A DNA stretch of 53,983 nucleotides from Gammaproteobacteria bacterium (GTDB taxonomy: Bacteria; Pseudomonadota; Gammaproteobacteria; UBA4575): contig JANQOT010000164.1 of the NCBI GenBank assembly GCA_028285655.1, positions 1-53,983 of the forward strand, read 5' to 3'. Shown one piece after another: positions 1 through 53,983 of the stretch. How positions within the stretch are numbered: position 1 is the stretch's first letter; every line of letters starts with the position of its first letter. The notes beneath the pieces are model-generated. The model had not been told where the DNA came from. It searched no databases and saw only the letters and a program-made list of their open reading frames with translations. The position numbers and the translations under genes are program-made.

Positions 1-716
1 AGGACCCTGATGTCTGCGTTTTCATCTGCACTGTACTTGGTTTTCAAACTCTCAAGTAATTGACGTATTTCTGGATAAAGAGACCCTGATAAACTGTTAA
101 TTGCCTTTAACTGAATTTCAACATTATTTGATTGTGCGTCTGCAGCCGCGATACTGACATTCATCAACTCTTGTACTTCAGGGTCTTTCTCGCTCGGAAC
201 GGCAGCTCGAAGCACCTCGATTGATGAAACACTCGGGTTCTTTAATATATTTCGCGCTGCATTAATACGCGTATTTTTGTCATCACTGTATATTGTCAGC
301 ACTGCGAGCTTTTCATTGAGCAGCCCTCTGAGCTTATTATTGATTCCGACTTTCTTATATATTTTCCTCAATTCTTTTTTAGACTTTTCACTTATTGCTT
401 CATTCGTGATCGGATGTTTTATTTCATACTCTTTTGGTTTTGTTTCTTCGACAATAACAATACTTTTCTCTTTTTTGTGATAAAACAAGTTTCCTTCGAG
501 TAAAGCTTTTAATATAGCTGTAGCTGCAGGACTTTTAGATTCTGCGATAGACTCTATTGCAGCCGTTTTATCATCGAAACTTTTTGATAAAAGTAGATTA
601 AAATCATTACTAAACGAATTTTCCGCAGATTGCCCTCCTTCTTCACCAAATACTTTTTCAGTTAAGCCACCGGCAAATAGGAAACAAATCATCAAAACTG
701 AAAATAAGTGTTTCAT
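1..716 (-). CDS. urtB: Urea ABC transporter permease UrtB, N-terminal soluble/HEAT-like extension (partial, runs off left edge)
   Basis: Manual reverse translation from CAT at 714-716 gives an open frame MKHLFSVLMICFLFAGG...SFDDKTAAIESIAESKSPAATAILKALLEGNLFYHKKEKSIVIVEE... to the window edge; lies directly downstream of urtA. Absent from the ORF track because it has no stop in the window. Confidence 0.8.
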   Translation of the reverse strand, partial: MKHLFSVLMICFLFAGGLTEKVFGEEGGQSAENSFSNDFNLLLSKSFDDKTAAIESIAESKSPAATAILKALLEGNLFYHKKEKSIVIVEETKPKEYEIKHPITNEAISEKSKKELRKIYKKVGINNKLRGLLNEKLAVLTIYSDDKNTRINAARNILKNPSVSSIEVLRAAVPSEKDPEVQELMNVSIAAADAQSNNVEIQLKAINSLSGSLYPEIRQLLESLKTKYSADENADIRV

Positions 717-746
717 GTCGATTACGCTTAGTGAATTTTGTTAGAA

Positions 747-778
747 ACTAGCCACTCTTACGTTAAAGAGTGGCTAGT
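747..778 (-). terminator. 13-bp perfect stem / 6-nt loop hairpin between urtA and urtB (attenuator or mRNA-stabilising hairpin)
   Basis: ACTAGCCACTCTT-acgtta-AAGAGTGGCTAGT; no strong U-tract on the minus strand. Confidence 0.6.
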
Positions 779-819
779 GTTGATTAGTTAATGTATTAAC
801 TTAGAAAGTGGAAAGGCAA

Positions 820-2103
820 TTAGAAATTTTGCCCAGAGCACTTTTTGGTTTCAGTGTTGTAGTTACCGCACTTAATTGGATCTGTCCAATCTGCAATAAT
901 GACTTTACTTTCAGGTAACCAGTCGGTCCAGGCATCGCCGACCACTTCACCATCTGTTGACCAGACAATATCAAATTGACCGTCATCCTGAATCTCACCA
1001 ATTAACACTGGTTTTGAAAGGTGATGGTTAGTATTCATCACCGCAGTACCACCTGTAAGGTTCGGAACTTCTATACCGTACATAGCGGAACGAACCTTAT
1101 CTACTTCAGTGGTGCCGGCTGTAGTGACAGCTTCAGCCCACATCTTGAAACCAATGTAGGTTGCTTCCATCGGATCGTTAGTAACTCTTTCATCGTTTTC
1201 GATAAATTCATGCCAAGCATCGATGAACTTGTCGTTTTCCTCAGACTCTGCACTCATGAAGTAATTCCATGCAGCAAGGTGACCAACCAGGGGTGCCGTG
1301 TCGATACCTGATAATTCCTCTTCTCCCACAGAGAAGGCAACTACCGGAATATCTTCTGCAGAAATGCCCTGATTCCCTAGTTCTTTATAGAACGGCACAT
1401 TGGCATCGCCATTAATAGTCGAAACTACTGCAGTCTTTTTCCCTGCTGATCCAAATGACTTAATGTCTGAAACAATTGTTTGCCAGTCAGAATGTCCAAA
1501 TGGAGTGTAGTTAATCATAATATCTTCTTCAGCCACTCCTTTCTGCTTTAGGTAGGATTCAAGAATTTTATTTGTCGTACGCGGGTATACGTAATCTGTA
1601 CCAGCTAAAACCCAACGTTCGGCCCCTACTTCATTCATAAGATAATCTACCGCGGGAATTGCTTGCTGATTTGGCGCCGCGCCAGTATAGAAAACGTTTT
1701 TGGAAGACTCTTCACCTTCATACTGAACAGGATAGAAAAGCAATCCATTTAATTCCTCAACGACAGGCAGGACTGATTTACGAGAAACCGAAGTCCAGCA
1801 ACCGAACACAACATCGACTTCATGCACCTCGATCAATTCGCGCATTTTTTCCGCAAATAACGGCCAGTCTGATGCTGGATCAACTACCACAGCTTCCAGT
1901 TCTTTGCCAAGTAGTCCGCCTGCTTTGTTTTGCTCTTCAACCATCATTAAGACAGTGTCTTTTAAAGTGGTTTCACTAATCGCCATCGTCCCCGAAAGTG
2001 AATGTAAAACACCGACTTTAATCTTATCTGCCGCCAGCCCCAGTTGTGGCAAGAACGCACATGCCACAATCAACGCTGTAACAACTGATCTTCTAAACAT
2101 CAT
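820..2103 (-). CDS. urtA: Urea ABC transporter substrate-binding protein UrtA
   Basis: Signal peptide; KIKVGVLHSLSGTMAISETTLKDTVLMMVEEQNKAGG, FGCWTSVSRKSVLPVVEELNGLLFYPVQYEGEESS typical of UrtA. Confidence 0.95.
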   Translation of the reverse strand: MMFRRSVVTALIVACAFLPQLGLAADKIKVGVLHSLSGTMAISETTLKDTVLMMVEEQNKAGGLLGKELEAVVVDPASDWPLFAEKMRELIEVHEVDVVFGCWTSVSRKSVLPVVEELNGLLFYPVQYEGEESSKNVFYTGAAPNQQAIPAVDYLMNEVGAERWVLAGTDYVYPRTTNKILESYLKQKGVAEEDIMINYTPFGHSDWQTIVSDIKSFGSAGKKTAVVSTINGDANVPFYKELGNQGISAEDIPVVAFSVGEEELSGIDTAPLVGHLAAWNYFMSAESEENDKFIDAWHEFIENDERVTNDPMEATYIGFKMWAEAVTTAGTTEVDKVRSAMYGIEVPNLTGGTAVMNTNHHLSKPVLIGEIQDDGQFDIVWSTDGEVVGDAWTDWLPESKVIIADWTDPIKCGNYNTETKKCSGQNF

Positions 2104-2191
2104 TTTTGGCTCCTAGATAATTACAATTAACGACTTGCCCAACTTGAATGAGCGTTTATCTACACAAGAATGTGTATCTGCACTAATGCAA

Positions 2192-2207
2192 TGCATCCCG
2201 CGTGCCA
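2192..2207 (-). promoter_or_regulatory. Candidate sigma54 (-24/-12) promoter upstream of urtA
   Basis: Minus strand reads TGGCACGCGGGATGCA versus consensus TGGCACGNNNNTTGCW: one mismatch, GG/GC spacing correct, about 90 bp upstream of the urtA start. Confidence 0.75.
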
Positions 2208-2313
2208 GAAATGAATCGATATTAATTATGATAGATAATTCATATACTTATTTGATGTAAGGAATTTAAAGCTCAAACCGGGAAAACTTCGTGTATACAT
2301 TATTCGCACAAAA

Positions 2314-2333
2314 TTAGTGCATTCATGCACCAA
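2314..2333. promoter_or_regulatory. 20-bp palindrome upstream of the sigma54 promoter (candidate enhancer-binding-protein site)
   Basis: TTAGTGCATTCATGCACCAA; perfect inner GTGCAT-TC-ATGCAC. Confidence 0.45.
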
Positions 2334-2602
2334 AATAGCTCTGTGTACTCCAATAAAGTTTATTGTTCTCAAAGCAATCGATGTTTCGATTTTTTGGCTT
2401 TTTATGAACTCAATTTTTGGCGTTTATAATGTACGCTTCTACCGCACCAGACCGACCGTGAGACGGTCAAGCAATAATTAAATTCAACCTGATTTTGATT
2501 CGAAAATTCCGACGTTTAATGTAATTAATAACAGATTTTTCTAATTCTGAATTTCATATAGCATTCAGGCTATCGTTAACATTCCGAGCTGGAAAATAGA
2601 TC

Positions 2603-3271
2603 ATGAAACTGAACAATTTGTTAGATGGATTCCTGAATAGTGGCGCTTCAACAGGATTAGCAAGCGGCCTGGTCGGCGGCCTTGCAGGATCGTTATTGAC
2701 AACCAAGACAGGTCGAAAGATCGGTAAAAATGCGCTTAAGCTCGGTGGAGCCGCCGCAGTGGGCGCAATCGCTTACGGTGCTTACAAAAAATACACCGCG
2801 AAGCAAACTGATAACGGCACGCAAAAGACAAGCATGGAAAGTGCAGCAGAATTCCAAAACAATGATGCAAATTTTTTCCCGGCAGAAGATGACGCGGAAG
2901 CAATCCATGAGTTTGAGCTGATATTAGTAAAGGCAATGATCGCGGCAAGTCGCGCGGATGGCCAGATAGAAGTAGCCGAAACTCAAAATATATTCAAGCA
3001 AATTCGTTCCTTTAAGCTGGATGAAGAAACAGAATTTAAATTAATGAGCCAAATTCACCAGCCGACAAACATCGATGAGCTAATAGAATCTGTCAATACT
3101 ATCGAGTTAGCGAGTGAAATTTATACAGTCTCACTTCTGGTGATCGAAGAAGCGAACGAAAGTGAAAGAGAGTACCTGGCGATGCTTGCAGACCGACTCA
3201 AATTGCCAAATGAGCTGGTTATCGCAATTGAAAATGAGGTTGATAGTCAAAAACATCGGCTCGCGGCATAA
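2603..3271 (+). CDS. DUF533/TerB-like (YebE-type) protein
   Basis: Gly/Ala-rich N-terminus followed by VKAMIAASRADGQIEVAETQNIFKQI, TerB-like helical domain. Confidence 0.8.
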   Translation: MKLNNLLDGFLNSGASTGLASGLVGGLAGSLLTTKTGRKIGKNALKLGGAAAVGAIAYGAYKKYTAKQTDNGTQKTSMESAAEFQNNDANFFPAEDDAEAIHEFELILVKAMIAASRADGQIEVAETQNIFKQIRSFKLDEETEFKLMSQIHQPTNIDELIESVNTIELASEIYTVSLLVIEEANESEREYLAMLADRLKLPNELVIAIENEVDSQKHRLAA

Positions 3272-3283
3272 GTAAGTTACCGG

Positions 3284-3556
3284 ATGATGAATGCTTTTGC
3301 ATACAAAGCAACCCTAATAGTATTGCCCGCAGCATTGCTGGTAAGCGATTTGTTTGTAAAAATAAACGCGGCTATATTGTTTTCCAATGATCGTGGCTTT
3401 CAGACGGAAACGAGTGCTTATAGCGATCATTCGGCAAACTCCGAATCCGGTAAGTATATTGAGAACAAAGAATTCGAAGAATTCAAACAAAGAAAAAGCG
3501 AATGTTCGATTTACGCGACAAACCCACAAAAGTACTTCGGCTGCATGGAAAACTAA
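3284..3556 (+). CDS. Hypothetical small secreted/membrane protein
   Basis: ORF 12 bp after the previous gene, N-terminal hydrophobic segment; no family recognised. Confidence 0.4.
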   Translation: MMNAFAYKATLIVLPAALLVSDLFVKINAAILFSNDRGFQTETSAYSDHSANSESGKYIENKEFEEFKQRKSECSIYATNPQKYFGCMEN

Positions 3557-3638
3557 TAAGCGATTCCAATAAGTATCGATTAGAAGCAAGGTTTACGCAC
3601 TAGCTTTTGCAATGCTGCGGTTGGTTTAGATGTAATTG

Positions 3639-4118
3639 CTAGAATTGCGCCTCATAACTTTCTACGTGCGCATACACAGTATGGGTACCGTCTTCTTTTA
3701 TCAGCAGAATATCGTAGGGCGAAAATTTATTTTCAACTTCCATACCAGGACTGCCGACAGGCATTCCCGGAACTGTCAATCCAATCGCCCCTTCTGGCTT
3801 TTCCAAAAGAAATTTGGATATAAATTTTGCAGGGATATGCCCTTCGAATACATACTTGTCCTGATATACGCCTGTATGACAGGAGCGAATTTGCGGAGCG
3901 ACACCACGCTCTGTCTTAATCGCATTTAGCTCGCTTATTTCCATATTGTGAGCATTTACCTGAAATCCAAGCTCTTCCAGATGTTCAACCCATTTGTCAC
4001 AACAACCGCACTGCTGATTTTTATATACAGACAGCGTTGTGCCGGCATTTTCAGCCAAACTGAATGAAGTGCTCAAAAGCAGCACGATTAAGACAATCGC
4101 GAAATGAAATTTTTGCAT
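3639..4118 (-). CDS. DUF411 metal-binding protein (periplasmic)
   Basis: Signal peptide, YKNQQCGCCDKWVEHLEELGF, GVAPQIRSCHTGVYQDKYVFEGHIPA, GMPVGSPGMEV. Confidence 0.9.
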   Translation of the reverse strand: MQKFHFAIVLIVLLLSTSFSLAENAGTTLSVYKNQQCGCCDKWVEHLEELGFQVNAHNMEISELNAIKTERGVAPQIRSCHTGVYQDKYVFEGHIPAKFISKFLLEKPEGAIGLTVPGMPVGSPGMEVENKFSPYDILLIKEDGTHTVYAHVESYEAQF

Positions 4119-4265
4119 TTATAAAAATCTCCGTGGGAATACATTTTTGCTTAAATCAGCATATCGCAAGACTCAAACAATTCTGCCCGTCACCAGACTA
4201 TCGGAATAATTTACAGAATATAGTGCATTAATTGCCGAATAACGCCACAATTCCGTTCGCGTGTT

Positions 4266-4562
4266 CTACTTTGGCCAATCCAAATCAAATGGGTAGGGAC
4301 GATCTTCAGTATTAAATGTCAAATACAGGATAATTTGATTTGTATATGTGGCCAATGATTTTCCGAACGCCTGTAATTTTTCGTTGGTTTCGCTTGTGAA
4401 TAACACCCACAAAAATTGTACGACTACAACCGCACCTACTACTATTCTGGAGATAGAATAAAAAAAGGTTACGATTAACATAAACACCAGGCGCATCCAG
4501 ATTGATTTAGATTTCAGGTTTTTTGCTAATGGAGATTCCTCGGCGGTAACAGTTTCGTTCAT
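4266..4562 (-). CDS. DUF4389 family membrane protein
   Basis: 98 aa, IWMRLVFMLIVTFFYSISRIVVGAVVVVQFLWVLFTSETNEKLQAFGKSLATYTNQIILYLTFNTEDRPYPF. Confidence 0.8.
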   Translation of the reverse strand: MNETVTAEESPLAKNLKSKSIWMRLVFMLIVTFFYSISRIVVGAVVVVQFLWVLFTSETNEKLQAFGKSLATYTNQIILYLTFNTEDRPYPFDLDWPK

Positions 4563-4839
4563 TACTATTCCTCATAAATAAGCTGCTAAATATACTTCTA
4601 AGATTTAGGCATTTATTTAGATTTCAAGGGGCAATTTTGGTTCAAAAGATTAGATGCTCGATTGAACCGACTTTCAGATTACGATTTTCAGCCGTTTTAA
4701 GCTTACTGCTTAAGCGTGAAAAATCTGGTGTCTGATCCTGGGGACCGAGAATTGATAATGAGGATAACTTCAATGAAATCAACGATATACCTGTTGCAGC
4801 GCTGCACAGGCTTATGCGCTCCTGTGCCGTTTCACGGAT

Positions 4840-5277
4840 TTAGTCCATGACGCATATAGTGTTAGTAAAACTGGTCTGGGCGGTAATCGAGTTTTTTATC
4901 AGGCACTGGTTTTCCGCCTTGGTTAAAAGTCTCAGTCCTTTTTGTTCATTTGCGCCGTTTGCCAACCGTAAAGTCGCATTCACCTCTATATGCGTAAACC
5001 GATTAATTCCCTCGACTCGATCCAGCACTCCTTCGGATTTACACGCCAGCTCAATCCATTGAAAACCAGAAGCTTCCGCTATCGCTCGAAAGGTCAAAAT
5101 TAAACAATCAGCCACCATTGCCGTAAAGAGTTGTTCCGGGGACCAATGCTCGCCGGTACCGTTAAATTCTTTCGGCTCTGCAATCAACAGAGAAGGACAA
5201 CTTCTTGAGTTTGTAATAACCGCACCAGAGACTTCACCTGTCGCGGAAACTGCATATTGATGCGGAAAAGATTTCAT
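4840..5277 (-). CDS. OsmC family peroxiredoxin-like protein
   Basis: GTGEHWSPEQLFTAMVADCLILTFRAIAEASGFQ; both expected Cys positions present (ADCLILT and NQCLIKN). Confidence 0.85.
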   Translation of the reverse strand: MKSFPHQYAVSATGEVSGAVITNSRSCPSLLIAEPKEFNGTGEHWSPEQLFTAMVADCLILTFRAIAEASGFQWIELACKSEGVLDRVEGINRFTHIEVNATLRLANGANEQKGLRLLTKAENQCLIKNSITAQTSFTNTICVMD

Positions 5278-5280
5278 CGG

Positions 5281-5514
5281 CTACGCTTGATTCAAGGATG
5301 TTGAAGTTGGCGAAATAAGTAGCGCCTCAGCTTCGAGCCGCTTGTTCGAACCAGCAATCGCGCTTTTTTTACTGCTCTCCGCGACGATCAGCTCGCCTAC
5401 TAATTTATTGATAAGTCCGAGCTTGATAAGCTTTGCGTCTTTGTCGCTAATTAAACAAGTTTTTTTAGTCTTAACCATAAGTTTCCACCTTCTAAGAATT
5501 AATATGCCTTCCAT
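5281..5514 (-). CDS. Hypothetical protein, 77 aa
   Basis: ORF 3 bp upstream of the OsmC gene, same strand; no family recognised. Confidence 0.3.
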   Translation of the reverse strand: MEGILILRRWKLMVKTKKTCLISDKDAKLIKLGLINKLVGELIVAESSKKSAIAGSNKRLEAEALLISPTSTSLNQA

Positions 5515-5785
5515 GGCCGCTGCAATACAAAAAAACAGCGAATCCCTTAAAAGTTTCTATGTAAAAGTAGCTATAATTATAAAAAACGCCGAACACATTC
5601 CGATAACAAGCATTGTTGTATCAATATAAAAATTACATTCTATCGATTTTCCGCATATTTTATTCATCTCATATTCCTCTAAATTATTAGTACAGTCGAT
5701 TTAAATCTGTGCAACTTAAAAAGTTTTACCTCTTGATCAACCTTTACCGGACCGGATTCGTCACCCTGCGTAAATTCCCCTCTGT

Positions 5786-5812
5786 AAAAAGGGCCCCCGG
5801 AAATCGAGGGCC
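5786..5812 (-). terminator. Rho-independent terminator of the alkB-like gene
   Basis: Minus strand GGCCCTCG-atttc-CGGGGGCC then CTTTTT; 8-bp GC-rich stem. Confidence 0.75.
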
Positions 5813-5869
5813 AGGCTTGGGGGAAACACACCTGTTAAACAACATAAATGGTGTGACTTAGGAGACACT

Positions 5870-7003
5870 TCAGGCTGCAGCTTTCATCTGGCGCGCGATC
5901 TCCAATTCTCCTTCGCTCGCCATTTCGCGATCCCATTTCTCAAGTTGTTCGCCGATATATCTTTTCCACACAGGTGGCATTAACGTTAAGGCAAACAAAG
6001 AGAAGTAACCGCGGCCGCAATTTGGAGCACCTACTTCATCCAGTTCCCAAAAATGCGTTTCACCGCGGTCGTGATGATCTGCCTGACGACCGATTTCAAT
6101 AAAGAACCAGCTGGTAAATGCAGTGCTATTGTCCCAACTGTGGCGATAATCTATGGGTTGGCCTTTTTCTCGAATCAATCCGTAATGCTCCAGGTAATTT
6201 AAAGTTTCCAACTCAAAGTTGGAAATCACCCACAGAACGGCCAAACAGCCAACACCTACCCAACCTCCGGCAAACCAAAACAGTGCGACGGTTGGAAAAC
6301 TCATGGCGTAGCCGCGTATCCAGCGGTTTTGCCAGGTCAGAAACGGCAAACCCAATCTCTGTAAACGATTTTTTTCCATCGTAAATAAAAACTTGCTCTG
6401 CCCTAATCCGGACAAAGGTAGATGAGCAAAAACACTGCGGCCGCGAGGCGCGGTTGCAGGATCGTCTTGATGGCCCAATTCCAGATGATGGTTATACACA
6501 TGCGCATAACAAAAATGCGCTTTGCCGCTGAGCGCCATCATCCAGCGCGCGATTACAAAACTGAATCCTTTTGTATGAGCGAGTTCGTGACCGTAAATTA
6601 TGCCGATACCGGCAAAAATTCCGGCAGAAATCGTGGCCCCTAAAAGTTGTGTGCCGGTGATTCCGTCTTGAATCGCTAATCCAAGCAGTGTCGATTCCGC
6701 GACCGGAACACCCGTAGTGAATTGAAACACACGCCAGGCAAGTACAATTTGCAACAAAACAAATGCGCCTAACATGCCGTACATTAAGCCGTTTTGCAGG
6801 CCCGGATTAGCGTAGGTGTTTCCCGCTTCATCGAATCCGGCACCCGGTGTTTGAGTACGGATTAACGTATCCATGATCACTCCGACGCCCAGCAGCACAA
6901 CGCCGCTCCAGACCCAGGGTCCACCCGCAACGATTCCGAAAATTGCGGCCAGAATCAGTAGCGGTGCCGTGCAATACCGAGCATTGATTAGCAGTTTTTT
7001 CAT
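5870..7003 (-). CDS. AlkB-like membrane diiron monooxygenase (alkane/xylene monooxygenase family)
   Basis: HELAHTKG, HVYNHHLELGHQDDPATAPRG, NYLEHYGLIRE, QADHHDRGETHFWEL; strong SD AAAGGAGG before ATG. Confidence 0.85.
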   Translation of the reverse strand: MKKLLINARYCTAPLLILAAIFGIVAGGPWVWSGVVLLGVGVIMDTLIRTQTPGAGFDEAGNTYANPGLQNGLMYGMLGAFVLLQIVLAWRVFQFTTGVPVAESTLLGLAIQDGITGTQLLGATISAGIFAGIGIIYGHELAHTKGFSFVIARWMMALSGKAHFCYAHVYNHHLELGHQDDPATAPRGRSVFAHLPLSGLGQSKFLFTMEKNRLQRLGLPFLTWQNRWIRGYAMSFPTVALFWFAGGWVGVGCLAVLWVISNFELETLNYLEHYGLIREKGQPIDYRHSWDNSTAFTSWFFIEIGRQADHHDRGETHFWELDEVGAPNCGRGYFSLFALTLMPPVWKRYIGEQLEKWDREMASEGELEIARQMKAAA

Positions 7004-7208
7004 TACAGGCCTCCTTTATGCCTTGTACATAAACTCATGTTGAGCTTGATCGTACGGATAATGTGAGGCTTGATCCAATAATATACAGATTTTGTATAGG
7101 TAAAAGCGGCGCTTATGCTGTATTTTATATGTACATCGAGAGCCACTTGGTTTGAGTTTGAAATACGCCTGATACAAAAGTCGTTAGCAGACAATCAGGC
7201 AGCAGGTT

Positions 7209-8240
7209 TCAATCCAGATATATACTTACGCACAATCCCGGGGGGGTGTTTTCGATCTTTATTTTCGCCCCGTGCAGTTTTAATACCGCTTTTACCAGAC
7301 TAAGACCGAGGCCGGAGCCTTCTTTTTGCGTTTCTGATTTATCCCGGTAAAACCGATCAAATACTTTATCGATAGATTCTTCCGGAATTCCGGGACCGTT
7401 ATCGGTAATCGTAATTTTGCGATTATTTCCTGAGTCCGTGATCGCAACCTTTATGTTTCCATTTTCCGGCGTGAATTTAATTGCATTATCCAGAATGTTT
7501 GCGATCACTTGAAAAAACAAATCTCTGTCACCAACGTAATTAATCGGCAAGGTTTCCACTTCTATTGTTTGTTCTTTGTCCTGCGCTAGTGGCGTATAGA
7601 ATGCAATAGCATCAATCACTACTTTTTCTAAATCAAATGACTTAAATTTTGTACTTTGCCGACCGGACTCAATGCTGGAGAGACTCAGCAAGGCATTAAA
7701 TGTTTTCAATAGTCCATCTACTTCCTGAATTAATGCAATCTTTTCTTCCGCACTTTGATCTGATTTCTCCAGTTTATTTCTAAGTCGCGCAAGTGGTGTT
7801 CTCAAATCATGGGCAACTGTATCTGTTATATGCTGTACACCTTCCATGAGAATCTCAATTTTATCCAGCATTTCATTTAATACACCAGACAGATAACTCA
7901 GATCGTCCCAACGTGAATCTATCGTCAATCTTTTGCTTAGGTCGCCCGTTTTAATAATTTCATTTGCAGTATTAGCCATTCGATTTATTCGAGTAACTAC
8001 GAATACGCTTACCAAGTAACCCAAAACTGCCACAAGGAGTAACGAAACGATACTGGCAATACCAAGAGATACTAAAAAACCGTAGTCTAGATAGTTCGGA
8101 TTCTGACGAATCAGAAAGAAAATAGATAAACATAGAGTAATAAGCCCGACCGCAAGTAATATCGCGAACAAAGTCGCTACTTTGAAGCTGGAGCTCTTCC
8201 TGTAATATCTACGAATCTTCAATGATATAGCCTGCGCCAC
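7209..8240 (-). CDS. Sensor histidine kinase (HAMP, HisKA, HATPase)
   Basis: Two TM segments, TVAHDLRTPLARLRNKLE H-box, DNGPGIPEESIDKVFDRFYR, GSGLGLSLVKAV. Confidence 0.93.
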   Translation of the reverse strand: MAQAISLKIRRYYRKSSSFKVATLFAILLAVGLITLCLSIFFLIRQNPNYLDYGFLVSLGIASIVSLLLVAVLGYLVSVFVVTRINRMANTANEIIKTGDLSKRLTIDSRWDDLSYLSGVLNEMLDKIEILMEGVQHITDTVAHDLRTPLARLRNKLEKSDQSAEEKIALIQEVDGLLKTFNALLSLSSIESGRQSTKFKSFDLEKVVIDAIAFYTPLAQDKEQTIEVETLPINYVGDRDLFFQVIANILDNAIKFTPENGNIKVAITDSGNNRKITITDNGPGIPEESIDKVFDRFYRDKSETQKEGSGLGLSLVKAVLKLHGAKIKIENTPPGLCVSIYLD

Positions 8241-8886
8241 GCACAGTTTTAATTAAATACTGCGGCGACTCTTTGTTAATTTTTTGTCTCAGATGACTTA
8301 TATGAACATCAATTACGTTGGTTTGCGGGTCAAAATGATAATCCCACACATATTCCAGTAACATAGTGCGTGTAACTATCTGTCCTTTGTGACGAAGCAA
8401 ATACTCAAGCAATTTGAATTCTGTGGTTTGAATAGGGATTTCTATATCTTCGCGACTAAGTTTTCGCGTCAAAAGATTAAGTTGGATATCTTTTGCGGAT
8501 AAAGTTGTTTCCTTCTCGACTGCCGGCCTGTTTCTTCTATTCAATGCTTCGATACGTGCAATAAGCTCGGAAAAAGCAAAAGGTTTTACCAGATAGTCAT
8601 CTCCGCCCACACGCAATCCTTTTACTCGATCGTCTACCTCTCCGAGTGCACTAAAAATTAGTACCGGAGTTAAATTTTCCGCACCACGAATCGTTTTTAT
8701 AATGGTAAGGCCGTCGACGCCGGGCAACATACGATCCACTAAAATTACATCATATTTTTCACTGGTAGCCAGATATAAACCGTCAGTACCATTAGTTGCA
8801 GCGTCAACCGTGTGTCCCATTTCAATCAGCCCTTTGGTGACGTATTCCAAAAGTTCTGTATCATCTTCTATGCAGAGAATTCGCAT
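8209..8886 (-). CDS. OmpR/PhoB-family response regulator (QseB/PmrA-like)
   Basis: MRILCIEDDTELLEYV, DVILVDRMLPGVDGL, VKPFAFSEL, winged-helix C-terminus; overlaps the kinase start. Confidence 0.95.
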   Translation of the reverse strand: MRILCIEDDTELLEYVTKGLIEMGHTVDAATNGTDGLYLATSEKYDVILVDRMLPGVDGLTIIKTIRGAENLTPVLIFSALGEVDDRVKGLRVGGDDYLVKPFAFSELIARIEALNRRNRPAVEKETTLSAKDIQLNLLTRKLSREDIEIPIQTTEFKLLEYLLRHKGQIVTRTMLLEYVWDYHFDPQTNVIDVHISHLRQKINKESPQYLIKTVRGAGYIIEDS

Positions 8887-8962
8887 GTTTGCTTACGGTG
8901 CTAAATGGTTTGAAATCGTGGGTAATTATGCGGTTCAATCCGCAGCGATTAGATTAAATATT

Positions 8963-8990
8963 CTTAATGTATGCTTAATAAACACTTAAT
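8963..8990 (+). promoter_or_regulatory. Three direct CTTAAT repeats with exact 11-bp periodicity (PmrA/QseB-type operator)
   Basis: CTTAAT at 8963-8968, 8974-8979, 8985-8990 in the divergent region between the response regulator and the 9040 operon. Confidence 0.7.
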
Positions 8991-9039
8991 TGAGTTGCAT
9001 ATATATTAGTCAACATCTACCGTTTTCTCACTAACTTTT

Positions 9040-9597
9040 ATGGATCTTAAAATTTTCAAGGTAATTCAAGCTATTGTATTTGCTACATTTTTTGTTTCTC
9101 CTGCGATTTCGGCCAACGTACTTAGCCCCCTACCCGCCGAAGTAACTCAGCGATGGCATGAATTAGAATACGTTGGACAAGCCAGCCTGAGACGGTTTGG
9201 TTTTCATATCTATGACGCTACTTTGTGGATGGCGTCAAACCGCAATGACGAATCGTATGCAACGACCTTAAGTGCGTTAAGTATTACCTACGCAAAGAAT
9301 ATCCGTGCTAAAAAGCTATTGTCCAGTACAAAAAAGGAATGGAGGAAATTAGGAATCACAGATAAACATCCGACAGACAAGTGGATAAACGAATTACAGG
9401 AAATGTGGCCGGACGTGAAAAAAGGCGATCAACTCATTGTCATTTTTGAACCCGGTGGAAATTCCAGTTTCTATAATAAATATAAAAAACTGGGCACGAT
9501 AGAAGACGCTGATTTTGGTCCCGCTTTTCTGTCAATTTGGCTGCATAAAAATGCGAGTTTCAAAAATAAACGCAAGCAGTTACTGGGAGTGTCATAA
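9040..9597 (+). CDS. Chalcone isomerase-like periplasmic protein
   Basis: Signal peptide; RRFGFHIYDATLWMAS, TYAKNIRAKKLLSSTKKEW, FEPGGNSSFYN, FLSIWL. Confidence 0.8.
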   Translation: MDLKIFKVIQAIVFATFFVSPAISANVLSPLPAEVTQRWHELEYVGQASLRRFGFHIYDATLWMASNRNDESYATTLSALSITYAKNIRAKKLLSSTKKEWRKLGITDKHPTDKWINELQEMWPDVKKGDQLIVIFEPGGNSSFYNKYKKLGTIEDADFGPAFLSIWLHKNASFKNKRKQLLGVS

Positions 9598-10140
9598 ATG
9601 AAAGTTTTATACATATTAATCTCGGTTATTGTTTTAACAACGCTGACTGGATGTGGCACAACTCCATCCGACTACGCAAATACTCAGCCGGCGTTTGATT
9701 TAAAAAAGTTTTTTAGTGGAAACCTGAAAGGCTGGGGACTCGTATCAGACTATCGTGGAAAAGTAATACAGCGATTTACCGTCGATATGGAAGGTCGCTG
9801 GAACGACAATAAAGGAGAGTTATACGAGCTCTTCTCCTATCAAAACGGAGATACGCAAGAACGCACCTGGTTTTTAGAAAAAAAAGAAAACGGCGTTAAC
9901 TTTGGAACTGCAAGCGACGTTGTGGGCGAAGCAGTCGGACAACAAGAAGGATTTGCATTTTACTGGAAGTATGACTTGATTATTAATACAGAAAAGCGTG
10001 AACTAAAAGTGCATTTACAGGATTGGCTATACCAGATCGATCAGGATTCAGTCATTAGTAAAGCAAAAATCAAGAAATTTGGCATTCCGGTAGGAGAAGT
10101 AATCGTATTTATCCTGAAAGAGGAAAAAAATTATGAGTGA
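9598..10140 (+). CDS. DUF3833 lipoprotein
   Basis: Lipobox LTGCG; FDLKKFFSGNLKGWGLVSDYRGKVIQRFTVDMEGRW, typical DUF3833. Confidence 0.88.
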   Translation: MKVLYILISVIVLTTLTGCGTTPSDYANTQPAFDLKKFFSGNLKGWGLVSDYRGKVIQRFTVDMEGRWNDNKGELYELFSYQNGDTQERTWFLEKKENGVNFGTASDVVGEAVGQQEGFAFYWKYDLIINTEKRELKVHLQDWLYQIDQDSVISKAKIKKFGIPVGEVIVFILKEEKNYE

Positions 10141-10558
10141 TGCCACTATTACGCGATTTATTGAAAATATAAATTCATTAAACTCAAATAACGTAAACGA
10201 AGTGTTGCATGATACTTATACGCAACATGTAAACTTCATCGATCCGGTAAAAAATATCAATGGACTTGAAAATCTGACAGAGTATTTTTCGCACTTATAC
10301 AAAAAGGTTAATCACTGTCACTTCGAGATAAACAACTGCTTGTTACACGACAACCAATATTCTCTGGAATGGGTAATGCATTTACAGCATAAAAATTTAT
10401 CCAAAGACAAGCCAATTTCGCTTAATGGTGCATCTTTTATCCAATATAAAAATGGAAAAATACAGTACCATCGCGATTACTATGATCTGGGAGCACTGGT
10501 TTATGAACAGATTCCGTTGCTCGGCACAGTAGTAAAAAAGGTACGCAGCGCAATATAA
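10133..10558 (+). CDS. Nuclear transport factor 2 / SnoaL-like protein
   Basis: NFIDPVKNINGLENLTEYFSHLYKKVNHCHFEI, ISLNGASFIQYKNGKIQYHRDYYDLGALVYEQIPLLG. Confidence 0.8.
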   Translation: MSDATITRFIENINSLNSNNVNEVLHDTYTQHVNFIDPVKNINGLENLTEYFSHLYKKVNHCHFEINNCLLHDNQYSLEWVMHLQHKNLSKDKPISLNGASFIQYKNGKIQYHRDYYDLGALVYEQIPLLGTVVKKVRSAI

Positions 10559-10562
10559 GAAA

Positions 10563-11330
10563 ATGGACTCACATTTCGACAATAAAGTTATTTGGATCAC
10601 TGGTGCTTCTTCGGGTATTGGCAAAGCACTGGCTATTGATTTATCCAAATTAAATTGTAAAGTTTACATAACAGCGCGGTCAGAAGAAAAACTTAATGAA
10701 ATTGTTACACAGTGCGCTAAAGATAACGTTACCGCACTTCCAGGCGATTTGACCGACAAGCAGACTAATATAAAAATATGCGAAGAAATTATGAAAGAAA
10801 GCGGTCACATGGATATCGCAATCTTGAACGCAGGTACCTGCGAATACGTCGATATCGATAATTTCAATAGCGATTTGTTTGAACGTCTCACCAAGGTAAA
10901 TTTTATCAGTATGGTTTATGGAATAGAGGCTTGCCTTCCTCTCTTATATAAGTCACGCCACGCACAACTAATCGGAATGAGCAGCACTGCAGCTTATTTG
11001 GGATTACCACGGTCGGAGGCCTATGGTGCTACCAAGGCTGCGATACGCAATATGTTTGGCGCATTACGTGTGAGTTTATCCGGCAAAGGAATCAGTACTT
11101 CTGTTATTTGTCCTGGTTTCGTTGAAACCGAACTAACGGATCAAAATGATTTCGATATGCCGGCACTGATAACAGCCCAAAAAGCGTCGGAGTACATTCT
11201 TGACGGAATTTCGAAAAAAAAGCAGGAAATTCATTTTCCACGCAAATTTAGCCTCACATTAAAGTTAATCGGTTCATTACCCAATCCCTTGTTGACCTGG
11301 ATTTTACGAAAAACGGTAGTACGCACATGA
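10563..11330 (+). CDS. Short-chain dehydrogenase/reductase
   Basis: WITGASSGIGKALA, NAGT, SSTAAYLGLPRSEAYGATKAA. Confidence 0.92.
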   Translation: MDSHFDNKVIWITGASSGIGKALAIDLSKLNCKVYITARSEEKLNEIVTQCAKDNVTALPGDLTDKQTNIKICEEIMKESGHMDIAILNAGTCEYVDIDNFNSDLFERLTKVNFISMVYGIEACLPLLYKSRHAQLIGMSSTAAYLGLPRSEAYGATKAAIRNMFGALRVSLSGKGISTSVICPGFVETELTDQNDFDMPALITAQKASEYILDGISKKKQEIHFPRKFSLTLKLIGSLPNPLLTWILRKTVVRT

Positions 11331-12604
11331 GAATCGCAATTATTGGCTCCGGAGTATCCGGATTAACGGCAGCACATTTACTGCACAAAGAGCATGACAT
11401 TACTGTATATGAGGCAGCAAATTATATTGGTGGCCATGTAAATACTATTGAAGTTACCGAACAGCAACAAACCGTCTACATCGATACCGGATTTATCGTT
11501 TTCAATAACTGGACCTACCCCAATTTCGAAAAATTAATATCAGAGCTCGATATCACGGCGCAGAACTCGGAGATGAGTTTTTCCACTCGATGTGAAAGCA
11601 CCGGATTCGAATGGTCGGGCAGCAGTTTAAGCACACTCATATTTAATAGTGATAACTGGAATCGAACTATTCCTTATCAGATCCTGTTCGATGTCTTCAG
11701 ATTTAATAAACTTTCAAAAAGTTTTTTGAAAGATAATAATGATTTACTCACGCTTGGTGAGTTTCTGACGATAAACAAATTCAGTAATGCTTTTATAAAG
11801 TACTATATTTTGCCTATGGGTGCAGCGATATGGTCTTCGCATGCCAACCAGATTAAAGAGTATCCTGCGAAAAGTTTTTTGGCGTTCTTTAATAATCATG
11901 GTTTATTAAATATAAAACAACGCCCGCAATGGAAAACCATACAACAAGGGTCATGCAAATATGTACAAGAACTAAGCAAACCGTTTTCTGACAATATTAG
12001 ACTGAATTCTGCCGTACAATCGATAGATCGCACACAGAGAGGCATTGCGATTCACGATGTTAATGGCGATACATGTGTTTACGACCATGTATTTCTTGCA
12101 TGCCATAGTGACCAGGCTCTTAGTATATTAAAAGAACCAACTATTCTGGAAAAAGATACTCTTGCAAATATTAAATATCAGGTAAATTCAGCGGTATTGC
12201 ATACGGACCCGTCGTTAATGCCGAAACGACATAGTTGCTGGTCGTCATGGAATTACTGGGTTCCAAAAAATGATGGCAATGATGTTAAAGTTACGTATTA
12301 CATGAACAGGCTGCAAAATTTGCAATCCGCTCGTAATTACTTTGTTACTTTGAATTTTGACGACCTTATCAAGGACGATAAAATTATCTATAAAACGACT
12401 TATACGCACCCGGTATTTGACTATAATGCCGTTCAAGCACAGCAAAAATTTTCGGAATTAAACGGTACCAATAATACCTGGTACTGTGGAGCATATTGGC
12501 GCAACGGCTTCCACGAAGACGGCGTCTGGAGTGCCATCGAGGCTGTAAGTTTATTCAAGAGCAAAATTAACAATGAAAAGCTGCATCTACAAAGGGCGAG
12601 TTAA
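11327..12604 (+). CDS. FAD-dependent amine-oxidase-type oxidoreductase of the CFA/furan-fatty-acid cluster
   Basis: IAIIGSGVSGLTAAHLLHKEHDITVYEAANYIGGHVNTI; VYIDTGFIVFNNWTYPNFEKL; CGAYWRNGFHEDGVWSAIEA. Confidence 0.92.
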   Translation: MRIAIIGSGVSGLTAAHLLHKEHDITVYEAANYIGGHVNTIEVTEQQQTVYIDTGFIVFNNWTYPNFEKLISELDITAQNSEMSFSTRCESTGFEWSGSSLSTLIFNSDNWNRTIPYQILFDVFRFNKLSKSFLKDNNDLLTLGEFLTINKFSNAFIKYYILPMGAAIWSSHANQIKEYPAKSFLAFFNNHGLLNIKQRPQWKTIQQGSCKYVQELSKPFSDNIRLNSAVQSIDRTQRGIAIHDVNGDTCVYDHVFLACHSDQALSILKEPTILEKDTLANIKYQVNSAVLHTDPSLMPKRHSCWSSWNYWVPKNDGNDVKVTYYMNRLQNLQSARNYFVTLNFDDLIKDDKIIYKTTYTHPVFDYNAVQAQQKFSELNGTNNTWYCGAYWRNGFHEDGVWSAIEAVSLFKSKINNEKLHLQRAS

Positions 12605-13319
12605 TCACAAGCGCACAGCTCCGCGGCAACACGAATTTTCTTATTCGTTGTTTATGATGTACGTAGACCTGGAAGAATTGCCTAGTTTATTCGACTCATT
12701 CGGATTATGGAGTATAGAAAAAAGCAACATCGCTTCCTTTAAGAGAAAAGATCATTTCGGCGACAAAAGTGAAAGCTTGGCGGATTCAGTCCGCAAGCTG
12801 GTACTGGAAGAAACCGGTAATCAAATCACCGGCCCTATCCGCTTGCTAACTCATTTTCGATATTTTGGATACATCTTCAATCCTTTAAGCCTGTATTACT
12901 GCTTCGATCAAGACGACCAAAAAGTAGAGTATATTGTTGCTGAAGTTTCCAATACGCCCTGGAAAGAGATGCATTGTTATGTATTGCGCAACAATGATCC
13001 GGAAAATTCATTTTTTCGAGCTCGACATAAAAAAGAATTTCATGTATCGCCGTTTATGGATTTAAATATGGAGTATCAGTGGAAGCTTGGAATTCCTGAT
13101 GACTCCCTTTGCGTGGAGATTCAAAACCGCGAAAACAACACCAGCATATTTTCCGCAAATATTGTTTTACAAAAATGCCCTATAAATCGTTCGAGTTTAA
13201 ACCAGGTTTTAGTCGGCTACCCTTTGATGACTTTAAAAGTAACCAGTGCTATTCATTTTGAAGCATTTAAACTATGGAGCAAAGGTATCTCATACGTTCC
13301 ACACCCAAGAAATCACTAG
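12573..13319 (+). CDS. DUF1365 protein
   Basis: SCIYKGRVNHKRTAPRQHEFSYSLFMMYVDLEEL, HFRYFGYIFNPLSLYYCFD; overlaps the preceding gene. Confidence 0.92.
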   Translation: MKSCIYKGRVNHKRTAPRQHEFSYSLFMMYVDLEELPSLFDSFGLWSIEKSNIASFKRKDHFGDKSESLADSVRKLVLEETGNQITGPIRLLTHFRYFGYIFNPLSLYYCFDQDDQKVEYIVAEVSNTPWKEMHCYVLRNNDPENSFFRARHKKEFHVSPFMDLNMEYQWKLGIPDDSLCVEIQNRENNTSIFSANIVLQKCPINRSSLNQVLVGYPLMTLKVTSAIHFEAFKLWSKGISYVPHPRNH

Positions 13320-13328
13320 GCAATAAAT

Positions 13329-14597
13329 ATGACGATTATTCCAAAACAGCACGATGATGCTAAAGAAAAAACAAACAAAGGATTGTTTGATCAAATTGCC
13401 ATGTCTATTTTATTTCGTAAATTAGACGCTATACAAACAGGATTCTTGCAAGTTTATTGTGATACCAACATTTACGAGTTTGGCTCTAAAAGTATGAGCA
13501 ATACTTTATGCGCAAAGATTCATATTCATGACATAAGAACGTTCAGAACGATTTTGTTTGGTGGAGAACCAGCCGCCGGCTACACCTATGTGCAAGGGTG
13601 GTGGTCAACAGAAGACTTAATCCAGGTAATACGTCTTTTTACTATTAATCGTTCGGTACTGTTTTCTTTTAAATATGGACTTGCTTATTTGGCCAGATTC
13701 TTTTCATTTTTCACCAAACTAGCGAAGAAAAACAGTCAAAAAGGTTCCAAAAATAATATATGTGCACATTACGATATAGGCAACGACTTATACCGCTTGT
13801 TTCTTGATTCTAAAATGATGTACTCATCCGCAATGTTTACATCAAACCATACCGACCTTGAACGAGCTTCCGAATACAAGCTTAAGATTATATGCGAAAA
13901 ACTTAAACTATCTCCGGGAGATCAAGTATTGGAAATAGGCAGTGGTTGGGGTGGCTTCGCTGTATATGCAGCAGAAAATTATGGTTGCCATATCACTACT
14001 ACAACAATTTCTGATGAACAATATGAGCATACTGAAAAACTAATAGCGAGCAAAAATTTGCAAGACTCTATTCATTTACTCAAAGAAGACTATCGGAATT
14101 TGCGTGGACAGTATGACAAGCTTGTCTCCATTGAGATGATTGAATCAGTTGGGCATGAGTATTTAGACACATACTTTAGCCAGTGCAGCAAGCTACTAAA
14201 ACCAGACGGTATTATGTTGATTCAGGCGATTACTATTTCTGATTACCTATATCAACAATATATTTCCTCTATGGATTTTATAAGAAAATATGTTTTCCCC
14301 GGAGGCAGTTTACCCAGTGTAGCCCGCATGCTCGAAGCTACAACAAATCATACGGACTTAACCCTGTTTCATGATGAAAGCTATGCGTCCAGCTATGCCA
14401 AAACATTGGCTAGCTGGTATCGGCGTTTTATCGCTAATAAGAGCAAAGTAATAGAACTTGGCTATTCGCAATCTTTTATTCGCTTGTGGGAGTATTATTT
14501 AAAATACTGTCAGGCTGGTTTTGAAGAACGCGTAATCGATGTTCATCACTTAGTATTCAAGAAACCGGATAATCGATTCGACTCTATTTATCAGTAA
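13329..14597 (+). CDS. Cyclopropane-fatty-acyl-phospholipid synthase family methyltransferase (CfaB/UfaM-like)
   Basis: AHYDIGNDLYRLFLDSKMMYSSAMF, VLEIGSGWGGFAVYAAENYGCHITTTTIS, SIEMIESVGHEYLDTYF. Confidence 0.93.
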   Translation: MTIIPKQHDDAKEKTNKGLFDQIAMSILFRKLDAIQTGFLQVYCDTNIYEFGSKSMSNTLCAKIHIHDIRTFRTILFGGEPAAGYTYVQGWWSTEDLIQVIRLFTINRSVLFSFKYGLAYLARFFSFFTKLAKKNSQKGSKNNICAHYDIGNDLYRLFLDSKMMYSSAMFTSNHTDLERASEYKLKIICEKLKLSPGDQVLEIGSGWGGFAVYAAENYGCHITTTTISDEQYEHTEKLIASKNLQDSIHLLKEDYRNLRGQYDKLVSIEMIESVGHEYLDTYFSQCSKLLKPDGIMLIQAITISDYLYQQYISSMDFIRKYVFPGGSLPSVARMLEATTNHTDLTLFHDESYASSYAKTLASWYRRFIANKSKVIELGYSQSFIRLWEYYLKYCQAGFEERVIDVHHLVFKKPDNRFDSIYQ

Positions 14598-14608
14598 ATT
14601 CAAACAAG

Positions 14609-15157
14609 GTGATTACGTCTCGACTTAAATTCATTATATTTAATCTCCTGGGCTTGGAAATTACCTGGGCTGCTTGTGCCTACGAAGCTATTAATGATGT
14701 AGAATATCTCGGGGCAGCAGTTGGGTCACTTTATGTACTGCTCCATTTTATTTTCACCAAAACACACTTTGAAGACTTTTGGACTTTAATTATCGTGGCT
14801 GCTCTCGGCATTCTCATAGACAGCCTGAACACCTATTACGGTATACTCGGATTTAATAGTGATCCTGCTCCATTGCTAATACCGATTTGGCTGGTTGTAT
14901 TATGGTTTGTATTTTCACTAATGATTCCGCACAGCCTTTATTGGTTTTCAAAAAATTATTTCATTGCTGCTTTGGCTGGCGGCTTAGTTGGCAGTCTCAC
15001 TTATTTGCTCGGATATAAAATAGGTGCCATTAGTTTGTCGGAACCTTTATTAACCAGTTTTCTCATCTTTTTTCTGGAATGGAGCATCTTGTTTCCGATC
15101 GCTTTACTCATTACGAGTACCTTATTCAGATTGAACAAAAAAGAACAATTGAACTAG
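14609..15157 (+). CDS. DUF2878 membrane protein
   Basis: Polytopic; LGLEITWAACAY, GILIDSLNTYYGILGF, PIWLVVLWFVFSLMIPHSLYW. Confidence 0.85.
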   Translation: MITSRLKFIIFNLLGLEITWAACAYEAINDVEYLGAAVGSLYVLLHFIFTKTHFEDFWTLIIVAALGILIDSLNTYYGILGFNSDPAPLLIPIWLVVLWFVFSLMIPHSLYWFSKNYFIAALAGGLVGSLTYLLGYKIGAISLSEPLLTSFLIFFLEWSILFPIALLITSTLFRLNKKEQLN

Positions 15158-15160
15158 TAC

Positions 15161-15883
15161 TTGATTAAGACGACCGTAGAATACAAGGATGTTGCGTTGA
15201 ACGGACAGGAATTTTTACAAATACAGAAAGAAAAATTATTGAATCACCCACTTTTTCTGGACCCTTATATCTCTACAATCTCTTCATTAAAATTATTTGA
15301 GGTTCCAAAGGCAAAAGAATTCGCTCTTCTGTATTATCCACACATATTAAGAACCAGATTATATCAGGCTAATGCGCTTGGAATTACTCCGGATGAAAAT
15401 ATTCAGTTTGTTTTAGCAGAAATTATTTATGACGAATATGGACTAGGCGATCAAACCAGATCTCATGCTCAACTCTACCGCAACTTTATGAATGCGCTTG
15501 GAATAACTGACGAAGAAATCTTAAAAGAAAACATTATTCCAGAACTTGAAAGTTACATCGATACAATGATGAAACTCACTCAAAGCAATCACTGGTTAGC
15601 GGCGGTAGCTGCCGTGGGCGTAGCCAGCGAACACCCTATACCGAAATATTACGGCCTATTGCTAAATGGATTAAGAAAAGTACCGGGCATACAAGAGCAG
15701 GATCTGGAATTATTTACAGGTCATATAGAACTTGATATCGAACATTCGAAAAAAATCGAAGAAGCTCTTCTGCCATACCTCGATGACAGTAATAATCAAG
15801 ACGAATTTACAAAAGGCCTTAAAATAAATATGAATGCGCGCAGGATATTTCATAATGGATTATATAAAGCGATTTTTAAGTAG
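15161..15883 (+). CDS. Heme-oxygenase-like diiron oxidase/oxygenase (HDO; iron-containing redox enzyme family)
   Basis: LAEIIYDEYGLGDQTRSHAQLYRNFMNALG, VASEHPIPKYYGLL, HIELDIEHSKKIEEAL: the E, H, E, H/D/H metal-ligand pattern. TTG start 3 bp after the DUF2878 stop. Confidence 0.75.
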   Translation: MIKTTVEYKDVALNGQEFLQIQKEKLLNHPLFLDPYISTISSLKLFEVPKAKEFALLYYPHILRTRLYQANALGITPDENIQFVLAEIIYDEYGLGDQTRSHAQLYRNFMNALGITDEEILKENIIPELESYIDTMMKLTQSNHWLAAVAAVGVASEHPIPKYYGLLLNGLRKVPGIQEQDLELFTGHIELDIEHSKKIEEALLPYLDDSNNQDEFTKGLKINMNARRIFHNGLYKAIFK

Positions 15884-15922
15884 CAATTACAGAAAGCTAA
15901 TTATGGAATAAACTGTTAAAGT

Positions 15923-16642
15923 TTAATGCTCCCACATTGTACGAATATTGCTTTTTTCTTGCCTTATTTTACTGCCGGTAAGTCGGTCCCACAAATGAAT
16001 ACCAACCATCACTTCTATATGAGTTGTGGGCACCAGAAATTTATCCAATGACTTGCGAGAGGATTCATGCGGCATGACAAATGACCACATATGCAATGCT
16101 CCGCTTTTACGTTCAGCCAATACAGACTTAAAAAACAAATGTGGAACCGGAAGCTTGATGGGGCTATTGTCTGACGTTTCAATTGTTTCAATAACCAGAT
16201 CAAAATCAAAAATAGGTCCGCTTATTACATACACTTCATAGACATCTTCCAAATTATTTAATGTTCGCACAGCGGCCTCCAGCCGCTTCCAGACACCGCG
16301 GTTAAATCCCCTCTCCTGTGGACACATGTTTGAAAGTAGAAACGTCTCGCTATCCTGTAACTCTTCTTCATTCTGGTTCGCACTTGCTACCAAATGTCCT
16401 CGATCAAATCCGGAGCCTTCATACTGGGCTTTGTCTACTCGAAACAATTCTGGAATACGAAAATCGGATCGAAAATTTTCGGAACGTTCGACATCTACCA
16501 TTCCCCGATCGACAATTTCCAATGCCCACTTTGTCTGCCGATAGTAGTAGGAATACCCGACGACATAATGTCGATTGATCAAAATCTGATCTGCAACCGG
16601 CATACCATACCTCGCTTCCGACCATTGGCTTGGTTCAAACAT
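15923..16642 (-). CDS. DNA/RNA non-specific endonuclease (NUC1 family)
   Basis: SGFDRGHLVASANQN catalytic DRGH; LLSNMCPQERGFNRGVWKRLE. Confidence 0.92.
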   Translation of the reverse strand: MFEPSQWSEARYGMPVADQILINRHYVVGYSYYYRQTKWALEIVDRGMVDVERSENFRSDFRIPELFRVDKAQYEGSGFDRGHLVASANQNEEELQDSETFLLSNMCPQERGFNRGVWKRLEAAVRTLNNLEDVYEVYVISGPIFDFDLVIETIETSDNSPIKLPVPHLFFKSVLAERKSGALHMWSFVMPHESSRKSLDKFLVPTTHIEVMVGIHLWDRLTGSKIRQEKSNIRTMWEH

Positions 16643-16845
16643 CGCACGTCCTCCGTATAAGGTTCCACATTCGCAATCTTACCAAGCGATTATCAAAGTC
16701 CAAGGATATTTTATGCATTGTGACTGTATGCGATTCCAATAAATCCATGTGAATCAGACACATAGTATCCATTTGGTGTATGATTACCGGGTGTGAACCA
16801 AAGATTGTGAAGCAAGCGGTTTAACAATAGCTACAGGAGTCATTC

Positions 16846-17112
16846 ATGGCAGGTGGATGGTCGCGAGATGGTGCCGTTCAGGATCAAATTGATGCGAGTG
16901 TAGACGACGCCGTCAAGCATGCTCGCAGCCGCTTGCCTAGCGGCAAAAGCTTGACTCATTGCGAGCAATGCCAGGCGGCAATTCCTGCGGCACGGCAAAA
17001 GGCCGTTCCCGGAGTTCGATTATGTGTCGACTGCCAGTCCGCGCATGACGAAAAACAGGCGACGCTTTCCGGATTCAATCGACGCGGCAGTAAAGATAGT
17101 CAGTTGCGATAG
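16846..17112 (+). CDS. DksA/TraR-family C4 zinc-finger protein
   Basis: CEQCQAAIPAARQKAVPGVRLCVDCQSAHD. Confidence 0.88.
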   Translation: MAGGWSRDGAVQDQIDASVDDAVKHARSRLPSGKSLTHCEQCQAAIPAARQKAVPGVRLCVDCQSAHDEKQATLSGFNRRGSKDSQLR

Positions 17113-17134
17113 ACCATCGGCCCACTCAACAAGT

Positions 17135-17665
17135 TTAGTTTTTGACGGGATATTTGCTTAATTTGCGCTGCAATGATCTTCTATGCATACCCAATGCACG
17201 TGCAGCGGCGGACAAATTTCCATTATTTTCTATCAAAACTTTTTGAATATGCTCCCACTCAAGTCGCTTTAACGACAATGGGTTGGTAGCCAATGTTTGA
17301 TCCGACTGTCCCTTGTCTCTGAAAAATGCCTGGAATATTTCTCTACTGCTTACCGGTTTGGTCAAATAGTGGATAGCACCCAGCTTAATTGCCTCTACCG
17401 CAGTTGCGATACTTGCGTACCCGGTAAGTACAACAATTTTTGATTTATTATTAAGCTGCTTTAAGAACGGAATAACCTCCAAACCGGACTCCGATCCCAG
17501 TTTTAAATCCACAATTGCAAAGTTTGGCGAAAACTCTCGAGCAGCTTGTCTGGCACTTTCAATATCGTGCGCAATTATTGCGCTGAAGCCTTTTTTCTCC
17601 ATACTACTGCTAAGGGCAGAAGCAAATACTTCGTCGTCTTCGACAATTAAGAGCTGATTATTCAT
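17135..17665 (-). CDS. regA: RegA/PrrA/ActR-type response regulator
   Basis: Receiver domain plus Fis-type HTH NNGNLSAAARALGMHRRSLQRKLSKYPVK; adjacent to a RegB-type kinase. Confidence 0.88.
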   Translation of the reverse strand: MNNQLLIVEDDEVFASALSSSMEKKGFSAIIAHDIESARQAAREFSPNFAIVDLKLGSESGLEVIPFLKQLNNKSKIVVLTGYASIATAVEAIKLGAIHYLTKPVSSREIFQAFFRDKGQSDQTLATNPLSLKRLEWEHIQKVLIENNGNLSAAARALGMHRRSLQRKLSKYPVKN

Positions 17666-18936
17666 GAAACTGCCAAGGCATTTATGGGTAGAGAAATTGT
17701 AGTTTGCAAACCACCTTCAGAACGATTTTTAAGAACCACGCTTCCGCCAAACCGTCGAATAATTCCATAAGACAGGAATAAACCCAATCCCAGTCCTTTT
17801 GAATCTGAAAATGGCTGCTGACCTGCTTTACTGCTATCGTTCATTGTAAGTCCCGGCCCTTTATCCGACACCACCAACTGAAGCTCGTCGGTGTTAAAAA
17901 TAGTCTCGCACGATACATAGGTCGGCGAAGCATCTGCTGCATTATCGAGAATATTCTTAATAGCTTGTTGCAAGGATTTTTCCGATAAGATTTTTGGTCC
18001 GGTAATATCGTTTTGAATATATGTTTTTAGGTTTACGTTTGGACGTGTCTGCTGCCAATTCTGGATAATATCCTGAATAAATTCTTCAATTCTCATAGGT
18101 TCTCCATTTTCCAGCGGAGCAGACCCAACCGAAGCCGACAGAGTTGAAAGAGCTTCTTTGCAACGCTTAATTTGAATCTGCAAATCCTGTAGTTGCGACC
18201 GACGGGAATTTTTATCGTCTTCATCGCTGATATTCTCCGATATAAGCTGCATAGCCCCTAATGGTGTCCCCAATTCATGCGCAGTACTTGCCGCAAGTGC
18301 TCCAAGTTTAATTAGCTGTTCGTCCTTATAGGCTTCTGCTCTTTTCTCAATCAGTTCTTTTTGTTGTCGTTGTATAATTCGTCCCATTCTGACGACAAAA
18401 AATGCCACCAGCATTGCACTTACCGCAAACCCCAGCCACATGCCCAATACATGAATATTAAAATTGTGCGCATGAAACGTATGCTCACTCATTGGCGTAA
18501 TTACCCAGACAAGCAAGCTGTAGCAGCTAAACGTAATCGCGACAATAATCCAGGTAAAAATAGCGGGCAATGTAATCGCAGATATAGTAAGTGGTATCAG
18601 GTATAAGGAAACAAACGGGTTGGCCCCACCTTCTGAATACGCCAGCAGCACAGTGAGTATAAAAATATCGACTAAAAGATGTATAAAGAATTCCCACAAA
18701 GATATTTCGCGACTATTTGACAACAGAAAAATAGTGGCGCAGGTAATAAGCGTATAAATTCCAATCCAGATAATTAATTTTCCAACAGGTAATGGGATTT
18801 TTAAAAAATATACCGCCATTAAAATAGCCGTCAACTGCCCGGCAATTGCAAATCCACGCAGCCAAATCAATAGGCGCAGATTCGCCCGATAGCTGCAATC
18901 GTATAATTTATTACTATTCAAGCCAGATTTATTCAT
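17662..18936 (-). CDS. regB: RegB/PrrB-type redox sensor histidine kinase
   Basis: Six-TM N-terminus with quinone-binding motif GGANPF (GGXXNPF), H-box STAHELGTPLGAM, and Cys in IKRCKEALSTLS at the RegB redox-Cys position. Confidence 0.9.
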   Translation of the reverse strand: MNKSGLNSNKLYDCSYRANLRLLIWLRGFAIAGQLTAILMAVYFLKIPLPVGKLIIWIGIYTLITCATIFLLSNSREISLWEFFIHLLVDIFILTVLLAYSEGGANPFVSLYLIPLTISAITLPAIFTWIIVAITFSCYSLLVWVITPMSEHTFHAHNFNIHVLGMWLGFAVSAMLVAFFVVRMGRIIQRQQKELIEKRAEAYKDEQLIKLGALAASTAHELGTPLGAMQLISENISDEDDKNSRRSQLQDLQIQIKRCKEALSTLSASVGSAPLENGEPMRIEEFIQDIIQNWQQTRPNVNLKTYIQNDITGPKILSEKSLQQAIKNILDNAADASPTYVSCETIFNTDELQLVVSDKGPGLTMNDSSKAGQQPFSDSKGLGLGLFLSYGIIRRFGGSVVLKNRSEGGLQTTISLPINALAVS

Positions 18937-19062
18937 AATCTTTTGATTCTAGATTCCCCAGTTTAAATGCAAACCAACCTAAGCTCCTGCGACAAAATGA
19001 CGCACTAATATATTTAATTGGTTTGTTAGTATTTCCGGAATATTAATTCTTTTTTAACGGAT

Positions 19063-20169
19063 ATGAAAAAATATTTCTACGGAGTCTTATCAATTCACCT
19101 AATTTTTATGCTGGCAAATAGTTCAATTGCTGATCAGCCTGAGTCCACCGGAATATCGATGGGCTCGAAAACTATGCGTGCGGACGGTCACGCACCAATT
19201 GGAGTAATGGGAGATCACATGCACAAAAAAGGTGAATGGATGGTCTCCTACCGCTATATGAAAATGGATATGGATGGAAGCCAGGATGGAAAAAACGACA
19301 TTAGTCCAGAAGAGATAGCAACCACGATTGCAAATCCTTTTTTCGGCATGCCGATGCAACCACCTACGCTGCGAGTAGTCCCGACACAAATGACCATGAA
19401 AATGCATATGCTGGGATTCATGTATGCACCTACCGATTGGCTAACGCTGATGCTCATGGGTTCGTATATTCAAAAAGATATGAATCACATTACGTTCATG
19501 GGCGGTATGGGTACAACAGAGTTGGGACGCTTCGAGACTCGAACCAGCGGAATTGGCGATACCAAGTTAAGTGGGTTAATTAAGCTGTATGACGACGACA
19601 TGCACCATATCCATGCAAATGTCGGTGTAAGTTTTCCCACGGGTTCAATTGACGAAACCGATGACGTACTAACCCCTATGGGTGCACGCCCTACTTTACG
19701 TCTGCCGTATCCCATGCAACTAGGATCAGGGACAACGGACTTACTACCCGGCATCACTTATTCCGGCAAATCCGGAGCGATAGGCTGGGGCGCTCAATAC
19801 AGCGGAACAGTCCGGCTTGGTAAAAATGATGAAAGTTATACCTTGGGTGATATACACGAACTAACGGCATGGACGAGTTATTTACTTTCGCCGTGGATCA
19901 GTGTTTCTGCCAGACTGGCAGGTAAAACAACAGGTAAAATCGAAGGGCAGGATTCGGAAATCGTAGCGCCGGTTCAAACTGCCGATCCCGATAACCACGG
20001 CGGCGACCGTGCAGATTTTCTGGTGGGGGTTAATCTTGTTGGGCAATCCGGAATTTTACATGGTCATCGATTGGCGGCAGAATTTGGTGTGCCCATCCAT
20101 CAGAACTTAAATGGACCGCAATTGGAAACCGACTGGCTGTTTACGGTCGGCTATCAAAAAAGTTTTTAA
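19063..20169 (+). CDS. Met/His-rich outer-membrane beta-barrel (transporter-like) protein
   Basis: Signal peptide; HAPIGVMGDHMHKKGEWMVSYRYMKMDMDG; repeated beta-strand-like segments; C-terminal FTVGYQKSF. Confidence 0.75.
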   Translation: MKKYFYGVLSIHLIFMLANSSIADQPESTGISMGSKTMRADGHAPIGVMGDHMHKKGEWMVSYRYMKMDMDGSQDGKNDISPEEIATTIANPFFGMPMQPPTLRVVPTQMTMKMHMLGFMYAPTDWLTLMLMGSYIQKDMNHITFMGGMGTTELGRFETRTSGIGDTKLSGLIKLYDDDMHHIHANVGVSFPTGSIDETDDVLTPMGARPTLRLPYPMQLGSGTTDLLPGITYSGKSGAIGWGAQYSGTVRLGKNDESYTLGDIHELTAWTSYLLSPWISVSARLAGKTTGKIEGQDSEIVAPVQTADPDNHGGDRADFLVGVNLVGQSGILHGHRLAAEFGVPIHQNLNGPQLETDWLFTVGYQKSF

Positions 20170-20189
20170 TTTCTGATATCCAGATATTG

Positions 20190-20219
20190 CAAAGTACTCG
20201 GTAAGTGCCGGGTACTTTG
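20190..20219 (+). terminator. Hairpin terminator downstream of the Met/His-rich protein gene
   Basis: CAAAGTACTCGG-taagtg-CCGGGTACTTTG; weak U-tract. Confidence 0.5.
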
Positions 20220-20599
20220 TATTACGACTGATTGTTTATGGTCAGTTCAAATATCCAGGTCTTTATACGACTGATTTTTGAATAATACAATACGTCATTT
20301 CGGCATGGCCACAACTTGAATACTCCTCTTATTCGCAGACTCGTTCTGAAATCGTCCACACTCAAGATATTCAGTCGATCCAATCAGCTTAATGTACTAC
20401 GTTCAAACCTGTCCTTAACAATCTATGAAAGGCTGAATTCAGCGGGAATACTCCCGCATAGTGAGACCTAGTTAACCTTTAATCCAATTTTTCGTGGTAT
20501 TCAGACATACCTGGTAGTATGTATATACATTTAATGGTATATGTATATGCATTGCTTGCTCCTGCAAAACAGGAACAATAGTGTAAAAGAGGTATCGTT

Positions 20600-21013
20600 A
20601 TGCAAGAATTGCTACTTAGCTTCCTTGTCTGGATCGGCGCAAACACCGATTATAATGTAGATATTCCTCTTCCCAATGTTGCATTCACAGACACATACAA
20701 TGTCTGCGCGGTGTATGGAATTCAGGACAAAGGCCAGTGCCAGGCTGCAAAATTGTTCGGCTTTTATAATAAACAAACCACGATCTATCTGAAAAACAGC
20801 TATAAAACCAACAATAAAATAGATCATTCCAATTTAATGCACGAGCTTATACATTACGTGCAGTGGGCAAATGGAAAGCATCAACACACTTGTCTTGGCC
20901 ATTTGGAATTAGAAGCATATCAAATGCAGGATCGCTGGCTAGTCGAAAATAATTTGCAAAAAAGACTGGACCCGTTTAAAGCAGTCATGCTGGAAGCGTC
21001 TTGCGACGCATAA
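20600..21013 (+). CDS. HExxH-containing hypothetical protein (DUF6647-like)
   Basis: NLMHELIHYVQWANG with downstream HLELEAYQMQ. Confidence 0.65.
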   Translation: MQELLLSFLVWIGANTDYNVDIPLPNVAFTDTYNVCAVYGIQDKGQCQAAKLFGFYNKQTTIYLKNSYKTNNKIDHSNLMHELIHYVQWANGKHQHTCLGHLELEAYQMQDRWLVENNLQKRLDPFKAVMLEASCDA

Positions 21014-21048
21014 CAATTTGCGTAATTAATCTTTCTGTTTTAAATAAT

Positions 21049-22377
21049 CTAGTCTGGCGCGCTTAACAACTCCGCAGTTATTGCCGGCGGGCTCGTCAAG
21101 CTGTGTAAAAACGCTTCGAGTTGCGCCAGTTCATTATTGCTAAGTTTCAGCTCAGTTAACTCATTGTGCCCTACTACATCTTCGGGAGTTTTATTATAGT
21201 GATCGAGAACCTCACTCAAGGTCGCAAACTGCCCAAAATGAAAATACGGCGCTGTTGCACTAATATTACGCAATGTTGGCACTTTAAACGCACCCAATGT
21301 CGCCAGGTATTTGGTATTAGCAAATTTTATTTCAGCACAATCGCTCTCATTTGCATCGCTATATTCTCCCAGACAATTAAACTCGCTGGCCTGGGCTTCT
21401 TTCACGCCTTTATACCGACCAACGTCAAATAATGGCTTGTCTTTAAAAAAGCTTAAAAATGGAATCCACGACTTTTTACTTGCAGGATCGGGAGCACCAA
21501 CGTTGTGGAACCCATGATTGGTAAATAACGGACCCTGATGACAGGTAACACACATCGCTTTGCCGATAAAAAGTTTTAAGCCGGCGATTTCATCATTAGT
21601 TAATGCATTACTATTATCACCTTGCAAAGTTGCCGCTACGTATTCATCGAATCGCGATGCCGAAGGCATAAGCAGTCGTTCGTATGCCGCAATGGCTTTG
21701 CTCATATTTACAAATACTCGAGTGACGTCGTTACGATCGGTTTCAGTCATTGCATTCCAGCGCGACTTCGCATCTGCGTTCCCGTTTGGTGCTGCATTTT
21801 TTGGAAAACGATCGTGGTCCCCTAGATTTGGCAAAGGTCCAAAGATATTCTGATAGGATTTTCGATAATCGGCATCGTTATAAATAATATGCGCGTATTG
21901 CATGCGATTGCCGCCATGCTCAACATCGGACTCGAGCGGACTTAATGCCTGTGCCCATAAACTGTCACTGCGACCGTCCCAAAAAAACCAGGGGCTATGT
22001 GCAACTCCGATTATGCTTGGTGTCCCGCGCATAGTGGTCCCCACGCCCTCTGCTTTTGCCAAGCCATCAGTGAATGATTTTTCCGGTACGTGACAAGTTG
22101 CACAAGACACCTTGCCTCCGCTGCTGAAGCGGGAATCAAAAAATAGTTTGTGCCCAAAACGGGCGGCATCGATATTATCTGCAACCTGATTCGAAGGATC
22201 TGGTGGCGGCGCCGGTAAACTACCTATCCACTGCATTTTCAGTATAGATAATTCAACTTCATCCCATTCCGAACTATCCGCTGCATACGCAACATTATTG
22301 AATAACAGCCAACAGACAAATAAGGCATAGAGATATCGATGGAAACTTATCAGTCGAATCATCCTTGTATTAAACAT
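21049..22377 (-). CDS. Diheme cytochrome c peroxidase (CcpA/MauG family)
   Basis: Two CXXCH motifs (CATCHVPEKSFTDG; CVTCHQGPLFTNHGFHNVG), signal peptide, TLRNISATAPYFHFGQFATL. Confidence 0.93.
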   Translation of the reverse strand: MFNTRMIRLISFHRYLYALFVCWLLFNNVAYAADSSEWDEVELSILKMQWIGSLPAPPPDPSNQVADNIDAARFGHKLFFDSRFSSGGKVSCATCHVPEKSFTDGLAKAEGVGTTMRGTPSIIGVAHSPWFFWDGRSDSLWAQALSPLESDVEHGGNRMQYAHIIYNDADYRKSYQNIFGPLPNLGDHDRFPKNAAPNGNADAKSRWNAMTETDRNDVTRVFVNMSKAIAAYERLLMPSASRFDEYVAATLQGDNSNALTNDEIAGLKLFIGKAMCVTCHQGPLFTNHGFHNVGAPDPASKKSWIPFLSFFKDKPLFDVGRYKGVKEAQASEFNCLGEYSDANESDCAEIKFANTKYLATLGAFKVPTLRNISATAPYFHFGQFATLSEVLDHYNKTPEDVVGHNELTELKLSNNELAQLEAFLHSLTSPPAITAELLSAPD

Positions 22378-22401
22378 TACAAGATATACAACGTTATTTT
22401 T

Positions 22402-22827
22402 CTACATTTCCAGTTCGAATTTAACTTTGTCAGTAATGGTTTCGGTTTGAATATAAAACCACATCTCCCACGATCCTGTCATACTGAATTTAATTCCCTC
22501 GATCAGATAGTCGCCGCCACCCAATTCTGTAGCTACGGGCTCTGTAGGCAGACCATGATTATGCGCGGGCATGCCGCCATCGACGGTCACTACGGCTTTT
22601 TCGACTAAATTTCCTTCCATATCTTCTACATGCAGGACCCATGGATGAATTTGATTTAAAGGAACGGGATCGTATTGAGCTTTATAAGACACTCGAAAGT
22701 GCGATTCTTCGCTAATGGCTTCTGCAGTTTGATCCCCGGATTCCGCATAAGCCGTTACCGCAATAATCAAGCAGCCGAGCAGAAATGCACATTTTTTTAC
22801 TACCAGACCTACTTTAAAACGCCGCAT
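22402..22827 (-). CDS. YtkA/FixH-like periplasmic protein
   Basis: HPWVLHVEDMEGNLVEKAVVTVDGGMPAHNHGLPTEP...GGDYLIEGIKFSMTGSWEMWF; cotranscribed with the peroxidase. Confidence 0.8.
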   Translation of the reverse strand: MRRFKVGLVVKKCAFLLGCLIIAVTAYAESGDQTAEAISEESHFRVSYKAQYDPVPLNQIHPWVLHVEDMEGNLVEKAVVTVDGGMPAHNHGLPTEPVATELGGGDYLIEGIKFSMTGSWEMWFYIQTETITDKVKFELEM

Positions 22828-22948
22828 TTTTCACCTTTTTTATGATTTCGCTTTTATAATTCCGGCTATGGATACATTATATATCACGGCAGCCAGTATA
22901 GCTGTATACAAAAAAAGACATGAATTCCTACAACCAAGTCACTAGTTT

Positions 22949-23635
22949 ATGATGAAAATAAATTCTTACGGCATAAAAACCGTAATTTTTACTTATCTAT
23001 TGTTTTCCATACCGATTTATGCGGCATCCGGCGACGCAGAAATTACCATTTTACATACGGGTTATGTGGCGCCTGTTGAGGGCAGAAATTTTGTTCCTGG
23101 CGAGCGCGACGACGGTGCCCGCCGTGTAGCGTCGACGGTCGCGCTGATAGTGGTCGAAAATGCGGTCATTATTGTCGATCCGGGCATGGTTGCAGAAGAT
23201 ATCGATCTTATTGCAAATCTGGAAAAAGCCGGGATAAAGTCGACCGAAGTCACGCATGTTTTTATCAGTCACCATCATCCCGACCATACCGTTAGAATCG
23301 GCTTATTTCCCAATGCGACTGTGGTGGATTTCTGGGGCAGTTATCAACACGATCTTTGGGAAGATCACGGTGACGAATATTCGATTGTTGATAACGTACG
23401 CGTTATTAAAACTCCCGGTCATACCGATGAAGATGCTTCATTAGTCGTTGACACCGAAAACGGTACGTATGTATTTACCCATGTATGGTGGAATGAAAAT
23501 ATGCAACCGGAGGTCGATCCGTTGGCCGAAGACAATGCGAAATTAATCGAGAGTCGAGAAAAAGTATTGGCAATTGCAGACTTCATTATTCCCGGGCATG
23601 GCCGCATGTTTGCCAATCCGCGCAATCAAAAATAA
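22949..23635 (+). CDS. Metallo-beta-lactamase-fold hydrolase (exported)
   Basis: HVFISHHHPDHTVRIGLFPNATVVD, TPGHTDEDASLVV, IIPGHGRMF. Confidence 0.9.
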   Translation: MMKINSYGIKTVIFTYLLFSIPIYAASGDAEITILHTGYVAPVEGRNFVPGERDDGARRVASTVALIVVENAVIIVDPGMVAEDIDLIANLEKAGIKSTEVTHVFISHHHPDHTVRIGLFPNATVVDFWGSYQHDLWEDHGDEYSIVDNVRVIKTPGHTDEDASLVVDTENGTYVFTHVWWNENMQPEVDPLAEDNAKLIESREKVLAIADFIIPGHGRMFANPRNQK

Positions 23636-23672
23636 ATTTTTCAGTGCACGAAATTTTAAAACTAGAGCTTAA

Positions 23673-24875
23673 TTGAATAAAAAATATACTTTATATAGCA
23701 GCGCTTTCCTGTTTGTATTGGTAATAAGCTATATCTTCTTTTTTGTTATTCCTGTTTATGAAGACCGGAAAAGAAATACAGTCATATCTTTTTCGCCTAT
23801 TTCTGATTCTAAAATTATCGAGTTACACAATAATTTATTCATCGCAGACTTGCATGCCGACACACTTCTGTGGGATCGAAAATTAAATACGCACCACCAT
23901 CACGGGCACGTCGATATACCGCGCCTGCTACAAGGCAATGTCGGGCTGCAGGTTTTTTCGGTAGTAACGAAAACACCACGCGGGTTAAATCTCTATTCCA
24001 ATGATGATAATAGCGATAACATTACGCTTTTAGCGATCGCGCAACGATGGCCGGTGAAAACCTGGAAAAGTACGTTACATCGCGCAGTTTACCAGGCGGA
24101 AAAATTACACGTTGCCGCAACTAAATCCAGTCAACGATTAAAAATTATTCGAACCCGACAGGATCTGCAAGAAGTAATTACGCTAAAAAACGGCAATCAG
24201 GCCGTCGTAGGTGCAATATTGAGTCTTGAAGGCGCACATGCCTTGGAAGGTAAACTGGAAAATGTCGCCCTGTTATTTAATGAAGGTTATCGAATAATCG
24301 GCTTTAGTCATTTTTTTGATAACGAACTGGGTGGCTCTGCGCACGGTGTGAAAAAAAACGGGATAACGCAATTTGGATTAAACGTTTTGCGCAAAATGAA
24401 TCATTTGAATATTCTGGCGGATATTTCCCATGCTTCACCTAAACTAATCGATGACATTCTTCGGCATAGTACACGACCGGTGATTGCCACACATACAGGT
24501 GTGCAAGGTGTTTGCAATAATGCTACACGCAATTTAAGCGACGAACATATTCGAAAAATTGCTGCCAGCGGCGGAGTCGTCGGAATCGGTTTTTGGCCTG
24601 CGGCTATTTGTTCGCAGGATGTCAGTGGTTTGATAAAAAGTATTCGTTACGTAGCAGATTTGATCGGCGAAGATTATGTAGCGCTGGGTTCTGATTTCGA
24701 CGGCAATGTTCAGACGCCGTTTGACGCTGCCAATATAAGTGTAGTCACGCGAGCTTTGGTGCAAGACGGTTTTACCGAACGCCAAATACAAAAAATTATG
24801 GGCGAAAACATCGCCAATGTTTTACTGGATAATTTGCCTGTGGACTCAGAAACTGAGTTGCAATCCAATCCATAA
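23673..24875 (+). CDS. Membrane dipeptidase (peptidase M19)
   Basis: FIADLHADTLLWDRKL, ILSLEGAHALEG, DISHASPKLIDDIL, ALGSDFDGNVQTPFD; TTG start. Confidence 0.92.
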   Translation: MNKKYTLYSSAFLFVLVISYIFFFVIPVYEDRKRNTVISFSPISDSKIIELHNNLFIADLHADTLLWDRKLNTHHHHGHVDIPRLLQGNVGLQVFSVVTKTPRGLNLYSNDDNSDNITLLAIAQRWPVKTWKSTLHRAVYQAEKLHVAATKSSQRLKIIRTRQDLQEVITLKNGNQAVVGAILSLEGAHALEGKLENVALLFNEGYRIIGFSHFFDNELGGSAHGVKKNGITQFGLNVLRKMNHLNILADISHASPKLIDDILRHSTRPVIATHTGVQGVCNNATRNLSDEHIRKIAASGGVVGIGFWPAAICSQDVSGLIKSIRYVADLIGEDYVALGSDFDGNVQTPFDAANISVVTRALVQDGFTERQIQKIMGENIANVLLDNLPVDSETELQSNP

Positions 24876-25169
24876 CTGCGAATGGTCAATCTCCTCGTGC
24901 AATTCATCCGCCACATTTAAGTCCAGGTACTTTATGCCCATGGTGTACCCGCCTGCTATTTGATGTGCCACCAAAAAATCAGCATCAAATCCGTTTACAA
25001 AACGTTCGGATTCGACCGCGTCATTTGCCAGTGTAAAGGAAATATCGAGACTAAGGGCTTGATAGCCGACATGGGATTGGACAAAACGGTCGTTCGCCAT
25101 CACGCCATTGTTCATCAGGGCTAAAACAGATATTACAGAACCTATCAGTATCATTCGTACTACTTGCAT
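24846..25169 (-). CDS. Small putative outer-membrane beta-barrel-like protein
   Basis: Signal peptide (…NNGVMAND), alternating residues, aromatic C-terminus WIGLQLSF; 30-nt antisense overlap with the dipeptidase 3' end. Confidence 0.5.
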   Translation of the reverse strand: MQVVRMILIGSVISVLALMNNGVMANDRFVQSHVGYQALSLDISFTLANDAVESERFVNGFDADFLVAHQIAGGYTMGIKYLDLNVADELHEEIDHSQLWIGLQLSF

Positions 25170-25428
25170 GAGATTTTCTCCTCTAGTAGTCGCTAAATAA
25201 GTACTGCACTCCTTTGCTTGTCACTTCAACTCCTTACACGTGATCAAGCAAGTTAAATGCCAACTTTAATTGGAATATATAAGATCTTGAAAAATAAGGA
25301 CTTTGTAAAACTTCTTCTTCTCTAGGTGACTGCCATCGCCAAAAATATGCCGCCAAATTGGTCCAAAATTGAGAATTTCTGCGCTCCCCCTACGCTCAGT
25401 TGCCGCTATTGCGAGAAAACCGCCTGAA

Positions 25429-25785
25429 TCAGCTATCCAACACGCTCTGGCAAATCAGCATTTTGACCTCGGGCGCTCGCTCTCCCGGCGGTGAATCGTG
25501 TTCGGGGTTAAATCCGCTTAAAAACTTTTGCACTTGAAGAACAAACTTTTGATCGTCGCTGGTTTTTCGTTGCAGGGACTTGGCCTGATATTGCTCGATT
25601 GCTTCCGGCGGCACTTCGACTTCGATTATTCGTGAACGCTTATCCGGTTGTTGCGGATCGTTATTCAATAGCCACGATGCAAACACTTTGAAATCTTTTG
25701 AAGCACTACTGGAGATTAATTCGGCATTTTCCGGAAATAGCGGCGCAATTAAACTAAACCAATGCTGATGAAGTTGTTGATCCAT
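25429..25785 (-). CDS. Hypothetical protein
   Basis: 118 aa ORF with ordinary composition; no family recognised. Confidence 0.5.
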   Translation of the reverse strand: MDQQLHQHWFSLIAPLFPENAELISSSASKDFKVFASWLLNNDPQQPDKRSRIIEVEVPPEAIEQYQAKSLQRKTSDDQKFVLQVQKFLSGFNPEHDSPPGERAPEVKMLICQSVLDS

Positions 25786-25856
25786 ACGCGCCGCCCATTG
25801 ATGACACCTATATGCCTGAAAGTATTTAACAATACCGCAATATACTAATAGTTAAG

Positions 25857-25870
25857 TTGATGTAAATCAG
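25857..25870 (+). promoter_or_regulatory. FNR/ANR-type box upstream of YIP1-ccoNOQP
   Basis: TTGATGTAAATCAG versus TTGATNNNNATCAA (9 of 10), 66 bp upstream of the 25936 start. Confidence 0.7.
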
Positions 25871-25935
25871 TTTCCGTATTCAAAACTTTTGCTAGCTTGT
25901 AAATCCAACTACGACTGGGTTGATACGCATAGGAA

Positions 25936-26559
25936 TTGCCGTTTATGGAAAAGTCATTTTCTTGTCTTTCTGCCGCCTGCCTGTTAGTGCGACCCGGCAA
26001 CGCATTTGAAACGCTGGCCAAACTCGACCCGTCACCATTTGGAATTTTTATTAAAACAGCGCTTTGGTTAGGGATTCTGCCGCCGATATTTGCCTATTTC
26101 GGCACCATGAATTACGGCTGGCGTCTCGGCACTACCAGTCCGATATATTTACCGGAAAATATTTTACTTATTATCAGTCTGTCTTACTTCGTCGCATTAC
26201 TATTCGGATTTATAAGCGCTGCTGTAGTTTCTAAATGGATGGCATCTACCTACGGCGCAAGACAGTCGCTCGGTATTCATTTTGCGATGATTTGCATTGT
26301 CGGCGCACCGCTAACTGCCGCCAGCTTGATTCATTTATATCCGGATATATTTATCAATATCTTAGTACTTATCCCCGCAGTAATGTGGAGTATGTATTTA
26401 CTCTATCGAGGCCTTCCCATTGTTCTGCATACGACCCCTGAACGTGGAATGTTAATGGCGTCGGCTTTGATAGGGTATTTTCTGGTGGCATTTGTCAGTC
26501 TACTCGGTATTACAGTTTCTGTATGGATTTATGGAATCGGCCCTTCTTTAGGAATTTAA
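25936..26559 (+). CDS. YIP1 family membrane protein
   Basis: Polytopic, [40 protein letters not shown]; adjacent to ccoN. Confidence 0.85.
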
Positions 26560-26560
26560 A

Positions 26561-28003
26561 ATGTCAAAATTTGCAAGCCCTGGCACGCATGAGGTTTACC
26601 ATGATCGTGTAGTAAAAATTCTGGTCATGTTTTCCATTTTCTGGGCACTCCTGGGAATGATTGCCGGCGTATACGCTGCTGCAGAGCTGGTATGGCCGGC
26701 GTTAAATCTGGAAAATCCGTGGTTATCCTTTGGCAGATTACGCACCCTGCATACCAATGTTGTCATTTTCGGCTTCGGTGTTTCAGCGTTAATGGGAACC
26801 GCTTATTACAGTGTGCAACGTACCAGTCACGTTCCGTTGTTTGCGCCAAAACTTGCGTGGTTTACTTGTTGGGCCTGGCAAATTGCAATTTTATTGGGAG
26901 GCATATCGTTACTTGCCGGGTTTAACACATCCAAGGAGTATGCCGAGCTGGAATGGCCGTTTGACATTGCCATCACGCTGGTTTGGGTGTGCTTTGCCAT
27001 TGTATTTTTTGGCACGATTGCCACTCGAAGAATTCGCGAGATTTATATTTCCAACTGGTTTTACGGCGGACTTATTATCGTCATAGCAATGCTGCATATT
27101 GTAAATAATCTTGCCATTCCGGTGACACTTACCAAGTCATATTCTCTATATGCAGGCGCTCAGGATGCGATTGTGCAATGGTGGTACGGCCATAATGCAG
27201 TCGGATTTTTATTAACGGGTGGTTTTCTGGGCATGATGTATTACTTTTTACCCAAACAAGCCGAACGACCGATCTGGAGTTATCGTTTGTCGATTGTCGC
27301 ATTTTGGGCGTTTGCCTACAGCTATATCTGGGCCGGACCGCATCATTTGCATTTCAATGCCGTTCCGGAATGGGTACAAAACCTGGGCATGCTCATGAGC
27401 CTGGTGTTGCTGGCACCGTCATGGGCTTCAATGATCAACGGCATTATGACCGTCAGTACCGCCTGGGAAAAATTACGCACTGATCCCGCTTTGAAATTTA
27501 TTGTACTGGCGCTTGCTTTTTACGGTTTGGCGACATTTGAAGGCCCGATGATGGCGATTAAAACCGTCAACATAATCAGTCATTTTACCGACTGGACTGT
27601 CGGGCACGTACACTCCGGCGCACTGGGCTGGAATGCACTTATTACTTTTGGAACGTTTTATTATTTAATCCCTCGATTGGTTGGCGCACCGCTTTATAGT
27701 GTTGCACTTGCAAATCTGCATTTCTGGTTGGCGCTGGCCGGCACTATGTTATACGTCGTGGCCATGTGGGGCGCCGGAGTATCGCAAGGTGTGTTGTGGC
27801 TTAGTCTGGATGAACTCGGAGAGTTACGCTACACCTTCACCGAAATTATGCAGGCTATGTATCCGTATTACTTACTGCGTTTTATCGCCGGACTGGTGTT
27901 CTTAATTGGTGCCGCGTTAATGGCTTTTAATTTATGGAAAACTATAGCCGGTCGACACACAGTAACGGTACATCCACCACAGGTTACGGAGGCATACGCA
28001 TGA
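26561..28003 (+). CDS. ccoN: cbb3-type cytochrome c oxidase subunit I
   Basis: [59 protein letters not shown]. Confidence 0.97.
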
Positions 28004-28662
28004 GCGGTCTTAGTCTGCACCAGCGCCTGGAAAACAATATCGGTTTATTAATTTTCGGTATTTTGTTTGTTACTGCGATCGGTGGTTTGGTACAGGTGCT
28101 TCCCAGCCTGTTTCAGGAATCTTTAAGTACACCCGGAATCAATACACGCGTATACACACCGCTGGAATTGACCGGCCGTGATATTTATATACGCGAAGGA
28201 TGCAGTACATGTCATTCGCAGCAAATTCGTCCGCTAGTTGCCGAAGTGGAACGCTACGGTTCATATTCACGCGCTGAAGAATTTGTATATGATCGACCGT
28301 TTTTATGGGGATCGAAACGCACCGGACCAGACTTGCATCGTATTGGCGGAAAATATTCCGATGAATGGCATCGCTTGCATTTATTAAACCCGCGCAGCGT
28401 TGTACCCAATTCGATTATGCCGGCATATCCGTGGCTGGCAAACAACCATGCAAATCAAACCAACGACATTGTCGAAAAACTTACCGGCTTGCAATCGCTT
28501 GGACATCCTTATACTCAGGATGATATCGACAATGCCGAAACGGATTTAAAAAACAAAACAGAAATGGATGCCTTAATTGCGTATTTACAAAAATTAGGCA
28601 CTTCTTACCCGCAAGGAGAATTATCATGGCTTATTTTATATTCGCAGGGGATATGCTTGTAA
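28000..28662 (+). CDS. ccoO: cbb3-type cytochrome c oxidase subunit II
   Basis: [77 protein letters not shown] overlaps the ccoN stop, so the track start 27934 is probably too early. Confidence 0.95.
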
Positions 28663-28769
28663 TGGCATTCATGATCGGTGTGGTGATCTGGGTGTCATTG
28701 AAATCTTCACGTAAATCCATGGACCGGGCTGCCGCAATTCCATTGAACGACGAGGTTCGTCATGGCTGA
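28626..28769 (+). CDS. ccoQ: Small CcoQ-like subunit (47 aa)
   Basis: Manual translation [49 protein letters not shown] aaggagaa upstream; single TM, positioned between ccoO and ccoP. Not in the ORF track. Confidence 0.75.
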   Translation: MAYFIFAGDMLVMAFMIGVVIWVSLKSSRKSMDRAAAIPLNDEVRHG

Positions 28770-29649
28770 CATGCCCTCGGATTTCTGGAGCGGCTGGATA
28801 ATCGGGCTTACGGTTGTCAGCTTGCTGGGGCTGACCTGGCTGGTATTCAGTATTTATTTTTCTAAAAACGGCTCCGAAGAATTTGAATCGCCCGTCTGGG
28901 ATGAAACTCTCAAAGAAGGCAATCATCCCGCTCCAATGTGGTGGTTCTGGATGATTCTGGCAACACTGGTAATTTCAGTGGTGTATTTAATGCTATTCCC
29001 CGGCCTGGGTTCTTACGCCGGGATGTTGAAATGGTCTCAAAATGAACGTTTGGATGTCAGTTTAACTCGCTATGCTATTGCGCATGCAGAAGTGCGCCAG
29101 AAGATAGCGGAATCACCGATTCTGGAACTGCAACAGGACGCGCAATTAATGACATCTGCAGAACGCCTGTTTCAGCATCATTGCGCGGCTTGTCATGGCG
29201 TGGACGGTGCCGGGCAGGCCAATAGATTTCCAAATCTGCTTGATAACGACTGGCAATGGGGCGGTTCTGAACAAGATATCGAACAAACCTTGCGTCAGGG
29301 TCGCAAGGCGATAATGGTCGGCTGGCAAAATGCATTAGGCGATGACGGCGTATCGCAAGTCATCGACTACGTAAGATCCTTGTCGCTTGGTAATTCAAAT
29401 CAATTCAATGAAGGCAAACAACTTTTCGATCAATTCTGTGCTACATGCCATGCTGCAGACGGCGGTGGCAATCCTCTGTTAGGCGCTCCGAATCTAACTG
29501 ACGAAATTTGGCTGTATGGAAATTCCGATGAACAATTGCGACATACTATTGCAATCGGCAGAAACGGCATTATGCCGGCGTTTGATGATCGGCTGGGTGA
29601 CGCTCAAATAAGACTATTAGTCGCCTGGTTGTTACACAACACCGAGTAA
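28762..29649 (+). CDS. ccoP: cbb3-type cytochrome c oxidase subunit III (diheme)
   Basis: FWSGWIIGLTVVSLLGLTWLVF, WDETLKEGNHPAPMWWFWMILATLVISVVYLMLFPGLG, CAACHGVDGAGQ, CATCHAADGGG. Confidence 0.96.
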   Translation: MADMPSDFWSGWIIGLTVVSLLGLTWLVFSIYFSKNGSEEFESPVWDETLKEGNHPAPMWWFWMILATLVISVVYLMLFPGLGSYAGMLKWSQNERLDVSLTRYAIAHAEVRQKIAESPILELQQDAQLMTSAERLFQHHCAACHGVDGAGQANRFPNLLDNDWQWGGSEQDIEQTLRQGRKAIMVGWQNALGDDGVSQVIDYVRSLSLGNSNQFNEGKQLFDQFCATCHAADGGGNPLLGAPNLTDEIWLYGNSDEQLRHTIAIGRNGIMPAFDDRLGDAQIRLLVAWLLHNTE

Positions 29650-29652
29650 GTG

Positions 29653-30249
29653 TTACGTTGCCCTGGACGTGCAGTAATAATTGTATGAACTACTGATAAA
29701 AATACCAATCAATCCGCCTATGACATTATTTAACATATCTTTCTGGGTATCCCATTGATCCAGATCGCCGGCGCCGATAAATAGCACGCCTTCCCCGCTG
29801 CCCAACAAAATCGCACCAGCAAATTCATACAGCTCGTGCGCAGCCGAAATTCCAAGCACGATGACTAATGTGCTGGCAATACGCACGATTCGTTTAAGGT
29901 GCAGTTCGGACGTTCGCAACCATCTTAGAATAACCAGCGCCGAGATAAATCCGAACAAACTGTGCACCCAATAATCGTATTCAATCCCCAATGGATAGGA
30001 TTCGTATAAATCAAACATCCCCAAGCAATGAATGATCAAAAAACATGCAAATAACAAAAAATGCATCCAGCTTAGATGAATGGCATCGCGCACCATAAAG
30101 ACAAAAACTAGTAATGCTGCGCACATGGGAATATCGTACTTATAGTGACTTTCCATAGTAAGAGCCACAATTTCCATGCCCGCTAATACCAGCAGAAATA
30201 CAATTAGTATGGCTTTATTGCCGCTTGCGTTAAATTGCGCGGTTTTCAT
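29653..30249 (-). CDS. YjdF-like DUF2238 membrane protein
   Basis: HCLGMFDLYESYPLGIEYDYWVHSLFGFISALVILRWL, AAHELYEFAGAILLGSGEGVLFIGAGDLDQWDTQKDMLNNVIGG. Confidence 0.85.
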   Translation of the reverse strand: MKTAQFNASGNKAILIVFLLVLAGMEIVALTMESHYKYDIPMCAALLVFVFMVRDAIHLSWMHFLLFACFLIIHCLGMFDLYESYPLGIEYDYWVHSLFGFISALVILRWLRTSELHLKRIVRIASTLVIVLGISAAHELYEFAGAILLGSGEGVLFIGAGDLDQWDTQKDMLNNVIGGLIGIFISSSYNYYCTSRAT

Positions 30250-30287
30250 AATACGCTATAGCAAAGCAAAGTTGCGACCGCGGTATT

Positions 30288-31823
30288 TTAACGCTTTAGC
30301 TTGATAGGGCCTATATATTTTTTTGCGATGACGACATTATCGATAAATAAATGCTGATCATACGGAGACGGAGAAGTACCACCATGATAAACATTCATCC
30401 AGATCTCGTCGATTTTGAGCGTGTCGGTATGACGAAAACGTAGATTGGTTTTTTCAAACGCCAACTCACCGTCAATCCAAGCTTTCAGTACACCGTTCTT
30501 TTCACCTGGTGTATTCAATTTCACGTATTGTTCTATCGAATACCAACGATTGTTTTCCAAAAACCCGCGATAGCCTTTATTCCAGATCCAGATATCACCG
30601 TATCGATCTTCCAGATCGGCGTGATAACAATAACTACCAATGGGATGCAATCCTGCCAACGGATTATTATCGGCAACAGTAAAAGAATACGCACCTCGCG
30701 CAGACCAGCCGTTATAGCCATCACTGGTACGACCACCCCATCCTGCTACTCCGTAAGTACCACTAATGCCGGGCAATTTTCCTCCTTCTTGTTTCTGATT
30801 CCAGGTATCGGCCAGGCGCAGATAGTAACGAAAATAAATTTCTTCCGGCTCTTTACCGGTTTCGTGCTTGAAGTTATAACGCACGTCCATGGCACCGTTA
30901 CCACCTTCCGGTATTTTTACGCGCACGGCTTTCCCCAGCAATGGCTTAAATTTGTTTTTATTGTCTTTATCTACAGTCGTTAATGGCTGGCCCAATGACC
31001 ACTGGTTAGCCCAGTCGCTGCTTTGAAAATCAGCAAAGAAAATTACATTTGAATCATGCTCAATTCCTTGATCGTTCGGATACTTCGACGCCAGTCCGTA
31101 GACCGGATTTTTCGTCGCCGGCACCGCTTCCTGTGCACATCGATATACCGCAATGTCGGTAGTTCCGAATTGCTCAGCGGTGAATAATTTAAGTGTTGCG
31201 TTGACTATTTTATCGGCTTGGTTAAATTCATCTAGATTAAAACGCAACAAAGTATTACTGGATTCGACCACTACACTTAATACTTCCTCGTATCCCAAGC
31301 TACGGAAGGTCGAACTATCGATATAAGTATCGGCGACCGGAGATAATACTTTTTCACCGGCATTTGTTTTAATTATTAATTGTGGCCTTTGTTCTTTGTT
31401 AGCATGTTCACGGCTATTAAAATGAATGGCCCCGCCTTGTACTGCACGTAAAAACATTCCCTGGTTTTGATATTTTTTACTCACCCATTCTTGCACTAAA
31501 GAAGTCACATCCCATTCGACATACATAGGGTTATCATCATCTACAACTGTTTCTATTGCATACGCTCGCTCACCTTGTTCGACATTTTCAGCATCCCGCC
31601 AGTCGCCCATAAAATTTTTCCACTCGAGCTTTCCAGCACTATTGAAATAATCACGGGATGCACCGTCGGAAAACCCTTCATTGCCTTCAGCCCAGTCGTT
31701 TTTAGCAGCAAAAGACACACTTCCATATATTATTAATAAAAACAAAATTACGATTCTGATCGCCAAAGTTAATCCTTTATTTTCAATGTCATTTACTGTT
31801 CGTCCAGACCGCCTGTAAAGCAA
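30288..31823 (-). CDS. DNRLRE-domain / polysaccharide-lyase-like exported protein
   Basis: YVEWDVTSLVQEWVSKKYQNQGMFLRAVQGG...FNSREHANKEQRPQLIIKT; C-terminal lectin/lyase-like module DEIWMNVYHGGTSPSPYDQHLFIDNVVIAKKYIG. Confidence 0.75.
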   Translation of the reverse strand: MLYRRSGRTVNDIENKGLTLAIRIVILFLLIIYGSVSFAAKNDWAEGNEGFSDGASRDYFNSAGKLEWKNFMGDWRDAENVEQGERAYAIETVVDDDNPMYVEWDVTSLVQEWVSKKYQNQGMFLRAVQGGAIHFNSREHANKEQRPQLIIKTNAGEKVLSPVADTYIDSSTFRSLGYEEVLSVVVESSNTLLRFNLDEFNQADKIVNATLKLFTAEQFGTTDIAVYRCAQEAVPATKNPVYGLASKYPNDQGIEHDSNVIFFADFQSSDWANQWSLGQPLTTVDKDNKNKFKPLLGKAVRVKIPEGGNGAMDVRYNFKHETGKEPEEIYFRYYLRLADTWNQKQEGGKLPGISGTYGVAGWGGRTSDGYNGWSARGAYSFTVADNNPLAGLHPIGSYCYHADLEDRYGDIWIWNKGYRGFLENNRWYSIEQYVKLNTPGEKNGVLKAWIDGELAFEKTNLRFRHTDTLKIDEIWMNVYHGGTSPSPYDQHLFIDNVVIAKKYIGPIKLKR

Positions 31824-32105
31824 GGTCCCGTTATGTGACTCAGTAGCCTAATTCGAACGTTTTTACCGGCTTTACCCCTTATAAACTGTGAATAAGCTCA
31901 AGGAGCCGTAAATTGATAGATTGATAAAATAGCGTCAATTATTCGAGTTTAATTAGAGGTTTATCGCAAACTTTGTCTACGATACGTAGGAACTGAATAT
32001 TTACTTCAAACCATGCGTTAAAGACCACTTTACTAAGACAGCGCATACAAATAACTAAAACTAGTTTTCCCGCATTTTAAATATTCGGGCGAGCAGATAC
32101 ATTAT

Positions 32106-33656
32106 ATGAAATATATACGTCATTCCAATTCTTTCGCCGAACCGAAGAGGCAAGATCATATATCGACGGATAGCGATATCCTTGATAAAGATGTTTCTGC
32201 GCTAGACCGGTATAGCAAAAATACAGCCGGTAAAGTTTGCCCTTTATGCGTGGACATGGATGGAACGCTGCTTAAAACCGATTTATTGTTTGAATCTTTA
32301 TTAAAGTTAGTCAAACAAAATCCATTGTTTATTTTTCTCGTCTTTATATGGCTTCTAAAAGGAAAAGCCTATATGAAGTCTCAGATAGCTGAACGGGTTT
32401 ATATAGCAGCCCACACACTGCCATACAATCAGGAAGTCATAGAGTATATAAAACGTAATTCGCGCAAAACTATTCTAGTCACGGGCTCTAACTGGCGACT
32501 GGCGGCCGAAGTGGCAGAACATCTGGGCATATTTCATGACGTTATTGCCTCAGACGAACATATAAATCTTACAAAATCCAACAAGCGTAATCACTTGGTG
32601 GATCGCTTTGGCGAAAATGGATTTGATTATATTGGTAACGATAAAGACGACTGGGCAGTATGGACGGCAGCTCGCAATGTATTAATCGTATCCAAAGACA
32701 ATAAATATCTAAGAGAGACACAAAAAATATTTACTCCCACAAAAGTTTTCAAGCTTCCGGGAATTACGTTTCGTGATTTTATTAAAGCAATTCGCGTTCA
32801 TCAGTGGGTAAAAAATCTGCTAATTTTTATTCCATTTTTACTGGAACATCAGCTTAACAACTTTTCCGACATTCGAGTGCTGCTGCTTGGATTTTTCTGC
32901 CTGAGTTTTTTAGCTTCTTTCACCTACATTATTAATGATTTGCTCGACCTGGAATCCGACCGGCAAAATGAAACCAAGAAACTTAGAGCGTTTGCGTCCG
33001 GTAAATTGTCGATCAAGCAAGGCTTGGCGATTATGGTATTGCTGTTTGCTGCTGTAATTGCGATGACTCCGTTACTACCCACATCATTTTTGTTGGTACT
33101 TGGTGCCTATTTTATTTCCACGCTTTCGTATTCATTTTATTTTAAATCGGTTGCTATGCTGGATGTATGCGTACTGGCATCGCTATATACGTTAAGAGTT
33201 ATCGGCGGAGGATTCGCCATCGATTCAGAACTATCATTCTGGTTACTGGCTTTTTCCATGTTTTTCTTTTTAAGTCTGGCTCTAGCCAAACGAGTATCCG
33301 AACTGGAAAACCTCAAACAGCAACAACGCCAATCCAGTAACGGTCGTTCCTATCAAGTTGTCGACTTGCCAATGCTGACCAGCGCGGGTGTTTCTTCCGG
33401 AATTTTGTCTATTGCGGTCGTTGCACTGTATATAAACGGCGAAAAAGTTTTACAAATGTATCCTCTACCGCAGGCATTATGGCTGATTTGTCCACTGCTG
33501 CTTTATTGGATAGGTCGCGTTTGGATGATTACCGCGCGCGGCGAAATGCACGAAGATCCAATCCTTTTTGCCATTCGCGATCACACCAGCATTCTTACTG
33601 CATTTTTCGCTGTTCTGGTGATATTGAGTGCTCTAACGTTACCGATACTGCTGTAA
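32106..33656 (+). CDS. HAD-UbiA fusion prenyltransferase (polyprenyl-phosphate phosphoribosyltransferase-like)
   Basis: N-terminal HAD motif CVDMDGTLLKTDLLFESL; C-terminal UbiA RVHQWVKNLLIFIPFL, INDLLDLESDRQNETKKLRAFASGKLS. Confidence 0.88.
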   Translation: MKYIRHSNSFAEPKRQDHISTDSDILDKDVSALDRYSKNTAGKVCPLCVDMDGTLLKTDLLFESLLKLVKQNPLFIFLVFIWLLKGKAYMKSQIAERVYIAAHTLPYNQEVIEYIKRNSRKTILVTGSNWRLAAEVAEHLGIFHDVIASDEHINLTKSNKRNHLVDRFGENGFDYIGNDKDDWAVWTAARNVLIVSKDNKYLRETQKIFTPTKVFKLPGITFRDFIKAIRVHQWVKNLLIFIPFLLEHQLNNFSDIRVLLLGFFCLSFLASFTYIINDLLDLESDRQNETKKLRAFASGKLSIKQGLAIMVLLFAAVIAMTPLLPTSFLLVLGAYFISTLSYSFYFKSVAMLDVCVLASLYTLRVIGGGFAIDSELSFWLLAFSMFFFLSLALAKRVSELENLKQQQRQSSNGRSYQVVDLPMLTSAGVSSGILSIAVVALYINGEKVLQMYPLPQALWLICPLLLYWIGRVWMITARGEMHEDPILFAIRDHTSILTAFFAVLVILSALTLPILL

Positions 33657-34960
33657 TGAGCGATTACAGAAGCTGGGGATATACGCCGCCCAAAAAGCAA
33701 AAGGCGATACGTCTGAACTGGAAGGATACGCGCCTGGACAGCGATGAAAATTGCTGGTTGCCCTACGGCAATGGCCGTAGTTATGGCGATTCTTGCCTAA
33801 ATTCCCAGGGCCGATTAATCGACTGCCGATCCTTAAATAAATTTATAAGTTTCGACAAAAACAAAGGTATTTTACGCTGTGAAGCCGGCGTCAAATTCAA
33901 CGAAATTCTTGACACCATTATTCCCTTGGGCTGGTTTTTACCCGTAACACCCGGAACCAAATACGTCACCATGGGTGGCGCGGTTGCTAATGACGTGCAT
34001 GGAAAAAACCATCATCAAGACGGCACTATTGGTCGACATATTTTAAGTTTTGAATTAGTTCGCTCTGACGGTACCCGCTTGTTGTGTAGTCCAACGACCA
34101 ATCAAGATTTATTCCGGGCGACAATTGGTGGACTTGGGCTTACCGGCCTGATTACGTGGGTTGAAATAAAACTAATTCCGGTTAAATCTTCATTTCTGGA
34201 CGTCGAAACAGTTCCATTTAAAGGATTACGAGAATTTCTGGTTTTATCGAACGATTCAAACGCTCGGTATCAATACAGTGTAGCCTGGCTGGATTGTGTC
34301 GCTGACGGTAAAAATTTTATGCGCGGATTGTTTATGCGTGGAAATCACCACAGCTCGCAAAGTCCGGAAACAACGCATAAAAAGAAAAATAATCATTTAT
34401 CGGTGCCGATTAATTTTCCCAAATGGTCGATCAATCGCCGTTCAATCGCAGCATTTAATTCTTTTTACTATTATGCAAACAAACGCAAAGCCGGTAAAAC
34501 CGCCGTTCAGCACTATGATTCATTTTTTTATCCTCTGGATAGCATAGATCACTGGAACAGAATTTACGGTGGACAAGGTTTCTACCAGTATCAGTTTGTC
34601 GTTCCACTGGAAAAACTGAATATTATGGAAGAAATTCTACATAAAATCGTTTCATCCGGACTGGGTTCGTTTTTGGCAGTTTTAAAAGAATTTGGTAATC
34701 ATGAATCCCCAGGAATGCTTTCTTTTCCAAGACCCGGAATTTGTCTGGCGCTGGATTTTTCCAATCGAGGCGCATTCACACTAGATGTATTGCAGGAACT
34801 AGACCAACTGGTAATCGCGGCCGGCGGTGCCGTCTACCCTGCGAAAGACCTGAGAATGTCTACACAGGCATTCAAATCATTCTTTCCACAGGCGAAAGAG
34901 TTTACCAGGTTTATCGACCCAAACTTCAGCTCCGACTTTTGGAAACGAGTATATGGCTAA
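33656..34960 (+). CDS. FAD-binding oxidase, DprE1-like (decaprenylphospho-ribofuranose 2-oxidase family)
   Basis: LPYGNGRSYGDSCLNSQGRLIDCRSLNKFISFDKNKGILRCEAGVKFNEIL...GAVANDVHGKNHHQDGTIGRHILSFELVRSDG. ATG overlaps the UbiA stop; track start 33479 is upstream. Confidence 0.9.
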   Translation: MSDYRSWGYTPPKKQKAIRLNWKDTRLDSDENCWLPYGNGRSYGDSCLNSQGRLIDCRSLNKFISFDKNKGILRCEAGVKFNEILDTIIPLGWFLPVTPGTKYVTMGGAVANDVHGKNHHQDGTIGRHILSFELVRSDGTRLLCSPTTNQDLFRATIGGLGLTGLITWVEIKLIPVKSSFLDVETVPFKGLREFLVLSNDSNARYQYSVAWLDCVADGKNFMRGLFMRGNHHSSQSPETTHKKKNNHLSVPINFPKWSINRRSIAAFNSFYYYANKRKAGKTAVQHYDSFFYPLDSIDHWNRIYGGQGFYQYQFVVPLEKLNIMEEILHKIVSSGLGSFLAVLKEFGNHESPGMLSFPRPGICLALDFSNRGAFTLDVLQELDQLVIAAGGAVYPAKDLRMSTQAFKSFFPQAKEFTRFIDPNFSSDFWKRVYG

Positions 34961-35708
34961 TAACAATCCGATTCAGACGATAGCCATATTTGGTGCTACT
35001 TCAGCAGTTGCGCAAGCGTTGGCTAAATTGCATGCCTATGCCGAAGATAATATTTTACTTCTTGCACGAAATGAAGAGCATCTGGAAAGTATTGCTAACG
35101 ACCTTAAAGTTAGAGGTGCCAACAAAGTAGATTGCATTAATGCAGATTTGGCGCAAATTGATCAGCATAACGAGCTATTAGAATCCATAACATCATTTAG
35201 CAACGAAATAGAAAAATACTATTTTTTTTACGGCGTACTCCCCGATCAGGCACAATGCGAATCATCCTGGGAGCATACGCTGGACGCATTAAATACAAAT
35301 TTTATAAGTAAAGTCTCTCTTCTTTCCTTGTTAGCCAATAAAATTGAAAAAGAACAAAATAGAAGCCTGGTCGTAGTCTCTTCGGTAGCAGGCGATCGCG
35401 GCAGACAATCTAACTATATTTATGGGACCGGAAAAGGCGCACTTAGCATATTTTTGCAAGGCTTGCGAAACCGATTGCAGAAATCGAATTGTCACGTAAT
35501 TACGATAAAACCCGGGTTTATCGACACGCCTATGACTGAAAGTTTTGACAAAAACTTTTTATGGGCCAGCCCGGAAAAGGTTGCTAGTGATATTTACCAC
35601 GCTGCGAGCAAAAACCGTGACGTCATTTATTCGCCGTGGTTCTGGCGATACATCATGCTGATTATAAAATGTATACCGGAACGAATTTTCAAAAAACTAT
35701 CTCTATAG
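34953..35708 (+). CDS. SDR oxidoreductase, DprE2-like
   Basis: IAIFGATSAVAQALAKLHA, VVVSSVAGDRGRQSNYIYGTGKGALSIFLQGLRNRL; overlaps the DprE1-like stop. Confidence 0.85.
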   Translation: MANNNPIQTIAIFGATSAVAQALAKLHAYAEDNILLLARNEEHLESIANDLKVRGANKVDCINADLAQIDQHNELLESITSFSNEIEKYYFFYGVLPDQAQCESSWEHTLDALNTNFISKVSLLSLLANKIEKEQNRSLVVVSSVAGDRGRQSNYIYGTGKGALSIFLQGLRNRLQKSNCHVITIKPGFIDTPMTESFDKNFLWASPEKVASDIYHAASKNRDVIYSPWFWRYIMLIIKCIPERIFKKLSL

Positions 35709-35735
35709 CCTCTTATTTAATACAAGGACTTTGTC

Positions 35736-36104
35736 ATGGCTAAATTCATCCCACTGATTTTATTTACAGTTTTGACCAATTTTGCATCGCAGATATTGCT
35801 CAAAAAAGGTATGACGGTTATCGATAAATTTGAGATCTCCGTCACAGGAATTTTGTCTTCCGCCACCGCGATTATTCTCAACCCATATGTCATTTTTGGG
35901 CTTTTTGTAATGGTTATCAGTATGGCGTCACATTTAGTTGTATTGTCCCGGGTTGAGATTAGCTATGCGTACCCGTTTTTGGGCTTGTCATTTGTTCTAA
36001 TCACTCTGTGGGGTTACTTCGTACTACAGGAAGATGTCAATTTTTGGCGCGTATTGGGAGTATTACTTATTTGCGCCGGGGTAGCAGTAGTAGCCCGTAC
36101 ATAG
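35736..36104 (+). CDS. SMR/EamA-like 4-TM transporter (possible undecaprenyl-P-sugar flippase)
   Basis: Four TM segments; FASQILLKKGMTVID, VEISYAYPFLGLSFVLITLWGYFVLQEDVNFWRVLGVLLICAGV. Confidence 0.8.
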   Translation: MAKFIPLILFTVLTNFASQILLKKGMTVIDKFEISVTGILSSATAIILNPYVIFGLFVMVISMASHLVVLSRVEISYAYPFLGLSFVLITLWGYFVLQEDVNFWRVLGVLLICAGVAVVART

Positions 36105-36135
36105 CAAACAAATTTCAACAGGAAACTATATAAAA

Positions 36136-37143
36136 ATGAAACATATAATATTTGGTGGTGACGGATTCTTGGGCACTGAGCTTACGAAGAAACTAACTGC
36201 AAAAAATGAGAATGTTTTAATCTGTGATCGCAAACAAACCCTTGCTTCCGGTATTTACGAAGCCGATACGGTTACCTACCAGAAAATGGATGTTCGCGAT
36301 ATTAATACTTTCTTGCATATTGAAGTTGATCCTGACGATATTGTTTATCATTTCGCAGCCGAATTATTGGTACCCATTATTAAACGATCTAGACGCCAGG
36401 ATTATTTTTGGCAGGCTTTGTTCGTAGGCACACAAAATGTATTTGATTTTATGGAAGCGAAAGGTCTGCGTAATTTAGTTTACTTTACTACCGATATGGT
36501 TTACGGGCACACACTTGAGCATCCTCGATTTGAAAATCACACGCGTAAACCCTTGGGGCCTTACGGTGAAGCAAAGTACCAAACCGAGCTTTTATGTGAA
36601 AAATACCGCACCAAGGGATTTAATATTCCGATATTTCGTCCACGCCTGATCATCGGGCCGGGCCGCTTGGGTATTCTGGAAAAATTATTCAAGCTGATCG
36701 ACATGAATCTTCCGGTACCCACAATAGGAAATGGTAAAAATTACTATCAGTTTATTTCCGTCAGCGATTGCGCCGATGCCTGCATTTGCGCGGTAAAAGC
36801 CGGCTTTCCCAACGAAGAATATAACCTCGGCTCACTAAATCCACCCACCGTAAACGAATTATTGGGTACATTGATAACAGAAGCGAACAGCAAGTCGTTC
36901 CTGCTCCCTACTCCTGCATTTCTAGTCAAGTTTGCACTCGAAATCCTGGATCGTATCAATATGCCTATAATGGACCCGGAACAATACCTGATAGCCGATG
37001 AAACCTGCGTGCTGGATGTTTCCAAAGGTGGACGCCAGCTCAATTGGGTTCCTAAAGACGACGATACAGACATGCTACTGGCAGCTTATCGCGACTACAA
37101 AAACGCACAAGCCAGCGCTACACCGCATACGGTGAGCACTTAA
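36136..37143 (+). CDS. NAD-dependent epimerase/dehydratase
   Basis: HIIFGGDGFLGTELTKKL, YFTTDMVYGHTLEHPRFENHTRKPLGPYGEAKYQTELLCE. Confidence 0.9.
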   Translation: MKHIIFGGDGFLGTELTKKLTAKNENVLICDRKQTLASGIYEADTVTYQKMDVRDINTFLHIEVDPDDIVYHFAAELLVPIIKRSRRQDYFWQALFVGTQNVFDFMEAKGLRNLVYFTTDMVYGHTLEHPRFENHTRKPLGPYGEAKYQTELLCEKYRTKGFNIPIFRPRLIIGPGRLGILEKLFKLIDMNLPVPTIGNGKNYYQFISVSDCADACICAVKAGFPNEEYNLGSLNPPTVNELLGTLITEANSKSFLLPTPAFLVKFALEILDRINMPIMDPEQYLIADETCVLDVSKGGRQLNWVPKDDDTDMLLAAYRDYKNAQASATPHTVST

Positions 37144-37155
37144 TCGAGCGGTAAA

Positions 37156-38370
37156 ATGTTTAGCAGTCAGGCAGTGCACGAACCATTTCAGACCAGATCT
37201 GAAGATACACCTCTTGCATACAAGGTTTATATATCTACAGTCATTCTGGCAAGTCTGTTGTTTTTTGCATTCTGCTTTACTTCTCCTGATCAGAATTGGG
37301 ATATGCTGGGTTATTCTGCATCTGCAATAAGCCTGGAAAACAATAATCCTGAATTTATACATCAATTTGTATACGGAGAATTGCAAAATTACGGAACGGA
37401 AAGTAAACGCGCAAAACTTTTATCAGGCAGTAATTATGCAGCTACCATGCATAGCGATGCAGAGGCATTTTATCAACAAATACCTTATTACAAAATACGC
37501 ATTATATTTGTCGGACTTATATATTTAATTGTTAGTTTTGGCGTCAACGTCTTTACTGCCGGACATGCTATTGCTGCTGCTGCCGCATCACTTGGCTTAC
37601 TAGTCTATTTTTACGGCTTTAAGGATTATATAAAACCGAATTTCTGGATCATGATTCCGCTTTTCTTCGCATTATGCGGCATATTTGATGCAGGCCAATA
37701 CGTTACTGCGGATACATTGGCATATTTATGGATCGGCCTTATAAGCGTGACATTCATTAGAAAACATTGGGCAGTGTACCCTTTAATTGCTCTGTCGGTA
37801 TTAGTTCGCACCGATCTGGCTGTACTGGTAGCTATAACTCTTAGCTTTATGTTTTTCTTTTGGCCGAATTCGCGAGTCAAAGCACTTATCACGGCGGCGG
37901 TTAGCGGTATTCTGTATTTAAGTGTAAATGAATTTGCAGGAAATTACGGCTGGAGCACAGTTTTCTACTATGTGTTTGTTAGCGATATGACTGCCACCCA
38001 CCCTGCACAATTTTCACAAGCGGGGATAAGCTTTCAAGAGTATATATATCATGTTGTTTCAAATCTAATTTGGATCTTTTACGAAAGCGAGTTCTGGTTA
38101 TTTACTGTGTTAATTCTAATTCAGTTTCTAATATTTTATTATTTAACCGGTTCAAGCTCGTCCCACATGGAAAAAATCAAGCAATATCTGACTGATCCTA
38201 TTATTTCTTTGACGCTTATTTCCGTAATTTATATCGCTCTTCATTACTTGTTATTTCCCGCCATGTGGACACGCTTTTTTCTCGGCCAATACATGATCGG
38301 AGCTTTGGGCTTGCTATATACGATAACATTGCTTATAAAAAAAATTGAAGCAGTCAAGCAACGTCACTAA
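37156..38370 (+). CDS. Polytopic membrane protein, GT-C-like glycosyltransferase candidate
   Basis: About 10-12 hydrophobic segments; first loop SPDQNWDMLGYSASAISLE with acidic residues as in GT-C enzymes; directly downstream of the DprE-like genes. Confidence 0.6.
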   Translation: MFSSQAVHEPFQTRSEDTPLAYKVYISTVILASLLFFAFCFTSPDQNWDMLGYSASAISLENNNPEFIHQFVYGELQNYGTESKRAKLLSGSNYAATMHSDAEAFYQQIPYYKIRIIFVGLIYLIVSFGVNVFTAGHAIAAAAASLGLLVYFYGFKDYIKPNFWIMIPLFFALCGIFDAGQYVTADTLAYLWIGLISVTFIRKHWAVYPLIALSVLVRTDLAVLVAITLSFMFFFWPNSRVKALITAAVSGILYLSVNEFAGNYGWSTVFYYVFVSDMTATHPAQFSQAGISFQEYIYHVVSNLIWIFYESEFWLFTVLILIQFLIFYYLTGSSSSHMEKIKQYLTDPIISLTLISVIYIALHYLLFPAMWTRFFLGQYMIGALGLLYTITLLIKKIEAVKQRH

Positions 38371-38403
38371 AAAATCAAAATTAAAAAGTATAAAACCGCA
38401 AAC

Positions 38404-39303
38404 TTATATTTCGTCCGGTAGTTTATTTACCGCACTAATATATGCCTCGCATTCCTCGTGTAATATTTTCTGCATTTCCGGATCAGCTATTGACGGAAAT
38501 ACGCGCGAGTTACTTTCAAGGTCAGTTCCCAATTCTTTCATCTCATTAATAAGCGCCTGCTGTGAATCGACACCGGTTTCGGAAACACCCAAAAAGACGC
38601 CTCCGGAATCCGCTGCAAAATGCAAATCCCGAATTGAGTCACCAATCATAAACGGCGGAAATGTCTTGCCAGTGTCAGAGGTTAACCTTCGTTGCGCGCG
38701 AATTTCCCGACGCCACATCTTTCCGACAAATCGTGCCTTGGAACCGTCGGCAGAAGAGCTGGGACCACCGACCGAAAACGCATTATGCGGACCAAACAGG
38801 CCTTTTTCAGTTAACCCCACCGCTTCCAGAGAAGCATAAAAGTCTCGCTGCGGCTGATACCGGTACGAAACCAACACCAGCGATGCCACATCAGACAGTG
38901 ATTGTACAAATTCCAGGTACTCTTTCGGCACTACATCAAATGCCAGATCGTTATTGTTATATTCTTCCAGGCGTTTTTGAAACAAGCCTTTAAAATAATA
39001 ACTTAAGCAATCTTTAACATCATCGGACAGCTCGACATCACTTAGCACATGTTTTATTAAACCCAGCGGCCCGCCGTGATCACGATGCCACTGGCTACAC
39101 TGTTCGTTATCCAGATCCGGCAGATCTTGAATCCCGAAGTTATCGCTGGCCACATTTCGCAATTTTTCGTAGGAATGTATCGCAATCGCTATTCTACGTC
39201 CGGTCGCATTGGTAGAGGGAATTATGGTTCCATCCAGATCGAAAAAAACCAGACGCTTAGGCAAGAGATATCTTCGATAGGTATTGTCAATAAAGGTCGA
39301 CAT
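38404..39303 (-). CDS. HAD-family hydrolase
   Basis: LVFFDLDGTIIPSTNATGRRIAIA, FMIGDSIRDLHFAADSGGVFLGV. Confidence 0.82.
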   Translation of the reverse strand: MSTFIDNTYRRYLLPKRLVFFDLDGTIIPSTNATGRRIAIAIHSYEKLRNVASDNFGIQDLPDLDNEQCSQWHRDHGGPLGLIKHVLSDVELSDDVKDCLSYYFKGLFQKRLEEYNNNDLAFDVVPKEYLEFVQSLSDVASLVLVSYRYQPQRDFYASLEAVGLTEKGLFGPHNAFSVGGPSSSADGSKARFVGKMWRREIRAQRRLTSDTGKTFPPFMIGDSIRDLHFAADSGGVFLGVSETGVDSQQALINEMKELGTDLESNSRVFPSIADPEMQKILHEECEAYISAVNKLPDEI

Positions 39304-39434
39304 AATCTTTCTTAACTATAGTTTACGTCCGTATAGCGTTTACTCAACGGCTCATACAGGGCCGATCCCACACAAAGCAGCACGCAATATAACAGGTAAA
39401 TAAGAAATTTCTATAACAAGAAGGCAGTATTTTT

Positions 39435-42077
39435 TTATTTTACTATGCGAAGGCGTGTCTGTGTATCATTACGGTGCATTTCACTGATATTTACCGGCAA
39501 ATCAAGTAATGGCTTGATTGAGCCTACGCCGTACCCCTGCGCATAGTCAATGCCTAATTTGGTGACTTCCATAAATAATTCTTCAGATTCTACAAATTCG
39601 GCTATGGTTTTTTTACCCATGACTTTACCCATTTCGTTGATCGCACGAACGAGGGCATAATCTATCGGGTCACGCATCATATCTCGTACAAACATACCGT
39701 CTATTTTTAAATAATCCACTTGCAAATTTTTTAAATATGCGAAAGACGATAATCCGCTACCAAAGTCATCTAGTGCAAATTTGCACCCTAATCTTCGTAA
39801 CGCACGAATGAATTTTGTTGCTAACGATAAATTTGCAATCAACGCCGTCTCAGTAATTTCAAAACACAATTTTTCAGCGGATAGTTCGCGCGCATATAAT
39901 TCATCGATAATCTTGTCGAGAAAAGTACTATCGGATAAAGTCAAACCGGACAAATTGATTGCACAAGCATTAACATGGGTTTGAACATACTCTCGGTGGG
40001 CTTGCATCCAGTCAAATACATGGCTTACGACCCAGCGATCTATATTTGTGGCCAGTCCGTAGCGCTCAGCCGCGGGCAGGAAAGCTCCAGGCGGAACCTC
40101 TTCTCCGTTTTTCGTTAACAGCCGTACCAATACCTCCATGTGCAAACCTTTCTCGTTACTATTGGTAGGTACGATCGGTTGTGAATATAAAATTAAGCGA
40201 TCTTCATCTATTGCTTCCTGAATTCGGCGCACCCATTGCATTTCTCCTCGCCTTTGAACCATCGCGGCATTTTCCGAGCGATAGACGTTGACTCGATTAC
40301 GGCCTTCCTCTTTGGCCGTAAAGCACGCAGAATCGGCTTGCTTAAGCAATTCTGCCACGCTATTAGATTGTGCATTTATTTCCACTACTCCGATACTGGC
40401 AGCCACTTTAAATCTATTGTCTTCCCAAATAAACTGCAGCTGTTCAATCTGCTTGCGCAGATTTCCGGCAACCATTAATCCATGCCGCATGCTGCAAAAC
40501 TCCATTAACACACCAAATTCATCGCCTCCCAGACGGGCTACCGAATCGTGTTTGCGTGTATTCTCGCGTAACAATGCTGCAATTTGCCGCAGCATTTCAT
40601 CGCCGGCAATATGACCACAGCTATCGTTGATGATTTTAAATTGATCCAGATCGATGTAGCAAAGCACATGCACACCTTCCTTGTCGCGGGACCGCTCCCA
40701 GGCCTTGTTTACTCGACGTTCAAATTCGCGTCGATTCAATAAACCAGTCAGCACATCGTGGCTTGCCTGATAACTTAACTCTTTCGACAATCGATACTCT
40801 TCAGTAATGTCCAGAACTTGAGAAATTGCATATAAAAAATCGCCGTTCTTGTCATATACACCTGATATGGTAGACAAGCCCCAAATTATTTCGCCATCTT
40901 TTCTCAAATATCGTTTTTCAACGCGAAAATGATCAATTTCTCCATTCAATAATTTTTCTCGTTCTATTGCATTCGTATCGCGATCTTCAGCATGGGTGAT
41001 TTCTGCGATTGTCATTCTTTGCAGATCTTTTTCCTTATATCCCAGCATGGTACAAACAGCATTATTTACTTGTATGATATTGCCTTTTCGATCCAGCAAT
41101 ATCATTCCTATAGCGGCGTTAGCGAATGTGCTTCTAAATCGTTTCTCACTTTCATGAAGTTTAGCCTGCGCCTTCAGGCGGAACCGTATTTCATTGGCGA
41201 GTTTGCGATTTCTGGTTTCCAGCTCCTGCGTACGGTCACTAACCTGTTTTTCCAGATCCTGGTCTCGTTGCTCAATTTGGTCCAGCATTAAATTGAAATC
41301 ATCCGCCAACAAGCCCAATTCATCGCTATAATATTTTTGCACTCGCACCGAATAATCATTTCCGGTTCTAACCTGACGCGTAACAGAAAGAATATGCTCG
41401 ATAGGCCGGTATATATAATTTTGCAATCGAATAGACCAAAGGTAGGCAAATAAACCGACAAATAGAAACACCATGCCTACTACTATAATATGCTCCATTA
41501 ACCTGAACGATAGTTCAGATTTACTGGCAGCGACAGCTAAAGAACCAATTATCTTGCCATTGTACGTAATAGGAACTGTAATATTAAATAGATTTTCCGA
41601 TTCGACTACTGAAGAAGTGCCGCTAACCCATAGGTCGGACTTTCGCATATATTCAGCCACAACCGAATTATTCAAATCGTAAAGTTTTGCTGACTGAATG
41701 GCTGACACGACACTTAATGAATGCAAGACTTCCGCAGCTTCGATTGAGTTATTATGTAGTAATGCGCCGGCACTGTTTGCGCTTGCAATTCTTGCGTTTG
41801 CCTCTACATTTGAAATCAACATTTCCTCGGTTTGCTTTGTTTCTACATATAGAATAATACCGGCAGAAAGTATTGTCGCTATCATAATGCTGGATATGAT
41901 AATAACGATTAGCTTTTTTCTAATGGATAAAGACGAGAACATATTTTTTTCAATCTTCAGAATGACTGAATTTACTATTTGGCATAGTGATATATCGGCG
42001 GAAAAACTGTTTGAATTAGCTGCTTTTTTGTTCAAAAAACGGCAAGGATCTTGATATTGCGCCATTTTTTGTATCAC
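39435..42077 (-). CDS. Membrane sensor with HAMP-PAS-GGDEF-EAL
   Basis: Two TM, PAS/PAC, RLGGDEFGVLME, MEVLVRLL (EVL variant), FALDDFGSGLSSFAYLKNLQVDYLKIDG. Alternative start about 41943 (MFSSLSIRKKL). Confidence 0.92.
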   Translation of the reverse strand: MIQKMAQYQDPCRFLNKKAANSNSFSADISLCQIVNSVILKIEKNMFSSLSIRKKLIVIIISSIMIATILSAGIILYVETKQTEEMLISNVEANARIASANSAGALLHNNSIEAAEVLHSLSVVSAIQSAKLYDLNNSVVAEYMRKSDLWVSGTSSVVESENLFNITVPITYNGKIIGSLAVAASKSELSFRLMEHIIVVGMVFLFVGLFAYLWSIRLQNYIYRPIEHILSVTRQVRTGNDYSVRVQKYYSDELGLLADDFNLMLDQIEQRDQDLEKQVSDRTQELETRNRKLANEIRFRLKAQAKLHESEKRFRSTFANAAIGMILLDRKGNIIQVNNAVCTMLGYKEKDLQRMTIAEITHAEDRDTNAIEREKLLNGEIDHFRVEKRYLRKDGEIIWGLSTISGVYDKNGDFLYAISQVLDITEEYRLSKELSYQASHDVLTGLLNRREFERRVNKAWERSRDKEGVHVLCYIDLDQFKIINDSCGHIAGDEMLRQIAALLRENTRKHDSVARLGGDEFGVLMEFCSMRHGLMVAGNLRKQIEQLQFIWEDNRFKVAASIGVVEINAQSNSVAELLKQADSACFTAKEEGRNRVNVYRSENAAMVQRRGEMQWVRRIQEAIDEDRLILYSQPIVPTNSNEKGLHMEVLVRLLTKNGEEVPPGAFLPAAERYGLATNIDRWVVSHVFDWMQAHREYVQTHVNACAINLSGLTLSDSTFLDKIIDELYARELSAEKLCFEITETALIANLSLATKFIRALRRLGCKFALDDFGSGLSSFAYLKNLQVDYLKIDGMFVRDMMRDPIDYALVRAINEMGKVMGKKTIAEFVESEELFMEVTKLGIDYAQGYGVGSIKPLLDLPVNISEMHRNDTQTRLRIVK

Positions 42078-42207
42078 AGAACTTGCTTTATAAAATGCAA
42101 GTGCAATGCTGGCAATGACGACAGGAAGAATTTCAGAGACAGGCGGTAAAAACGGATTCTGTTGGGTTTCTACAACCCATTAAATTTGCTTTACTTACTA
42201 AAAAGTT

Positions 42208-43377
42208 TTATTTCTTGGCTAGTTTTGTCAATGATATTGACTGGTTCGATGGTTGCGATGCTTTAAACTTTGAACGGGATGCTTGCACCAAACTTTGCAG
42301 CTTATCTTTCAGCCTTAGTCCGGAATAAAAGAATTCGCCTATCACATTAGGTTTAAAGTAAATGTAGTCGACTAAACGTGTACCCGGTACGGCTCCCCAA
42401 CGCTGCTTATATCCGCTATCACCGTCCCCCATGTTGAAAATCTTTATTCCCGTATTGATAGCATCTTCGATTACATGAAAATGCATGGCCAGCCCGACGC
42501 TATACTTTCTGAATGCTGCATCATATTGCGAAGATACACCGTAGCGGTATCCCTCTGTATCAATCGCAACATTGAACGAAACAGGTTTTTTATCAAGATA
42601 CATCACCCAAATAGAAATCTTTTTGCCGGTGCTTTCATTTCTAAGCAGTCGTTTCCAGAAAGCTTCTTTACCGTGTATTCGCATTTTTCCTTGCGAAGAT
42701 TTATCCAGCCAGGAATTACTCTCAATTATGGAGCAATCATCAATTACAGATGACCAGGCATCATCCTGAAGATTATTAAATTTTTTGAATTCAATTGAAC
42801 CGAGTTTTGCCAGCTTGTTCGTGTCTCGCCGTAAATTTCCCAACATTTTTTTACTAAGACTATTTTTATACTGCTCAAATTCTTCAGGCAAACTAATAAA
42901 ATACTGCTCACCCCTGTCCTGCCGATAGCATTTCCAGCCTTGCTCCGTAAATTTCCTAAAAAGACTTTGTGTAACAGGATTATCTTCTTCTGCCGGACCA
43001 AAGCGCACGATACTGGCAATACCTTTTTGGTGAATTGCGTCTACCAAACTTTTTGTGCATTGGGCAACAGAATCTTTTGCAACAATAAAAGACCGGAACG
43101 GATAGTAATATCCGGCGACCGAAAATAAATGTAAACCAAAGTATGACTTAATGAAAAAAGGACATGCTCCGATTGTTCTGTCCGCATTATCCGACAACGA
43201 GATACATTGAACTGAAACACCGGGGTTCTCTATGGGCAGATAACATTCTTCCCACGCAGCATACCAATCCAGATTTAAAAACCCCGATCCAGTCGGCAAG
43301 TCTGCAGCTGTTTCGTGCAAGGAGACATCTTTGACACTGTCAAATAACTTCCATGACACTTGATTTGAATCTGTCAT
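42208..43377 (-). CDS. FemAB/GNAT-like acyltransferase (Acetyltransf_6 type)
   Basis: SFNVAIDTEGYRYGVSSQYDAAFRKYSVGLAMHFHVIEDAINTGIKIFNMGDGDSGYKQRWG. Confidence 0.8.
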   Translation of the reverse strand: MTDSNQVSWKLFDSVKDVSLHETAADLPTGSGFLNLDWYAAWEECYLPIENPGVSVQCISLSDNADRTIGACPFFIKSYFGLHLFSVAGYYYPFRSFIVAKDSVAQCTKSLVDAIHQKGIASIVRFGPAEEDNPVTQSLFRKFTEQGWKCYRQDRGEQYFISLPEEFEQYKNSLSKKMLGNLRRDTNKLAKLGSIEFKKFNNLQDDAWSSVIDDCSIIESNSWLDKSSQGKMRIHGKEAFWKRLLRNESTGKKISIWVMYLDKKPVSFNVAIDTEGYRYGVSSQYDAAFRKYSVGLAMHFHVIEDAINTGIKIFNMGDGDSGYKQRWGAVPGTRLVDYIYFKPNVIGEFFYSGLRLKDKLQSLVQASRSKFKASQPSNQSISLTKLAKK

Positions 43378-43839
43378 AAAGCGATAAATATAATTATTCT
43401 AAATTTACTAGCCATAAAACTGCCAACAACAAGCCGAAAACGTATGCGCTTAAAAATAAGTTATAGATTAGAAAGTTAGATAGCAATCTCGGCGTTCTGG
43501 CGATTAGTTTACAGAGTCTTTTTACTCGAATCTGTGATATGTATTATCAATTTCGAAGACCGTATTCAGCCGGTATATAAGAGACGTAAATACGTCCGGA
43601 TTGATTAAAAATAGCTAAATATTTTAATAATTCAGAAAACAATGCGTTCGAACGACGGCATTATGTGGACTACGTCACTTTTAACATACGCTCCAGGCAT
43701 GGATAAACGGTAATTCCAGATTCAAGGTGCAGCCGCGAGTCAAATAAACGAATTGACGAGAATCCCTCACATAGTTGCAGATTAGCGCCATTTCTGTGTA
43801 GTCTAACCCTTGTTTCGTACCGCCACGAGGAACAACCCC

Positions 43840-45780
43840 ATGTCAGCAGAAAAAGTTTATCCTGTCCCCGCTTCGACCGGCTCGTCAGCACATATAGACA
43901 AACAACGATATCAATCGATGTACGCCTCTTCAATTTCGGATCCGGAAGGCTTTTGGGCACAGCAGGCCGACGAGTTTGTGAGTTGGTTCACAAAGTGGGA
44001 TACGGTACTCGACTGGAGTTATCATAAAGGACATATTCGCTGGTTCGAGGGGGCTACGCTAAACGTTTCCTATAACTGTCTGGACCGGCATCTGGATTCG
44101 CGAGGTGATCAAACCGCCATCATATGGGAAGGCGACGACCCGCAGGATGATCGGCACATTACCTATCAGGAATTACACATCGAGGTATGCAAGTTTGCCA
44201 ACGCCTTGAAATCACGCGGTGTTCAGAAAGGGGACCGGGTTTGTATTTATATGCCGATGATTCCACAGGCGGCGGTCGCCATGCTGGCCTGCACGAGGAT
44301 CGGCGCAGTGCATTCTGTGGTATTCGGAGGGTTTTCACCCGACTCTCTTCGCGACCGAATTCTGGACTCTGACTGTCAAACAGTAATTACCGCGGACGAA
44401 GGCGTGCGCGGCGGAAAACCGGTGCCGTTAAAGGCCAATACCGATATTGCATTGCGCGAATGCCCCAATGTAAAAACAGTGATAGTGGTCAAGCGCACCG
44501 GCGGTGATATCGAATGGCACGCTGAACGAGACTGTTGGTACCATGAAATTACCGATCAGCAAAACCATGAATGCCCTCCCGAGCCAATGGGTGCAGAAGA
44601 TCCGATGTTTATATTGTATACCTCGGGCTCAACCGGCAAACCCAAAGGAGTATTGCATACCACCGGCGGCTATTTATTGTACGCGGCCATTACGCATAAA
44701 TATGTATTTGATTACAAAGACGGAGAAGTCTACTGGTGTACGGCCGATGTCGGCTGGGTCACCGGACATACTTATATAGTGTACGGACCACTGTGCAATG
44801 GCGCCCAAACCTTGATGTTTGAAGGTGTCCCGAACTATCCGGATGGAAGTCGCTTTTGGCAAGTTGTCGACAAGCATAATGTGGCAAGTTTCTATACTGC
44901 ACCGACGGCGATTCGAGCGCTTATGGCGCTGGGTGATTCTTTTGTTCAATCCACGCAGCGTAGTAGTTTGCGCTTGCTGGGTACGGTCGGAGAACCAATA
45001 AATCCGGAGGCGTGGGAATGGTACTACCGGGTCGTCGGTGAACAAAAATGCCCGATAGTCGACACATGGTGGCAAACAGAAACAGGTGGTCACTTGATTA
45101 CACCGTTACCGGGAGCCACCGACTTGAAGCCCGGGTCGGCCACGCTGCCTTTCTTTGGGGTGCAGCCCGTAATACTGGATGATGAAGGCAATGAACTGGA
45201 AGGTGAATGCCAGGGAAATCTAGCCATGAAATTTCCGTGGCCGGGCCAAATGCGCTCTGTATACGGTGATCATCAACGTTTCATCGACACTTATTTTTCA
45301 CAGTTTCCAGGCTATTATTTTAGCGGTGACGGATGCAGGCGCGACAAAGATGGTTATTACTGGATAACCGGCCGCGTAGATGACGTGCTGAATATATCCG
45401 GCCACCGACTGGGCACCGCCGAAGTCGAAAGTGCATTAGTTTTACACGAAGCGGTCGCCGAAGCTGCCGTCGTTGGATGCATGCATGAAATCAAGGGCCA
45501 GGCCATCTATTGTTACGTGACCCCGATGGTAGGCGTTGCGCCGACTGAAGAATTAAAAGAAGAACTAGTACAACTTGTTCGCAAAGAAATCGGTCCATTT
45601 GCCAAACCCGATTTTATTCAATGGTCGCCGGGCCTTCCCAAGACACGTTCAGGAAAAATTATGCGTAGAATCTTGCGTAAAGTGGCTGCAAATGAAATTA
45701 CGGATCTGGGAGATACCTCGACACTGGCAGATCCCGCCGTGGTCGACGACATTATTGCCCATCGCCTGAACACAGGCTAA
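43840..45780 (+). CDS. acs: Acetyl-CoA synthetase
   Basis: [83 protein letters not shown]. Confidence 0.96.
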
Positions 45781-45820
45781 TCGATGGCATGCGTTATAAA
45801 ATACGGAATTAGCAGCTTGT

Positions 45821-46087
45821 CTATTCAGCCGGACTCATTTGTACTCTGAGCAGATCGCCGGTATCCAGATCGACGATTAAACCAAAGTTTTGCTCGTACA
45901 TATTTAAGTAACCAAGCTTAAGTTCGCCTTGTTCGTAGTCGAAATACTGGATGTTACCTTCGGTAAAAGAATTCGCGTTTTCAATTCTGATATCAATTAC
46001 AGTTCCGGTATCCAGATTTACTCCCTGCCATGCACCAGCTTCCGCACAAAGTAATAACGCTGTAAATATAATCCCTGAATATTTCAT
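45821..46087 (-). CDS. Hypothetical exported protein
   Basis: 88 aa with signal peptide; no family recognised. Confidence 0.5.
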   Translation of the reverse strand: MKYSGIIFTALLLCAEAGAWQGVNLDTGTVIDIRIENANSFTEGNIQYFDYEQGELKLGYLNMYEQNFGLIVDLDTGDLLRVQMSPAE

Positions 46088-46225
46088 TTACCTGCTCAAA
46101 TGGAAATTAGTGACAAACCAAGTTACGTATATAATTCAATAGTTTGTCAGCCCGGATCCAATAAATTTGTGATCCAGCACTACTTTTTTGCAGGTATCGG
46201 CTTGATTCCGATCAACTTTTAGCAT

Positions 46226-48427
46226 TTATGCGGAAGAAGAATTACCGTTCACCGGTTGCACCTCCAGCAATTCGGGTACGATTATTTCAGTACCGGGACG
46301 AATTTTATCGAAATCTACATCGGGGTTATGCTGTCGCAGCAGCCAGATCGGAACTTTAAATTTCCGTAACGCCAACACCCACAACGATTCTCCACGTTTG
46401 ATGACATAGGTTCGCGTCGAATCTATCCGATATAAAGTAAAAAATTCTTCCTGTAAATTTTGCTGGTAGTTGATTCTTCGATGTTCGAACTCATCTCGCG
46501 GAACGCGAGAAAAATCAAGTTTAATTCGGTGGCCGATCACAACCGGTTTACCGAACCGCATACCATTAATTTTACGCAGGCGGCTGGCCCGTAAATCCAG
46601 CCATTCGGCATAATGCCCAAGTGTTTCCGATGCCTGTACTTCGATGGTTTCGTCGTCGGCAACGGTGTAATCGCTTGGATCGGTAAGCAATGTGGCATGT
46701 TCGGCGGTTTCCAGTTCCGGCTCGGCGACTGATTCCACATCGCCATTTACCGGCTCGCCAATTTGATCGGGTACTTCTTCTATCGCAGGAATATTTTCTA
46801 TGGTCTCGGCCGCTTCAGCGATTTCGGCAACGGCAACCTCCGATTGCTGTTTTTTGTTCTGCGGCAACTCGCTTTGTTCAGCCTCGGATTGCGGCGGTAT
46901 TTGCTGTGTTTCCTCGACTAAAACAACTTTACTATCCGTCGTGCGTGCGAGCGGCAATGCTTGCGATGAATCGATTGACTGTTTTTGCGGTTCTGAAGGT
47001 GTTGGTGCTTTCGCTATAATAATTGGTTCGGTCGGTGGTGCTTTTTTTGGCTTCGCCGACGCGGTAACCGCTTTTTGCTTGGGTTCCACAGGTTCTGCGC
47101 TGGCAATCATCACCTGTCCCTTGACGGGTAAACGCAATACTTGCCCTACTCTGATCAGCGACCGATTACCCAGTCCATTGAGCGCCCTGATTTCACGAAT
47201 GCTGTGGCCATAGCGAACCGAAATTTCCGACAAGGTATCGCCACGCACAACCTTGTGAAACGCATCGGCAGTTTGTTTAGAAAATCTTTGAGCGGCCGGA
47301 ATAGCCGCCAGCAATTCATACGCCGGTCGACTAATCGAATCTTTGGGAATTCGCAGCTCAAATCCCTTGGGAATTCTTTTGGAACCACTCCAGACAGGTT
47401 CCAGCAATGCGCGATTATGCCGGCGCAAGGTATCGATGCTCACATTAAAAGACTTCGCCACACTTTTGGCCGGCAAATACTCTTTTGTTTTGACTACTTC
47501 GTATCGATAAGGCTTTGAAATATTCAAATCACCAAAGTATTTCTCAGGATTTCGATCAATTTTTAATGCCGCCAAAAATGCGACATAAAAATTTCTGGAA
47601 GCAAAACCAAATGCTCGACCCTTGTAGTTACGAACGATCGTTGTAATGTCTCGAGTTCCCAGTTTATTGATTGCGCGGCGCATGCTGGCAACGCCGTGGT
47701 TATACGCGGTCAATGCCAACGGCCAGCTGTCGGTTACACTATAGTTATGTCGTAATAATTTTGCCGCCGCTATAGTCGATGCAAACGGATCCATGCGTTC
47801 ATCTACCACATAGTCGATCTGCATATACCGTTTTCCTGTCGATCGAATAAATTGCCAGATACCGGCCGCGCCAACCCGCGAATATGCTTGCGGATTAAAC
47901 GATGATTCAACATGCGGAAGTGCCGCCAATTCCAACGGCATTTGCAAGTCTTTCAGCGTTTGGTCGATATAAGGTCGCCATTCTCCGGAGCGGATCAAGC
48001 CTTCTCGAAACCGGTTTGATTGACCTAACTGAAATCGAATATCTTTTGCCGCCTGGCGCAGGCGTTTGTTTGAAACATTATTCCCCCATGCGGCGAGCAC
48101 GCGTTTTTCATCTGCACTTAGATTGTCGCGCTTCCCTTTCGCCAGCTTATTTAGTATGCCGGCGTAGTGTGCTTTCTCTTTTTTGATTTTGCGTCGGTTG
48201 GCTCGACGGCTGCCATCGACGCGTACGGTGGCATACACTACGGCCAGATTTCTCGAGTCATGGATAAAACCGCTACGAGTATCAATTTCGGTATATACCC
48301 GTAGCCAAAAATTAACATCCTGCTCAAGCGCCACCGGGTGAGGGAAATTTTCTGCCTGTACGACCGGCCCGGCCGCAAACAAGATGGTCATTAAAACAAC
48401 AATTATGCTTCGCGACATGACATTCAT
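46226..48427 (-). CDS. mltD: Membrane-bound lytic murein transglycosylase (MltD-like, SLT + LysM)
   Basis: LAALPHVESSFNPQAYSRVGAAGIWQFIRSTGKRYM; LysM repeats (VVRGDTLSEISVRYGHSIREIRALNG; VIKRGESLWVLALRKFKVPIWLLRQHN). Confidence 0.93.
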   Translation of the reverse strand: MNVMSRSIIVVLMTILFAAGPVVQAENFPHPVALEQDVNFWLRVYTEIDTRSGFIHDSRNLAVVYATVRVDGSRRANRRKIKKEKAHYAGILNKLAKGKRDNLSADEKRVLAAWGNNVSNKRLRQAAKDIRFQLGQSNRFREGLIRSGEWRPYIDQTLKDLQMPLELAALPHVESSFNPQAYSRVGAAGIWQFIRSTGKRYMQIDYVVDERMDPFASTIAAAKLLRHNYSVTDSWPLALTAYNHGVASMRRAINKLGTRDITTIVRNYKGRAFGFASRNFYVAFLAALKIDRNPEKYFGDLNISKPYRYEVVKTKEYLPAKSVAKSFNVSIDTLRRHNRALLEPVWSGSKRIPKGFELRIPKDSISRPAYELLAAIPAAQRFSKQTADAFHKVVRGDTLSEISVRYGHSIREIRALNGLGNRSLIRVGQVLRLPVKGQVMIASAEPVEPKQKAVTASAKPKKAPPTEPIIIAKAPTPSEPQKQSIDSSQALPLARTTDSKVVLVEETQQIPPQSEAEQSELPQNKKQQSEVAVAEIAEAAETIENIPAIEEVPDQIGEPVNGDVESVAEPELETAEHATLLTDPSDYTVADDETIEVQASETLGHYAEWLDLRASRLRKINGMRFGKPVVIGHRIKLDFSRVPRDEFEHRRINYQQNLQEEFFTLYRIDSTRTYVIKRGESLWVLALRKFKVPIWLLRQHNPDVDFDKIRPGTEIIVPELLEVQPVNGNSSSA

Positions 48428-48564
48428 GTAATTAAGTTTATCGATTTTTAATTTGTTTTGAAGTTAGGAAGAATGATATGAAAATTTTAATACATATTAT
48501 TTAAAATAATTCCAATTAGCTTTAAAATTGGACCGATCGTAAAACTAGACAAAAGATCGGCACC

Positions 48565-48885
48565 ATGCCGGATATTCCTTCTGTTATTTGGACCGGTGAT
48601 TCCGGAAAAAATTACCGCTACTGGGTCTACGACTACCCGAAAATTTTTCCGAAAAAACCTGGTAATTTTGTAATTTGCAAGCTTATTGGCACCGGATGGA
48701 GACCTGTCTTTATCGGTTATGCCGAAGATCTTTCAAATTACCTGGAAACCATTCAGGATGTTCCGTGTATCGAGCGCTGTTTTGCGACCCACATCCACGC
48801 TCATTTTAATCCCGACGGCGAAAACAAACGATTAGAAGAAGCCAAGGATATTCTGGATAAGTGGGGATCCGAATGCCAAGTCTGA
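48565..48885 (+). CDS. Hypothetical, degenerate GIY-YIG-like protein
   Basis: GNFVICKLIGTGWRPVFIGYAEDLSNYL resembles the GIY-YIG N-terminal pattern. Confidence 0.5.
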   Translation: MPDIPSVIWTGDSGKNYRYWVYDYPKIFPKKPGNFVICKLIGTGWRPVFIGYAEDLSNYLETIQDVPCIERCFATHIHAHFNPDGENKRLEEAKDILDKWGSECQV

Positions 48886-48908
48886 TGCCGGCGTACTAGT
48901 TTCACCCA

Positions 48909-49133
48909 CTATCTATTCCTCAGTCGATAAAATATCGACCAAACCAACAGCACCCACGGTGTGGCATGCATTACCAGGTCGAACCAGTCGATCGGTGCCA
49001 TGCCCTCCGCTCCGGCGGCCACCCATTTAATTTTTTCCCAGATATGCGGTTCAGGGGTAAATGGCGCCAGCCCCAGAGTCAGGCTTAATACCAGCCATAA
49101 AAGCGGATTTGAGAATAATGAGGTCTGGTTCAA
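48909..49133 (-). CDS. Small two-TM membrane protein
   Basis: MNQTSLFSNPLLWLVLSLTLGLAPFTPEPHIWEKIKWVAAGAEGMAPIDWFDLVMHATPWVLLVWSIFYRLRNR. Confidence 0.7.
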   Translation of the reverse strand: MNQTSLFSNPLLWLVLSLTLGLAPFTPEPHIWEKIKWVAAGAEGMAPIDWFDLVMHATPWVLLVWSIFYRLRNR

Positions 49134-49371
49134 AATAGCGGTCCTGCTACTCGGGTCAGTATTATTTTTACAACATTATATATAGAAACCGGTGAAGAAC
49201 CTTTGGTAATGCCACAGTTATTTTTTTCGAAAGCATCCGATATACTTAGAATTCATTTTAAATATATTTTACAATCTCTTGTTTTTGTTGAAATTTTATC
49301 CACATGATAAGACTGCATAGAGATTCGAAGATCCACTGCGTATCGTCCAAAATCTGCGGTCGCCCAGACGA

Positions 49372-51636
49372 CTATAAAACAATATTAATCGGCGCCTCGG
49401 ACTGGCCAATCGAAGAAATAGTGCCGATGACTTGAGCGTCCGGATAGCCGCGAGCGCGCAAAGCGTTGACGCATTCATTCGCATGCTCAGCCGCAACGCC
49501 TGCTAACAATCCACCGGCTGTTTGCGGATCGAACAACAGCGGATAATTGGCATGTTGAGAAGCCTGTTGCGGGTTGCGAATCGCCCTGCGCAATCTTACG
49601 TTCTGCGGCTGTAAAGAAGATAATATGCCCGCGGCGACAGTTTCATTAGCGCCTTCCAGCATAGGAACATCTTCGATAATTATGTCTGCGTCGACCTGAG
49701 AAGCACGGGTCATTTCTACCAAGTGCCCCAGCAACCCAAATCCGGTCACATCGGTGCAAGCACATACGTCAAATTCGCGCAAACATTCGGCGGCATCCTG
49801 GTTGGACAAAAGCATCGATGAAATCGCCTGATCGATCCACCGCCCTTTGGCTTTGCGACGCATGTCGGCGGCAAATAATGTTCCCGTGCCGAGGCCTTTT
49901 GTAAGTACCAGTGCATCCCCTGCGCGCAAGCCATTCTTGCGCCACACTTGGTCACTATCCACCAGACCGTTTACGGTCAAGCCAAATGCGAGTTCGGCGC
50001 CTTCCGAGGAATGACCTCCAGCCAAAACGGCACCACTCGGGTCCACGATATGCAAAGCGCCCGCCAACACTTCATACAAGGCATCTTCCACAATTTGTTC
50101 ACGACCATAAGGAATCGTCGCAATGGCCAGCACCGACTGCGGTTCCGCACCCATTGCATACAAGTCTCCCAGCGCATGATTGGCGGCAATTGCACCGAAA
50201 GTATAAGTATCGTCGATAAATGCACGAAAGTAGTCAACGCTTTGTACCATCACTTTGCCGGCAGGTACCGCCAACATGGCCGAGTCGTCCGGCGCATCTC
50301 TGCCGATTAACACATCGTCGCGGTGCTTTTCCGGCAGGCGTTGCATAACACGGTTTAACACACTGCTACCGACTTTGGCGCCACATCCACCGCAGCGCAT
50401 CGCGATGGTCGAAAGTTCCTTGATTGCGGAATCATCTGCAATTCCCGACGCGAATTGCGGTGCACTGTCTTCGGGCATATCCGGTAAGTCGTTGTACTTT
50501 TGCATAAAGCGGCGGTCTATCCAGTCTTTAAATCGCCATAACCATGCGCCCTGCGCCGACCAGTTGCCTCTTGAAGCAATCGCGTATTTATCGCCCGTAC
50601 TGATCAGACCCAAAAAGTTTTTCTGTGCACGATAAGTTCGTAATGATTTGTTTATCGCCGAATTTCGTAGATTCGTGGTCAGCACAGGCCCCTGGCGTAC
50701 GGCAAACACACCTGACTTGGCGCGTTTGTCCGGCAGTGAAGCTACATCTCCTGCGGCAAACACACCCTGGTGTGAAACAGACTGTAAATGTTTATCGACC
50801 ACGATAAATCCATCATCATCCACGGCTAAACCGGAATCGGCAGGCCAGGCGGGAGCCGAGGCGTTGGTAACAAAAATGACAGCGTCGGCAGAAAGTTTTT
50901 CACCGTTGCCGGTGTGTACACCATCCGACTCAATTTTGGTCGCGCTGCAATTGGTCAACAACTTGATTTTTCGATTCGCCAATACTTCGGTAAACCGACG
51001 TCGAACGCCGGCATTGTGCGTAGACAGAATTTCCGAACCTTGTGTAATCAACGTGATCATCAAACGATCGGGATTGTCGCCCCGATCACCCAATAATTGT
51101 CGCAATCGGAATTGCGTGGAAAGTGCCAGCTCGACACCTCCGGCACCACCACCGACCACCACCATTCTGAATTCCCCGCTGCTTGCGGCAATGCGTTGTT
51201 GCAATTCTTCCCATCGCCGCAGGAATTTATCAATCGGTTTTGCGACCAGTGCGTATTGATCCGCGCCGGGAACATCGATCACTGCAGGCCTTGAGCCGGA
51301 ATTGATCGATAACAAGTCATAGGAAATCGGCGGACGTCCATCGACATGAACTTTTTTATTGTCGAGATCCAGTTTGTTCACTTCCGCATGATAAATTCGC
51401 GCACCGGCAAAACGACTCAACGGCCCCAAGTCTATATGGCATTCGTCAAACTGATAATGTCCGGCAACATATCCCGGCAACATCCCTGAATAAGGCGTAT
51501 CGATATCCCGCGTAATCAGCGTAATGCGCAACCCCGGCAGGGGCCGCATTCCAAATTTTTTCAGCACCGAAACATGCGCATGCCCGCCTCCAATTAATAC
51601 AAGCTCTTTGACAATCGGTGAATTGGAAGTTTGCAT
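49372..51636 (-). CDS. selD: Fusion of NADH dehydrogenase-like FAD oxidoreductase with selenide, water dikinase SelD
   Basis: N-terminal LIGGGHAHVSVLKKFGMRPLPGLRITLITRD and FAAGDVASL; C-terminal MRCGGCGAKVGSSVLNRVMQRLP, GRDAPDDSAML, CTDVTGFGLLGHLVEM, LLFDPQTAGGLLAGV. Confidence 0.93.
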   Translation of the reverse strand: MQTSNSPIVKELVLIGGGHAHVSVLKKFGMRPLPGLRITLITRDIDTPYSGMLPGYVAGHYQFDECHIDLGPLSRFAGARIYHAEVNKLDLDNKKVHVDGRPPISYDLLSINSGSRPAVIDVPGADQYALVAKPIDKFLRRWEELQQRIAASSGEFRMVVVGGGAGGVELALSTQFRLRQLLGDRGDNPDRLMITLITQGSEILSTHNAGVRRRFTEVLANRKIKLLTNCSATKIESDGVHTGNGEKLSADAVIFVTNASAPAWPADSGLAVDDDGFIVVDKHLQSVSHQGVFAAGDVASLPDKRAKSGVFAVRQGPVLTTNLRNSAINKSLRTYRAQKNFLGLISTGDKYAIASRGNWSAQGAWLWRFKDWIDRRFMQKYNDLPDMPEDSAPQFASGIADDSAIKELSTIAMRCGGCGAKVGSSVLNRVMQRLPEKHRDDVLIGRDAPDDSAMLAVPAGKVMVQSVDYFRAFIDDTYTFGAIAANHALGDLYAMGAEPQSVLAIATIPYGREQIVEDALYEVLAGALHIVDPSGAVLAGGHSSEGAELAFGLTVNGLVDSDQVWRKNGLRAGDALVLTKGLGTGTLFAADMRRKAKGRWIDQAISSMLLSNQDAAECLREFDVCACTDVTGFGLLGHLVEMTRASQVDADIIIEDVPMLEGANETVAAGILSSLQPQNVRLRRAIRNPQQASQHANYPLLFDPQTAGGLLAGVAAEHANECVNALRARGYPDAQVIGTISSIGQSEAPINIVL

Positions 51637-51669
51637 GAGATTCCTTGTCTCTAAGAAACTGACTTTTTG

Positions 51670-52635
51670 TTATTTTCCGTCGGTAGAAAATAAATGCACG
51701 CTAAATAAATTATTGCTATCCATCCAGACTTGTTCGGGATTAAAGCCGGCGCGACCGGCTATTTCCTGAAATTCCCCGATTTCATACTTATATGAATTCT
51801 CAGTATGAATAGTTTCATTTTGATCAAAATAGAATTCATGATCGTCGATTTGAATAACCTGCTCGATTTCACTGCGCAAATGCATTTCAATGCGCCCTAC
51901 TTCAGCATTGTAAAATGCATGGTGTTGCCATTTTGATAATTCGAAATTCGCTGCAAGTTCGCGGTTAATTCGTGCCAGTAAATTCAAATTGAATTTCGCA
52001 GTCACTCCGGCCGCGTCGTTATACGCTCGCTGTAGTATTTTCGAGTCCTTCTTTACATCCACGCCGATTAACAAGTATCCACCCTCGCCCACCATTGCGG
52101 CCACCGTCGTTAAAAATGCCACCGCATCCTGCGGATGAAAGTTGCCGATACTTGAACCCGGGAAAAATGCTACGCGAGTTCCGGACGGCAAATTATCAGG
52201 CAATGCCATCGTTTGCGTGAAATCGGTACAAGCGGCATGAACTTCCAGCCATGGAAATTCCGCAGCCGTTTGCTCTGCTGCAATCCATAAATGATCTTTG
52301 GAAATATCCATAGGAACGTATGCGCAGGGACGCAATCCTTCCAGCAGCAATCTGACTTTTGCGCAACTGCCGCCGCCGGGCTCTACCAGCAAGCTGCCGG
52401 TGCCGATACATTCGGCAATTTCCTGCGCATAAGATTCCAGTATTTGCATTTCGGTTCGCGTCGGATAATATTCTTCGGTATTTGTGATTTCATCAAATAA
52501 CTGCGATCCCTTCTGGTCATAAAAATACTTCGGAGGAATTGCGCGCGGGGAACTCGACAATCCGGTCAGCACATCGCTGCGCAAATCGTCGGCAGACGGA
52601 TGTAAATCATGAAATTGTATACGTGCTTGTTGCAT
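51670..52635 (-). CDS. egtD: L-histidine N-alpha-methyltransferase EgtD
   Basis: LSSSPRAIPPKYFYDQKGSQLFDEITNTEEYYPTRTEMQILESYA, LVEPGGGSCAKVRLLLEGL, VAFFPGSSIGNFHPQDAVAFL. Confidence 0.92.
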   Translation of the reverse strand: MQQARIQFHDLHPSADDLRSDVLTGLSSSPRAIPPKYFYDQKGSQLFDEITNTEEYYPTRTEMQILESYAQEIAECIGTGSLLVEPGGGSCAKVRLLLEGLRPCAYVPMDISKDHLWIAAEQTAAEFPWLEVHAACTDFTQTMALPDNLPSGTRVAFFPGSSIGNFHPQDAVAFLTTVAAMVGEGGYLLIGVDVKKDSKILQRAYNDAAGVTAKFNLNLLARINRELAANFELSKWQHHAFYNAEVGRIEMHLRSEIEQVIQIDDHEFYFDQNETIHTENSYKYEIGEFQEIAGRAGFNPEQVWMDSNNLFSVHLFSTDGK

Positions 52636-52649
52636 TATTATTTTTATTG

Positions 52650-53951
52650 TTAAAGTGCGCAGGTACGAAAACCTGCAAAAACATCGTTACGGTTGGGGCC
52701 ATAATAAGTTCGAAACGTATTTCTGATCATTCTCGCACGAGTTGCCCATCCGCCGCCACGCAATACTCGCGTGATATCAAATAACGGTTGTGAATAATCC
52801 TGGTACATATCCGGCGTAAAGTCCGGATAAGGTGCAAATTGCGTATCAGTCCATTCCCAAACATTGCCGATCATTTGGCGACAACCAAAAGCGCTGTCAC
52901 TGTCAGGCAATGCATTTACATTTATCGTGCCTAAACCATGTCCGTCCAGGTTCGCTAAAAATTTATCAGGTTTTTCTTCTCCCCACGGGTACGTTCTTTT
53001 ATTGGCTGAAAGCGCTTGACCGTCTTCACTGGGTTCGGCCGACGCGGCCACTTCCCATTCGGCCTCGGTGGGTAATCGCCGGCCCGCCCAGCGGCAATAA
53101 GCTCGCGCCTCGTACCAGCTTACATGGATGACGGCGGCATCCGGCACCAACGGTCGCCACTGGTCGAAACTGCGAATTTCCCACCTAGATGCTTCGCCCC
53201 GACGCCAATAAACCGGATGCATCAGCGCATTTTCGGTTCGCCACTGCCAACCCTGCGGGTCCCAGAGTTCTTTATTGGTGTAACCACCCTGCTCCACAAA
53301 CTCGAGAAACTGACGGTTACTGACCGCGGTACGTGCAATCGAAAACGGCTGGATTTCGACTGCATGCGCCCATTTTTCATTGTCGAATACAAACTCGCCG
53401 TCGGCGGGTGCTCCCAGATTAAATTCACCGCCGGGAATACTGACATCGCCTTCAACACACTCGCTCGCCGGCAGGTCTGAATACGGATTACTCAATTCAG
53501 GCGCGGCATACGCCAATGTTTGACGCGTATACGTGTAGGCCTCGCAGTGCATATCTTCGTGAAAAATGGCGTATTGCGCCAGATAATCGCGTTCAGGATC
53601 TGCGTGTCCGCTGGCCAGATGGTCTCGCGTGCGTTCGAGCACGGCTTGCATATACGCCAGAGTTTCTTCCATGGATGGCAACGGTAAATCCCAGCGCGCT
53701 TCATGCGGAATATCGATTGAATCAAATAATTGATCTACATTAGGTATTTGAGGCTTTTCTTTAAAGTGATTTCTTAGTATCCAGTATTCGTAGAAATAGG
53801 CTGCATGTGCAATCTCCCAACGCAAAGGGTTGATTGTTTCCAGTTGCGGACCCATTAGCTGTTCGCTGTTCAAGCCATCGATGAGTACCAGTGTCCTGGC
53901 ACGAGCGTCTTCAAGTTGCTGGATTAAATCGGCGGGATCAGTTCTGGACAT
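52650..53951 (-). CDS. EgtB/SenA-type nonheme-iron sulfoxide/selenoxide-type synthase (DinB_2 + FGE-sulfatase)
   Basis: DinB-like N-terminus, HX3HXE (FHEDMHCEAYTY), FGE-type C-terminus WAGRRLPTEAEWEVAA, GNVWEWTDTQFAPYPDF, RVLRGGGWATRARMIRNTFRTYYGPNRNDVFAGFRTC. Confidence 0.88.
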   Translation of the reverse strand: MSRTDPADLIQQLEDARARTLVLIDGLNSEQLMGPQLETINPLRWEIAHAAYFYEYWILRNHFKEKPQIPNVDQLFDSIDIPHEARWDLPLPSMEETLAYMQAVLERTRDHLASGHADPERDYLAQYAIFHEDMHCEAYTYTRQTLAYAAPELSNPYSDLPASECVEGDVSIPGGEFNLGAPADGEFVFDNEKWAHAVEIQPFSIARTAVSNRQFLEFVEQGGYTNKELWDPQGWQWRTENALMHPVYWRRGEASRWEIRSFDQWRPLVPDAAVIHVSWYEARAYCRWAGRRLPTEAEWEVAASAEPSEDGQALSANKRTYPWGEEKPDKFLANLDGHGLGTINVNALPDSDSAFGCRQMIGNVWEWTDTQFAPYPDFTPDMYQDYSQPLFDITRVLRGGGWATRARMIRNTFRTYYGPNRNDVFAGFRTCAL

Positions 53952-53983
53952 GGTAACCTCTACACTGATTTTCCCAATGTGGG

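Follow-up and report, generated by a model that had tools for sequence, protein, structure and literature searches.

The window, the whole 53,983-nucleotide stretch analyzed here from an uncultured gammaproteobacterium of the order UBA4575, carries nine forward-strand genes between positions 9040 and 15883 that diverge from a two-component pair on the reverse strand (Table 1). All nine open reading frames and the families attributed to them in the earlier note were recovered, and the tight spacing it described (at most about 12 bp) holds through the DUF2878 gene, with neighbors overlapping by up to 32 bp or lying no more than 11 bp apart. The last junction is probably wider. Because the start of the final gene, encoding a heme-oxygenase-like diiron oxidase/oxygenase (HDO), moves to position 15197, its distance from DUF2878 becomes about 39 bp and not 3. 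The original TTG start at 15161 is doubtful; homologs begin near the in-frame TTG at 15197, which is preceded by AAGGA at a distance of 7 nt and is probably the true start. Nor does the operon extend back to 8963, as positions 8963–9039 are promoter DNA. The hydrophobic N-terminus of the chalcone isomerase-like protein suggests that this protein is exported. An AlkB-like gene lies at 5870–7003, and one is also found near the corresponding cluster of another genome of the order (G004). Because this family is multi-copy in the order, its adjacency is weak evidence, and we rejected the gene as a part of the system.

Table 1. Genes and intergenic features of the locus, in window coordinates
Feature	Position	Strand	Remarks
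Histidine kinase, 343 aa	7209–8240	-	HAMP, HisKA, HATPase_c; two N-terminal transmembrane segments
OmpR/PhoB-type response regulator, 225 aa	8209–8886	-	Orthologs at same divergent position
17-bp element ATTAAATATTCTTAATG (consensus ATTAMAWAWWYTTAATR)	8953–8969	+	Between divergent transcripts; proposed regulator-binding site
Three TTAAT direct repeats, 10–11 bp period	8964–8990	+	Similar repeats in G001, G003, G004
Chalcone isomerase-like (Chalcone_3)	9040–9597	+	Profile match E 6.6e-15; hydrophobic N-terminus by eye
DUF3833	9598–10140	+	E 1.2e-57; lipoprotein-like N-terminus, LTGC lipobox by eye
SnoaL-like (SnoaL_2)	10133–10558	+	E 3e-11
Short-chain dehydrogenase/reductase (SDR)	10563–11330	+	E 2.6e-42
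FAD oxidoreductase, amine-oxidase type, UfaD-like	11327–12604	+	E 1.2e-18; predicted methyl-fatty-acyl desaturase step
DUF1365, UfaO-like	12573–13319	+	E 1.1e-79; predicted O2-dependent furan-forming step
CMAS-family SAM methyltransferase, UfaM-like	13329–14597	+	E 4.1e-86
DUF2878 membrane protein	14609–15157	+	E 5.2e-33
HDO (Haem_oxygenas_2)	15197–15883, revised start	+	E 1e-28

Core genes and the methyltransferase

The earlier proposal of a recurrent cluster linked to furan or methylated fatty acids is well founded, since the core FAD oxidoreductase, DUF1365 and CMAS genes match the published ufaD-ufaO-ufaM pathway. The DUF1365 protein scores 267.8 bits against PF07103 (cut-off 25), in keeping with the definition of UfaO proteins as containing DUF1365 (PMC7380195), and has no solved-structure relative detectable by sequence. 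The FAD oxidoreductase matches the Amino_oxidase and NAD_binding_8 families and, weakly, phytoene desaturase models, which agrees with the description of UfaD as an NAD-FAD-binding, phytoene-desaturase-like protein (PMC7380195). Among 100 gammaproteobacterial DUF1365 loci sampled outside the order, the FAD gene accompanies DUF1365 in every one and the CMAS gene in 96.

The CMAS protein scores 289 bits with the CMAS model and 270 with that of cyclopropane fatty acid (CFA) synthase, below the latter's cut-off of 400. The bicarbonate site of CFA synthase consists of Cys, Glu, His and Tyr, namely C139, E239, H266 and Y317 of the Escherichia coli enzyme. The protein studied here has S167, E272, Q299 and Y356 at these positions and thus lacks the full set, with Ser in place of Cys and Gln in place of His. 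The same Gln replaces the CFA His in 104 of 106 cluster-linked CMAS proteins, while His is retained in 27 of 28 second CMAS copies; the Cys is retained in 15 of the 106. By family score and bicarbonate-site residues, the enzyme is predicted to be UfaM-like and distinct from cyclopropane synthases. The residue signature is a correlation and not a proven determinant, and it may serve as a simple genomic discriminator of furan-type methyltransferases from cyclopropane synthases.

A different reading, in which the enzyme's products are cyclopropane or 10-methyl fatty acids and the cluster serves no furan pathway, could draw on the several chemistries found among CMAS-family enzymes, on E. coli CFA synthase being the closest solved structure, and on the involvement of a FAD partner in 10-methyl fatty acid synthesis as well (TmsA/TmsB). 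We consider this decidedly unlikely given the His-to-Gln replacement and the presence of DUF1365 (UfaO) beside the FAD and CMAS genes in nearly all loci. In Halomonas, moreover, ufaD, ufaO and ufaM are consecutive, and this ufaM yields the furan precursor 11-methyl-octadec-12-enoate in E. coli (PMC12089945). In Rhodobacter sphaeroides, the 402-aa RSP1089 encoded after ufaO is dispensable; if RSP1089 is a methyltransferase, the position of the CMAS gene beside ufaD and ufaO is no proof of a UfaM role.

The divergent pair and its intergenic element

The OmpR-type pair was correctly placed in the earlier note, as was the lack of an ECF sigma/ChrR pair at the locus; Cupin_7 proteins occur only elsewhere in the same genome. 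The pair stands in the ECF/ChrR position and is conserved along with the cluster. In the kinase, the two transmembrane segments are separated by only about 9 residues as read by eye from the translation. Its orthologs (59–62% identical) lie beside the cluster in G003, G004, G007, G008 and G009, with that of G001 on the facing contig end, and the regulator orthologs (74–77% identical) keep the same divergent position. Seven genomes of the order, namely the above six and G000, have the two-component system divergent from the ufa cluster.

The 17-bp element is matched exactly at all loci of this type in these seven genomes, although it was derived from six of the matching sequences and only G001 is independent. 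It is absent from loci without the two-component system: both are missing from the G006, G012 and G017 clusters, and neither was seen in G011, whose contig stops near the first genes. Of the further copies in the order, the one on contig C139 of G001 belongs to the opposite end of that genome's cluster locus; the rest, outside G011, are inside genes or beside unrelated genes. The TTAAT repeats lie just upstream of, and overlap, a promoter-like match at 8979–9007, such matches being no more numerous than chance. The 17-bp element is a concrete candidate site for the regulator.

In the class sample of 100 loci, 17 have an OmpR-type pair alongside, 13 have ECF/ChrR, and none has both; OmpR pairs number 17 per 476 kb adjoining ufa clusters versus 5 per 734 kb farther off. 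From this distribution, predicted two-component control is a recurrent alternative to ECF/ChrR, with regulators that are only about 29–46% identical to the one described here, so that a single orthologous system is not established. Furan fatty acids are membrane antioxidants whose pathway was worked out in phototrophic alphaproteobacteria, where it is under the singlet-oxygen control of ECF/ChrR. That many gammaproteobacteria have this gene set too, with about one in six sampled loci beside an OmpR-type pair and none beside both, suggests that furan lipids respond to signals other than singlet oxygen.

The terminal HDO gene

From the revised start, the last gene encodes 228 residues. The 3H/3C ligands (E80, H90, E145, H176, D180 and H183) are invariant in 16 sequences, and the AlphaFold2 model (pLDDT 96.7) matches CADD, BesC, HrmI and UndA in Foldseek, with TM-scores of about 0.7–0.87 to solved proteins of the heme-oxygenase-like fold. 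Judged by modeled fold and ligands, the product is a genuine HDO. It has the seven-helix fold and ligand set common to the superfamily (UndA, BesC, CADD, HrmI, FlcD), yet shares only about 10–23% identity with solved members and lacks the sacrificial Tyr and Lys of CADD.

This last difference bears on whether the protein is a CADD-type self-sacrificing 4-aminobenzoate (pABA) synthase that merely happens to be located here, which we judge highly improbable even though its best PDB matches, by both sequence and fold, are CADD/4-aminobenzoate synthases. CADD consumes the side chains of Tyr27 and Lys152 in making pABA (PMC13108848), and in 16 homologs neither Tyr nor Lys is found at the corresponding columns; at 22% identity a one-column shift of the alignment is possible, and the neighboring column also has no conserved Tyr. 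The protein reaches 63.5 bits with the NCBIfam CADD model TIGR04305 (cut-off 200), and pabB scores above cut-off in 18 of the 19 genomes of the order, including this one. We rejected a pABA synthase role on these grounds.

The earlier note took HDO to provide an additional oxidative step in a variant pathway. That reading is not supported: none of the 100 other DUF1365 loci carries HDO, and together with a class-wide co-location search this led us to reject HDO as a regular cluster component. Absence of HDO beside the cluster in every relative, the outcome named beforehand as contrary to the idea, is nearly what we found. Most relatives have no HDO there, and the only other nearby case in the order is G004 (locus L013), where it occupies the far end of the divergent operon of regulator, kinase and a 246-aa protein. 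Elsewhere HDO is unlinked to the cluster, and some relatives that lack DUF1365 still have it. Its neighbors (DnaJ, nitrite/sulphite reductase, HlyD, BrkB, ArsR-rhodanese, ADH-peroxiredoxin) are different almost everywhere and were discarded as a clue to function.

HDO could still be a pathway member that further oxidizes or cleaves the methylated or furan chain, or removes oxidant-damaged chains, and we hold this to be rather unlikely. Within the 19-genome order, DUF1365 is present in all nine genomes with HDO versus two of the remaining ten; the complete genome G010 lacks both, and its close relative G008 has both, about 300 kb apart. This correlated loss is suggestive, with few independent events on the tree. 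The two lineages in which HDO would come under the common bidirectional promoter, this one and G004, also belong to different halves of the family tree, and UndA, the founding HDO, acts on fatty acids (PMC13108848). The protein matches UndA by fold (TM 0.70–0.73) at 17% identity, with no sequence match at E 0.01. Against membership, G001 has the ufa cluster and no HDO, of nine genomes beyond the order with a close HDO homolog five have no DUF1365, and in the class sample both families occur in 20 of 369 genomes versus about 28 expected by chance, sharing one locus only in the window. No copy of the 17-bp element was found upstream of the unlinked HDO genes in other genomes with the two-component system, and the known oxygen step is already accounted for by UfaO. 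The more specific idea of an oxidase devoted to tailoring or repairing furan or methyl-branched membrane lipids, and drawn into the regulon of a two-component system that senses the membrane and replaced the singlet-oxygen ECF/ChrR switch, also seems unlikely to us.

Proposed pathway and comparison with known systems

The locus is probably a furan-fatty-acid (ufa-type) operon under two-component control via the 17-bp element, with HDO appended at its 3' end. The furan pathway is already known; what is new here is its predicted regulatory variant. In the proposed scheme, UfaM would methylate a phospholipid chain of the cis-vaccenoyl type, UfaD would desaturate the methylated chain to a methyl-diene, and UfaO would close the furan ring by inserting an oxygen taken from O2, with the DUF3833, chalcone isomerase-like, SnoaL, SDR and DUF2878 proteins as putative accessories. 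The kinase/regulator pair would set transcription by acting at the 17-bp element in the intergenic region common to both transcripts, replacing the ECF sigma/ChrR singlet-oxygen switch. With hardly any external domain, the kinase probably senses the state of the membrane itself. HDO appears to be a diiron oxidase inherited within the family and mostly free-standing; at the 3' end of this operon, it would fall under the same promoter.

Clusters of the ECF sigma/ChrR type, such as L045 of G017 in the same order, have the FAD, DUF1365, DUF3833, SDR and CMAS genes in common with this locus. L045 has a divergent sigma/ChrR pair and an MFS gene, whereas the present locus has no MFS gene and instead carries the kinase/regulator pair, DUF2878 and SnoaL. 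The characterized ufaM-ufaD-ufaO pathway (R. sphaeroides RSP2144, RSP1091 and RSP1090; R. palustris RPA2569-2571; Halomonas YLGW01) is built on the same FAD, DUF1365 and CMAS genes, which stand side by side here as in R. palustris and Halomonas. To this pathway the locus adds Chalcone_3, SnoaL, DUF2878 and the terminal HDO and, as we infer, control by an OmpR-type pair.

Gene content of the operon and assignment of the methyltransferase

All nine genes listed in the earlier note were found on the forward strand by translation and profile search, with the families claimed for them, and the first starts at 9040. The tight packing claimed for them holds (overlaps or gaps of at most 11 bp) for all but the last gene, where the gap is larger. 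The furan-fatty-acid pathway requires UfaM (SAM methyltransferase), UfaD (NAD/FAD-binding desaturase) and UfaO (DUF1365, O2-derived oxygen). In R. sphaeroides and R. palustris these three are both required and sufficient; to make the furan product, R. sphaeroides does not need RSP1089, RSP1088 or RSP1087 from its ufaD-ufaO operon (PMC7380195). In one Halomonas, ufaM, ufaD and ufaO are consecutive, and ufaM expressed in E. coli gives the methylated intermediate (PMC12089945). Among 100 gammaproteobacterial DUF1365 loci sampled outside the order of the window (L067-L166), all have the FAD gene and 96 have the methyltransferase (CMAS) gene.

Aligned to E. coli cyclopropane fatty acid (CFA) synthase, the window CMAS differs at two bicarbonate-site positions, with Ser in place of Cys and Gln in place of His. 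Because 104 of the 106 cluster-linked enzymes have this Gln, while 27 of the 28 second CMAS copies in these loci retain His, we read the window enzyme from these residues as probably UfaM-type, and the Gln as a possible marker of such enzymes.

Proposed two-component regulation of the cluster

Domain search confirmed an OmpR-type regulator and kinase divergent from the operon. By eye from the translation, the kinase has two membrane segments with only ~9 residues between them, a layout thought to sense the membrane. The order was sampled with 19 genomes of one family, in which the relatives are recorded as uncultured Gammaproteobacteria (one as UBA4575). In the window's own genome (G000) and in G003, G004, G007, G008 and G009, the pair is transcribed divergently from the cluster; the same arrangement holds in G001, where it is split across two contig ends. 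The 17-bp element ATTAMAWAWWYTTAATR lies in the intergenic region of all seven, including G001, which was not used to derive it. Neither pair nor element was found at the clusters of G006, G012 and G017, the last having a classical ECF sigma/ChrR pair, nor in G011, where the contig stops near the first cluster genes. The element is rare genome-wide in the order, and the other matches examined are inside genes or beside unrelated genes.

Of the 100 outside loci, 17 have an OmpR-type pair next to the cluster and 13 have ECF/ChrR there, with none having both. Such pairs number 17 per 476 kb beside clusters versus 5 per 734 kb further off. Since these regulators are only ~29-46% identical to that of the window, they may represent several recruitments. 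No description of two-component control of furan fatty acids was found in the open-access literature.

Several other genes were also recorded (see table). Most genomes of the order encode a ~237-aa protein carrying two Cupin_7 (ChrR-like) domains; of the eight copies whose surroundings were examined, only that in G005 has even a weak ECF sigma match close by. A RegB/RegA-like redox two-component pair lies near the operon (ActS/PrrB/RegB model 220 bits, below the cut-off of 350). In g2 genomes, a 246-255 aa protein follows the kinase, with a DUF2452-like gene or HDO next; the window is without it, and Pfam gave no match in the two tested. Adjoining the window kinase is a gene of the AlkB-like membrane fatty acid desaturase/hydroxylase family, 77% identical to one near the G004 cluster. 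Copy numbers of 2-4 are common among the genomes of the order, which suggests that these lineages use hydrocarbons.

Coordinates of the putative regulatory element and other genes
Feature	Sequence	Positions	Strand
Element ATTAMAWAWWYTTAATR	window	8953-8969	
AlkB-like gene	window	5870-7003	-
AlkB-like gene	L013 (G004)	6791-7933	
Endonuclease-like gene	window	15923-16642	-
RegB/RegA-like pair	window	17135-18936	-
Double-Cupin_7 protein	G000:C253	10346-10972	
246-255 aa protein	L013 (G004)	9844-10584	-
246-255 aa protein	L037	15551-16300	+
246-255 aa protein	L168	4482-5249	-

Identity and placement of the HDO gene

The HDO structure model is of very high confidence (pLDDT 96.7), and its best fold matches among solved structures are CADD, HrmI, PqqC, BesC and FlcD, with UndA weaker. 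The six metal ligands do not vary among 16 homologues and form the 3H/3C set known from the HDO superfamily (PMC13108848). A CADD-type pABA synthase was rejected, as HDO lacks the sacrificial residues and pabB was found in 18 of 19 genomes of the order. The start at TTG 15161 is doubtful because the start points of homologues coincide with a second TTG at 15197, which has AAGGA upstream of it. Convergent with HDO is a gene resembling DNA/RNA non-specific endonucleases by eye, with no match to NCBIfam models.

HDO varies in genomic place within the order. It is the last gene of the ufa operon in the window, ends the divergent regulator-kinase-246 aa operon in G004, and lies away from the cluster in G003, G006, G007, G008, G011 and G012 (by ~300 kb in G008, a complete genome); the G009 copy is interrupted by a contig end and has the same neighbor as in G008. 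HDO was found at none of the 100 outside loci; within the order, the only other genome with HDO near the cluster is G004. In the class sample, 20 genomes have both HDO and DUF1365, fewer than the ~28 expected, and only in the window do the two share a locus. Close homologues outside the order occur in Thiothrix, a Rhodocyclaceae and Hydrogenophilus, with no DUF1365 seen in 5 of 9 such genomes. Within the order, DUF1365 is present in 9/9 genomes with HDO versus 2/10 of the remainder (G010 has neither), an association that is only suggestive because the species tree leaves few independent events. In a tree, HDO sequences group broadly by genus, consistent with inheritance within the family and relocation.

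A probable regulatory variant of a known cluster

Most likely, the operon directs synthesis of a predicted methylated furan fatty acid carried in phospholipid and is controlled by a two-component system that senses the membrane, with HDO as a passenger or late recruit. What the earlier note observed holds up, and the variant pathway that it inferred is half right; the oxidative step assigned to HDO is unproven. The ufa cluster itself is already known, and its two-component regulatory form is a recurrent variant.
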